From NCBI GenBank assembly GCA_946497145.1, contig CAMMJA010000010.1, positions 1 to 35,033 of the forward strand: a stretch of DNA of 35,033 bases, read 5' to 3'. Shown here piece by piece: positions 1-35,033 of the stretch; positions within the stretch are counted from its first letter, which is position 1; every line of letters starts with the position of its first letter. The DNA is from an uncultured Mycoplasmatota bacterium (GTDB lineage Bacteria; Bacillota_I; Bacilli_A; RF39; UBA660). Under the pieces are notes generated by a model. That model was not told the DNA's origin and did no database searches. It worked only from the letters and a program-made list of their open reading frames with translations. The translations under genes and the position numbers were made by a program.

Positions 1-839
1 TTTATTATCAGAATCAAAAAACCATAGATATGCTTTATATGACTGAAGAAGAAAGGCCGATTGTCCAGCAGATATTTGGAAGTGATAAAGATTCATTTGT
101 AAGTTCTGCGAAGTATATATATGAACATATGAAACCAGATATTATCGATATTAATATGGGATGTCCGGTTCCTAAAGTTGCCCAAAGGGCGCAGGCGGGC
201 GCTGCACTTTTGAAAAATCCAAGTAAGATTTTTGAAATTGTTAGGGCAGTAGTGGATGCGGTTCCTATTCCAGTGACTGTCAAAATTAGAAGTGGTTGGG
301 ATATGGAACATATCAATGCAGTTGAGGTTGCTAAAATTTGTGAGCAAGCAGGAGCAAAGGCAATTTGCGTACATGCTAGAACAAGAAGTCAGGGATATAC
401 CGGTAAAGCAGATTGGAATATCATCAAACAAGTCAAGGAAGCCGTAATGATTCCTGTCATTGGAAATGGAGATGTTACCACCCCTATCTTAGCAAAAAAA
501 ATGTTGGACGAAACAAACTGTGATGCTGTTATGATTGGACGTGGTGTCTTAGGAAATCCTTGGTTAATTCGTGATACTGTTGCTTATTTAGAGAATAAAA
601 CGTTACCAAAAGAAGTAACTCCTAAAGAGAAAATAGAGATGTGTCTTAAACATTTGAAATACTTGTCGGACTTAAAGAATGAAAAAACGGCTCTATTGGA
701 AATTAGAAATCACGTTGCTTGGTACTTAAAGGGATTGCCTAAATCAAATGAAATCAAAAATAAAATCTATCAAACGAGCAAGATCGATGATATAATAAGT
801 ATATTAAAAGATTATGGAAAGGAAATGGAATATGCGTAA
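1..839 (+). CDS. dusB: tRNA-dihydrouridine synthase DusB, 5' end cut by window edge
   Basis: FMN-dependent enzyme that reduces uridine to dihydrouridine in tRNA. The frame is open from base 3 (YYQNQKTID...) with no start, so the listed ATG at 30 is internal and roughly the first 50-60 residues lie outside the window. The family signature INMGCPVPKV (with the catalytic Cys) is followed by AGAALLKNP, then VHARTR and GYTGKADW (RNA and flavin contacts), IGNGDV and the phosphate-binding stretch MIGRGVLGNPW. The C-terminal helical RNA-binding domain is complete and ends in TAA. A dus gene directly before lysS matches the B. subtilis yacF-lysS arrangement. It overlaps the next gene by 8 bases, so they are co-transcribed; the promoter is outside the window. 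DusB rather than another Dus paralogue is inferred from context. Confidence 0.95.
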   Translation, partial: YYQNQKTIDMLYMTEEERPIVQQIFGSDKDSFVSSAKYIYEHMKPDIIDINMGCPVPKVAQRAQAGAALLKNPSKIFEIVRAVVDAVPIPVTVKIRSGWDMEHINAVEVAKICEQAGAKAICVHARTRSQGYTGKADWNIIKQVKEAVMIPVIGNGDVTTPILAKKMLDETNCDAVMIGRGVLGNPWLIRDTVAYLENKTLPKEVTPKEKIEMCLKHLKYLSDLKNEKTALLEIRNHVAWYLKGLPKSNEIKNKIYQTSKIDDIISILKDYGKEMEYA

Positions 840-1515
840 AAAAGAAGAAAAGGAAAAAGTGGAAGTAATAAAAAAAGACAATAAGAAGCAAAGTGCAGAT
901 GTTCCTTACGAGGAGAGTAAACCACAAAAGGCATATTTTTTTCAACGATTTGCTGCTTATATCGTAGATATCTTAATTGTGAGTTTGGTTTTTAGTTTGA
1001 TTACTTTACCGATTCCAGAAAGTAAGAATTTATCAAAAATTGAAGATGAAATGATCACGTTAAATGAAAAGTATTTAAATGAAGAAATCGATACGGATCA
1101 GTATATCAATCAAAGTATCAGCATTAGTCATGATGCGGCTTATGAGAGTTTTATTTATACTATTATTCAAATTGCCTTGATTATTCTTTACTTTGTTGTC
1201 TTTCAATTTTATAATAAGGGGCAAACGCTTGGAAAAAAGATTTTTCGTATTCGAGTAGTAAAGTCAGATGGACAAGAATTGTCTATGAACGATATGATTT
1301 TTAGAAGTTTTATCATTAATTCAATTTTAGTAAATATGATTATTCTTGCCTTTACTTTATTGGCATCTGATACGATATATTTTTATACAAGTAATATTTT
1401 ACAATTTGTGCAAGGATTGTTGTTGATTATCACAGTGATTATGGTCGTGTATCGTCAAGATGGAAAAGGATTACATGATATGATTGCGAAAACAGAAGTG
1501 GTAGTAGAAAAATAA
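832..1515 (+). CDS. RDD family integral membrane protein
   Basis: Membrane protein of about 227 residues. A charged Lys/Glu-rich N-terminus (about 35 residues) precedes YFFQRFAAYIVD, the Arg...Asp signature of the RDD domain at the first membrane helix. Other helices follow near residues 105-125, 160-185 and 190-210, and the family motif GQTLGKKIFRIRVV lies between helices 2 and 3. The last part, DGKGLHDMIAKTEVV, is the typical RDD end. I prefer ATG 832 over the ORF-track start at 814 because AAAGG at 818-822 sits 9 bases upstream; this start overlaps the dusB stop. The function of RDD proteins is largely unknown (some are implicated in ion transport). Co-transcription with dusB and lysS does not point to a job. 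Confidence 0.85.
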   Translation: MRKKEEKEKVEVIKKDNKKQSADVPYEESKPQKAYFFQRFAAYIVDILIVSLVFSLITLPIPESKNLSKIEDEMITLNEKYLNEEIDTDQYINQSISISHDAAYESFIYTIIQIALIILYFVVFQFYNKGQTLGKKIFRIRVVKSDGQELSMNDMIFRSFIINSILVNMIILAFTLLASDTIYFYTSNILQFVQGLLLIITVIMVVYRQDGKGLHDMIAKTEVVVEK

Positions 1516-1526
1516 AAGGAGGAAAC

Positions 1527-3008
1527 ATGAGAGAGTTAACGGAACAAGAGAAAGTTCGAAGAGAGAAAGTAGAAGCCGTACGGGCTATTTGCAATCCATA
1601 TCCAGATCGTTTTGAGATTACACATGAACTCAAAGATGTGCGAAATGTTGAAGATGGAGTCGATCACATTAAAGTTGCTGGTCGTATTGTTTTGATGCGT
1701 AAGATGGGAAAGATGAGCTTTTTGACGATTCGCGATGTATCTGGTTTTATTCAAGTATCTATCAAGATCGATATGGTAGGAGAGGAAAATTATCAATTTT
1801 TTAAGGATAATTTTGATTTAGGGGATTTCATCGGAGTAGAGGGTGAAATGTTTACTACGCATACTGGAGAGAAGACCATTCGGGCGAGTCGATTTGTTTT
1901 TTTAGGAAAAGCGTTGAAACCGTTACCGGAAAAGTTCCATGGATTAACGGATGCGGAAATGTGTTATCGTAATCGCTACGTTGATTTAATTATGAATGAA
2001 AGTACTAGAAAACGTTTTTTGTTGAAGTATGAGTTTATCAAGCAAATCAGACGTTATTTGGAGGATAAGAATTATATTGAAGTAGAAACGCCGGTACTGA
2101 TTAACAAACCAAGTGGTGCTTTGGCAAAGCCGTTCCGGTCGCATCATAATGCTTTAGATATTGACGTTTATCTTCGTATTGCACCTGAAACATATTTAAA
2201 GCGTGCGGTCATTGGCGGGTTCAACAAAGTGTTCGAATTTGCTAGATGTTTTCGAAATGAAGGAATGGATGCTACCCATTTACAAGATTTTACGATGTTA
2301 GAAGCATACTGTAGTTATTACAATTATCGTGATAATATGAAATTCATCGAAGATACGTTAAAAACAGTTATTCAAAAAGTATACGGAACTTTACTGATTC
2401 CCATTGGTGAAAAGGAAATTGATTTTTCTAAAAAATGGGAAGTAGTATCTTTTCGTGATTTGATTCAAAAATATGTAAACATTGATATTAACGTGTACAA
2501 TACGCAAGAAAAACTATTAGAAGTGATTAAAGAGAAGGGAATTGATTTGGATTCTGAAGTTGCCATCGAACAACTTGGATATGGAAAACTTGTCGATTTA
2601 CTTTATAAAAAAGTGGCAAGACCTTATATGATTGAACCGGTATTTTTAATTGAACATCCGATTGAATTATCACCTCTTGCTAGAGCGAATGACGAGAATC
2701 CGACCATTACGGATCGATTCCAGTTAGTAATCAATGGTGCTGAAATTGTCAATGCTTATTCTGAGTTGGTAGATCCAGTTGAGCAAATGAAGCGTTTAGA
2801 AGAGCAAGCACGTTTAAATGCCAATGGAGATCCAGAAGCCATGGTAATGGATATGGATTATATTGAAGCCATGGAATATGGAATGCCACCAATTTCTGGT
2901 TGGGGAATGGGAATCGATCGTGTGATTCAAGTATTAACAGATACGCCAAACATCAAAGATAATGTTTTGTTCCCTTTAATGAGACCATTAGAAGATCAAA
3001 ATCAATAA
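1527..3008 (+). CDS. lysS: Lysyl-tRNA synthetase, class II
   Basis: Charges tRNA-Lys with lysine in the cytoplasm. The 493 residues match the usual length. An N-terminal OB-fold anticodon-binding domain (residues about 45-135, with VAGRIVLMRKMGKMSFLTIRD) is followed by the class II catalytic core: motif 1 around the helix ending YIEVETPVL, motif 2 FARCFRNEGMDATHLQDFTMLE, and motif 3 GWGMGIDRVIQVL. The lysine-site segment NGAEIVNAYSEL is present. The start ATG follows a strong AAAGGAGG site at 1515-1522. It is the last gene of the dusB-RDD-lysS unit, and a terminator hairpin begins inside its stop codon. No T-box is visible between the genes. Confidence 0.98.
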   Translation: MRELTEQEKVRREKVEAVRAICNPYPDRFEITHELKDVRNVEDGVDHIKVAGRIVLMRKMGKMSFLTIRDVSGFIQVSIKIDMVGEENYQFFKDNFDLGDFIGVEGEMFTTHTGEKTIRASRFVFLGKALKPLPEKFHGLTDAEMCYRNRYVDLIMNESTRKRFLLKYEFIKQIRRYLEDKNYIEVETPVLINKPSGALAKPFRSHHNALDIDVYLRIAPETYLKRAVIGGFNKVFEFARCFRNEGMDATHLQDFTMLEAYCSYYNYRDNMKFIEDTLKTVIQKVYGTLLIPIGEKEIDFSKKWEVVSFRDLIQKYVNIDINVYNTQEKLLEVIKEKGIDLDSEVAIEQLGYGKLVDLLYKKVARPYMIEPVFLIEHPIELSPLARANDENPTITDRFQLVINGAEIVNAYSELVDPVEQMKRLEEQARLNANGDPEAMVMDMDYIEAMEYGMPPISGWGMGIDRVIQVLTDTPNIKDNVLFPLMRPLEDQNQ

Positions 3009-3034
3009 AAAGGTGCATAACCTTTTTATTTTTT
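3007..3034 (+). terminator. Intrinsic terminator of dusB-RDD-lysS unit
   Basis: AAAAAGGT (3007-3014), a 5-base loop GCATA, and ACCTTTTT (3020-3027) form a perfect 8-bp stem followed by a T-rich tract. The left arm starts within the lysS TAA at 3006-3008. Confidence 0.85.
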
Positions 3035-3055
3035 GTTAAAAATTAGGTGGAATGC

Positions 3056-3084
3056 TTGTAAAATCTACCAATTCTAAGTATAAT
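3056..3084 (+). promoter_or_regulatory. Promoter of the permease gene
   Basis: TTGTAA (3056-3061), a 17-base spacer and TATAAT (3079-3084). The start point would be about 3091, immediately before the Shine-Dalgarno GGGAGG at 3092-3097, giving a leader of only about 13 bases. Confidence 0.75.
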
Positions 3085-3103
3085 TAGTATTGGGAGGGTT
3101 AAT

Positions 3104-4498
3104 ATGAAGAAACATAATGGATTAAAAGTCGTATTGATTTCCATTTTAACTTTGTTCTTGTTGACATGGATTTTACCAGCAGCCGTGTATCAAGGCAGTT
3201 ATTTGGATCAAGGACGCGTTCAAATGGGACTATTTGATTTGTTTTCATATCCAACAGCAACGGTGGCTTACTTTGGATATGTTGGAATCTTCGTTTTGTT
3301 GATTGGAGGATTCTATGGAGTTTTATCTAAAATAGGTGCCTATCGCACTTTGTTAGATAAGATTGTTGCTAAGTTTAAAGGAAAAGAAGGATTGTTACTT
3401 GCCATTATTATGATAATTATGGCAGTTGCTACATCTGTTTGTGGCTTGTCACTTATCTTGCTTTTCTTCTTCCCACTTATTATTTCTCTTATTTTATTGA
3501 TGGGATATAATAAGTTGGTTGCAGCAGGAGTGACGGTCGGCTCTGTTATGATTGGTTTAATCGGTACTACGTTTGCTGGGGGTACGTTAGATTTATTAAA
3601 TCAAGTATTGGGCTTAAATATGCAAACGGAACTAGTTACGAAAATTATTATTTTGGTAATTGGTTTGGTACTTCTTATTTTCAATACTTTAATGTATGCG
3701 AAAAAGATAAAAGGTACTTCTGTTGAGAAAAAAGAAGAATACATTCCGGAAAAAATTGAATCAAAGAGAAAAGTATGGCCTTTGGTTCTTGTATTAGATA
3801 TCGTTTTCATCATCATGGTATTAAGTTTTATATCTTGGTATACAGCGTTTAACGTTGATATCTTTGATCAAGCAACAGATGCTATAGCAGGATTTGAAGT
3901 TGGTGGCTTTACTATTTTCAGTAAGATTTTGGGCTCTACGTTACCAGCATTTGGTTATTGGTCAATCAATGAAATCATGGTAACGTTGATGGTTGCCATC
4001 ATTGTTATCGCACTTATTTATCGAGTAAAATTCAACGATTTTATCACGAACTTCTTAAATGGTGCGAAAAAAGCATTAGGACCTGCTGCTTTGATGTTAC
4101 TTATTTATACATGCTTAATCATCGTTGTTTATAATCCATTCCAACTAGTAATTACGGATTTCCTTTTGGGATTAACGAAAGGATTTAACGTGGTAACTTC
4201 TACAATTGTTGCCCTTTTATCTAGTTTGTTCAATGTGGAAATGGCTTATTCTATTCAAAATACAGTCCCATTTATGACAAGTGTGATTACAGATACATCT
4301 GTATATCCATTGATCGCAATTATTTTCCAAACGATGTATGGTTTTGTTATGTTAGTGGCTCCTACTTCTGTCATTTTGATGGGAACACTTGCATACTTGA
4401 AAATTCCATATCAACAATGGTTAAAGTATATTTGGAAATTATTGTTGCAATTACTTGTTGTGTTGTTTATCATCTTTGTTATCGTTATGTTGGTATAA
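3104..4498 (+). CDS. YfcC/DcuC-like permease, ion transporter superfamily
   Basis: Polytopic membrane protein of 464 residues with roughly 10-12 hydrophobic segments. One central basic hydrophilic loop (about residues 200-225, rich in Lys and Glu) separates two halves, as expected for the repeat fold of the ion transporter superfamily. The N-terminus, TWILPAAVYQGSY, resembles the WxxPAGxY opening of YfcC-type proteins. The small-residue hairpin regions (ATSVCGLSL and LIGTTFAGGTLD in the first half) look like re-entrant transport elements. YfcC homologues are annotated as putative basic amino-acid antiporters. Position next to lysS would fit lysine-related transport, but that is a guess and the substrate cannot be read from sequence. 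It is a monocistronic unit with its own promoter and terminator. Confidence 0.7.
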   Translation: MKKHNGLKVVLISILTLFLLTWILPAAVYQGSYLDQGRVQMGLFDLFSYPTATVAYFGYVGIFVLLIGGFYGVLSKIGAYRTLLDKIVAKFKGKEGLLLAIIMIIMAVATSVCGLSLILLFFFPLIISLILLMGYNKLVAAGVTVGSVMIGLIGTTFAGGTLDLLNQVLGLNMQTELVTKIIILVIGLVLLIFNTLMYAKKIKGTSVEKKEEYIPEKIESKRKVWPLVLVLDIVFIIMVLSFISWYTAFNVDIFDQATDAIAGFEVGGFTIFSKILGSTLPAFGYWSINEIMVTLMVAIIVIALIYRVKFNDFITNFLNGAKKALGPAALMLLIYTCLIIVVYNPFQLVITDFLLGLTKGFNVVTSTIVALLSSLFNVEMAYSIQNTVPFMTSVITDTSVYPLIAIIFQTMYGFVMLVAPTSVILMGTLAYLKIPYQQWLKYIWKLLLQLLVVLFIIFVIVMLV

Positions 4499-4521
4499 AA
4501 GAAGCGCTGCTTCTTTTTTTT
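4497..4521 (+). terminator. Intrinsic terminator of the permease gene
   Basis: AAAAGAAGC (4497-4505), loop GCT, GCTTCTTTT (4509-4517), then more T. The stem begins within the TAA stop codon (4496-4498). Confidence 0.85.
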
Positions 4522-4559
4522 GTTTATAAATTTTGTCAGTATTTTGGTGGCATAAAAGA

Positions 4560-4589
4560 TTGCCTAAACATACAAAATAAACATAGAAT
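4560..4589 (+). promoter_or_regulatory. Probable promoter of clpC
   Basis: TTGCCT (4560-4565), an 18-base spacer and TAGAAT (4584-4589) put the start near 4596, directly before the AAGGGAG ribosome site at 4597-4603, for a 16-base leader. No CtsR heptad repeat (GGTCAAA-type) and no CIRCE element (TTAGCACTC-N9-GAGTGCTAA) is visible around it. Confidence 0.5.
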
Positions 4590-4611
4590 AATCTTGAAGG
4601 GAGATTAAACT

Positions 4612-6921
4612 ATGTTTTCAAAATTTAATGAAGAAGCACAAAAAGTTCTTATTTTAGCAAAAAAAGAAATGACTGATTTGAAACATCCTTACGTTGGTAG
4701 CGAGCATTTATTACTGGCTATTTTATCTAATCCATCGTTAGAGGTTACAAAAAAACTAACAAGTTATCAGTTGACTTATCAGAGATTAAAAGAAGAAATT
4801 ATTTCTGTGATTGGAATGGGAAGTGAAGCCAATCAATGGTTTTTATATACACCGTTATTAAAGAGAATTATGGAGACGGCTATTTTAGAAAGCAAAGAAA
4901 ACAATGACGGAGAAGTTACAGTAGAGCATTTATTTTTGGCTTTGCTGGAAGAAGGAGAAGGGGTCGCTATTCGCATTATGTTGGGAATGAATATAGATGT
5001 GGATGCGATCTACAGCGAATTTTCTTCTAAGTTAGTACAGAAAAAAGGAAAAGGGAAAAAGAAATTGTTTGTGGAAGAATTTGCGGTTGATTTTAACAAA
5101 AGAGCACTAGCAGGAGAAATTGATCCTGTTATTGGGCGAGATGAAGAAATTACGAGATTAATTGAGATTTTGTCCCGTAGAACGAAAAACAATCCTTTGT
5201 TGATTGGAGAGGCCGGAGTTGGGAAGACGGCCATTGTTGAAGAGTTAAGTAGAAGAATTGTTGAAGAAAACGTTCCTGATTTTTTGAAGGGGAAACGAAT
5301 TTTATCTTTGTCGATGGCTGGAATGGTCGCAGGAACGAAATATCGTGGTGAATTTGAAGAACGAGTGGGTAAAATTTTAAAAGAAGTTGAAAATAATTCT
5401 GATATTATCTTGTTTATCGATGAAATTCATACGTTGGTTGGAGCAGGAGGTGCAGAAGGAGCAATCGATGCTTCTAATATTTTAAAACCCGCTTTAGCAA
5501 GAGGAAAACTTCGTTTGATTGGTGCGACGACTACGATGGAATATAAAGAGTGTATAGAAAAAGATAAAGCACTATCTCGTAGATTTCAACTTATTTATGT
5601 TGAAGAACCAAAACAAGATAAAATTTATGATATTTTATTAAAGTTGAAGCCATTATACGAAAGCTTTCACGGTGTAACAATTTCTGATGAAATTTTGAGA
5701 TTGATCATTACACTTTCTGATCGTTATATCTACGATAGAAAACAACCCGATAAAGCGATTGATACTTTAGATGAGGTATGTGCGAAAGTTGCGCTTACCA
5801 AAGACGATAAAGATTTAGAGTTGGATCAATTGTCTTTGGAAATGAAGCACTTGCTGGAACAAAAAAATAAAGCCATCATAGATCAGGACTTTGAGAAGGC
5901 CTCTTTATTAAAACGACAAGAGCAAATATTAGAAGATAAGAAGAATCGTTTGGAGTTAGCTAATTTAAAGAAGAAAGAAGTTCGTTCTGTGACGAAAGAA
6001 ATGGTTGCTTCTGTCATTCATCTAAAAACGAAAATACCGGTTTATGAAATTATGGATAATGATCAAGTAATGTTAAAAAATATGGAACAACAATTAAATG
6101 ATGTTGTTTTTGGACAAGAAAGTACGATACATGATTTATGTAATATCACCAAACGTATGAAAGTAGGATTTCAAGAGGAAAAACGACCGCATTCTTTTTT
6201 GCTGGTTGGACCAACAGGAGTAGGAAAAACGATGTTGGTAAAAGAGTATGCTAAGTTATTATTTGGTAAAGATAATTTTATTCGTTTGGATATGAGTGAA
6301 TACAAAGAAAGCCATAGTGTTAGTAAGATCATTGGTTCTCCTCCTGGTTATGTGGGTTATAGTGATTATAAAAATGTACTGGAGGAAGTAAGAGAAAAGC
6401 CGCATTCTGTTATCTTATTAGATGAAATTGAAAAGGCACATCCTTCTGTTTTGCATTTGTTTTTACAAGTATTAGATGATGGAATGTTGAAAGATTCTAA
6501 AGGAAATGTTGTGCGTTTTGATCACACTATTATTTTTATGACTTCTAATTTAGGGTACCAGAGAAACAATGTTGGTTTTTGTGAACATAAAGAGCAGAAT
6601 GTTTTGAGTCAGTTAAAAGAATATTTTAGTATGGAATTTTTAAATCGTTTGAATCAAGTTTTTTTATTTCAACCGATGAAAGAAGATGTGGTAAAAAAAA
6701 TAATAAAAGAAAAATTACAACTGGTGAAACAAAGATTTCGTAATAAGGAGATTACGCTAAGTTTTTCAGAAAAGTTAGTAGATGATATTTTAAAATTGTC
6801 TCAGTATGAAGAGTTTGGTGCTAGAAAAATAGATAAAATTATCGGTGATAAAATCGATGTTTTGGTAATTGACTCTATGTTGGAAGGAAAGAAAAAATTA
6901 CAAATTAAGGAAATTAGTTAG
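4612..6921 (+). CDS. clpC: ClpC-type AAA+ unfoldase, Clp protease ATPase subunit
   Basis: Hexameric unfoldase that feeds proteins to the ClpP peptidase. Domains in order: N-domain (residues about 1-145, opening [15 protein letters not shown]), first AAA+ module with Walker A GEAGVGKT near residue 200 and Walker [10 protein letters not shown], a UVR-like coiled middle region ([17 protein letters not shown], about 425-440), second AAA+ module with GPTGVGKT near 533 and [12 protein letters not shown], and a C-terminal D2 small domain. The tripeptide VGF (about residue 652) after TSNLG matches the ClpP-docking loop of ClpC, so this is a protease partner and not a ClpB disaggregase. Its 769 residues are slightly short of the roughly 810 of B. 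subtilis ClpC. The usual neighbours ctsR, mcsA and mcsB are absent here. It has its own promoter and terminator. Confidence 0.95.
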
Positions 6922-6922
6922 T

Positions 6923-6945
6923 GTCAGAGAAATCTGGCGTTTTTC
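6923..6945 (+). terminator. Terminator of clpC
   Basis: GTCAGA (6923-6928), a GAAA tetraloop, and TCTGGC (6933-6938, one G-T pair) followed by GTTTTTC. The stem is short and the T-run modest. It begins two bases after the TAG stop. Confidence 0.6.
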
Positions 6946-7183
6946 GACAGAAAACAAATAGTTGACATATACAATCAAATTATAATCAGAAGTATTAACT
7001 ACAAATGGAGGAAATGCGGTTTGTTATAAACTTGGGAAAACTTTAGACAACAACTTTTATTACTTATACTTATCAAACTGTGAGGATATTAATAGGAATT
7101 GGTATTTTCTATATTTAGTTGGGTAGAAATAAACATAAAAATGTTTACTATATATATAATATAACATAATATGTGAATATATA
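6946..7183 (+). other. AT-rich intergenic region without a recognisable gene
   Basis: The gap between clpC and the antitoxin gene (6922-7235) is the only gene-free stretch above 300 bases. It holds the clpC terminator, a TTGACA (6962-6967) and TATAAT (6981-6986) only 13 bases apart, a 46-codon frame without a start codon (6986-7126), a 10-codon ATG frame at 7014 with a badly spaced ribosome site, a TA-repeat-rich run (7149-7185) and the toxin-antitoxin promoter. I see no tRNA, convincing RNA or repeat. It may be flanking DNA that arrived with the toxin-antitoxin module. Confidence 0.5.
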
Positions 7184-7212
7184 TTGACTAATTTAGAATG
7201 AACTGATATCAT
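7184..7212 (+). promoter_or_regulatory. Promoter and possible operator of the toxin-antitoxin pair
   Basis: TTGACT (7184-7189), a 17-base spacer and TATCAT (7207-7212) place the start near 7219, just before AAGGAAGG (7221-7228). An inverted repeat AATGA-N7-TCATT (7197-7213) overlaps the -10 and could be the site where the ribbon-helix-helix antitoxin represses its own operon. The repeat is short, so the operator call is tentative. Confidence 0.65.
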
Positions 7213-7235
7213 TTAATAAGAAGGAAGGCGATGAT

Positions 7236-7535
7236 ATGGCTAATGTGACAAGTGTTATTAACGTTAATGTTCCAGCAGAAGTAAAAGAAGAAGCAAATAG
7301 TATTCTTAATAATTTAGGGTTGAATATGACTACGGCTATCAATGTGTTTTTAAAAAGAGTTATTTACGAGCGTGGCATTCCTTTTGAAGTGAAAGAACCA
7401 AGGCCGAGTAAACAAACGTTGGATTCTTTACAAGAGTTAGATTATATGGAAACGCATCCTGATGAGTATAAAGCTTATTATAGTGTTGCAGAATTAAAAG
7501 AGAGTTTGTTATCTGATGATGAAATATCATATTAA
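7236..7535 (+). CDS. RelB/DinJ-family antitoxin
   Basis: Small protein (99 residues) of the RelB/DinJ ribbon-helix-helix family. Residues about 5-15 (SVINVNVPAEVK) form the DNA-binding strand. They are followed by EEANSILNNLGLNMTTAINVFLKRVI, the characteristic DinJ helix pair ending in the segment before GIPFEV. The acidic C-terminus would wrap around and neutralise the toxin. ATG 7236 is chosen because AAGGAAGG is 7 bases upstream; an out-of-frame ATG lies at 7231. The last 20 bases overlap the toxin gene, the usual arrangement for coupled translation. Expected role: bind the toxin and repress the shared promoter. Confidence 0.9.
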   Translation: MANVTSVINVNVPAEVKEEANSILNNLGLNMTTAINVFLKRVIYERGIPFEVKEPRPSKQTLDSLQELDYMETHPDEYKAYYSVAELKESLLSDDEISY

Positions 7536-7803
7536 GTATTCTAAAAATTTTAAAAAACAATTAAAGAGAATACTAAAACAAGGTAAGGACATTGATAAAC
7601 TATTGATCGTTGTAGATGTGTTAGCAAAGGGACAATCTTTAGATATTAAATATAAGGATCATGCTTTGATTGATAATAAATACTATCGTAATTGTAGAGA
7701 ATGTCATATTGAGCCGGATTGGTTATTGGTTTATAAATATCATAATAGTGAGTTAATATTATATTTAGTAGAAACAGGGAGTCATAGTGATTTGTTTATT
7801 TAG
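7516..7803 (+). CDS. YafQ-family mRNA interferase toxin
   Basis: Predicted ribosome-dependent endoribonuclease toxin of the RelE/YafQ fold (95 residues; it may start at the second ATG, 7519). Residues known to be catalytic in E. coli YafQ have counterparts: His in YKDHAL, His-Asp-Trp in CHIEPDWLLVY, and the C-terminal His in TGSHSDLF. The toxin therefore looks intact. Its start lies inside the antitoxin gene, so toxin translation depends on antitoxin translation, and a terminator follows directly. The pair sits between conserved housekeeping genes, which suggests horizontal acquisition. Confidence 0.9.
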   Translation: MMKYHIKYSKNFKKQLKRILKQGKDIDKLLIVVDVLAKGQSLDIKYKDHALIDNKYYRNCRECHIEPDWLLVYKYHNSELILYLVETGSHSDLFI

Positions 7804-7810
7804 AAAATAT

Positions 7811-7838
7811 AACTGTAATGAAATTGTTGCAGTTTTTT
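7811..7838 (+). terminator. Terminator of the toxin-antitoxin operon
   Basis: AACTGTAA (7811-7818), an 8-base loop, and TTGCAGTT (7827-7834, one G-T pair) followed by TTTT. Confidence 0.75.
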
Positions 7839-7871
7839 AGTGGATGAAAACTCGCTATTTATCTTGTTATA

Positions 7872-7880
7872 TGTTATAAT
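7872..7880 (+). promoter_or_regulatory. Extended -10 promoter of cysS
   Basis: TGTTATAAT without a good -35 at the right distance. The predicted start near 7887 coincides with the first base of a small hairpin AGATA-N6-TATCT (7887-7902). The leader to cysS is about 77 bases, too short for a T-box. Confidence 0.6.
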
Positions 7881-7963
7881 GGCGTCAGATAGCATTTTAT
7901 CTATAAAATATAAATTACATAATTTTTCCACAATTTAATATTATAATAAAAAGGATGATGGAG

Positions 7964-9352
7964 ATGAGAATATATAATACATTATCTAGAAAAATTGAAG
8001 AATTTGTACCCTATGAAAAAGGAAAAGTAAGTATTTATACTTGTGGTCCTACTGTATATCATTATGCTCATATTGGAAATCTTCGTTCTTATATTATGGA
8101 AGATATTTTAATTCGTAGTTTACTTTATTTAGGTTATCAAGTGAAACGTGTCATGAATATTACTGATGTTGGTCATTTGAGCAGTGACTCTGATACAGGG
8201 GAAGACAAGATGGTAAAAGGTGCCAAGAGGGAACATAGAAGCGTTTTGGAAATTGCCAAACAGTATACAGAGGCGTTTTTTGAAGATTTTCAAAAACTTA
8301 ATATGAAGATGCCGGATGTGGTTGCACCTGCTACGCACTATATTGATGATTATATTCGTGTGATTCAAAAATTGCTCGATAAAGGGTATGCTTATCAATC
8401 GAACGGGAATATTTATTTTGATATTACGAAATTAGATGATTACTATGCTTTGACGAACCACAAAGAAGATGAAATGGTCGTAGGTGTCCGAGAAGGAGTA
8501 GAAGAAGATGCAGGAAAGCGCAATCAAGGTGATTTTGTTTTGTGGTTTACGAAATCTAAGTTTGATGATCAAGAGTTAAAATGGGATTCTCCTTGGGGAG
8601 TGGGCTATCCTGGTTGGCACTTAGAATGTTCTTGTATTTCTATGAAATATTTAGGAGAGCATTTGGATATTCATTGCGGTGGAGTCGACAACATATTTCC
8701 GCATCATACCAATGAAATCGCGCAAAGTGAGGCCTATTTGGGACATAAGTGGTGTTCTTATTGGTTTCATGTTGAACACTTGATGATTGGCAAAGCGAAA
8801 ATGAGTAAATCGAGTGGAGCATTTTTATCACTTTCTTTGTTAAAAGAAAAAGGGTATTTGCCACTTAGTTATCGGTATTTTTGTTTGGGATCTCACTATC
8901 GAAAACAATTAGAATTTAGTTGGGAATCGCTAGATGGTGCACAAAAAGCATATAAAAAACTAAAAAGTAAAGTGTTAGCGCTAAATTCCGATGGTGATGT
9001 ACAAGAAGATGAAGTTCATAAATATCAATCTATGTTTGTCGATGCCATCGATCGAGATTTAAACACGTCTATGATGCTTACGGTTCTTTATGATGTATTG
9101 AAGGATGAAAAGTTAAATGATGCGACGAAGTTGTATTTGGTGAAAGATTTTGATCAAGTGTTGGGGCTTCATTTGACGATAAAAGAACAAGAAGAAGTGT
9201 TGGATGACGTGATTATGCAGAAAATAGAAATGCGTAATCGTGCTAAAAAAGAGAAAAATTATGCATTAGCAGATCAAATTAGGGAAGAATTATTAAAGAT
9301 GGGAGTTCGTTTGATCGATGAGAGAGACGGAACAAAAATCGAACGAATTTAA
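7964..9352 (+). CDS. cysS: Cysteinyl-tRNA synthetase, class I
   Basis: Charges tRNA-Cys with cysteine. About 462 residues, normal for the family. The Zn-binding cysteine starts CGPTVYHYAHIGNLRSY, which also contains the HIGH-type motif; further zinc ligands are LECSCIS and the histidine/glutamate of GGVDNIFPHHTNE. The KMSKS loop is AKMSKSSG. The C-terminal helical domain with KEKNYALADQIREELL is typical. Three in-frame ATGs occur at 7955, 7958 and 7964. I prefer 7964 because AAGGA (7951-7955) is then 8 bases upstream and the product opens MRIYNTL like its homologues; the ORF track uses 7955. It is followed at 15 bases by the YugP-like gene in the same transcript. The B. subtilis neighbours gltX and cysE are absent. 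Confidence 0.97.
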   Translation: MRIYNTLSRKIEEFVPYEKGKVSIYTCGPTVYHYAHIGNLRSYIMEDILIRSLLYLGYQVKRVMNITDVGHLSSDSDTGEDKMVKGAKREHRSVLEIAKQYTEAFFEDFQKLNMKMPDVVAPATHYIDDYIRVIQKLLDKGYAYQSNGNIYFDITKLDDYYALTNHKEDEMVVGVREGVEEDAGKRNQGDFVLWFTKSKFDDQELKWDSPWGVGYPGWHLECSCISMKYLGEHLDIHCGGVDNIFPHHTNEIAQSEAYLGHKWCSYWFHVEHLMIGKAKMSKSSGAFLSLSLLKEKGYLPLSYRYFCLGSHYRKQLEFSWESLDGAQKAYKKLKSKVLALNSDGDVQEDEVHKYQSMFVDAIDRDLNTSMMLTVLYDVLKDEKLNDATKLYLVKDFDQVLGLHLTIKEQEEVLDDVIMQKIEMRNRAKKEKNYALADQIREELLKMGVRLIDERDGTKIERI

Positions 9353-9366
9353 AGGAGGAATTATAG

Positions 9367-10071
9367 ATGCCATACTTTTATTTTGGATATGATATCATTG
9401 GTTGGATTTTAATTATTATTGGAATTATTATTACTGTTACAGCCGATATCTATGTAAATAAATCTTATAGTAAATACAAAAAAATTCAAACGAAACACGA
9501 ATTGACGGGATGCGAAGTAGCAAGAAAAATATTGGATGCGAATGGTTTGTCTGATGTATATGTAGTGGAGACATCAGGCATTTTATCGGATCATTATGAT
9601 CCAAGACGAAAGACGGTTCGTCTATCTAAGGATATTTTTCATGGATCTTCGATTGCTGCTGCTTCTGTTGCTGCACATGAGGTAGGACATGCTTTGCAGG
9701 ATAAAGATGGCTATATGTTTATGCGTATTCGTAGTTTTTTGGTTCCATTTACGAACTTTGGATCTAAATTTGGATACATTGCTTTGTTTATTGGGCTCAT
9801 TTTTGGTATTATGGATTTTGCTTGGGCTGGAATTGGACTACTACTTTTAATCGTTTTATTTCAACTTGTTACTTTGCCAGTGGAATTTAATGCTTCTACT
9901 CGTGCCGGTCTACAATTAAAAAAATTAGATGTTTTAACCAAAGGAGAACTGGAGCAAAGTAAAAAAATGTTGCGCGCTGCTGCATATACTTATGTTGCAG
10001 GTCTTGCAACAACTATTTTAGAGATTTTACGACTTTTACTAATTGTAATTGGAAGAGGAAGCGACGAATAA
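9367..10071 (+). CDS. YugP-type membrane zinc metallopeptidase
   Basis: Integral membrane protein of 234 residues of the YugP / Zn-dependent metallopeptidase family (Pfam Zn_peptidase_2). A membrane helix (about residues 8-28) precedes a soluble part containing VRLSKDIFHGSSIAAASVAAHEVGHALQ; HEVGH supplies the two zinc histidines and the catalytic Glu. Two or three hydrophobic segments follow around residues 130-175 and 210-230, with the conserved LPVEFNASTRA between them. A strong AAAGGAGG is 8 bases before the ATG. Probably co-transcribed with cysS. The biological substrate of this family is not established. Confidence 0.88.
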   Translation: MPYFYFGYDIIGWILIIIGIIITVTADIYVNKSYSKYKKIQTKHELTGCEVARKILDANGLSDVYVVETSGILSDHYDPRRKTVRLSKDIFHGSSIAAASVAAHEVGHALQDKDGYMFMRIRSFLVPFTNFGSKFGYIALFIGLIFGIMDFAWAGIGLLLLIVLFQLVTLPVEFNASTRAGLQLKKLDVLTKGELEQSKKMLRAAAYTYVAGLATTILEILRLLLIVIGRGSDE

Positions 10072-10083
10072 AAATATTATTTT

Positions 10084-10106
10084 AGGGGTGTGATCCTCTT
10101 TTTTTT
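10084..10106 (+). terminator. Terminator of cysS-metallopeptidase unit
   Basis: AGGGG (10084-10088), a 6-base loop TGTGAT, and CCTCT (one G-T pair) leading into eight T. The stem is only 5 bp but the T-run is strong. Confidence 0.6.
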
Positions 10107-10107
10107 A

Positions 10108-10116
10108 TGGTATAAT
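10108..10116 (+). promoter_or_regulatory. Extended -10 promoter of the LtaS-like operon
   Basis: TGGTATAAT directly after the previous terminator; no clear -35. Predicted start about 10123 with AAGGGG at 10128-10133 and a 20-base leader. A second TATAAT at 10122 would start transcription after the ribosome site and is less likely. Confidence 0.55.
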
Positions 10117-10142
10117 GAAAATATAATAAGGGGAACGATAAA

Positions 10143-12065
10143 ATGAGACGAACGTTTTGTTACTATTTTTTCTTTTTTTTGTATTTAGAAATTGTTTTAC
10201 ATTGGGCATGTTATCAAAGCGTTTCTTTTTCTTTTCTCTTAATGGCTTTTCTTTTTACCATTCCCTTTGCGATTTTATTTGGAATGTTGTGTAGTTTTTT
10301 TAAAAAAGAACGGATCAATGGTATTTTGTTTAAAGTGATTACCACATTTTTTATCATTCTTTATTTGAGTGAGATGATTTATTATCAGATTTACAACTCA
10401 TTTTTTTCTTACCAAGGACTCTTGTTTTTGAGTGCAGTAAAAGATGGTTTTGATAAAGTATTTCAAACGATTGTAGAAAACATTGGATTCGTTATTTTAT
10501 TTTTACTACCTTTGGGTTTTATTTACAGCAAGCATACTAAATATTTAAAACGATTGGAATCTTTAGAGTGTTTTGCCTTTGCTTGTTTCTTTATTTTGTT
10601 TCAGTTGTTTCCTACATTTATCATTAGTTATAGTGACAAAGATGACTTTTATAGTATGTATCATCTTTATTATCATTTGAACGTTCCGTTATTTAATGTC
10701 GAAAATTTTGGCTTTTTAACGTCAACTAGAATGTCTCTACAACGAGAGTTGTTTGGTTTTCAAGAACAAGTTCCAGAGTCAGAAGATATTTTAAATAACG
10801 ATAGTACTTCGTTGTTGTCGTCTACAAAGGTAGAATTTAATAAAAGTTCGATTGATTTTTCGAAAGTATCTGCACCAAACGATACGATTCAACAACTGCA
10901 TGACTATTTTGGTTCTGTTAAGCCGACTAGTAAAAATCAATATACTGGATATTTCAAAGATAAAAATGTAATTTTGATTGTTGCGGAGTCATTAGATATG
11001 GTTGCTGTGGATTCTACGTTAACACCAACTTTATATCGTATGACTTCAGAGGGAATGCTGTTTGAAAATTATTTTTCTCCTACGTATCCTGCTGGTACTG
11101 CTGATGGTGAATACATGATTGAATGGGGTTTGTTACCTATTATTGGAAATAATTATAGTTTGATCGATATGGTATATAACGAGGCACCATATATTTTGCC
11201 TAACGTGTTTAAAGAATTGGGCTATAAGACGTATGCGTATCACAATTATTATGGGTATTATAATTATCGTAATCAGTATTTTGCGCATCTTCCTTGGGAC
11301 GAGTATAAATTTGGCGATCGCGGAATGAATTTATACATGGAAAAATATCATGCGAGTGACGTCGATTTGATGGTGCAATCCGTTCCAGATTATAAAGATG
11401 AAGAACGTTTTTTTGCTTACTATATTACCTTAAGTGGTCATGGAAGTTACGATACAGGAAGTAATTATATTGTCAAGAAGAATTGGAATTTAGTAAGTGG
11501 GACGAATTATTCTGCAAACTTAAAGGGATATTTGGCTGCTAATATTGAATTGGATCGAGGGCTTGCTCATTTGATTCAAGAATTAGAAAAAAGTGGGGCA
11601 TTAGATGATACGGTAATTGCAGTGACATCTGACCATACGCCTTATTATTTAACAGGCGATCAATTGAATCAAAAGTCATCGATTGATCGAAACGATAAAT
11701 TTGATCGAAATCGAGGAATTTTCTTTATTTGGAATAGTGAAATGAAAACGGGAACCAAAGTAGAAAAGTATGCAATGAACATCGATGTACTTCCTACTCT
11801 TTTAAACTTAATTGGGTATCCATATGATTCTAGATTGTTGATGGGCAAAGACATTTTGTCAAATTCAGAAGGATTGGCTATTCTTTCAGATCGTAGTTGG
11901 ATCAATGAATATGGAAGATACGATACAAGTCGCCAAAAGTTTTATCCGGCTAGTGACAAAGTAGTGGGTGAACAATATGTGGCGATGAAAAATCAAGAAG
12001 TTGCCAAAATGTTTCAAATTTCTTCGACCATGCAGTATCAAGATTATTATCAATATTTATTTTAG
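10143..12065 (+). CDS. LtaS-like lipoteichoic acid synthase (sulfatase fold)
   Basis: Membrane enzyme (640 residues) expected to transfer glycerol-phosphate from phosphatidylglycerol to build lipoteichoic acid outside the cell. Five hydrophobic segments fill residues about 5-165, followed by a linker and an extracellular sulfatase-like domain from about residue 270. Metal and catalytic residues are visible: NVILIVAESLD (Glu282), the nucleophile Thr319 in PAGTADGEY, and VTSDHTPYY (Asp497, His498). An LTA synthase implies a Gram-positive envelope and argues against a wall-less organism. It is the first gene of a two-gene operon with an unknown anchored protein. A related polymer role (other sulfatase-fold phosphotransferases) cannot be excluded. 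Confidence 0.88.
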   Translation: MRRTFCYYFFFFLYLEIVLHWACYQSVSFSFLLMAFLFTIPFAILFGMLCSFFKKERINGILFKVITTFFIILYLSEMIYYQIYNSFFSYQGLLFLSAVKDGFDKVFQTIVENIGFVILFLLPLGFIYSKHTKYLKRLESLECFAFACFFILFQLFPTFIISYSDKDDFYSMYHLYYHLNVPLFNVENFGFLTSTRMSLQRELFGFQEQVPESEDILNNDSTSLLSSTKVEFNKSSIDFSKVSAPNDTIQQLHDYFGSVKPTSKNQYTGYFKDKNVILIVAESLDMVAVDSTLTPTLYRMTSEGMLFENYFSPTYPAGTADGEYMIEWGLLPIIGNNYSLIDMVYNEAPYILPNVFKELGYKTYAYHNYYGYYNYRNQYFAHLPWDEYKFGDRGMNLYMEKYHASDVDLMVQSVPDYKDEERFFAYYITLSGHGSYDTGSNYIVKKNWNLVSGTNYSANLKGYLAANIELDRGLAHLIQELEKSGALDDTVIAVTSDHTPYYLTGDQLNQKSSIDRNDKFDRNRGIFFIWNSEMKTGTKVEKYAMNIDVLPTLLNLIGYPYDSRLLMGKDILSNSEGLAILSDRSWINEYGRYDTSRQKFYPASDKVVGEQYVAMKNQEVAKMFQISSTMQYQDYYQYLF

Positions 12066-12075
12066 GCGGTGAAGT

Positions 12076-12867
12076 ATGAGAAAAAAGAGAACGATTCTTT
12101 TAATTGTTGGGTTAATCTTCTGTTCTTTTGTCTTGTTGCTTTCAGGAGTGATTTATTATGATCTTTCCTATCAAGTAAAAAACTATCATTATGTGAATCG
12201 GGAAGAATACGACGAGGTTCAAGAAGGAATTGCTTTTATTCAAAAATTACCGATCCAACTTAATATTTTAAATCATTCTTTTGTTGACATGAATTTGTTG
12301 AAAGTAGAAGACCAAGAACAAATACTTTTAAGTTACGTTATGAAGAACAAACAAGATATTGCACCGTGTATGAATGAAATGGATACTTCTGATTATAAAT
12401 GCCTTTCGTTAGATGAATTACAGGATACGTCACTACAGTCCCTCTTTGGTCTTGATTTGACTTTTGAAACAGAAAAAATAGATTTGTATTCGGAAGTTTA
12501 CGGTTCACAGGAGTTGGTAAAGACGGATGATTGTTATCGGTTTCAAGTGGGATATTCAGATAATGAAGGATTAGAAAATTATTCTTATTTTGTGAAATAT
12601 AAACAAGAAGGAGATAATTATTTATATTATTTTTATCAGGGATATTATAATAGTACATGTGATGCGAAAAACGGATATCAATTGACGAATTATATCGATG
12701 GAGAAGTGGTTGAACAAGAAGAGTGTACGGTAACTCAGCCATTTTCTAATCTTTCTTCTAGTAAAAGAGAAAAACTACAACTTTATAAATACATATTAAG
12801 AAAAGATGAAAGCGGCAAGTTTTATCTTTATGGGTACAATCCAGTGAAAAATATAGATGCAGAGTAG
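12076..12867 (+). CDS. Unknown membrane-anchored extracellular protein with five cysteines
   Basis: I do not recognise this 263-residue protein. A positively charged start (MRKKR) and one hydrophobic segment (residues about 7-28) look like an N-terminal signal anchor that leaves some 235 residues outside the cell. The exported part is acidic, rich in Tyr, and contains five Cys (98, 109, 153, 195, 217), so up to two disulfides are possible. There is no lipobox: the only membrane Cys (16) lies inside the hydrophobic run. It starts 10 bases after the LtaS-like gene and shares its terminator, so it is probably an accessory or partner of that enzyme; this is inference from operon context only. The stop codon lies within the terminator stem. 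Confidence 0.75.
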   Translation: MRKKRTILLIVGLIFCSFVLLLSGVIYYDLSYQVKNYHYVNREEYDEVQEGIAFIQKLPIQLNILNHSFVDMNLLKVEDQEQILLSYVMKNKQDIAPCMNEMDTSDYKCLSLDELQDTSLQSLFGLDLTFETEKIDLYSEVYGSQELVKTDDCYRFQVGYSDNEGLENYSYFVKYKQEGDNYLYYFYQGYYNSTCDAKNGYQLTNYIDGEVVEQEECTVTQPFSNLSSSKREKLQLYKYILRKDESGKFYLYGYNPVKNIDAE

Positions 12868-12882
12868 ACGTACTCTGTTTTT
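12859..12882 (+). terminator. Terminator of the LtaS-like operon
   Basis: CAGAGTA (12860-12866), loop GACG and TACTCTG (12871-12877), a perfect 7-bp stem, then TTTTT. The TAG stop (12865-12867) is part of the hairpin. Confidence 0.85.
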
Positions 12883-12907
12883 GTTTATTTTCAAATTGAC
12901 GTTCGTT

Positions 12908-12916
12908 TGTTATAAT
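12908..12916 (+). promoter_or_regulatory. Extended -10 promoter of mrnC-rlmB-sigH
   Basis: TGTTATAAT. A TTGACG at 12896 is only 9 bases upstream of the hexamer, so it is not a usable -35. The predicted start at about 12923 is two bases before a GTG and 11 before the preferred ATG of mrnC. Confidence 0.6.
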
Positions 12917-12933
12917 GTTTTTGGGTGAATCGA

Positions 12934-13308
12934 ATGAATACGTTAGAAATCAATGTTTTGGTACTTGCTTATCTTGGCGATACGATTTATGAAAACTATG
13001 TACGTAAGTTTTTGATCAACCAAAAGATCGGCAATGTCAACGACCTTCAAAAAAGTGCAATAAATTATGTAAGTGCGAAAAATCAAGCGAAATTTTTACA
13101 AGAAATGATAGATCAGAATTTTTTAGTGGAGCAGGAGTTGGATATGGTAAGAAGGGCAAGAAATTACAAGACGACTTCTCATCCTAAAAACTGCGATATT
13201 GTTACGTATAAACATGCGACGGGATTAGAGGCGTTAATTGGCTATTTGGAGCTTGAAAATAAGCATCAAAGAATTGATGAGATTATGAATTTTATATTAG
13301 GAGGGTGA
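12934..13308 (+). CDS. mrnC: Mini-ribonuclease III
   Basis: RNase III-like nuclease without a dsRNA-binding domain; in B. subtilis it matures 23S rRNA ends. 124 residues, normal for the family. The signature helix VLAYLGDTIYENYVR carries the RNase III catalytic acids, and AKNQAKFL and RRARNYKTTSHPKN (conserved basic RNA-contact segment) follow. The ORF track starts at GTG 12925. I prefer ATG 12934, because homologues begin close to the LAYLGD helix and GGGTGA (12923-12928) can act as ribosome site. The transcript then has almost no leader. The neighbour rlmB starts 5 bases after the stop, as in B. subtilis yazC-yacO. Confidence 0.93.
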   Translation: MNTLEINVLVLAYLGDTIYENYVRKFLINQKIGNVNDLQKSAINYVSAKNQAKFLQEMIDQNFLVEQELDMVRRARNYKTTSHPKNCDIVTYKHATGLEALIGYLELENKHQRIDEIMNFILGG

Positions 13309-13312
13309 AATC

Positions 13313-14014
13313 GTGTTAGTGTATGGGAGAAATGTGGCCATGGAATTATTAAAAGAACCACAAAAAATTAAAAAAATAATATTGCAACGTGGTTTTGATG
13401 ATAAAAAGATAAAAGAGTTGATAGAAAAGAATAATTTGTATGTTATCTATCAAGATAAAAGAGAATTAGATCGACTTGCTGATTCTCCTCATCAAGGTAT
13501 AATGTTGGATATAGAGGACTACCAGTATCGTCCTTTGGCCGAATTGCTTAGTTCTACCGATGATGGTTTTTTGGTTCTTTTGGATCATTTAGAAGACCCA
13601 CATAATTTGGGCGCTATTATTAGGACATGTGAAGCAGCAGGAGTTGATGGTATTTTACTTCCGAAAGATAGAGGGGTAAAAGTGACGCCTACCGTTATGA
13701 AAACAAGTGCTGGCGCATTGGAAAACATGAAAATTTGTTTGGTGACCAACTTGGCGCGTACTATAGAACAGTTACAGAAATTCGGTTATTGGGTTGTTGG
13801 TACGGATATGACCAATAGTCAAGATTATCGAACCATCGATTATAGTGGAAAAATTGTACTAGTGATCGGCAATGAAGGAAAAGGTATGAGTAGAATTGTG
13901 AGAGAGCATTGTGACTTTATCGCAAGTATCCCTATGAAAGGTAAAATAAATAGTTTGAATGCCTCAGTTGCATCGGGCATCATGATTTATGAGGTGATTC
14001 GAAACAGAAAGTAG
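13313..14014 (+). CDS. rlmB: 23S rRNA 2'-O-methyltransferase, TrmH/RlmB family
   Basis: SPOUT-fold methyltransferase that modifies rRNA (RlmB methylates G2251 in E. coli) using S-adenosylmethionine. 233 residues. An N-terminal substrate-binding domain (YGRNVAMELLKEP...) precedes the SPOUT domain with motif 1 LLDHLEDPHNLGAIIRTCEAAG, motif 2 VLVIGNEGKGMSR, and motif 3 IPMKGKINSLNASVASGI; the trefoil-knot residues Asn and Glu are intact. The start is GTG 13313 with GGAGGG upstream inside the end of mrnC. Homologous to B. subtilis yacO, in the same position between mrnC and sigH. The exact nucleotide modified is not deducible. Confidence 0.92.
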   Translation: MLVYGRNVAMELLKEPQKIKKIILQRGFDDKKIKELIEKNNLYVIYQDKRELDRLADSPHQGIMLDIEDYQYRPLAELLSSTDDGFLVLLDHLEDPHNLGAIIRTCEAAGVDGILLPKDRGVKVTPTVMKTSAGALENMKICLVTNLARTIEQLQKFGYWVVGTDMTNSQDYRTIDYSGKIVLVIGNEGKGMSRIVREHCDFIASIPMKGKINSLNASVASGIMIYEVIRNRK

Positions 14015-14020
14015 GGGGAA

Positions 14021-14647
14021 ATGAACTATAAGAATACTAATGATTATGAAGTACTGTATTTAATTGGAGAAAACAAAGAAGATGCATTAGAAACCATCTA
14101 TGAAAAATATCGACCTATGATTTTATCGTTTGCTTATAAGTACTACAATATGGTCAAAGGAAAAGGGCTTGAGTTAGACGATTTTATACAAGAAGGATAT
14201 ATTGGTTTAGATCGCGCAATCAGGAAGTATGCCTTGAAAAAAGAATGTTTGTTTTATACGTTTGCTGTACTTTGCATAGAAAGACAGATGCAGACTGTAG
14301 TTCGCAATTATCAAACATTGAAGCAAGAAGTTTTGAATAATGCAGTTTCTTTAGATTATGTGTTGCCTTCTAGCAATATGATGGTAAGCGATGTGGTGGA
14401 GGATTCGGTGGAAATAGATCCTTTGGATCGTGTACTAGATTTTGAGTATCAGAAGAAATTGATTTTGTTTCAACATAGTTTGTCGATTGTCCAAGAACAA
14501 GTTTTTCAACTTCGCTTTAATGGCTTTCGTTACGATGAAATTGCAAAACTGCTTTGTCTTTCTAAAAAAAGTGTGGATAGTCATTTGGTTCGCATTCGTA
14601 AAAAACTCATTGCTTGTGGCTTGAAAGAAGTAGATTTCGAAGCGTAA
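14021..14647 (+). CDS. sigH: SigH-like RNA polymerase sigma factor
   Basis: Alternative sigma-70 family factor of 208 residues. Region 2 is visible as EKYRPMILSFAYKYY...LELDDFIQEGYIGLDRAIRKY (core-binding and -10 recognition), and region 4 as VFQLRFNGFRYDEIAKLLCLSKKSVDSHLVRIRKKL, a helix-turn-helix for the -35. Its place after rlmB and before secE is that of B. subtilis sigH (Spo0H), so I assign it to that group; the intervening yacP is missing. In B. subtilis SigH drives competence and early sporulation. The role here is unknown, and no target promoter class was identified in the window. The ATG follows AGGGGG at unusually close spacing. No clear terminator follows. Confidence 0.85.
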   Translation: MNYKNTNDYEVLYLIGENKEDALETIYEKYRPMILSFAYKYYNMVKGKGLELDDFIQEGYIGLDRAIRKYALKKECLFYTFAVLCIERQMQTVVRNYQTLKQEVLNNAVSLDYVLPSSNMMVSDVVEDSVEIDPLDRVLDFEYQKKLILFQHSLSIVQEQVFQLRFNGFRYDEIAKLLCLSKKSVDSHLVRIRKKLIACGLKEVDFEA

Positions 14648-14653
14648 AAAATA

Positions 14654-14682
14654 TTGTAATTTGTCTTTTTCTGTTATACAAT
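14654..14682 (+). promoter_or_regulatory. Promoter of the tail-anchored unknown gene
   Basis: TTGTAA (14654-14659), a 17-base spacer and TACAAT (14677-14682). Start about 14689, exactly at the AAGGTGA ribosome site (14689-14695), giving a leader of about 13 bases. A shifted reading TGTTATACA (extended -10) is also possible. Confidence 0.65.
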
Positions 14683-14701
14683 GATCATAAGGTGAACTAA
14701 T

Positions 14702-15328
14702 ATGAACGATAAAGTAAATCTAAAGGAATGGTTAACATTTCATAAAGATCACGATCAAATGCGCAATTTGTTTTATCAGATGGATGCCAAGATGAAATAC
14801 ATTCATAGTAGAGGGTATTATATTATGAATTTTCAACCTGATAAAATTGAAATAGGAAATCATGACATCTTTTTTGAAGAATTGGGTAGTATGACACAAC
14901 AAGATTATCAAACGTTGATGAACCATAATATTTATACACTTTCATTTTTGGAAATTGCTAGTTATTCTGATTGCTTAGATTTTTTAAAGCCGAGTTTTTT
15001 AAATGAACATTTTGAAGAATTTATTCCGTTTTTACCGTCTGATGATATTTTGTATTATCGAAGTGTGATACAAAATAAAAAATATTATTATTTAACTGAT
15101 TATGCGAATGTGCAAAAGCAACAATTTAGTGATGAGAACAAATCAGCAGGAGATACGAATCGACATCAGCGTTCTTTGGTCAAAGCAACGGCTGCAGGTA
15201 AACTTTATCAGGAAGAAGAGGAGCATTATAGTAACGCTGCCTTTGTCAATGTAGTAGTACTATCTTCTTTTGTGGTGGCCTCTACTTTGATTACGTTGCT
15301 TACGGTGATACTTTTTGCATTAAAATAA
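14702..15328 (+). CDS. Unknown tail-anchored protein with kinase-loop-like motifs
   Basis: Not assigned to a family I can name with certainty. The 208 residues comprise a soluble N-terminal part (about 1-178), an acidic stretch EEEEH, and one C-terminal hydrophobic segment (about 180-207), so a cytoplasmic tail-anchored protein is likely. Residues 31-60 (MKYIHSRGYYIMNFQPDKIEI, then DIFFEELGS) resemble the helix E, catalytic loop and DFG region of Ser/Thr protein kinases, with the catalytic HRD replaced by IMN. HNIYTLSF resembles kinase subdomain IX. If real, it is a catalytically dead C-lobe without an N-lobe. It is a single-gene transcript between sigH and secE, where B. subtilis has rpmG. 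Function unknown. Confidence 0.7.
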   Translation: MNDKVNLKEWLTFHKDHDQMRNLFYQMDAKMKYIHSRGYYIMNFQPDKIEIGNHDIFFEELGSMTQQDYQTLMNHNIYTLSFLEIASYSDCLDFLKPSFLNEHFEEFIPFLPSDDILYYRSVIQNKKYYYLTDYANVQKQQFSDENKSAGDTNRHQRSLVKATAAGKLYQEEEEHYSNAAFVNVVVLSSFVVASTLITLLTVILFALK

Positions 15329-15349
15329 AAGATTGTTTGCAATCTTTTT
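15327..15349 (+). terminator. Terminator of the tail-anchored unknown gene
   Basis: AAAAGATTG (15327-15335), loop TTTG, and CAATCTTTT (15340-15348), a perfect 9-bp stem ending in T. The left arm starts inside the TAA stop. Confidence 0.85.
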
Positions 15350-15362
15350 GTTTGAAAAGTAA

Positions 15363-15391
15363 TTGACGAATATTAGTAGTTGTGTTATAGT
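15363..15391 (+). promoter_or_regulatory. Promoter of secE-nusG
   Basis: TTGACG (15363-15368), a 17-base spacer and TATAGT (15386-15391), also readable as extended -10 TGTTATAGT. The start (about 15398) is the first base of a hairpin AACAC-GAAAGA-GTGTT followed by TTTTATTTT. A further TATAAT at 15432 lacks a -35. Confidence 0.75.
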
Positions 15392-15454
15392 ATTCGTAAC
15401 ACGAAAGAGTGTTTTTATTTTGATTGAAACATATAATGAAAAGATGGTGAGTGT

Positions 15455-15784
15455 ATGAAAAAACAGACGACAGAAGATAAAGTACAAAAGGAAAAGAAAC
15501 AATCGAAAGAAAAACTAGCAGAAACGAAAAAACAAGCAAATAAAAACAAAGATGAGAAGAAAAAGTCGACTTCTAAAAAACAACCAAAGAAAGAGAAAAA
15601 GAATATTTTTAAACGTTTGATTGATTTTTTAGGCGATGTAAAAAAAGAAATGAAAAAAGTACATTGGCCTAGTAAGAAAGATATGGTGAAGTATTCTATT
15701 GCTACTCTTTGCTTTATTGTGTTTTTCTCTTTGTTCTTTTACTTGATCGACATTATTTTTGCATTTATTAAATCTTTGGTATAA
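15455..15784 (+). CDS. secE: Preprotein translocase subunit SecE with long Lys-rich N-terminus
   Basis: Essential clamp subunit of the SecYEG channel. The conserved part is FLGDVKKEMKKVHWPSKKDMVKY (amphipathic helix and the family's V-WP motif), followed by one membrane helix (about residues 80-105). The 109 residues are long compared with 59 in B. subtilis. The extra length is a hydrophilic N-terminal tail of about 50 residues with around 22 Lys and no hydrophobic stretch, so it is not the extra membrane helices of E. coli SecE. It is the first gene of the secE-nusG unit, as in most bacteria. The start ATG is preceded by TGGTGA; no closer alternative start would remove the tail without losing the ribosome site. 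Confidence 0.93.
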   Translation: MKKQTTEDKVQKEKKQSKEKLAETKKQANKNKDEKKKSTSKKQPKKEKKNIFKRLIDFLGDVKKEMKKVHWPSKKDMVKYSIATLCFIVFFSLFFYLIDIIFAFIKSLV

Positions 15785-15795
15785 GGGGTGTGAAT

Positions 15796-16329
15796 ATGGA
15801 AAAACAGTGGTATGTAGTAAACACTTATTCTGGTCATGAAAACAAAGTAAAAGAAAAATTAGAGATGCGGGCAGAGTCGATGGATATGAAGGACTACATC
15901 TATCGTGTCATCGTCCCAGAGCAAAGAGAGATCGAAGTAAAAGATGGAGTACAAAAAGAAAAAATAAAGAAAATGTTTCCTGGATATATTTTAGTAGAGA
16001 TGGTCATGAGTGATGAGGCGTGGTACGTGGTACGTAATACACCAGGAGTTACCGGTTTTATCGGTTCTAGTGGAAAAGGGGCAAAACCAACTCCTTTACA
16101 ACCATATGAAGTAGATAAGATTTTAGGGAACATGGGTATCAGTCGTTTGGATGTTGATAAAGAGTTACAACCAGGAACAAAAATCAAAATTATCGATGGA
16201 CCATTTACTGGAATGTATGGAAAAATTGATAGTATTGACTTGGCAACGCAAAAGATCATGTTGTTGGTCGATTTGTTTGGACAAGAAACTTCTGTTGAGG
16301 CAGAACTTTCTCAGATTGAAAAAGCATAA
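15796..16329 (+). CDS. nusG: Transcription elongation/termination factor NusG
   Basis: Binds RNA polymerase next to the growing RNA and modulates pausing and termination. 177 residues. The NGN domain opens KQWYVVNTYSGHENKVKEKL and contains FPGYILVEMVMSDEAWYVVRNTPGVTGFIG; the C-terminal KOW domain is PGTKIKIIDGPFTGMYGKID. The ORF track uses GTG 15790, but that codon overlaps AAGGGGTG. ATG 15796 is properly spaced and gives the usual MEKQWYVV start. It follows secE by 11 bases. A separate promoter for rplK follows it. Confidence 0.97.
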   Translation: MEKQWYVVNTYSGHENKVKEKLEMRAESMDMKDYIYRVIVPEQREIEVKDGVQKEKIKKMFPGYILVEMVMSDEAWYVVRNTPGVTGFIGSSGKGAKPTPLQPYEVDKILGNMGISRLDVDKELQPGTKIKIIDGPFTGMYGKIDSIDLATQKIMLLVDLFGQETSVEAELSQIEKA

Positions 16330-16334
16330 AATGG

Positions 16335-16363
16335 TTGCAATTTCAAATAAGTTATGTTATTAT
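16335..16363 (+). promoter_or_regulatory. Internal promoter of rplK-rplA
   Basis: TTGCAA (16335-16340), a 17-base spacer and TATTAT (16358-16363) with extended TGT before it. Start about 16370, directly in front of a 7-bp hairpin CTATATT-N7-AATATAG (16371-16391). Confidence 0.65.
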
Positions 16364-16370
16364 TTAGGGG

Positions 16371-16470
16371 CTATATTTCATTTGAATATAGATAAAATTA
16401 AGTGGGAAGCAATGCGTAAAAAGCGGACAAAAGCTATTTGGACCACTCGCGAAAACGAAAAAATTTAATA
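16371..16470 (+). promoter_or_regulatory. rplK mRNA leader with two hairpins
   Basis: After the 5' hairpin (16371-16391), AGTGG (16401-16405) can pair with CCACT (16443-16447), enclosing AGTGGGAAGC and TTGGACCACT. This is reminiscent of the L1/23S-type GUGGGAGG...ACCAC pair but less exact than the copy before rplA. A ribosomal-protein feedback site is possible. An 18-codon ORF (16412-16468, MRKKRTKAIW...) lies inside the same segment. Confidence 0.35.
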
Positions 16471-16483
16471 GGAGGTGTTTTTC

Positions 16484-17062
16484 GTGGCAAAAGAAGTTGT
16501 AAAGAAAATTAAATTACAAGTACCAGCAGGAAAAGCAACACCGGCTCCACCAGTTGGAACAGTGTTAGGACCAGCAGGTATTAATTTACAAGAATTTTGT
16601 ACAAAATATAATGACGCAACACGTGATAAGATGGGAGATATTTTACCAGTTGAAATTTCTGTGTACGATGATAGAAGTTTTGATTTTGTAATTAAAACTC
16701 CACCAACTCCATTCCTTTTGAAGAAGTATGCAAAACTTCAAAAGGGCTCAGTAAAAGGAGCAAATGAAACGGTTGCAACGTTAACGAAAGAGCAAATTCG
16801 TGAAATTGCAGAAATTAAATTACCTGATTTAAATGCATATGATGTAGAGTCAGCGATGCTAATTGTGGAAGGAACTGCAAGAAACATGGGAATTGCTGTA
16901 AAAGGTGTTAACGATAAAGAACTTGCAGAAAAAGCAAAAGAAGCAGCAATTGAAGAAAAAGAAATGGCTGCACGTGAAGCAGAACTTGAACAGATGGAAG
17001 CAGAAGTTGGTCAGCCAACACCTGAAGTTGAAGTTACTACTGAAAAGACAGAAGAAGAATAA
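16484..17062 (+). CDS. rplK: Ribosomal protein L11 with an acidic C-terminal extension
   Basis: L11 of the large-subunit GTPase-associated centre, 192 residues. The N-domain ([27 protein letters not shown]) and the rRNA-binding C-domain (to [13 protein letters not shown], about residue 143) are complete. About 50 further residues follow ([30 protein letters not shown]...), charged and helix/coiled-coil-like with an acidic end; ordinary L11 is about 141 residues. Position 26 is Thr where most bacteria have Pro. I use GTG 16484 (GGAGG 8 bases upstream, product MAKEVV); the ORF track begins at GTG 16475, which overlaps the ribosome site. Followed by rplA with an L1-site leader. Confidence 0.97.
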
Positions 17063-17072
17063 TTTTTTAATA

Positions 17073-17133
17073 CATATAGGTTATTATACCTATGTGGGAG
17101 GATGTCCGCTTCCGCCAATACCACATAAGGAGG
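17073..17133 (+). promoter_or_regulatory. L1-binding operator before rplA with competing hairpin
   Basis: TATGTGG (17091-17097) pairs perfectly with CCACATA (17121-17127). The strand sequences GTGGGAGG and AATACCAC are the same as the L1-binding helix 76 region of 23S rRNA, so this is a mimic for feedback repression by L1. The AAGGAGG ribosome site of rplA directly abuts the stem. Upstream, CATATAGG (17073-17080) can pair with CCTATGTG (17089-17096), whose right arm overlaps the L1 stem, so the two hairpins exclude each other. Confidence 0.85.
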
Positions 17134-17139
17134 AAAATC

Positions 17140-17838
17140 ATGAAAAAAAGAAGTAAAAAGTATGCTGCTGCTCTTTCTAAAACCGAAAAAGGAAAAGCGT
17201 ATACCAAAGAAGAAGCAGTAAAACTAGTGAAAGAAACTTCGACTAGTACATTCGATGGTTCTATTGAAGTAGCCATTCGACTAAACCTAGATACGAAGAA
17301 AGCCGATCAACAATTAAGAGGAGCAATTGTATTACCAAAAGGAACTGGTAAAACGCAAAGAGTTTTGGTAATTGCTAAAGATGACAATGCCAAAAAAGCC
17401 CTTGAAGCAGGTGCTGACTATGCTGGTGGTATGGAAATGCTTGAAAAGATCGAAAAAGAGAATTGGTTCGATTTTGATACGATGATTGCAACACCAGATA
17501 TGATGCCACTTTTAGGTAGATTGGGACGTGTTTTAGGACCTAAGGGATTAATGCCAAACCCTAAAACTGGTACGGTTACTACAGATGTTGTGAAGGCAGT
17601 AGAAGAAGTAAAAGCCGGAAAAGTTGAATATAGAACAGATAGTTTTGGTAATATTCACGCTGTAATTGGAAAAGCATCTTTTAGTGAAGAAGATTTGTTG
17701 GAAAACTTAAACGCTTTTGTAGCGCAAATTATGAAGATTAAACCAGCAACGGTAAAAGGTGATTATGTAAAGAATATTGCTATTTCTTCTACCATGGGTC
17801 CTGGAATTAAAATTATGATTAATTCTTTTGACAAGTAA
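17140..17838 (+). CDS. rplA: Ribosomal protein L1
   Basis: Binds the L1 stalk of 23S rRNA and represses its own mRNA. 232 residues, normal length. Conserved segments: [31 protein letters not shown] (domain I, RNA contact), [17 protein letters not shown] (domain II), and [24 protein letters not shown] 17140 with AAGGAGG upstream gives MKKRSKKY. The ORF-track start 17092 would put 16 extra residues inside the operator stem and is rejected. A consensus promoter for rplJL overlaps its last codons. Confidence 0.98.
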
Positions 17839-17856
17839 AAAAAAATAGAATATAAT
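17828..17856 (+). promoter_or_regulatory. Full-consensus promoter of rplJ-rplL inside the end of rplA
   Basis: TTGACA (17828-17833) is formed by the last codons of rplA (TTT GAC AAG), followed by a 17-base spacer and TATAAT (17851-17856). Both hexamers are perfect. Start about 17863, immediately before the L10 leader. Confidence 0.85.
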
Positions 17857-17862
17857 AAAACT

Positions 17863-18005
17863 ACATTTATTGGTGCCATAGACAGTAGGTATAAAAGTAA
17901 ATCCTACCGAGGAACTAAACTTAAGGAAAAGGTTCTTGCGTCTATGATGCGAGAATCTTTTTAGTTATCGTGTGGCATCCCTAAATAAGAAAGGGAGGTG
18001 TTTTT
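17863..18005 (+). ncRNA. Ribosomal L10 leader with attenuator
   Basis: CATAGAC (17877-17883) pairs with GTCTATG (17940-17946). Inside, GTAGG (17885-17889) pairs with CCTAC (17903-17907) and continues CGAGGAAC, the layout of the Firmicute L10 leader. A competing 13-bp hairpin AAAGGTTCTTGCG (17928-17940) / TGCGAGAATCTTT (17948-17960), ending in T, places GTCTATG in its loop, so binding structure and terminator exclude each other. L10(L12)4 is known to control rplJL through this leader in B. subtilis. TCCCT (17978-17982) can also pair with AGGGA (17992-17996) over the rplJ ribosome site. Confidence 0.88.
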
Positions 18006-18500
18006 ATGGCAAGTGCCAAGATTTTAGCAGAAAAGCAAAAGGTCATCGATGAAATCAAGGGCTGCGTGGATTCATCTGCTTCTATCGTGTTGTTTGACTA
18101 TCGTGGAATGACCGATGGAGAAACGAAGGAATTAAGACGCGAACTTAAAAAATCAGGATCAGATTACAAAGTATATAAAAATACTTTGATGAGTCGTGCT
18201 TTTTCTGACTTAAATATCGATCTTAGTGCAGGTCTAACAGGACCAAGTGCGTTGGCATTTAGTCAAGATCAAGTTGCTGCGATCAAGACACTTAGCGACT
18301 TTGCAAAAAAACATCCAGCATTGGTATTAAAAGTAGGGATCGTAGATGGGCAAGTTGCTGATCAAGCAAAACTTGCTGAATATGCAACAATTCCATCAAG
18401 AGATGGCTTACTAACCATGCTTGCTGGTGGTATGATCGGTCTTGTAAAAGATCTATCTATTTGCTTAGATTTGTATGCTAAACAAAAAGAAGAAAATTAA
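18006..18500 (+). CDS. rplJ: Ribosomal protein L10
   Basis: Forms the base of the L7/L12 stalk and, with L12, represses its own leader RNA. 164 residues, normal. The N-terminal rRNA-binding globular domain includes SASIVLFDYRGMTDGETKELRRELK and YKVYKNTLMSRAF; the helical C-terminus (ending IGLVKDLSICLDLYAKQKEEN) binds L12 dimers. GGGAGG at 17993-17998 serves the ATG. It lies between its leader and rplL, from which it is separated by 26 bases. Confidence 0.97.
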   Translation: MASAKILAEKQKVIDEIKGCVDSSASIVLFDYRGMTDGETKELRRELKKSGSDYKVYKNTLMSRAFSDLNIDLSAGLTGPSALAFSQDQVAAIKTLSDFAKKHPALVLKVGIVDGQVADQAKLAEYATIPSRDGLLTMLAGGMIGLVKDLSICLDLYAKQKEEN

Positions 18501-18526
18501 TTTAGAAAATAAAGGAGGAAAATAAA

Positions 18527-18898
18527 ATGGCTAAATTAACAAAAGATGAATTTATCAGTGCTTTAAAAGAAATGAACCTTTTAGAAATTAAAGAATTAGT
18601 AGACGCAATGAAGGAAGAATTTGGAGTTGATCCATCTGCTGTAGCAGTTGCTGCTGCACCTGTAGCAGAAGCAGCAAGCGAAGGACCATCTTCTGTTAAC
18701 GTTATCTTAGCAGATGCTGGTGCTGCAAAAGTAGCAGTAATCAAAGTAATTCGTGAAATTACTGGATTGGGCTTAAAAGAATCTAAAGATATTGCTGATA
18801 ATGCTGGTTCTGTTGTAAAAGAAAACATTTCTGTTGATGAAGCAAATGAAATTAAGGCAAAACTTGAAGAAGCCGGAGCAACTGTAGAAGTTAAGTAA
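18527..18898 (+). CDS. rplL: Ribosomal protein L7/L12
   Basis: Stalk protein that recruits and stimulates translational GTPases. 123 residues. The N-terminal dimerisation helix pair (KLTKDEFISALKEMNLLEIKELVDAMKEEF) is followed by an Ala-rich hinge (VAVAAAPVAEAASEG) and the C-terminal factor-binding domain with VAVIKVIREITGLGLKESKDIAD. AAAGGAGG precedes the ATG. Last gene before a strong terminator that ends the ribosomal unit. Confidence 0.98.
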   Translation: MAKLTKDEFISALKEMNLLEIKELVDAMKEEFGVDPSAVAVAAAPVAEAASEGPSSVNVILADAGAAKVAVIKVIREITGLGLKESKDIADNAGSVVKENISVDEANEIKAKLEEAGATVEVK

Positions 18899-18909
18899 TT
18901 CATTTTGAG

Positions 18910-18936
18910 AAAAAGAGCAATCAATTGCTCTTTTTT
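18910..18936 (+). terminator. Terminator of the rplJ-rplL unit
   Basis: AAAAAGAGCAA (18910-18920), tetraloop TCAA, TTGCTCTTTTT (18925-18935): perfect 11-bp stem and T-run. Confidence 0.92.
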
Positions 18937-18954
18937 ATATGATAATTTCTTTTC

Positions 18955-18983
18955 TTTGCAAAGATTATAATATCTGATATAAT
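18955..18983 (+). promoter_or_regulatory. Promoter of the SDR-YnbB operon
   Basis: TTTGCA (18955-18960), a 17-base spacer and TATAAT (18978-18983) with extended TGA. Start about 18990, with AAAGGGG (18995-19001) and a 20-base leader. Another TATAAT at 18966 overlaps the spacer and lacks a -35. Confidence 0.6.
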
Positions 18984-19009
18984 ATTGACGAGTTAAAGGG
19001 GAATGAAGT

Positions 19010-19771
19010 ATGGAAAAAATACAAAAAGTTGCTCTGATTACAGGAAGTAATCGTGGAATTGGAAAAGCAGTTGCGATACAACTAGCAGGGTGTGGATATT
19101 CCGTTGTCATACATTATTTTCAAGGGAAACACGAGGCAATAAAGGTAGCCGATGAAATTAAAAAACGTTTTGCTGTCGATGTAATGGTGGTAGGTGCCGA
19201 TTTAAAAAAAGAAACAGATATCCACAAAATGGTGGAAAAAGTTATGGAGAAATTTGGTCAGATTGATGTTTTGGTGCATAATGCAGCTGTGGAAATCAAT
19301 TCTGATTTTTGGGATAAAACAGTAGATGATTTTAAATTAACTTTTGATGTTAATGTATTTGGTCCTTTTTTACTTAGTAAAATAGTAGGAAAAATTATGA
19401 TGGAAAATAAAAAAGGGAAAATGATTTTTGTTACTTCTAATAATGCGATTGATCAAAATGATCCGATTACTTTAGAGTACGATGCTTCTAAAGCAGTACT
19501 TCACTCTATGATTAAGAATTTGTCAATTCAGTTTGCACCTTGGATTGCTATTAACGGAGTGGCACCTGGATGGATTTCCACAGAAAAAGTGGAAAAAATA
19601 AATCAAGAACTGCAAGGAAAGTTCGAGGAAGAAGAAAGTAAGCGTATTTTGTTAGGTCGATTTGGGAAGCCGGAAGAAGTTGCTAGCGTCATTTCTTTTT
19701 TGGCAAGTGAGGAATCAAGTTACATTAATGGAGAAATTATTCGGGTAGATGGAGGTGTGAGAAATGTATAA
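19010..19771 (+). CDS. SDR-family NAD(P)-dependent oxidoreductase
   Basis: Classical short-chain dehydrogenase of 253 residues. The cofactor site TGSNRGIGKAVA is near residue 12; the second signature is DVLVHNAAVE. Catalytic residues are Ser in FVTSNNA, and Tyr/Lys in YDASKAVL. The C-terminus has APGWISTEKV and the tetramer-interface end GEIIRVDGG. It resembles FabG-like enzymes (for example B. subtilis YmfI), but the substrate is not predictable. It overlaps the next gene by 8 bases (the ATG lies inside its last codons), which implies tight coupling with the PLP enzyme. This pair is inserted between rplL and rsmC, which are adjacent in B. subtilis. Confidence 0.85.
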   Translation: MEKIQKVALITGSNRGIGKAVAIQLAGCGYSVVIHYFQGKHEAIKVADEIKKRFAVDVMVVGADLKKETDIHKMVEKVMEKFGQIDVLVHNAAVEINSDFWDKTVDDFKLTFDVNVFGPFLLSKIVGKIMMENKKGKMIFVTSNNAIDQNDPITLEYDASKAVLHSMIKNLSIQFAPWIAINGVAPGWISTEKVEKINQELQGKFEEEESKRILLGRFGKPEEVASVISFLASEESSYINGEIIRVDGGVRNV

Positions 19772-21014
19772 AAATTTTAGGATAGCAGATGAACTTGTTA
19801 GAAAAACAGAAGAGGCAGAGCTTGCAGTTCAGCAACAATTTCGTGAAATTGATAAAGTGTGTGAGTTCAATAGTTTGAAGGTATTGCAAGCGTTTCATAA
19901 ATACCAAATATCGGAAGTTCATTTTAATAGCACAACGGGTTATGGATACAATGATATAGGAAGAGATACGATTGAAAAAGTTTTTGCGGAAGTATTGGGA
20001 AGTGAAGATGCTTTAGTACGTGGACAATTTATATCTGGAACACATGCTTTAACAGTAACGTTGTTTGCACTTTTGCGACCTGGTGATTTATTGCTTAGTA
20101 TTACAGGTAAACCATACGATACTTTGGACGAGGTAATTGGAATAAAGGAAAATGCTAGTTCTTTAAAATCATTTGGAGTAAAATATGATCAGATAGATTT
20201 GATTGATGATGATTTTGATTATGAAAAGATTATAACTTATTTAAAAAATAATAAAGTAAAAGTCATTGAAATTCAAAGATCGAAAGGATATTCAACGAGG
20301 AAAAGCATTACGATTGAACAAGTGGAAAAGGTTATCAAGAAAATTCGTGAAGTAGATCAAGACGTTATTGTTATGATTGACAATTGTTATTGTGAATTTG
20401 TGGGAACCAAAGAACCAACAGAAGTAGGCGCTGATATTATGGTTGGCTCGCTCATTAAAAATTTAGGAGGCGGAATTGCGCCGAATGGTGCTTATGTTGC
20501 AGGACACAACGATTTGATCGAATTGGTAGCAGAACGTTTGACTGCCCCAGGTGAAGGACGAGAAGTAGGACCAACTCTTGGAATTAACAAGTTATTTTTA
20601 CAAGGTTTATTCTTTGCTCCGAGCGTGGTTGCTAGTAGTTTGAAAACGGCGGTTTTGGCTAGCAAATTACTAGAAGATATGGGTTATGAAGTAGAGCCAA
20701 AATATCATGATGTTAGAGCGGATATTGTGCAAAATATTGTTTTCCGTGATAAAGAAAAGTTGATTCGCTATTGTCAAGGCATACAAATGGCTTCACCGAT
20801 TGATTCTCATGCAATTCCTGAAGCATGGGATATGCCTGGTTATACCGATCAAGTAATTATGGCTGCTGGTTGCTTTACACAAGGATCATCGATCGAACTT
20901 TCTTGCGATGGTCCTATTCGAGCGCCATACATTGCTTATATGCAAGGAGGACTTACTTATCCATATGGTAAAATTGGCGTGATGAAAGCAGTACAACAGT
21001 TATTGCAGGAATAA
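19764..21014 (+). CDS. YnbB-type PLP-dependent enzyme (aluminium-resistance / methionine gamma-lyase-like)
   Basis: Fold-type I pyridoxal-phosphate enzyme of 416 residues. Visible elements: FNSTTGYGYNDIGRDTIEKVFAEVLG, RGQFISGTHAL (cofactor phosphate region), VMIDNCYCEFVGTKEP (the Asp that pairs with the pyridine nitrogen), and GSLIKNLGGGIAPNGAYVAG, whose Lys is the likely Schiff-base residue. Family members carry the old label aluminium resistance protein or methionine gamma-lyase family; the true reaction is not established. No ribosome site of its own is obvious beyond GGAGGTG inside the SDR gene, supporting translational coupling. The following hairpin at 21102-21142 may terminate this transcript. 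Confidence 0.85.
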   Translation: MYKNFRIADELVRKTEEAELAVQQQFREIDKVCEFNSLKVLQAFHKYQISEVHFNSTTGYGYNDIGRDTIEKVFAEVLGSEDALVRGQFISGTHALTVTLFALLRPGDLLLSITGKPYDTLDEVIGIKENASSLKSFGVKYDQIDLIDDDFDYEKIITYLKNNKVKVIEIQRSKGYSTRKSITIEQVEKVIKKIREVDQDVIVMIDNCYCEFVGTKEPTEVGADIMVGSLIKNLGGGIAPNGAYVAGHNDLIELVAERLTAPGEGREVGPTLGINKLFLQGLFFAPSVVASSLKTAVLASKLLEDMGYEVEPKYHDVRADIVQNIVFRDKEKLIRYCQGIQMASPIDSHAIPEAWDMPGYTDQVIMAAGCFTQGSSIELSCDGPIRAPYIAYMQGGLTYPYGKIGVMKAVQQLLQE

Positions 21015-21058
21015 TTGTACTTGCTCTACTTTGATAGAAAACAACGATAGAAAATGAT

Positions 21059-21087
21059 TGACATGTGGTAAATAAAATGTTATAATG
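21059..21087 (+). promoter_or_regulatory. Full-consensus promoter of rsmC (rpoBC unit)
   Basis: TTGACA (21059-21064), a 17-base spacer and TATAAT (21082-21087), both perfect, plus extended TGT. The start near 21094 lies just before a strong terminator-like hairpin. Confidence 0.88.
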
Positions 21088-21096
21088 TTTAATACG

Positions 21097-21142
21097 AAAG
21101 GAGACAACTATACTTTTGTTAGGTAGTTGTCTCTTTCTTTTT
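21097..21142 (+). terminator. Attenuator/terminator between promoter and rsmC
   Basis: GAGACAACTA (21102-21111) and TAGTTGTCTC (21124-21133) form a perfect 10-bp stem with a 12-base loop. It can be extended by GAAA/TTTC around a bulged G, and is followed by TTTCTTTTT. It lies within the first 50 bases of the predicted rsmC transcript, so it may act as an attenuator, as the end of the SDR-YnbB transcript, or both. Confidence 0.75.
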
Positions 21143-21157
21143 ATGGAGAATGATAGT

Positions 21158-21742
21158 GTGGGGCAATATTTTAGTAATGAAAAATTGAAAAGCAATCGGA
21201 AACAATATGATACGCAAGTGTTGGGACATCATTTTTCTTTTTATACAGATAACGGAGTGTTCTGTAAAGATTATTTAGATTTTGGTACGAGAGTGTTGTT
21301 AGAAAACTTACCTTTTTCAGAACTTGGTGAATCGGTTCTGGATGTTGGATGTGGATATGGTGTCATTGGTATTGTCATAAGTAAAATTGTCGGATGTTCT
21401 GTCGATATGATAGATGTGAATTTGCGTGCGATTCATTTAGCAAAGATGAATGCAAAAGAAAATGAAATAGATAACGTTCATATTTTTGAAAGTAATTGTT
21501 ATAGAAATGTAGAGAAAAAATATACGTCGATTATTACTAATCCTCCCATTCGAGCTGGAAAAAAAGTTGTTTATGAAATTGTGTTTGGAGCGAAAGATCA
21601 TTTGCTTGAAGATGGTAAATTATTTTTGGTGATTCGCAAAGATCAAGGAGCCAAATCGCTAATAAACGACTTACAGAAATTATACAATGTAGAAGTATTG
21701 AAACGAGATAAGGGTTTTTTTGTAATAAAATGTAGTTTGTGA
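21158..21742 (+). CDS. RsmC-like class I methyltransferase (YbxB)
   Basis: S-adenosylmethionine-dependent methyltransferase, 194 residues from GTG 21158. Motif I VLDVGCGYGVIGIV binds the cofactor; ITNPPIRAGKKVV is the NPP motif of RNA/DNA base methyltransferases of the RsmC (16S rRNA m2G1207) family. Homologous in place to B. subtilis ybxB, just before rpoB. I choose GTG because GGAG (21145-21148) is 9 bases upstream and homologues begin MxxYF, matching GQYF. ATG 21143 has no ribosome site and the ORF-track TTG 21116 lies in the attenuator loop. The single-domain length means the N-terminal pseudo-domain of E. coli RsmC is absent. The stop is TGA. Confidence 0.85.
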   Translation: MGQYFSNEKLKSNRKQYDTQVLGHHFSFYTDNGVFCKDYLDFGTRVLLENLPFSELGESVLDVGCGYGVIGIVISKIVGCSVDMIDVNLRAIHLAKMNAKENEIDNVHIFESNCYRNVEKKYTSIITNPPIRAGKKVVYEIVFGAKDHLLEDGKLFLVIRKDQGAKSLINDLQKLYNVEVLKRDKGFFVIKCSL

Positions 21743-21771
21743 TTGACTTATTGAATTATTTATGCTATTAA
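21743..21771 (+). promoter_or_regulatory. Promoter of rpoB-rpoC
   Basis: TTGACT (21743-21748, starting one base after the rsmC stop), a 17-base spacer and TATTAA (21766-21771) with TGC before it. Start about 21778. A hairpin AACGTATT / AATATGTT (21783-21809) occupies the 66-base leader. Confidence 0.65.
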
Positions 21772-21843
21772 TATAAATTGGCAACGTATTATTTTTTGTA
21801 AAATATGTTCTTTGAGGAAATATGTGTAATAGGGGTGAAATTT

Positions 21844-24800
21844 GTGGCATATAAGATCATTAATTGTGGTGAGCATAGGCAAAGAAGAAGTTTTTCAAGA
21901 ATTAGAAATACTTATGAATTAAAGGATTTGTTAGAAATCCAAAAGAAATCTTATCAATGGTTCATCGATACTGGAATTAAAGAAGTATTTGAGGACCTAT
22001 TCCCCGTAGAAAACTTTTCAGGGAAACTTTCGTTAGAATTTGGTGATTATCATTTTGATGAGCCAAGATATTCTATTAAAGAAAGCAAAGACCGTGAGAC
22101 GACTTATTCTGCACCTTTAAAAGTAGAGGTCCGTCTTTTTAATCATGAAACTGGAGAAGTAAAAGAGCAAGAAATTTTCTTGGGCGACATGCCAATCATG
22201 ACGGATAGTGGAACGTTTGTGATAAATGGTGCAGAGCGTGTTATTGTATCGCAGTTGGTGCGTTCACCAAGTGTATATTTTAATCGTGAAATCGATAAAA
22301 ATGGTCGTGAATTGATTACTTCTCAGATTATTCCAACTCGTGGTACATGGCTTGAATTTGAAACGGATGCGCGCGATGTACTTTATGTTCGTATCGATAG
22401 AACTAGAAAGGTAACACTTACGACATTGTTACGTGCTTTTGGCTTGTCAAGCGATGAAGAAATTTTAAAATTATTTGGTGAAGATGAGTATTTAAAAAAT
22501 ACTATTGCTAAAGATTCTACTAAGAATACTGATGAGGCATTGATTGAAATTTACGAAAAATTAAGACCAGGGGAACCAGCAACACTCGATTCTTCTAAGA
22601 ACCAAATTATTACGCGTTTCTTTGATGAATTCCGCTATGATTTGGCGAAAGTTGGACGTTATAAATTTAATCGTAAACTAAATGTGATCGATCGTTTGTT
22701 AAATCAAACCATTGCGGAAGATATTAAAGTAAATGGTGAAGTATTGTTTGAAAAAGGTACGTTGATTACCAAAGATATGTTGGAAAAACTAAGAGAAGTT
22801 TTTGCTGCTGGTTATGGAGTAAAAGAAGTAAAAATCAATGAAGAATTAGATACTTATAATAAGATTCAAGAAATTAAGATTTATGATCCGAATAATAAGA
22901 AAGAAAAGTTGGTTGTAATTGGAAATGATCAAACAATTACAGAAAAGCGTTTGACGATTTCGGATGTTTATGCGGCTGTTTCTTATTATTTGAATCTGTT
23001 GCACGGTGTAGGTAATTTTGATGAAATTGATCATTTGGGAAATCGTCGTATTCGTCAAGTTGGAGAACTTTTACAGAACCAATTTAGAATTGGTGTATCA
23101 CGTATGGAACGTGTGATTCGTGAGCGTATGACGACACAAGAAATGGAAGAAGTAACACCAAAGACGTTGATTAATATTCGTCCGGTTACAGCAGCGATGA
23201 AAGAATTTTTTGGTAGTAGTCAATTATCACAATTTATGGATCAGACAAACCCGGTTGCGGAACTTACCAACAAGCGTCGTTTGTCGGCTCTTGGACCAGG
23301 AGGACTTTCCCGTGATCGTGCTGGTGTAGAAGTGCGTGATGTCAATGCTTCTCACTACGGAAGAATTTGTCCAATTGAGTCACCAGAAGGACCTAACATT
23401 GGACTTATTACCTCCCTTGCAAGTTATGCAAAAATCGACGATTATGGATTCATTATGACGCCATATCGTAAAGTGGTAGATTCTAAAATTACGGATGAAG
23501 TACAATATTTAACTGCAGATGAAGAACAAGATTTTATTATTTCGCAATCTACAGTAGAAACTAACGAAGATAATGTCATCATTCAACCACGTGTCAATGC
23601 TCGTTTTAGAGGCGAAAATATTTTGGCGAAACCAGAACAGGTTGACTATATCGATGTTTCCCCTCAACAAGTGGTATCGATTACAACGAGTTGTATTCCA
23701 TTCTTGGAACACGATGATGCAACCCGTGCTTTGATGGGTGCGAACATGCAACGTCAGTCTGTCCCTCTTCTACAAGCGGAGGCACCATATGTTGGAACAG
23801 GAGTAGAGTATATTGCAGCTAAAGATTCTGGAGCGGTAATTGTGGCGAAAGCCGATGGTATCGTAGAATACGTCGATGCTAAAAAAATCGTAGTAAAAAA
23901 TAAAACAGGAAAAGATACTTACTACTTAGCAAATTTTGAACTTTCTAACTCTGGAATTTGTAATCATCAAAGACCAATTGTAAAACCAGGAGATAAGGTT
24001 GTACGAGGCGAGACTATTTTGGCCGATGGCAACAGTACAGATCAAGGAGAACTTGCTTTAGGAAAGAATATGGTTGTTGCTTTCATGACCTTTAATGGTT
24101 ACAACTATGAGGATGCTGTTATTTTAAATGAAAACTTGGTAAAAGATGATAAATATACTTCTTTACATTTAGATGATTATGAAATGCAGTGTCGTGAGAC
24201 TAAACTAGGACCAGAAGAAATCACAAGAGATATTCCAAACGTCAGTGAAGAAGCCCGTAAAAACTTAGACGAAAATGGTATTGTTACCATTGGTACAGAA
24301 GTAAAAGAAGGCGATATCCTAGTTGGTAAAGTAACGCCAAAAGGTATGGCAGAACTTACTTCAGAAGAAAAGTTATTACATGCCATTTTTGGTGAAAAAA
24401 CTCGTGAAGTTCGTGATACATCATTACGTGTACCACATGGTGGTGATGGTATTGTTCACGATATTAAGATCTATTCAAGAAAAGATAACGATGAGTTACC
24501 AGCAGGAGTATCCAAAGTAATTCGTGTTTACATTATTCAAAAGAGAAAAATTCAAGTTGGAGATAAAATGGCCGGACGTCATGGTAACAAAGGTGTCATT
24601 TCTTTGATTTTACCACAGGAAGATATGCCATATTTACCTGATGGAAGACCAGTTGATATCATGCTTAATCCACAAGGTGTGCCATCGCGTATGAACTTAG
24701 GACAGATTTTGGAGTTGCATTTAGGAATGGCTGCGAAGAAATTAGGAGTACATGTTGCGACACCAGTATTTGATGGTGCGCATACTTCTGATATTCAAGA

Positions 24801-25449
24801 AATGATGGAAGAAGCAGGAATGGATCCAGATGGTAAGACTGTATTGTATGATGGTCGTACAGGAGAACCGTTTGACAATCGAATTGCCGTTGGTGTTATG
24901 TATATGATCAAACTACATCATATGGTTGACGATAAATTACATGCACGTTCTACTGGACCATATTCTTTGGTTACACAGCAACCACTTGGTGGTAAGGCCC
25001 AATTTGGTGGACAAAGATTTGGGGAAATGGAAGTATGGGCGTTGTATGCTTATGGTGCAGCACATACTTTACAAGAAATTCTAACTGTTAAATCTGACGA
25101 TGTTTTAGGACGTGTAAAAGTTTATGAAGCAATTGTCAAAGGACAAGAAATTAATCAAGCAGGAGTACCAGAATCCTTTAGAGTATTGATGAAAGAATTC
25201 CAGGCCTTAGGACTTGATATTTCGATTATCGATGACAAAGGACAAGAGTTACAGTTAAAACAGATCGAAGAAGATGAAGATAAAGATGATATGAAGTTAT
25301 CGATCGATGAACTTGAAGTTGCACCTGCTATTGATGAAAAGAAAGAACGAGAAGAAGAAGAACTGGAAGAGGAAGACGAGGATGAAGATTTTCTTGATGA
25401 ATTTGACGAATTAGAGAACGAAGATATGGAAGGAGAGGATGAAGAATGA
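21844..25449 (+). CDS. rpoB: RNA polymerase beta subunit
   Basis: Catalytic-core subunit, 1201 residues from GTG 21844 (GGGGTG upstream; product [20 protein letters not shown]). The ORF-track start 21805 adds 13 residues without a ribosome site. All core regions are present: fork loop/rifampicin region [39 protein letters not shown], the EGPNIGL segment, [13 protein letters not shown] (active-site Lys/His region), and [25 protein letters not shown] (clamp). In the rifampicin pocket the position equivalent to E. coli His526 is Asn (residue 476). The C-terminus is a very acidic tail ([15 protein letters not shown]...). It overlaps rpoC by 4 bases (ATGA). Confidence 0.99.
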
Positions 25450-28400
25450 TCGCTGTAAATAAGTTTCAAGCCCTTAAAATAGGAATTGCCTCTCCTGATA
25501 AAATTCGGGAATGGAGTTATGGCGAAGTTAAGAAGCCAGAAACCATTAACTATCGTACGTTAAGACCAGAACGAGACGGGCTTTTCTGTGAAAAGATTTT
25601 TGGACCAACCAAAGATTTTGAGTGTGCCTGTGGAAAATACAAGCGCGTTCGTTATAAAAACATTGTCTGCGATCGTTGTGGGGTCGAAGTAACTCGTTCT
25701 AAAGTAAGACGTGAGAGAATGGGGCATATTGAACTTGCAACTCCTGTTTCTCACATTTGGTTCTTTAAAGGAGTACCATCTCGTATGGGGCTTGTTTTGG
25801 ACATGAGCCCAAGAGATTTGGAAGAAGTTTTGTACTTTGTTAGTTACGTTGTAATCGACAAGGGAATCGCCCCTTTAGAAAATAAACAAACATTATCTGA
25901 AAAAGAATATCGTGCTTACTATGAAAAGTATGGAAATGGATTCCGTGTTGGAATGGGAGCCGAAGCCATTAAAGAATTGTTACAAAAGGTGGACTTGGAA
26001 AAAGAAATCAACGAAATCAAAAAGGAATTAGAAGATGCCCAAGGACAAAAGAGAACGCGATTATTAAAAAGAATCGACGTGTTAGATTCGTTCTATCAGT
26101 CAGGAAATAAACCAGAGTGGATGATCATGGATGTGATTCCGGTTATCCCACCAGAACTACGTCCAATGATCCAGTTGGATGGTGGTCGTTTTGCGACGAG
26201 TGACTTGAACGATTTGTATCGTCGTGTCATCAATCGTAACAATCGTTTGAAAAAGTTAATCGATTTAGGAGCGCCTGGTATTATCATTCAAAATGAAAAG
26301 CGTATGTTACAAGAAGCGGTTGATGCTCTATTTGACAATGGTAGACGTGGAAGAAGTGTCACTGGTGCCGGAAATCGTCCTTTGAAATCAATTTCTAGTA
26401 TGTTAAAAGGTAAACAAGGACGTTTCCGTCAAAACTTGTTAGGAAAACGTGTTGACTATTCTGGACGTTCTGTTATCGTCGTCGGACCTAGTTTGAAGAT
26501 GTATCAATGTGGTATTCCAAAAGAAATGGCACTAGAACTTTTCAAACCACATGTAATCAACGGTTTGGTTAGTCGCGATATTGCACATAATATTAAAGCA
26601 GCCAAACGTTTGATTGAAAACCAAGATCCAGTTGTATGGGATGTTGTAGAGGATGTCATCAAAGAACATCCAGTACTACTTAACCGTGCACCTACTTTGC
26701 ATAGATTGGGTATTCAAGCATTTGAACCAATCTTAGTAGGTGGAAAAGCGATTCGCTTACATCCACTTGTTTGTACCGCATTCAATGCAGACTTCGATGG
26801 AGACCAGATGGCCGTTCACGTACCGCTTTCTGAGGAAGCGCAAGCAGAAGCACGTATCTTGATGTTGGGTTCTAACAATATTTTGCATCCAAAATCAGGA
26901 GATCCGATCGTTACACCAAGTCAGGATATGGTTTTAGGTAATTACTATATTACAATGGAAAAAGCAGGACTAGAAGGCGAAGGACGTGTATTTAAAAATA
27001 CGAACGAGGCCTTGATGGCTTACGATCGTCGTGAATTAACACTTCATACGAGAGTAGCCGTTCCAGTAGATTCTTTCAAGTATAAGTTATTTACCGATGG
27101 TCAAAAAGGAAAGTATTTAGTTACGACAATTGGTAAAATTATCTTCAATGAAATTTTGCCAGATTCGTTCCCATATATTAATGAACCAACGGATGAAAAT
27201 ATTCAAAAGATTACACCAAATAAATATTTCATCGAAAAAGGAAAGAATATTCCAGAGGAAATCAAAAATATGCCTCTTGTAAAACCGTTTGCCAAAGGAA
27301 CACTAGAGAAGATTATTGCTCAAGTATTTAAACGTTATAAGACGACTGAAACATCCATCATGTTGGACAAACTAAAAGATCTTGGTTTTAAGTATTCGAC
27401 GATTGCTGGTATTACGGTTTCTATGTTCGATGTATCAAGTAGTGAACATAAAGATGAAATTGTCCAAGAAAGTCAAAAGATTGTAAGCAATATTAATAAG
27501 CAGTACAAGAAGGGTTTGATTACAGAACAAGAGCGATTTGAAAAAGTAATTGAAACATGGAATAACGCCAAGGATAAAGTTCAAAAAGAGTTAGAAGAAA
27601 TTGCTAATCGTGAAGTGGATAATCCAATTTTCATGATGATGCATTCCAAAGCGCGTGGTAACATTTCAAACTTTACGCAACTTGCTGGTATGCGTGGTAT
27701 CATGGCTAAGCCAAATGGAGAATCGGTAGAAATTCCTGTTATTTCAAACTTTAAGGAAGGTCTTTCGGTATCAGAATTCTTCTTATCGACGCATGGAGCC
27801 CGTAAAGGTAGTGCTGATACGGCACTTAAGACAGCCGATTCTGGATATTTGACGAGACGTTTGGTTGATGTATCGCAAGATATGATCGTGCGTGAAGAAG
27901 ATTGTGGAACGGATCAAGGTGTTGTGGTTCGTGACTTTATCAACGATAAAACAGGAAGCGTAATTGAAAGTTTGTACGATCGTATTGTTGGACGTTATGC
28001 GAATAAAAAGATCGTTCATCCTGAAACCAAAGCTGTGCTTGTCGACAAATTGCAAATGATCACAGAATCTATTGCTGAGAAAATTGTCGAAGCAGGCATT
28101 AAAGAAGTAGAAATTCGTAATATTTTGACATGTAACACAGTCAATGGTGTTTGTCAAAAATGTTATGGACGTAACTTGGCAACTGGTAACTTAGTAGAAA
28201 TTGGTGAGGCAGTTGGTGTTATGGCTGCTCAATCAATCGGAGAGCCGGGTACTCAGCTTACTATGCGTACTTTCCATACCGGTGGTGTTGCTGGTGGAGA
28301 AGATATTACACAAGGTTTGCCACGTATTCAAGAACTATTTGAAGCCCGCAATCCAAAAGGAAAGGCAACGATTGCTGAAATTGATGGTAAAATTACGAAG

Positions 28401-29078
28401 ATTTCTGAGGATCATGGTAAATTTAAAATTAGTATTACCAACGATTTGGAAACTAAAGATCACGTTTCTAATTATGGTGCGAAACTCCGTGTACAAAAAG
28501 GAGATAGAGTTGTTTGTGGCGATAAGTTGACGGAAGGAGCCATCAGTCCAAAAGAATTGTTGGCTGTAACGGATCCAATTACTACTCAAGAATATATTTT
28601 GAAAGAAGTACAAAACGTTTATCGTTCTCAAGGTGTTGATATTTCTGATAAACACGTGGAAATCATCGCACGTCGTATGATTTCTAAGATTCGTATTGTG
28701 GAAGCGGGAGATACGAACTTCTTGCCTGGTAGTTTGGTTAACTTCCATGAATTTACAGAAGGAAATAAACATGCAATTATTCAAAACAAGAAACCAGCAC
28801 TTGGTAAACCAATCTTGCTTGGTATCACCAAGGCCTCATTAGGAACAGATTCCTTCTTATCAGCAGCATCATTCCAAGAGACGACACGTATTTTGACAGA
28901 TGCTGCCATTAAGGGAAAAATAGATCCACTGTTGGGCTTAAAAGAAAATGTTTTAATTGGTAAGTTAATTCCAGCAGGAACTGGTATTAAAGATTATCAG
29001 AATGTGGAATATGACTTAGAAAGTCAGTTTAGTGACGAAGAACCACTCGAGACATTAGAAGATGAATTTATGGAATAA
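25446..29078 (+). CDS. rpoC: RNA polymerase beta' subunit
   Basis: Catalytic-core subunit, 1210 residues, normal for Firmicutes without large insertions. Zinc-binding domain [23 protein letters not shown] (about residues 60-82), clamp helices and lid before [28 protein letters not shown], the Mg-binding active site [12 protein letters not shown], bridge helix and trigger loop ([36 protein letters not shown] and [16 protein letters not shown]), and the second zinc site [13 protein letters not shown]. Translation starts within the rpoB stop (ATGA). A perfect 9-bp terminator with a GAAA loop contains its stop codon. Confidence 0.99.
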
Positions 29079-29099
29079 GGGAAACCTTATTCCTTTTTT
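29072..29099 (+). terminator. Terminator of rpoB-rpoC
   Basis: GGAATAAGG (29072-29080), tetraloop GAAA, CCTTATTCC (29085-29093), then TTTTTT. The TAA stop of rpoC (29076-29078) lies in the left arm. Confidence 0.95.
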
Positions 29100-29109
29100 G
29101 TGTTTAGCA

Positions 29110-29118
29110 TGATATACT
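29110..29118 (+). promoter_or_regulatory. Extended -10 promoter of the large unknown membrane protein
   Basis: TGATATACT; no convincing -35. Start about 29125, leader about 40 bases with a small TACAT-AAA-ATGTA hairpin (29137-29149). Confidence 0.45.
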
Positions 29119-29164
29119 AATGATGATAGGAATTGTTACATAAAATGTACGGAAAGGATTGATT

Positions 29165-30772
29165 ATGAAAAAAAATATTATTTTATCGACTATCATTACT
29201 TTAGTTGTGGCTTTTTTATACTTTTATTTATTTTTACCTCCAATTAACGTAACGAGTTTACAATTTTGGTTTTACATTGCCTTTTTGCTGTTTGTGTTTG
29301 CGGTTAGCTCAGGTTTACAATCCGCTCGCTTTATTTTTACAAGAAAGGTAAATCGATTAGAGAAATTATCAGGTGTTTTGTTAGGTATCATTGGTTTGAT
29401 TTTTGTTTTAGTTGTCGTGATTAACTTTGTAATGTCTCCTTTGTTTCAATCTTCGAGTTATGCCAAACGAATTACTATCAAAGAAGATGGCAATTTTAGC
29501 GAAGATGTTAAACCAGTTGATTTTACTAAATTACCATTGTTAGATAAGGACTCTAGTCAAAAATTAGGAGATCGTGTGATGGGTCAAATGCCGGAATTGG
29601 TTTCACAATTTTTGGTATCTGATTTGTATACCCAAATCAATTATAATGATGAAATTATACGAGTAACGCCTTTAGAATATAATGGTATCTTTAAATACTT
29701 TTCTAATCGTAAAAATGGAATTACCGGATATATTACTGTTGATTCTGTTAATGGTGAAAGCAACTTAGTCAAACTAGAAAAAGGTATGAAGTACATGCCA
29801 TCGGCTTTATTTTTTGAAAATTTAAACCGTTATTTACGTTTTCATTATCCAACAGAAATTTTTGATGAAGCGTACTTTGAAATTGATAATGAAGGAAAAC
29901 CATATTGGATTGTACCAACTATTCAATACAAGGGAATTGGCATTCGTAAAGAAGTGAAAGGTGCCATTATTTTGGATCCGGTGACAGGAAAATCACAACA
30001 ATATGCGATTGATGAAATACCAACTTGGGTTGATCATGTTTATGCAGCTGACTTGATTATCGATCAAGTGGATGATTGGGGAAAGTACAAAAATGGTTTC
30101 TTCAATTCAATTTTTGGACAGAAAGATGTGGTTGCGACAACACAAGGATATAACTATACAGTAATGAATGATGATGTTTACTTGTATACAGGAATTACTT
30201 CTGTAGCGAATGATGAAGCAAATGTGGGCTTTATTTTGACGAATTTGCGAACGAAGGAGACGACTTTTTATTCGATACCAGGTGCTGAAGAATATTCCGC
30301 CATGGCTTCTGCTGAAGGTCAAGTACAACAGATGAAATATACTTCCACTTTTCCATTGTTGATCAATTTAAATGGAAGACCAACTTATCTGATGTCATTA
30401 AAAGATAATGCTGGACTTGTCAAAATGTATGGTTTTGTCGATGTAGAAGATTATCAGAAGGTATCTGTCAGTGATTCTTCTATTGGAATCGATCAAGCAG
30501 CAGAGCAATATTTGAGTAAAATAGGAATGGATTTGCAGGATGGTGCGGATCTCCTTTGGAAAACTATTCAAATTCAAAGTATTAAACAAGCAATGATCGA
30601 CGGTACTAGTTATTATTATATTACGGATACGACAGGACAACGTTATCAATCATCCATCAAAGTTAGTCCTCAAATGTTACCATTCTTAGAATCGGGCATG
30701 TCTATTCAAGTAGGTTATTACGCGGGACATGTCACAGAACTTAACGTAATAGAAATAGAACAGATGAAGTAG
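29165..30772 (+). CDS. Unknown membrane protein with large extracellular domain
   Basis: I cannot name the family. It has 535 residues from ATG 29165 (AAAGGA 6 bases upstream); the ORF track begins at TTG 29159. Three hydrophobic segments lie in the first 95 residues (about 5-25, 33-50 and 68-93), followed by some 440 hydrophilic residues that should be outside the cell. No Cys occurs in the protein. Segments such as GKPYWIVPTIQYKG and GAIILDPVTGKSQQY look like beta-rich repeats reminiscent of PepSY-type folds, but I cannot show this. It is a single-gene unit between rpoC and mscL with its own terminator, where many Firmicutes carry the small rplGB/ybxF gene. Confidence 0.75.
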   Translation: MKKNIILSTIITLVVAFLYFYLFLPPINVTSLQFWFYIAFLLFVFAVSSGLQSARFIFTRKVNRLEKLSGVLLGIIGLIFVLVVVINFVMSPLFQSSSYAKRITIKEDGNFSEDVKPVDFTKLPLLDKDSSQKLGDRVMGQMPELVSQFLVSDLYTQINYNDEIIRVTPLEYNGIFKYFSNRKNGITGYITVDSVNGESNLVKLEKGMKYMPSALFFENLNRYLRFHYPTEIFDEAYFEIDNEGKPYWIVPTIQYKGIGIRKEVKGAIILDPVTGKSQQYAIDEIPTWVDHVYAADLIIDQVDDWGKYKNGFFNSIFGQKDVVATTQGYNYTVMNDDVYLYTGITSVANDEANVGFILTNLRTKETTFYSIPGAEEYSAMASAEGQVQQMKYTSTFPLLINLNGRPTYLMSLKDNAGLVKMYGFVDVEDYQKVSVSDSSIGIDQAAEQYLSKIGMDLQDGADLLWKTIQIQSIKQAMIDGTSYYYITDTTGQRYQSSIKVSPQMLPFLESGMSIQVGYYAGHVTELNVIEIEQMK

Positions 30773-30796
30773 AAAGAAAGATTCTTTCTACTTTTT
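30767..30796 (+). terminator. Terminator of the large unknown membrane protein gene
   Basis: AAGTAGAAAGAA (30767-30778), loop AGA, TTCTTTCTACTT (30782-30793): perfect 12-bp stem, then TTT. The TAG stop (30770-30772) lies in the left arm. Confidence 0.9.
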
Positions 30797-30807
30797 AGAT
30801 GTATTTA

Positions 30808-30836
30808 TTTACACTTTTTTTAAAATTCGATAAAGT
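30808..30836 (+). promoter_or_regulatory. Promoter of mscL
   Basis: TTTACA (30808-30813), a 17-base spacer and TAAAGT (30831-30836). Start about 30843, one base before AGGAG (30844-30848), with a 14-base leader. Confidence 0.55.
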
Positions 30837-30856
30837 AGAAAATAGGAGTGTTGAAA

Positions 30857-31267
30857 ATGAAAACAAAACAAAATAAAGTGGGCTCTAAGATTGAAGAGTT
30901 TAAAACATTTGTTATGAGAGGCAATGTATTAGATCTTGCTGTAGGTGTTATCATTGGTGGTGCATTTGGAAAGATTGTATCATCCTTGGTGGATGATATC
31001 TTGATGCCTTTTATTGGCTTGTTGTTGGGTGGCCTTGATTTTACGAAATTATCTTTTAAAATTGGAGATTCTGTAATTCAGTATGGCTTGTTTTTGCAAA
31101 ATGTGGTTGATTTCTTCATTATTGCGTTATCGATTTTCTTTCTTGTCAAAGTGATCAACGGGCTAAAGCGCAAGAAAGAAGAGCCACCAAAGCCACCGAA
31201 AACAAAAGAAGTAGAATTGTTAGAAGAAATTAGAGATTTATTAAAGGAAAAGAGGGAAAGAAAATGA
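30857..31267 (+). CDS. mscL: Large-conductance mechanosensitive channel MscL
   Basis: Pentameric emergency valve opened by membrane tension. 136 residues. The N-terminal helix plus first membrane helix [38 protein letters not shown] is the family signature (pore-lining Gly and Val residues present). TM2 is [19 protein letters not shown], followed by [27 protein letters not shown], the usual linker and C-terminal helix bundle. ATG 30857 is chosen because AGGAG ends at 30848; the ORF-track GTG 30848 overlaps that site. Its stop overlaps the start of a 37-codon ORF. Confidence 0.96.
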
Positions 31268-31377
31268 AATTAAATAACCATGGCTGGAGATTAGGTGCGA
31301 TGATTGGTTTTATTTGTGTTTTTGCAGTATTTATCTTAATTATTGTCGCTATGGCTTACTATTTGGGTGTTGAATAA
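31264..31377 (+). CDS. Small single-helix membrane protein (37 residues)
   Basis: Too short for the ORF track. The ATG lies in the ATGA overlap with the mscL stop, so translation is probably coupled; GGGAAAG just upstream may also help. The product begins [11 protein letters not shown] and continues as one hydrophobic segment (about residues 11-34) ending YYLGVE, which would make a single membrane helix with a short N-terminal tail. No family recognised. Position after mscL suggests an accessory or unrelated passenger; it could also be a chance frame, although composition and coupling favour a real gene. Confidence 0.6.
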
Positions 31378-31411
31378 TAGTTTAAAGTTTTAAAATCTTG
31401 TAGTTTTTTCG

Positions 31412-31440
31412 TTGACAAGTGCATAAGATAATGTTATAGT
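31412..31440 (+). promoter_or_regulatory. Promoter of rpsL-rpsG-fusA
   Basis: TTGACA (31412-31417), a 17-base spacer and TATAGT (31435-31440), also extended (TGT). Start about 31447, leaving a 90-base leader. Confidence 0.85.
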
Positions 31441-31457
31441 ATTGTTGCTATTAAATG

Positions 31458-31514
31458 AATTTTGCTGATGCAAAATTTTATTTAAGGAATAAAATGACAC
31501 ACCTGGATATGTGT
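31458..31514 (+). promoter_or_regulatory. rpsL mRNA leader hairpins
   Basis: AATTTTGC (31458-31465), loop TGAT, GCAAAATT (31470-31477) form a perfect 8-bp stem followed by TTATTT. ACACA (31497-31501) pairs with TGTGT (31510-31514) just before AAAGGAG. This could be an attenuator or a ribosomal-protein binding site; no named family recognised. Confidence 0.45.
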
Positions 31515-31536
31515 AAAGAAAGGAGACCGATTTTAT

Positions 31537-31950
31537 ATGCCTACAATCAACCAATTAGTTAGAAAAAACAGAAAAGATAAAGTAAGAAAAAGTAAGGCAC
31601 CAGTGCTTGGAATTGGACTTAATACCATTCAAAGAAAACAAACGAGTGTAAATGCTCCTCAAAAACGTGGAGTATGTACTCGTGTTGGAACTAGAACACC
31701 AAAAAAGCCAAACTCTGCATTGCGTAAATATGCACGTGTTCGTTTAAGTAATGGAAAAGAAGTAGATACTTATATTCCAGGAATTGGACATAACTTACAA
31801 GAACATAGTGTTGTACTAATTCGTGGTGGCCGTGTAAAAGACTTGATCGGAGTACGTTATCATATCATTCGTGGTACATTAGATACTGCTGGAGTGAAAG
31901 ATAGAAAACAAGGTCGTAGTAAATACGGAGCTAAAAAACCAAAGAAATAA
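31537..31950 (+). CDS. rpsL: Ribosomal protein S12
   Basis: Decoding-centre protein of the 30S subunit. 137 residues, the long Gram-positive form. The decoding loop [18 protein letters not shown] is intact, with the Lys linked to streptomycin sensitivity. The second loop reads [17 protein letters not shown], in which Ile104 replaces the usual Pro. ATG 31537 with AAAGGAG upstream. Head of the str operon rpsL-rpsG-fusA. Confidence 0.98.
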
Positions 31951-31978
31951 TATTGTAAACTGAAGGGAGGAAATCATT

Positions 31979-32446
31979 ATGCGTAAAAGACGTGCAGTGA
32001 AAAGAGATGTTTTACCAGATCCAATTTATCAGTCAAAGATTATTACAAAATTAGTTAACAGCATTATGTTAGATGGAAAAAAAGGTAAAGCACAAACAAT
32101 CGTATACGAAGCGTTTGATATGGTAAAAGAAAAAACTGGAAAAGAACCACTTGAAGTATTTAATCAAGCGTTAGAAAATATTAAACCACAACTTGAAGTT
32201 AAGAGTCGCCGTGTAGGTGGTAGTAACTATCAGGTACCAATTGAAGTAAGCCCAGCAAGAAGTCAAGCATTGGGATTACGTTGGTTAACCAAGTATTCTC
32301 GTGAACGTGGTGGAAAAGGTATGGCTGAAAATTTGGCCAATGAAATTATTGATGCATCCAATGGAACAGGTGCAGCAGTGAAAAAACGTGAAGATACTCA
32401 TAGAATGGCTGAAGCAAATAAAGCTTTCGCACATTATCGTTGGTAG
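31979..32446 (+). CDS. rpsG: Ribosomal protein S7
   Basis: Nucleates the head of the 30S subunit by binding 16S rRNA. 155 residues, normal. Conserved [36 protein letters not shown] (RNA-binding N-terminus), [24 protein letters not shown] (beta hairpin), and the end [28 protein letters not shown] precedes ATG 31979; fusA starts 15 bases after its TAG. In E. coli S7 is the repressor of this operon. Confidence 0.98.
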
Positions 32447-32461
32447 GAAAGGGGTAATTTT

Positions 32462-34531
32462 ATGGCACGCGATACGTCTTTAGAAAAGACAAGAAATTTT
32501 GGTATTATGGCACATATTGATGCTGGAAAAACAACGACTACAGAACGTGTTTTATACCATACTGGAAAAATCCATAAAATTGGCGAAACACATGATGGTG
32601 CGAGCCAAATGGACTGGATGGAACAAGAACAAGAACGTGGTATTACCATTACTTCTGCAGCGACTACAGCATATTGGAAAGGATATCGTTTCAATATCAT
32701 CGATACGCCAGGACACGTAGACTTTACAGTAGAAGTTTCACGTAGTTTAAGAGTACTAGATGGTGCGGTTGCTTTGATCGATGCGCAAGCAGGAGTTGAA
32801 CCACAAACCGAAACAGTTTGGCGTCAAGCGACAGACTTCATGGTTCCACGTATTATCTTTGCTAATAAGATGGATAAAATGGGGGCTGATTTCGAATATA
32901 GTTTGAAAACCATCGATTCAAGATTAGGAGTAAATGCGAAACCAATCGAATGGCCAATTGGTGCAGAAGATAGTTTCCGTGGTGTTATTGATTTGGTAAC
33001 GATGAAGGCCTATGAATACGATGGAAAACAAGAAGAAGATGCCAAAGAAATCGAAATTCCTGCTGATTTAAAAGATCTTGCTATGGAAAAACGTAACGAT
33101 TTGATCGAAGCAGTAGCAGAATTTGACGATGAGTTGATGGAAAAATACTTAGAAGGCGAAGAAATTTCTGTTGAAATGTTGAAGAAAGCCATTCGTCTTG
33201 GAACATTAAAGGTTGAATTTTTCCCAGTAATGTGTGGAACTGCTTTAGGAAATAAAGGAGTAAAACTATTGTTGGATGCTGTTATTGACTATTTACCAAG
33301 TCCACTTGACATTGCATCTATCAAAGGTACGAACTTAGATGGAGAAGAAGAAGAACGTCATCCAAGTGATAGTGAACCATTTAGTGCGTTGGCATTTAAA
33401 GTAATGACCGACCCATTTGTTGGACGTTTGACATTCTTCCGTGTTTATTCAGGACACTTAAGTAGTGGATCTTACATTTTGAATTCTACTAAGGATTCTA
33501 AAGAAAGAATTGGGCGTATCTTACAGATGCATGCAAACCATAGAACAGAAATTTCTGATGTTTATACAGGTGATATTGCTGCAGCAGTTGGTCTTAAAAA
33601 TACGACGACTGGAGATACGTTGTGCGATGAAAAGAAACCAATTATCTTAGAGTCACTTGTGGTACCAGAACCAGTTATTCAACTTGCGGTAGAACCAAAA
33701 TCGAAAGCAGATCAAGATAAGATGGCTCTTGCGCTTCAAAAATTAGCAGAGGAAGATCCAACATTCAAAGTTCATACGGATCATGAAACAGGTCAAACTG
33801 TAATTGCTGGTATGGGCGAATTACACTTGGATGTCTTAGTAGATAGAATGAGACGTGAATTTAACGTAGAAGCAAACGTTGGTCGTCCACAAGTTGCTTA
33901 TCGTGAGACAATTAAACAAGCCGCAGAATGTGAAGGAAAATATATTAAACAATCTGGTGGACGTGGACAATATGGTCATGTTTGGATTAAATTTGAACCA
34001 AATCCTGATAAAGGATACGAATTTGTGGATCAAGTTGTCGGTGGAGTAGTTCCTCGTGAATACATTCCAGTTGTTGACAAGGGACTTCAAGAAGCAATGC
34101 AGACAGGTATTTTAGCCGGATATCCGATGATCGATATCAAGGCAACGTTGTACGATGGATCTTACCATGATGTCGATTCTAATGAAATGTCATTTAAGAT
34201 TGCGGCAAGTTTCGCCTTGAAAGAAGCGAAAAATAAATGTCAACCAGTACTTCTTGAACCAATCATGAAAGTAAGCGTAACAGTTCCAGAAGAGTATTTT
34301 GGTAACGTTATGGGAGATTTAACATCACGTCGTGGTAAACCACTTGGACAAGAATCACGTGGTAATGCTATCATGATGAATACGATGGTACCACTTTCTG
34401 AAATGTTTGGATATGCGACAAGTTTGCGTTCTAATACGCAAGGACGTGGTAACTTTATCATGGAATTTGATCACTATGAAGAAGTTCCAAAAAACATTGC
34501 GGAAGATATTATCAAAAAAAGTGGTAATTAA
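32462..34531 (+). CDS. fusA: Elongation factor G
   Basis: Translocation GTPase, 689 residues, full length. G1 is [12 protein letters not shown]; switch I/G2 runs through [17 protein letters not shown]3 is [11 protein letters not shown] and G4 NKMDK. Domain III-V signatures include [13 protein letters not shown] and the domain IV loop [17 protein letters not shown], ending with the domain V segment [27 protein letters not shown]. It looks like canonical EF-G. The start ATG follows AAAGGGG. A long hairpin without a T-tract lies downstream, then a tuf promoter. Confidence 0.99.
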
Positions 34532-34543
34532 TGGATGTTCGCT

Positions 34544-34571
34544 TAGAAAGAGAAGTGGTTTTCTCTTTCTA
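34544..34571 (+). other. Perfect hairpin without T-tract between fusA and tuf
   Basis: TAGAAAGAGAA (34544-34554), 6-base loop GTGGTT, TTCTCTTTCTA (34561-34571). The 11-bp stem is perfect but is followed by GACGAAAT, so it is not a canonical intrinsic terminator. Possible roles are RNA processing, 3'-end protection or partial termination. Confidence 0.6.
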
Positions 34572-34604
34572 GACGAAATATTTGTGAAATAAGTATCAAA
34601 ACAG

Positions 34605-34633
34605 TTGAAAAAATATCAATTGTTAGATAAAAT
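34605..34633 (+). promoter_or_regulatory. Promoter of tuf
   Basis: TTGAAA (34605-34610), a 17-base spacer and TAAAAT (34628-34633). Start about 34640, leader 27 bases with AAAAGGAGG. Gives tuf expression independent of rpsL-fusA. Confidence 0.75.
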
Positions 34634-34666
34634 ATATGTTGTAAATAAAAAAGGAGGAAATAAAAT

Positions 34667-35033
34667 ATGGCAAAACAAAAATTTGATCGTTCAAAACCAC
34701 ATGTTAACATTGGTACAATTGGACACGTAGATCATGGTAAAACTACATTAACTGCAGCTATTACTAAATGTTTACATGATAAAAACCCTGCATGGGCTGA
34801 TTTTACAGATTATGCAAACATTGATAAAGCACCAGAAGAAAGAGAACGTGGTATTACAATTAATACTGCACACGTAGAATATCAAACAGAAAAACGTCAC
34901 TATGCACACGTTGACTGTCCAGGACATGCTGACTATGTAAAAAACATGATTACTGGTGCAGCACAAATGGATGGAGCAATCTTAGTTATTGCTGCAACAG
35001 ATGGACCTATGGCACAAACTCGTGAACATATCT
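34667..35033 (+). CDS. tuf: Elongation factor Tu, 3' end cut by window edge
   Basis: GTPase that delivers aminoacyl-tRNA to the ribosome. Only the first 122 residues are in the window, and the gene is missing from the ORF track because it runs off the end. G1 [11 protein letters not shown], switch [26 protein letters not shown], and G3 [12 protein letters not shown] are intact. The stretch [10 protein letters not shown] has Ala where GPMPQTREH is common. ATG 34667 follows AAAAGGAGG. Last gene of the str cluster, as in B. subtilis. Confidence 0.97.

Follow-up and report, generated by a model that had tools for sequence, protein, structure and literature searches.

What kind of protein is encoded between a sigma factor gene and secE in the window (the whole stretch of 35,033 nucleotides that was analysed), and with which partner might it act? 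An earlier note on this DNA had placed an open reading frame at 14702-15328 next to sigH and secE, and had taken its product to be a degenerate kinase C-lobe followed by a membrane helix. The coordinates, strand and gene order were confirmed, and the protein is called KLP here. The gene and its two immediate neighbours are:

14702..15328, + strand: KLP gene, encoding a tail-anchored C-lobe pseudokinase of 208 aa (open reading frame with ATG start; 61-115 homologues with intact frames; AlphaFold mean pLDDT 90.3)
14021..14647, + strand: gene for a divergent SigH-like sigma factor, the conserved neighbour upstream of KLP (NCBIfam SigH models at E 7e-28 to 2e-23, under the equivalog cut-offs; upstream in 108/113 loci)
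15455..15784, + strand: secE, the neighbour downstream of KLP, given as context only (TIGR00964 over cut-off; at most 250 nt away in 79/104 loci)

The gap between sigH and KLP is 54 nt in the window, with a family median of 45 nt. The proposal that KLP forms a single-gene transcript is not supported: this gap is short, a search for a promoter of its own found promoter-like hexamers at chance frequency, and the hairpin that follows the gene, a candidate terminator, is weak (z -2.1). Matches to a sigma-H-type promoter pattern across the window numbered 19, with 13 expected. Further upstream, positions 12076-12867 encode a 263-aa protein with a hydrophobic N-terminal stretch that matches no NCBIfam family; its gene is flanked by an LtaS-like gene (10143-12065) on one side and by the mrnC-rlmB-sigH cluster on the other.

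KLP is a homologue of the protein kinase C-lobe

Within the protein, the following features are distinguished:

14714..15151, + strand: cytoplasmic kinase C-lobe-like domain, residues ~5-150, comprising helices D and E, strands 6-9 and helices F to I (hmmsearch, hhalign with shuffle null, AlphaFold/Foldseek)
14804..14848, + strand: degenerate catalytic loop, residues H35-I49 (HSRGYYIMNFQPDKI), in which HRD is replaced by IMN and KPxN by QPDK (ungapped profile alignment to kinases; column counts)
14879..14887, + strand: DFG position, occupied by E60-L61-G62 (profile alignment; column counts)
15182..15199, + strand: linker motif KATAAG, in the low-confidence linker ahead of the transmembrane helix (regular expression, 32/61 members; alignment; low pLDDT)
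15236..15319, + strand: C-terminal transmembrane anchor, residues ~179-206, with a conserved AAF ahead of it (hydropathy, 60/61 members)

Homology of KLP to the protein kinase C-lobe is firm, because hmmsearch, hhalign, AlphaFold and Foldseek all agree. The kinase alignment that had originally been made by eye is thus upheld by profile, profile-profile and structural results, and its residue equivalences (IHS, IMN, QPDK and ELG, with NIY as the start of helix F) agree with the profile alignment at every position. When the single KLP sequence was compared with the PDB by phmmer, the matches were nearly all JNK-type kinases, with the alignment falling on the HRD region at E ~0.09, which taken alone is weak support for a kinase relation. 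An hmmsearch of the PDB with an 8-member KLP profile, which had no kinase among its sequences, returned protein kinases first (TTK at E 1.7e-4, PERK at E 5e-3). In hhalign, the 61-member KLP alignment matched PrkC and compact kinases with P ~1e-7 to 1e-9 (8e-8 before trimming); after removal of gappy columns the KLP-kinase score was 63.5 to 64.5, whereas 150 column shuffles reached no more than 24.4 and the reversed profile 9.8, and a control alignment of KLP with the sigma-H profile gave no match.

The AlphaFold model, computed from the 61-member alignment, has a mean pLDDT of ~90 overall and ~98 across residues 11-140, and its elements follow in the order short N-terminal strand, helix D, helix E, catalytic-loop region, strands 7-9 and helices F to I; after the lobe come a linker of low confidence and a long C-terminal helix. 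The best 50 Foldseek matches in the PDB consist entirely of kinases, pseudokinases and kinase-fold proteins (among them RNase L, PAN3, ULK2, WEE1 and PERK), with a best E of 2.7e-3 and a probability near 1. A fold unrelated to kinases, or failure to match a kinase profile, had been named beforehand as grounds for abandoning the proposal; what was found is a kinase C-lobe at pLDDT ~98 and a significant hhalign score.

The protein offers, as had been claimed, no room for an N-lobe: its Met1 aligns to the region of kinase helix D, and the gene starts 54 nt after the end of sigH. In one compact kinase (locus L069) ~130 residues precede the point where KLP Met1 aligns, and some KLP members have variable N-terminal extensions (by eye). 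KLP has the C-lobe topology and the profile relation of the protein kinase-like superfamily, and lacks the N-lobe with its Gly-rich loop and VAIK Lys. Pfam PF00069 gave no match to the KLP of the window, and matched 2 of the 61 members with a best E of 0.06.

Catalytic residues are lost and structural residues are kept

The features by which an active Ser/Thr kinase is recognized (HRD Asp, KPxN, DFG and a Pfam gathering score) are not those of KLP. Among the 61 members, Asp occupies the HRD Asp position in 7 and the DFG Asp position in just 4, Asn occupies the KPxN Asn position in 9, and Lys is not among the commonest residues at the KPxN Lys position. Because the N-lobe, HRD, DFG and VAIK Lys are missing, KLP cannot phosphorylate by the usual kinase chemistry. 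Helix-E His35, on the other hand, is retained in 56/61 members (92%), and the other conserved positions are I49, F58, N/D76-I77, Y88, P112 (87%), Y118 (95%)-Y119 and Y130 (98%). Residue conservation in KLP is structural rather than catalytic, and the pattern in the C-terminal half of the lobe (FLKENFxxFxxFLPxxDxxYYxGV...Y..DY) suggests a candidate binding surface.

Linker and membrane anchor

That the protein ends in one membrane helix applies to the family as a whole: all but one of the 61 members carry a single strong hydrophobic segment at the extreme C-terminus, the median number of residues past the best 19-mer being 3, and the lone member without it is a shorter frame missing the tail. 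The linker ahead of the helix carries a motif whose family form is K/Y-S/A-T/N-x-x-G-R/K (KSTxxGR type), present strictly in 32 of the 61 and more loosely in others; as read from sequence, it is a possible binding or phosphorylation site. A search for the linker and transmembrane tail elsewhere in the genome of the window found KLP to be the sole carrier.

Similar tails occur on unrelated proteins in a few relatives, and treatment of the tail module as a defined domain was rejected as too weak. These are tail-anchored proteins with unrelated N-terminal domains and a KLP-like end (L235:1495-1884, L096:1498-2328, L097:1423-1743, L098:1495-2130 and L071:2998-3747), sharing a linker with GRVKVxS or GGR and then G/A-F-V and one transmembrane helix; the L098 and L071 genes occupy a common locus adjoining a SpoVS-like gene and a methyltransferase gene.

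Family size and distribution

A first search of relatives gave 7 homologues beyond the KLP of the window, at 58 to 24% identity. In 291 genomes of the host bacterial family the KLP profile then made 66 raw matches, and 61 were kept as members; the five left out were weak or partial matches to other proteins, three of which are kinase-like with an N-lobe (L069, L070 and L073). The 61 members have intact frames and are spread over ~38 of 150 genera, no KLP being detected in roughly three quarters of the genera sampled. In a class-wide sample of 395 genomes KLP is confined to the UBA660/RF39-type family of gut Bacilli, and the sole match outside the host family (L094) is a full kinase. A scan of genome contigs with the single protein found nothing; a 14-member alignment later gave a second collection of 73 named loci of gut metagenome-assembled Bacilli, including Candidatus Faecimonas, a genus within UBA660 (PMC12661832). 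With duplicates removed, the two collections together hold 115 distinct members. No credible family covering KLP was found in Pfam, NCBIfam, PADLOC or PHROGs. The KLP family is vertically inherited and previously unannotated, and it is restricted to a single gut Bacilli family of the UBA660/RF39 type.

Gene neighbourhood and co-evolution

The proposed linkage to secE and sigH proved unequal in its two parts: it is strong for sigH, and weaker for secE, where it is partly inherited with a conserved chromosomal neighbourhood. The upstream neighbour is sigH in 108 of the 113 members with enough upstream sequence, in 105 of them within 250 nt. Of the 104 members with downstream sequence, 79 have secE at a distance of at most 250 nt and 9 have it farther away; the other 16 have no secE there, and most of these retain sigH upstream. 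Five loci have KLP without adjoining sigH, and at L064, L066 and L068 secE is present downstream with sigH absent upstream. All 30 KLP-less relatives that were examined retain sigH, followed by secE or by unrelated genes. At L066, one of the loci where KLP lacks sigH, the gene between nusG and rplK (L066:4408-5112) codes for what by eye is a small kinase-like protein of a different type.

Mirror-tree comparison gave rho values of 0.82 for KLP-NusG, 0.75 for KLP-RlmB and 0.56 for KLP-SigH. With rlmB held constant, the partial correlation for KLP-sigH is 0.36 versus 0.27 for the control pair secE-sigH, and that for KLP-secE is 0.58, a value drawn from a short secE alignment with noisy distances. 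By this measure KLP follows the species tree, with no clear excess of co-evolution with SigH. SigH itself evolves very fast in the host family, at a mean distance of 1.29 versus 0.46 for RlmB and 0.17 for NusG over the same loci.

A soluble subfamily with a separate anchor gene

In six genomes from three genera a soluble C-lobe relative stands directly behind sigH in place of KLP, and wherever the gene after it could be read, that gene encodes a small tail-anchored protein. The soluble lobe and the anchor of the next gene look like one unit divided between two genes. In hhalign the soluble subfamily scores ~39 against KLP (shuffle maximum 21) and gives no signal when aligned directly with kinases, and a model of medium confidence has kinases as all of its best 50 PDB matches; the kinase relation of this subfamily therefore comes from its similarity to KLP and from the model, not from direct hhalign. 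Searched for in 392 genomes of the phylum, the subfamily gave weak, partial matches only. It has been seen with sigH and without adjoining secE. Lobe, anchor and sigH thus travel together even when split, since the soluble protein and its anchor gene follow sigH. The tail-anchored next genes (L140:3810-4253, L144:81-584, L145:2072-2563, L146:2099-2542 and L147:2081-2455) carry a linker motif like RVRVxTxG.

Probable function and alternatives

Computation shows the fold of KLP, its loss of catalytic residues, its anchor and the order of the genes: a cytoplasmic C-lobe of 140-150 residues is joined to a C-terminal anchor by a flexible linker that holds a short conserved motif, and hardly anything lies outside. 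Such a protein most likely acts as a non-catalytic protein-binding module at the membrane. In this wide form, as a non-catalytic, membrane-tethered, protein-binding lobe, the reading is very probably correct. The best explanation taken whole, in which a C-lobe-only pseudokinase would serve as a membrane-held binding module with SigH as its likeliest partner, stands at about even chances. KLP would then sequester the SigH-like sigma factor or hold it at the membrane in an anti-sigma-like manner. Sigma-H as the partner is a tentative proposal, drawn from gene order and topology by analogy; it is favoured because anti-sigma factors are usually encoded in this order, a sigma gene and then a gene for a membrane protein whose N-terminal domain is cytoplasmic, and because the link to sigH is tighter than the link to secE. 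The adjacency to sigH may nevertheless be inherited rather than functional, since the region is a conserved chromosomal cluster. In its most specific form, with a kinase fold reduced to its C-lobe and now serving as a membrane-tethered, anti-sigma-like regulator of sigma-H, one branch having split lobe and anchor into two genes, the proposal is doubtful.

DNA uptake would be a plausible output of such sigma-H control, because sigma-H drives competence genes in non-sporulating Bacilli and because comEA-comEC is present; activation of competence genes by sigma-H is described for S. aureus, Listeria and L. sakei (PMC3486894, PMC4754846, PMC3364868). The comEA and comEC genes of the genome to which the window belongs lie at L253:200-2969, so that part of the DNA-uptake machinery is encoded.

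KLP could instead have nothing to do with SigH and serve, like EssB/YukC and TraF, as a membrane scaffold on which an envelope machine is assembled, its position behind sigH being no more than a conserved address. EssB and TraF are indeed membrane pseudokinases that serve as interaction hubs (PMC3694306, PMC13037476), and the evolution of KLP tracks the species tree and not SigH; yet PF10140 exceeds its cut-off in 0/37 host-family genomes, KLP has neither an N-lobe nor an extracytoplasmic domain, and secE is the sole secretion gene among its conserved neighbours, which leaves this alternative unlikely. It is improbable that KLP is a partner or substrate of PrkC, which its C-lobe would bind and which would phosphorylate the conserved Thr in the KSTxxGR linker: PrkC (587 aa) is the single PF00069 Ser/Thr kinase found in the genome of the window, and the linker does hold a conserved S/T-T-x-x-G motif, but a PF00069 kinase is also found in KLP-less relatives and the motif is absent or changed in about half of the members. 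A role as a factor for SecE or the translocon would account for the proximity of secE in 79/104 loci, for the three loci (L064, L066 and L068) with secE and without sigH, and for the partial KLP-secE correlation of 0.58; with secE missing downstream at 16/104 loci that mostly keep sigH upstream, with a soluble subfamily seen beside sigH and no adjoining secE, and with noisy secE distances, such a role is quite improbable. That KLP is a functionless, decaying remnant of a kinase gene, as loss of the catalytic residues and N-lobe might suggest, is hardly credible given more than 100 intact frames in ~38 genera, strong conservation at H35 (92%), Y118 (95%), Y130 (98%) and P112 (87%), and retention of position and anchor across very deep divergence.

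Whether or not the anti-sigma-like reading of KLP is correct, the family indicates that a lone kinase C-lobe can persist as a membrane-anchored module genomically tied to an alternative sigma factor. Should the link to sigH be functional, KLP would provide a testable handle on sigma-H control in abundant uncultured gut bacteria (UBA660/RF39), where a literature search found no report on sigma-H regulation, and it would represent, in genome-reduced gut Bacilli, a sigma-factor regulator of a new structural class. To our knowledge the kinase C-lobe fold is not known as a sigma regulator.

Comparison with known systems

Membrane anti-sigma factors of the RsgI or RsiW type are encoded behind their own sigma genes. 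KLP resembles them in the order of sigma gene and membrane protein, in its N-terminal cytoplasmic domain and in its single transmembrane helix, and in its predicted orientation it is an N-in, single-pass protein encoded directly behind a sigma gene. It differs in having a kinase C-lobe in place of an anti-sigma domain and in having no extracytoplasmic sensor; sigma binding by KLP is a prediction. Neither Pfam nor NCBIfam gave an anti-sigma family for KLP, and the Pfam families listed for members include none.

The comparison with EssB/YukC drawn in the earlier note survives as an analogy, that of a pseudokinase with a membrane helix, and not as membership. Both proteins have at the N-terminus a cytoplasmic kinase-like domain that lacks catalytic residues, one transmembrane helix and a likely non-catalytic role in interaction. 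EssB/YukC (PF10140, type VIIb secretion), however, has a two-lobed kinase domain and, at its C-terminus, a helical domain outside the cell (PMC3694306), whereas KLP has the C-lobe alone and stops at the transmembrane helix, with no outer domain. Membership was rejected on the PF10140 result above, there being no such match in KLP or in the families listed for members, and the KLP profile made no significant match to two YukC loci. TraF of pIP501 (Gram-positive T4SS) is likewise a membrane pseudokinase and acts as an assembly hub, but its N-domain is bilobal and its C-terminal domain is large and TPR-like (PMC13037476), and neither is present in KLP. A conjugation-like (T4SS) cluster is encoded in a reduced genome (L072:526-5856), with a VirB4-like ATPase and a large SpoIID/NlpC-like, amidase-like membrane protein (by eye).

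The annotated bacterial pseudokinase families ActPs1-3, GLW, CP1 and Yegi1 (PMC12599244) share with KLP degenerate catalytic motifs, and several are membrane-associated; a term search of the review's main text turned up neither a C-lobe-only family nor truncation nor a sigma-factor link.

The full kinases nearest to the KLP profile are compact kinases of gut Bacilli (L069, L070 and L094; E 1.7e-9 to 1e-4 in a small set). Scattered compact kinase-like proteins of 250-300 aa are encoded in the host family (L069:2734-3630, L070:2632-3498 and L073:2674-3441). KLP aligns to the compact kinases from helix D onward, whereas they retain the N-lobe, and L070 and L094, unlike KLP, also retain catalytic-loop and DxD/DFN-like motifs. 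By profile PrkC is farther from KLP than the compact kinases are; these are a possible source from which KLP may have arisen.

Follow-up and report, generated by a model that had tools for sequence, protein, structure and literature searches.

A conserved promoter-proximal hairpin as a probable transcription attenuator of rsmC-rpoB-rpoC in an uncultured Bacilli family

A consensus promoter followed immediately by a hairpin and a U-tract precedes an RsmC/YbxB-like methyltransferase gene (here rsmC) and the RNA polymerase genes rpoB and rpoC, and this element very probably acts as a promoter-proximal transcription attenuator for rsmC-rpoB-rpoC at which transcription terminates in vivo. Attenuation is favoured because it explains the promoter, the hairpin, the U-tract and their fixed geometry together. 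An attenuator had been proposed from this one stretch of DNA, and comparison with relatives strongly supports the proposal through a covarying stem, a kept U-tract, a fixed promoter spacing, a single locus per genome and lineages in which transcription has no other nearby way into rpoBC than through the hairpin.

The window, meaning the whole 35,033-nucleotide stretch of DNA that was analysed, belongs to an assembly of 0.98 Mb in 36 contigs whose named relatives are uncultured Bacilli of the rabbit and ruminant gut. Its relevant features are listed below; relatives that have the element are referred to as carriers.

18914-18936, + strand: terminator after rplL, parting rplJL from the downstream genes (from the sequence; present in 20 of 27 carriers with an adjacent rplL)
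21058-21086, + strand: sigma-A type promoter TTGACA-17-TATAAT with TG before the -10 box (12/12 consensus; spacer of 17 nt at 80 of the 82 homologous sites)
21094, + strand: predicted transcription start, the A of ACGAAAGGAG, placed 8 nt past the -10 box
21096-21103, + strand: Shine-Dalgarno-like 5'-terminal strand GAAAGGAG, lacking a start codon at functional distance (GAAAGG almost unchanged across 82 copies)
21096-21136, + strand: predicted terminator (attenuator) hairpin, with left arm 21096-21110, loop 21111-21123 and right arm 21124-21136 (fold z-score and covariation)
21134-21142, + strand: U-tract TTTCTTTTT (8 or more T among the 12 nt past the inner stem in 75 of 82 copies, against 7% of background windows)
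21145-21148, + strand: GGAG, Shine-Dalgarno sequence of rsmC (from the sequence and the alignment of relatives)
21158-21742, + strand: RsmC/YbxB-like methyltransferase gene with GTG start (PF05175, E = 3e-44)
21743-21781, + strand: rpoB promoter TTGACT-17-TATTAA with conserved ATAAATTGG (missing from 16 of 46 carriers)
21844-25449, + strand: rpoB (open reading frame list; rpoB comes next in loci with enough downstream DNA)
25446-29078, + strand: rpoC (open reading frame list)

The consensus promoter claimed in the original prediction is confirmed at all 12 positions, with its start moved one base upstream (TTGACA at 21058-21063, TATAAT at 21081-21086). The window contains two perfect promoters of the TTGACA-17-TATAAT kind, where dinucleotide shuffles predict 0.08. 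The hairpin predicted directly behind it is also present: GAAAGGAGACAACTA and TAGTTGTCTCTTT enclose a 13-nt loop, 9 nt separate it from the end of the promoter so that it begins where the RNA is predicted to start, and its T-rich tail reaches 21142. It folds at -18.3 kcal/mol (z = -4.65), and none of 200 shuffled sequences was equally stable. A simple terminator scan of the window did not list this hairpin, probably because its loop is longer than 8 nt. The predicted terminated RNA, from about 21094, is about 49 nt long (about 48 had been proposed) and stops ahead of the rsmC GTG at 21158, which aligns with the start codon of relatives. A stable stem with an immediate U-tract lies between the promoter and the first gene, which is the arrangement expected of an attenuator with an intrinsic terminator. 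The product of that gene is an MTS-domain methyltransferase; it matches the NCBIfam RsmC model (E = 2.9e-22), and because its 79 bits fall far below the cut-off of 295, RsmC/YbxB-like is the safest name.

In order to compare the element across relatives, we collected methyltransferase homologues and read their upstream regions, which gave 82 distinct regions carrying the element before an rsmC/ybxB-like gene in about 32 genera (counted from sequence handles) of one uncultured Bacilli family. The promoter spacer is 17 nt in 80 of these 82 copies and the distance from the end of the -10 box to GAAAGG is 7-10 nt in 79, which places the left arm at the extreme 5' end of the RNA. Hairpin arms were aligned by stem register, as a MAFFT alignment of whole hairpins, whose arm lengths differ, misplaced GAAAGG; the alignment from one model search, which brought up the same hairpins on the opposite strand as well, was left out. 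The inner stem (left-arm positions 7-13) covaries with its partners; at stem position 10, for instance, 35 copies have A-U, 22 C-G, 20 U-A and 4 G-C. The register followed the fold predicted for each individual sequence, a choice biased towards pairing. In the 35 distinct arm pairs, 98.3% of stem cells are paired; shuffles reach 72.0% and slid registers no more than 64%. Changes on both sides are seen in 87 cells, compared with 27 in shuffles. Pair types vary far more than this register bias would produce, and, judged from these alignments, conservation of the element is not due to chance. Arms and loop had both been put forward for a conservation check: the arms bear it out, with their covarying inner stem and near-invariant GAAAGG, and the loop does not, being variable, with no conserved sequence there or in the inner stem.

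The best-conserved part of the element is the Shine-Dalgarno-like strand, in which the original prediction had correctly pointed out AAAGGAG. Positions 1, 3, 5 and 6 of GAAAGG are invariant. Positions 5 and 6 are G in 82 of 82 copies, opposite a U in 77 copies at position 5 and in 37 at position 6, so that a demand for hairpin stability and nothing more would admit or prefer A at both. The only substitutions at positions 1-7 replace A with G (two at position 2, one at position 4 and 17 at position 7, which also tracks hairpin pairing), and each retains pairing with the anti-Shine-Dalgarno sequence 3'-CUUUCCU-5'. This A-to-G-only pattern is what pairing with an invariant anti-Shine-Dalgarno sequence would permit. 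T at -3 and C at -1, just ahead of GAAAGG, are conserved as well, and the first six bases could be constrained otherwise, by initiation or by an RNA-binding protein.

Within the same genome GAAAGGAGAC is the Shine-Dalgarno sequence of rpsL, and GAAAGGAG(G) or similar strings serve other genes of the family in the same role; the cryIIIA motif GAAAGGAGG resembles GAAAGGAG. Exact and one-mismatch patterns did not find the 16S 3' region in 13 family genomes (G000, G222, G268 and 10 others), from whose assemblies it is probably missing or has been withheld. The proposed anti-Shine-Dalgarno match is therefore drawn from Shine-Dalgarno usage in mRNAs, where these sequences are of the expected type, with a presumed 16S 3' end of CCUCCUUUC. 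A start codon lies 4-10 nt downstream of the strand in only four of the 82 copies, and any start codon occurs in 64 of 82 against 68 expected; a leader-peptide attenuator was rejected, as there is no conserved short reading frame with a Shine-Dalgarno sequence at functional spacing. The element has the sequence feature of a STAB-SD, a Shine-Dalgarno sequence without a start codon near the predicted mRNA 5' end.

These features lead us to a working model that joins attenuation with a ribosomal signal, and whose truth as a whole we regard as almost evenly balanced, tilting slightly against. RNA polymerase would start at about 21094 and the RNA would begin (A)CGAAAGGAG. With nothing bound, the 5' strand would pair with the strand leading into the U-tract, and transcription would stop after about 49 nt; with the 5' strand occupied, RNA polymerase would continue into rsmC and rpoBC. 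The occupant would be a free 30S subunit, so that an excess of ribosomes over mRNA would raise RNA polymerase synthesis and an excess of mRNA would lower it. Our identification of the signal as a 30S subunit on a 5'-terminal Shine-Dalgarno sequence without a start codon is tentative. It is favoured because it explains the constancy of GAAAGG against hairpin stability, needs no reading frame and gives a sensible feedback between RNA polymerase and ribosomes. The step from ribosome binding at a start-less Shine-Dalgarno sequence to antitermination is one that we infer. An early hint that a ribosome might open the hairpin stands as a lead, owing to the independent constraint on this strand, and the signal itself is put forward here conditionally.

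We are more doubtful that the RNA directly senses free 30S subunits and thereby sets RNA polymerase synthesis, in a feedback loop joining the two pools. If it did, 30S subunits would fill the 5' Shine-Dalgarno sequence, which lacks a reading frame, when ribosomes outnumber mRNA, the terminator would be blocked and rpoBC transcription would rise. For the question of how bacteria balance RNA polymerase against ribosomes, a conserved element of about 50 nt offers a compact handle and its Shine-Dalgarno-like 5' strand a specific hypothesis. The element would also give this large, uncultured gut lineage of reduced genomes a further RNA family.

A separate conserved rpoB promoter is found in much of the family, the window included. 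Most carriers have it, and in these the attenuator may act mainly on rsmC. In 16 of the 46 carriers with data the rpoB promoter is missing yet the hairpin is kept, with an rsmC-rpoB gap down to 10 nt; transcripts entering rpoBC from upstream must then pass the hairpin, which therefore cannot be a complete stop. The hairpins of those 16 are weaker (mean -14.4 versus -16.9 kcal/mol, p = 0.0005, uncorrected for relatedness), an association that depends on phylogeny, since promoter loss corresponds to about three changes on the tree. In a single genome, G082 (locus L192), rsmC was not found, whereas the interval from rplL to rpoB still holds a promoter-like sequence, the hairpin and the rpoB promoter. 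Since its congeners G306 and G372 keep rsmC, the gene seems to have been lost recently. The region upstream of rpoB itself looks like a second conserved leader: in the window (21743-21843) and at L193, L194, L196-L204 and other loci it comprises TTGAC-17-TAnnnT, a conserved TATAAATTGG and a variable hairpin (e.g., GGCATATACTTTAAGTCAGTATATGC), and it had no match in Rfam.

A hairpin that merely sets output, taking a fixed fractional loss with nothing sensed while GAAAGG serves initiation or early elongation, is an unlikely explanation. GAAAGG does lie at +1 to +8, at a constant distance from the -10 box and next to the conserved T at -3 and C at -1, and lineages differ in hairpin strength, all of which suit such a constitutive set-point. 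However, neither the other perfect promoter of the window (17828) nor the rpoB promoter has a start of this kind, and the restriction of substitutions to A-to-G is not predicted.

That one hairpin strand is constrained in sequence independently could also reflect an RNA-binding protein or other ligand that recognises (U)ACGAAAGG and controls the terminator. We consider this distinctly unlikely, given that there is no conserved loop or second structural domain and that no candidate protein was identified. A riboswitch was considered and rejected, as the element consists of one hairpin with a variable loop in place of a conserved ligand-binding fold beyond the terminator.

It is improbable that the element stabilises the message in the manner of a STAB-SD, with 5' ribosome binding shielding the mRNA from decay and the hairpin serving mainly as a protective 5' stem. 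The start-less Shine-Dalgarno sequence fits this idea, but it is sequestered in the folded mRNA, and the kept U-tract is typical of terminators and would be superfluous in a stabiliser.

A strong promoter with an immediate terminator would yield an abundant short RNA, and the terminated product of about 49 nt might be a trans-acting small RNA. We think this very improbable: nothing favours the abundant-RNA alternative, the element is fixed before rsmC/rpoBC in all genera and in 16 lineages lies on the only nearby route to rpoBC, and neither loop nor inner stem has a conserved sequence usable as a seed. Finally, a mere terminator of the SDR-YnbB operon, incidentally close to the promoter, is hardly credible even though, as originally noted, the window shows no further terminator behind ynbB, since 82 conserved copies lie behind different upstream genes.

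Upstream of the element the window encodes rplJ, preceded by an L10 leader, then rplL and its terminator, a gene of the SDR family and one of the YnbB type (Met_gamma_lyase). The L10 leader (RF00557, 17858-17972, 53.4 bits) lies behind the second perfect promoter. The SDR and YnbB-type genes (19010-21014) adjoin the element in this genome only, among those examined, and the link that had been drawn between them and the hairpin is therefore incidental; the length of the rplL-rsmC stretch varies from genus to genus. Elsewhere in the window (7236-7803), two overlapping small reading frames resemble, by eye, a RelB/DinJ-type antitoxin and a YafQ/RelE-type toxin.

On the methyltransferase tree the carriers fall into what is essentially a single clade, with two label changes and one nested non-carrier. 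Loss of the hairpin with the promoter kept had been named as an observation that would count against the prediction; within the carrier clade the hairpin is retained, and promoters without it occur in a separate non-carrier clade of the family. In many other non-carriers 53-91 nt separate rplL from rsmC, and this gap has no promoter but a hairpin of another kind. The rplL-rsmC distance in carriers is 116 to more than 4,300 nt. The non-carrier hairpin, approximately GCCTRTACT...AGTATGGGCTTT with a weak U-tract, is conserved at L009, L011-L013, L016, L018, L019, L024, L124, L127, L128, L131 and L134-L137, and is probably the ancestral read-through attenuator. It is likely that rsmC-rpoBC became uncoupled from the rplJL transcription unit and that a dedicated attenuated promoter took over.

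A model search found one strong copy in the window's own genome, and its other matches there were weak; the one of these that we inspected was not a promoter-hairpin unit. Across 386 family genomes the strongest matches sit at the rsmC/rpoBC operon. Matches in other families of the class were unrelated hairpins with no rsmC or rpoB nearby, although absence elsewhere is not fully proven, the model having been built from one sub-type and strict filters applied in large scans. Occurrences of TATTAT-N5-9-CGAAAGG elsewhere were mostly ordinary genes with a Shine-Dalgarno sequence and start codon, or chance within coding sequence.

At strict and loose thresholds, Rfam 15 gave no family at the gathering threshold for the element, the best being ctRNA_pT181 at 27.4 bits where 56 are needed, and our literature search found no description of a comparable rpoBC attenuator; 'Firmicutes-rpoB' is in use as a motif name. 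In E. coli, an attenuator between rplL and rpoB causes partial termination ahead of rpoBC inside the rplKAJL-rpoBC operon. The element described here differs in starting at its own promoter behind an rplL terminator, and the rplL-hairpin-rsmC layout of non-carrier relatives is closer to the E. coli arrangement.

The rplJL leader of Bacillus subtilis is likewise a promoter-proximal transcription attenuator in a translation-machinery operon (PMC4538822). The two are alike in this and in gene neighbourhood, but the L10 leader is larger and separate: the RF00557 model matched only 17858-17972 and not the element, even at E up to 5, and the element is a single 5'-end hairpin before rsmC-rpoBC. The ribosome-mediated attenuators of B. 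subtilis yxjB and vmlR (PMC6851288, PMC9226507) would be similar if a ribosome on the leader decides between terminator and read-through; here, however, there is no leader reading frame, and the proposed event is binding rather than translational stalling. In Bacilli, a strong Shine-Dalgarno sequence without a start codon binds ribosomes and acts at a distance, in mRNA stability, and the STAB-SD or cryIIIA and aprE 5' leaders share with the element such a sequence near the 5' end (PMC3997798). Those leaders act on stability, whereas the Shine-Dalgarno-like strand here forms the left arm of a predicted terminator stem followed by a U-tract. The best reading of these comparisons is of a new lineage-specific attenuator family, unusual in that the left arm of its putative terminator is a 5'-terminal Shine-Dalgarno-like sequence without a reading frame.
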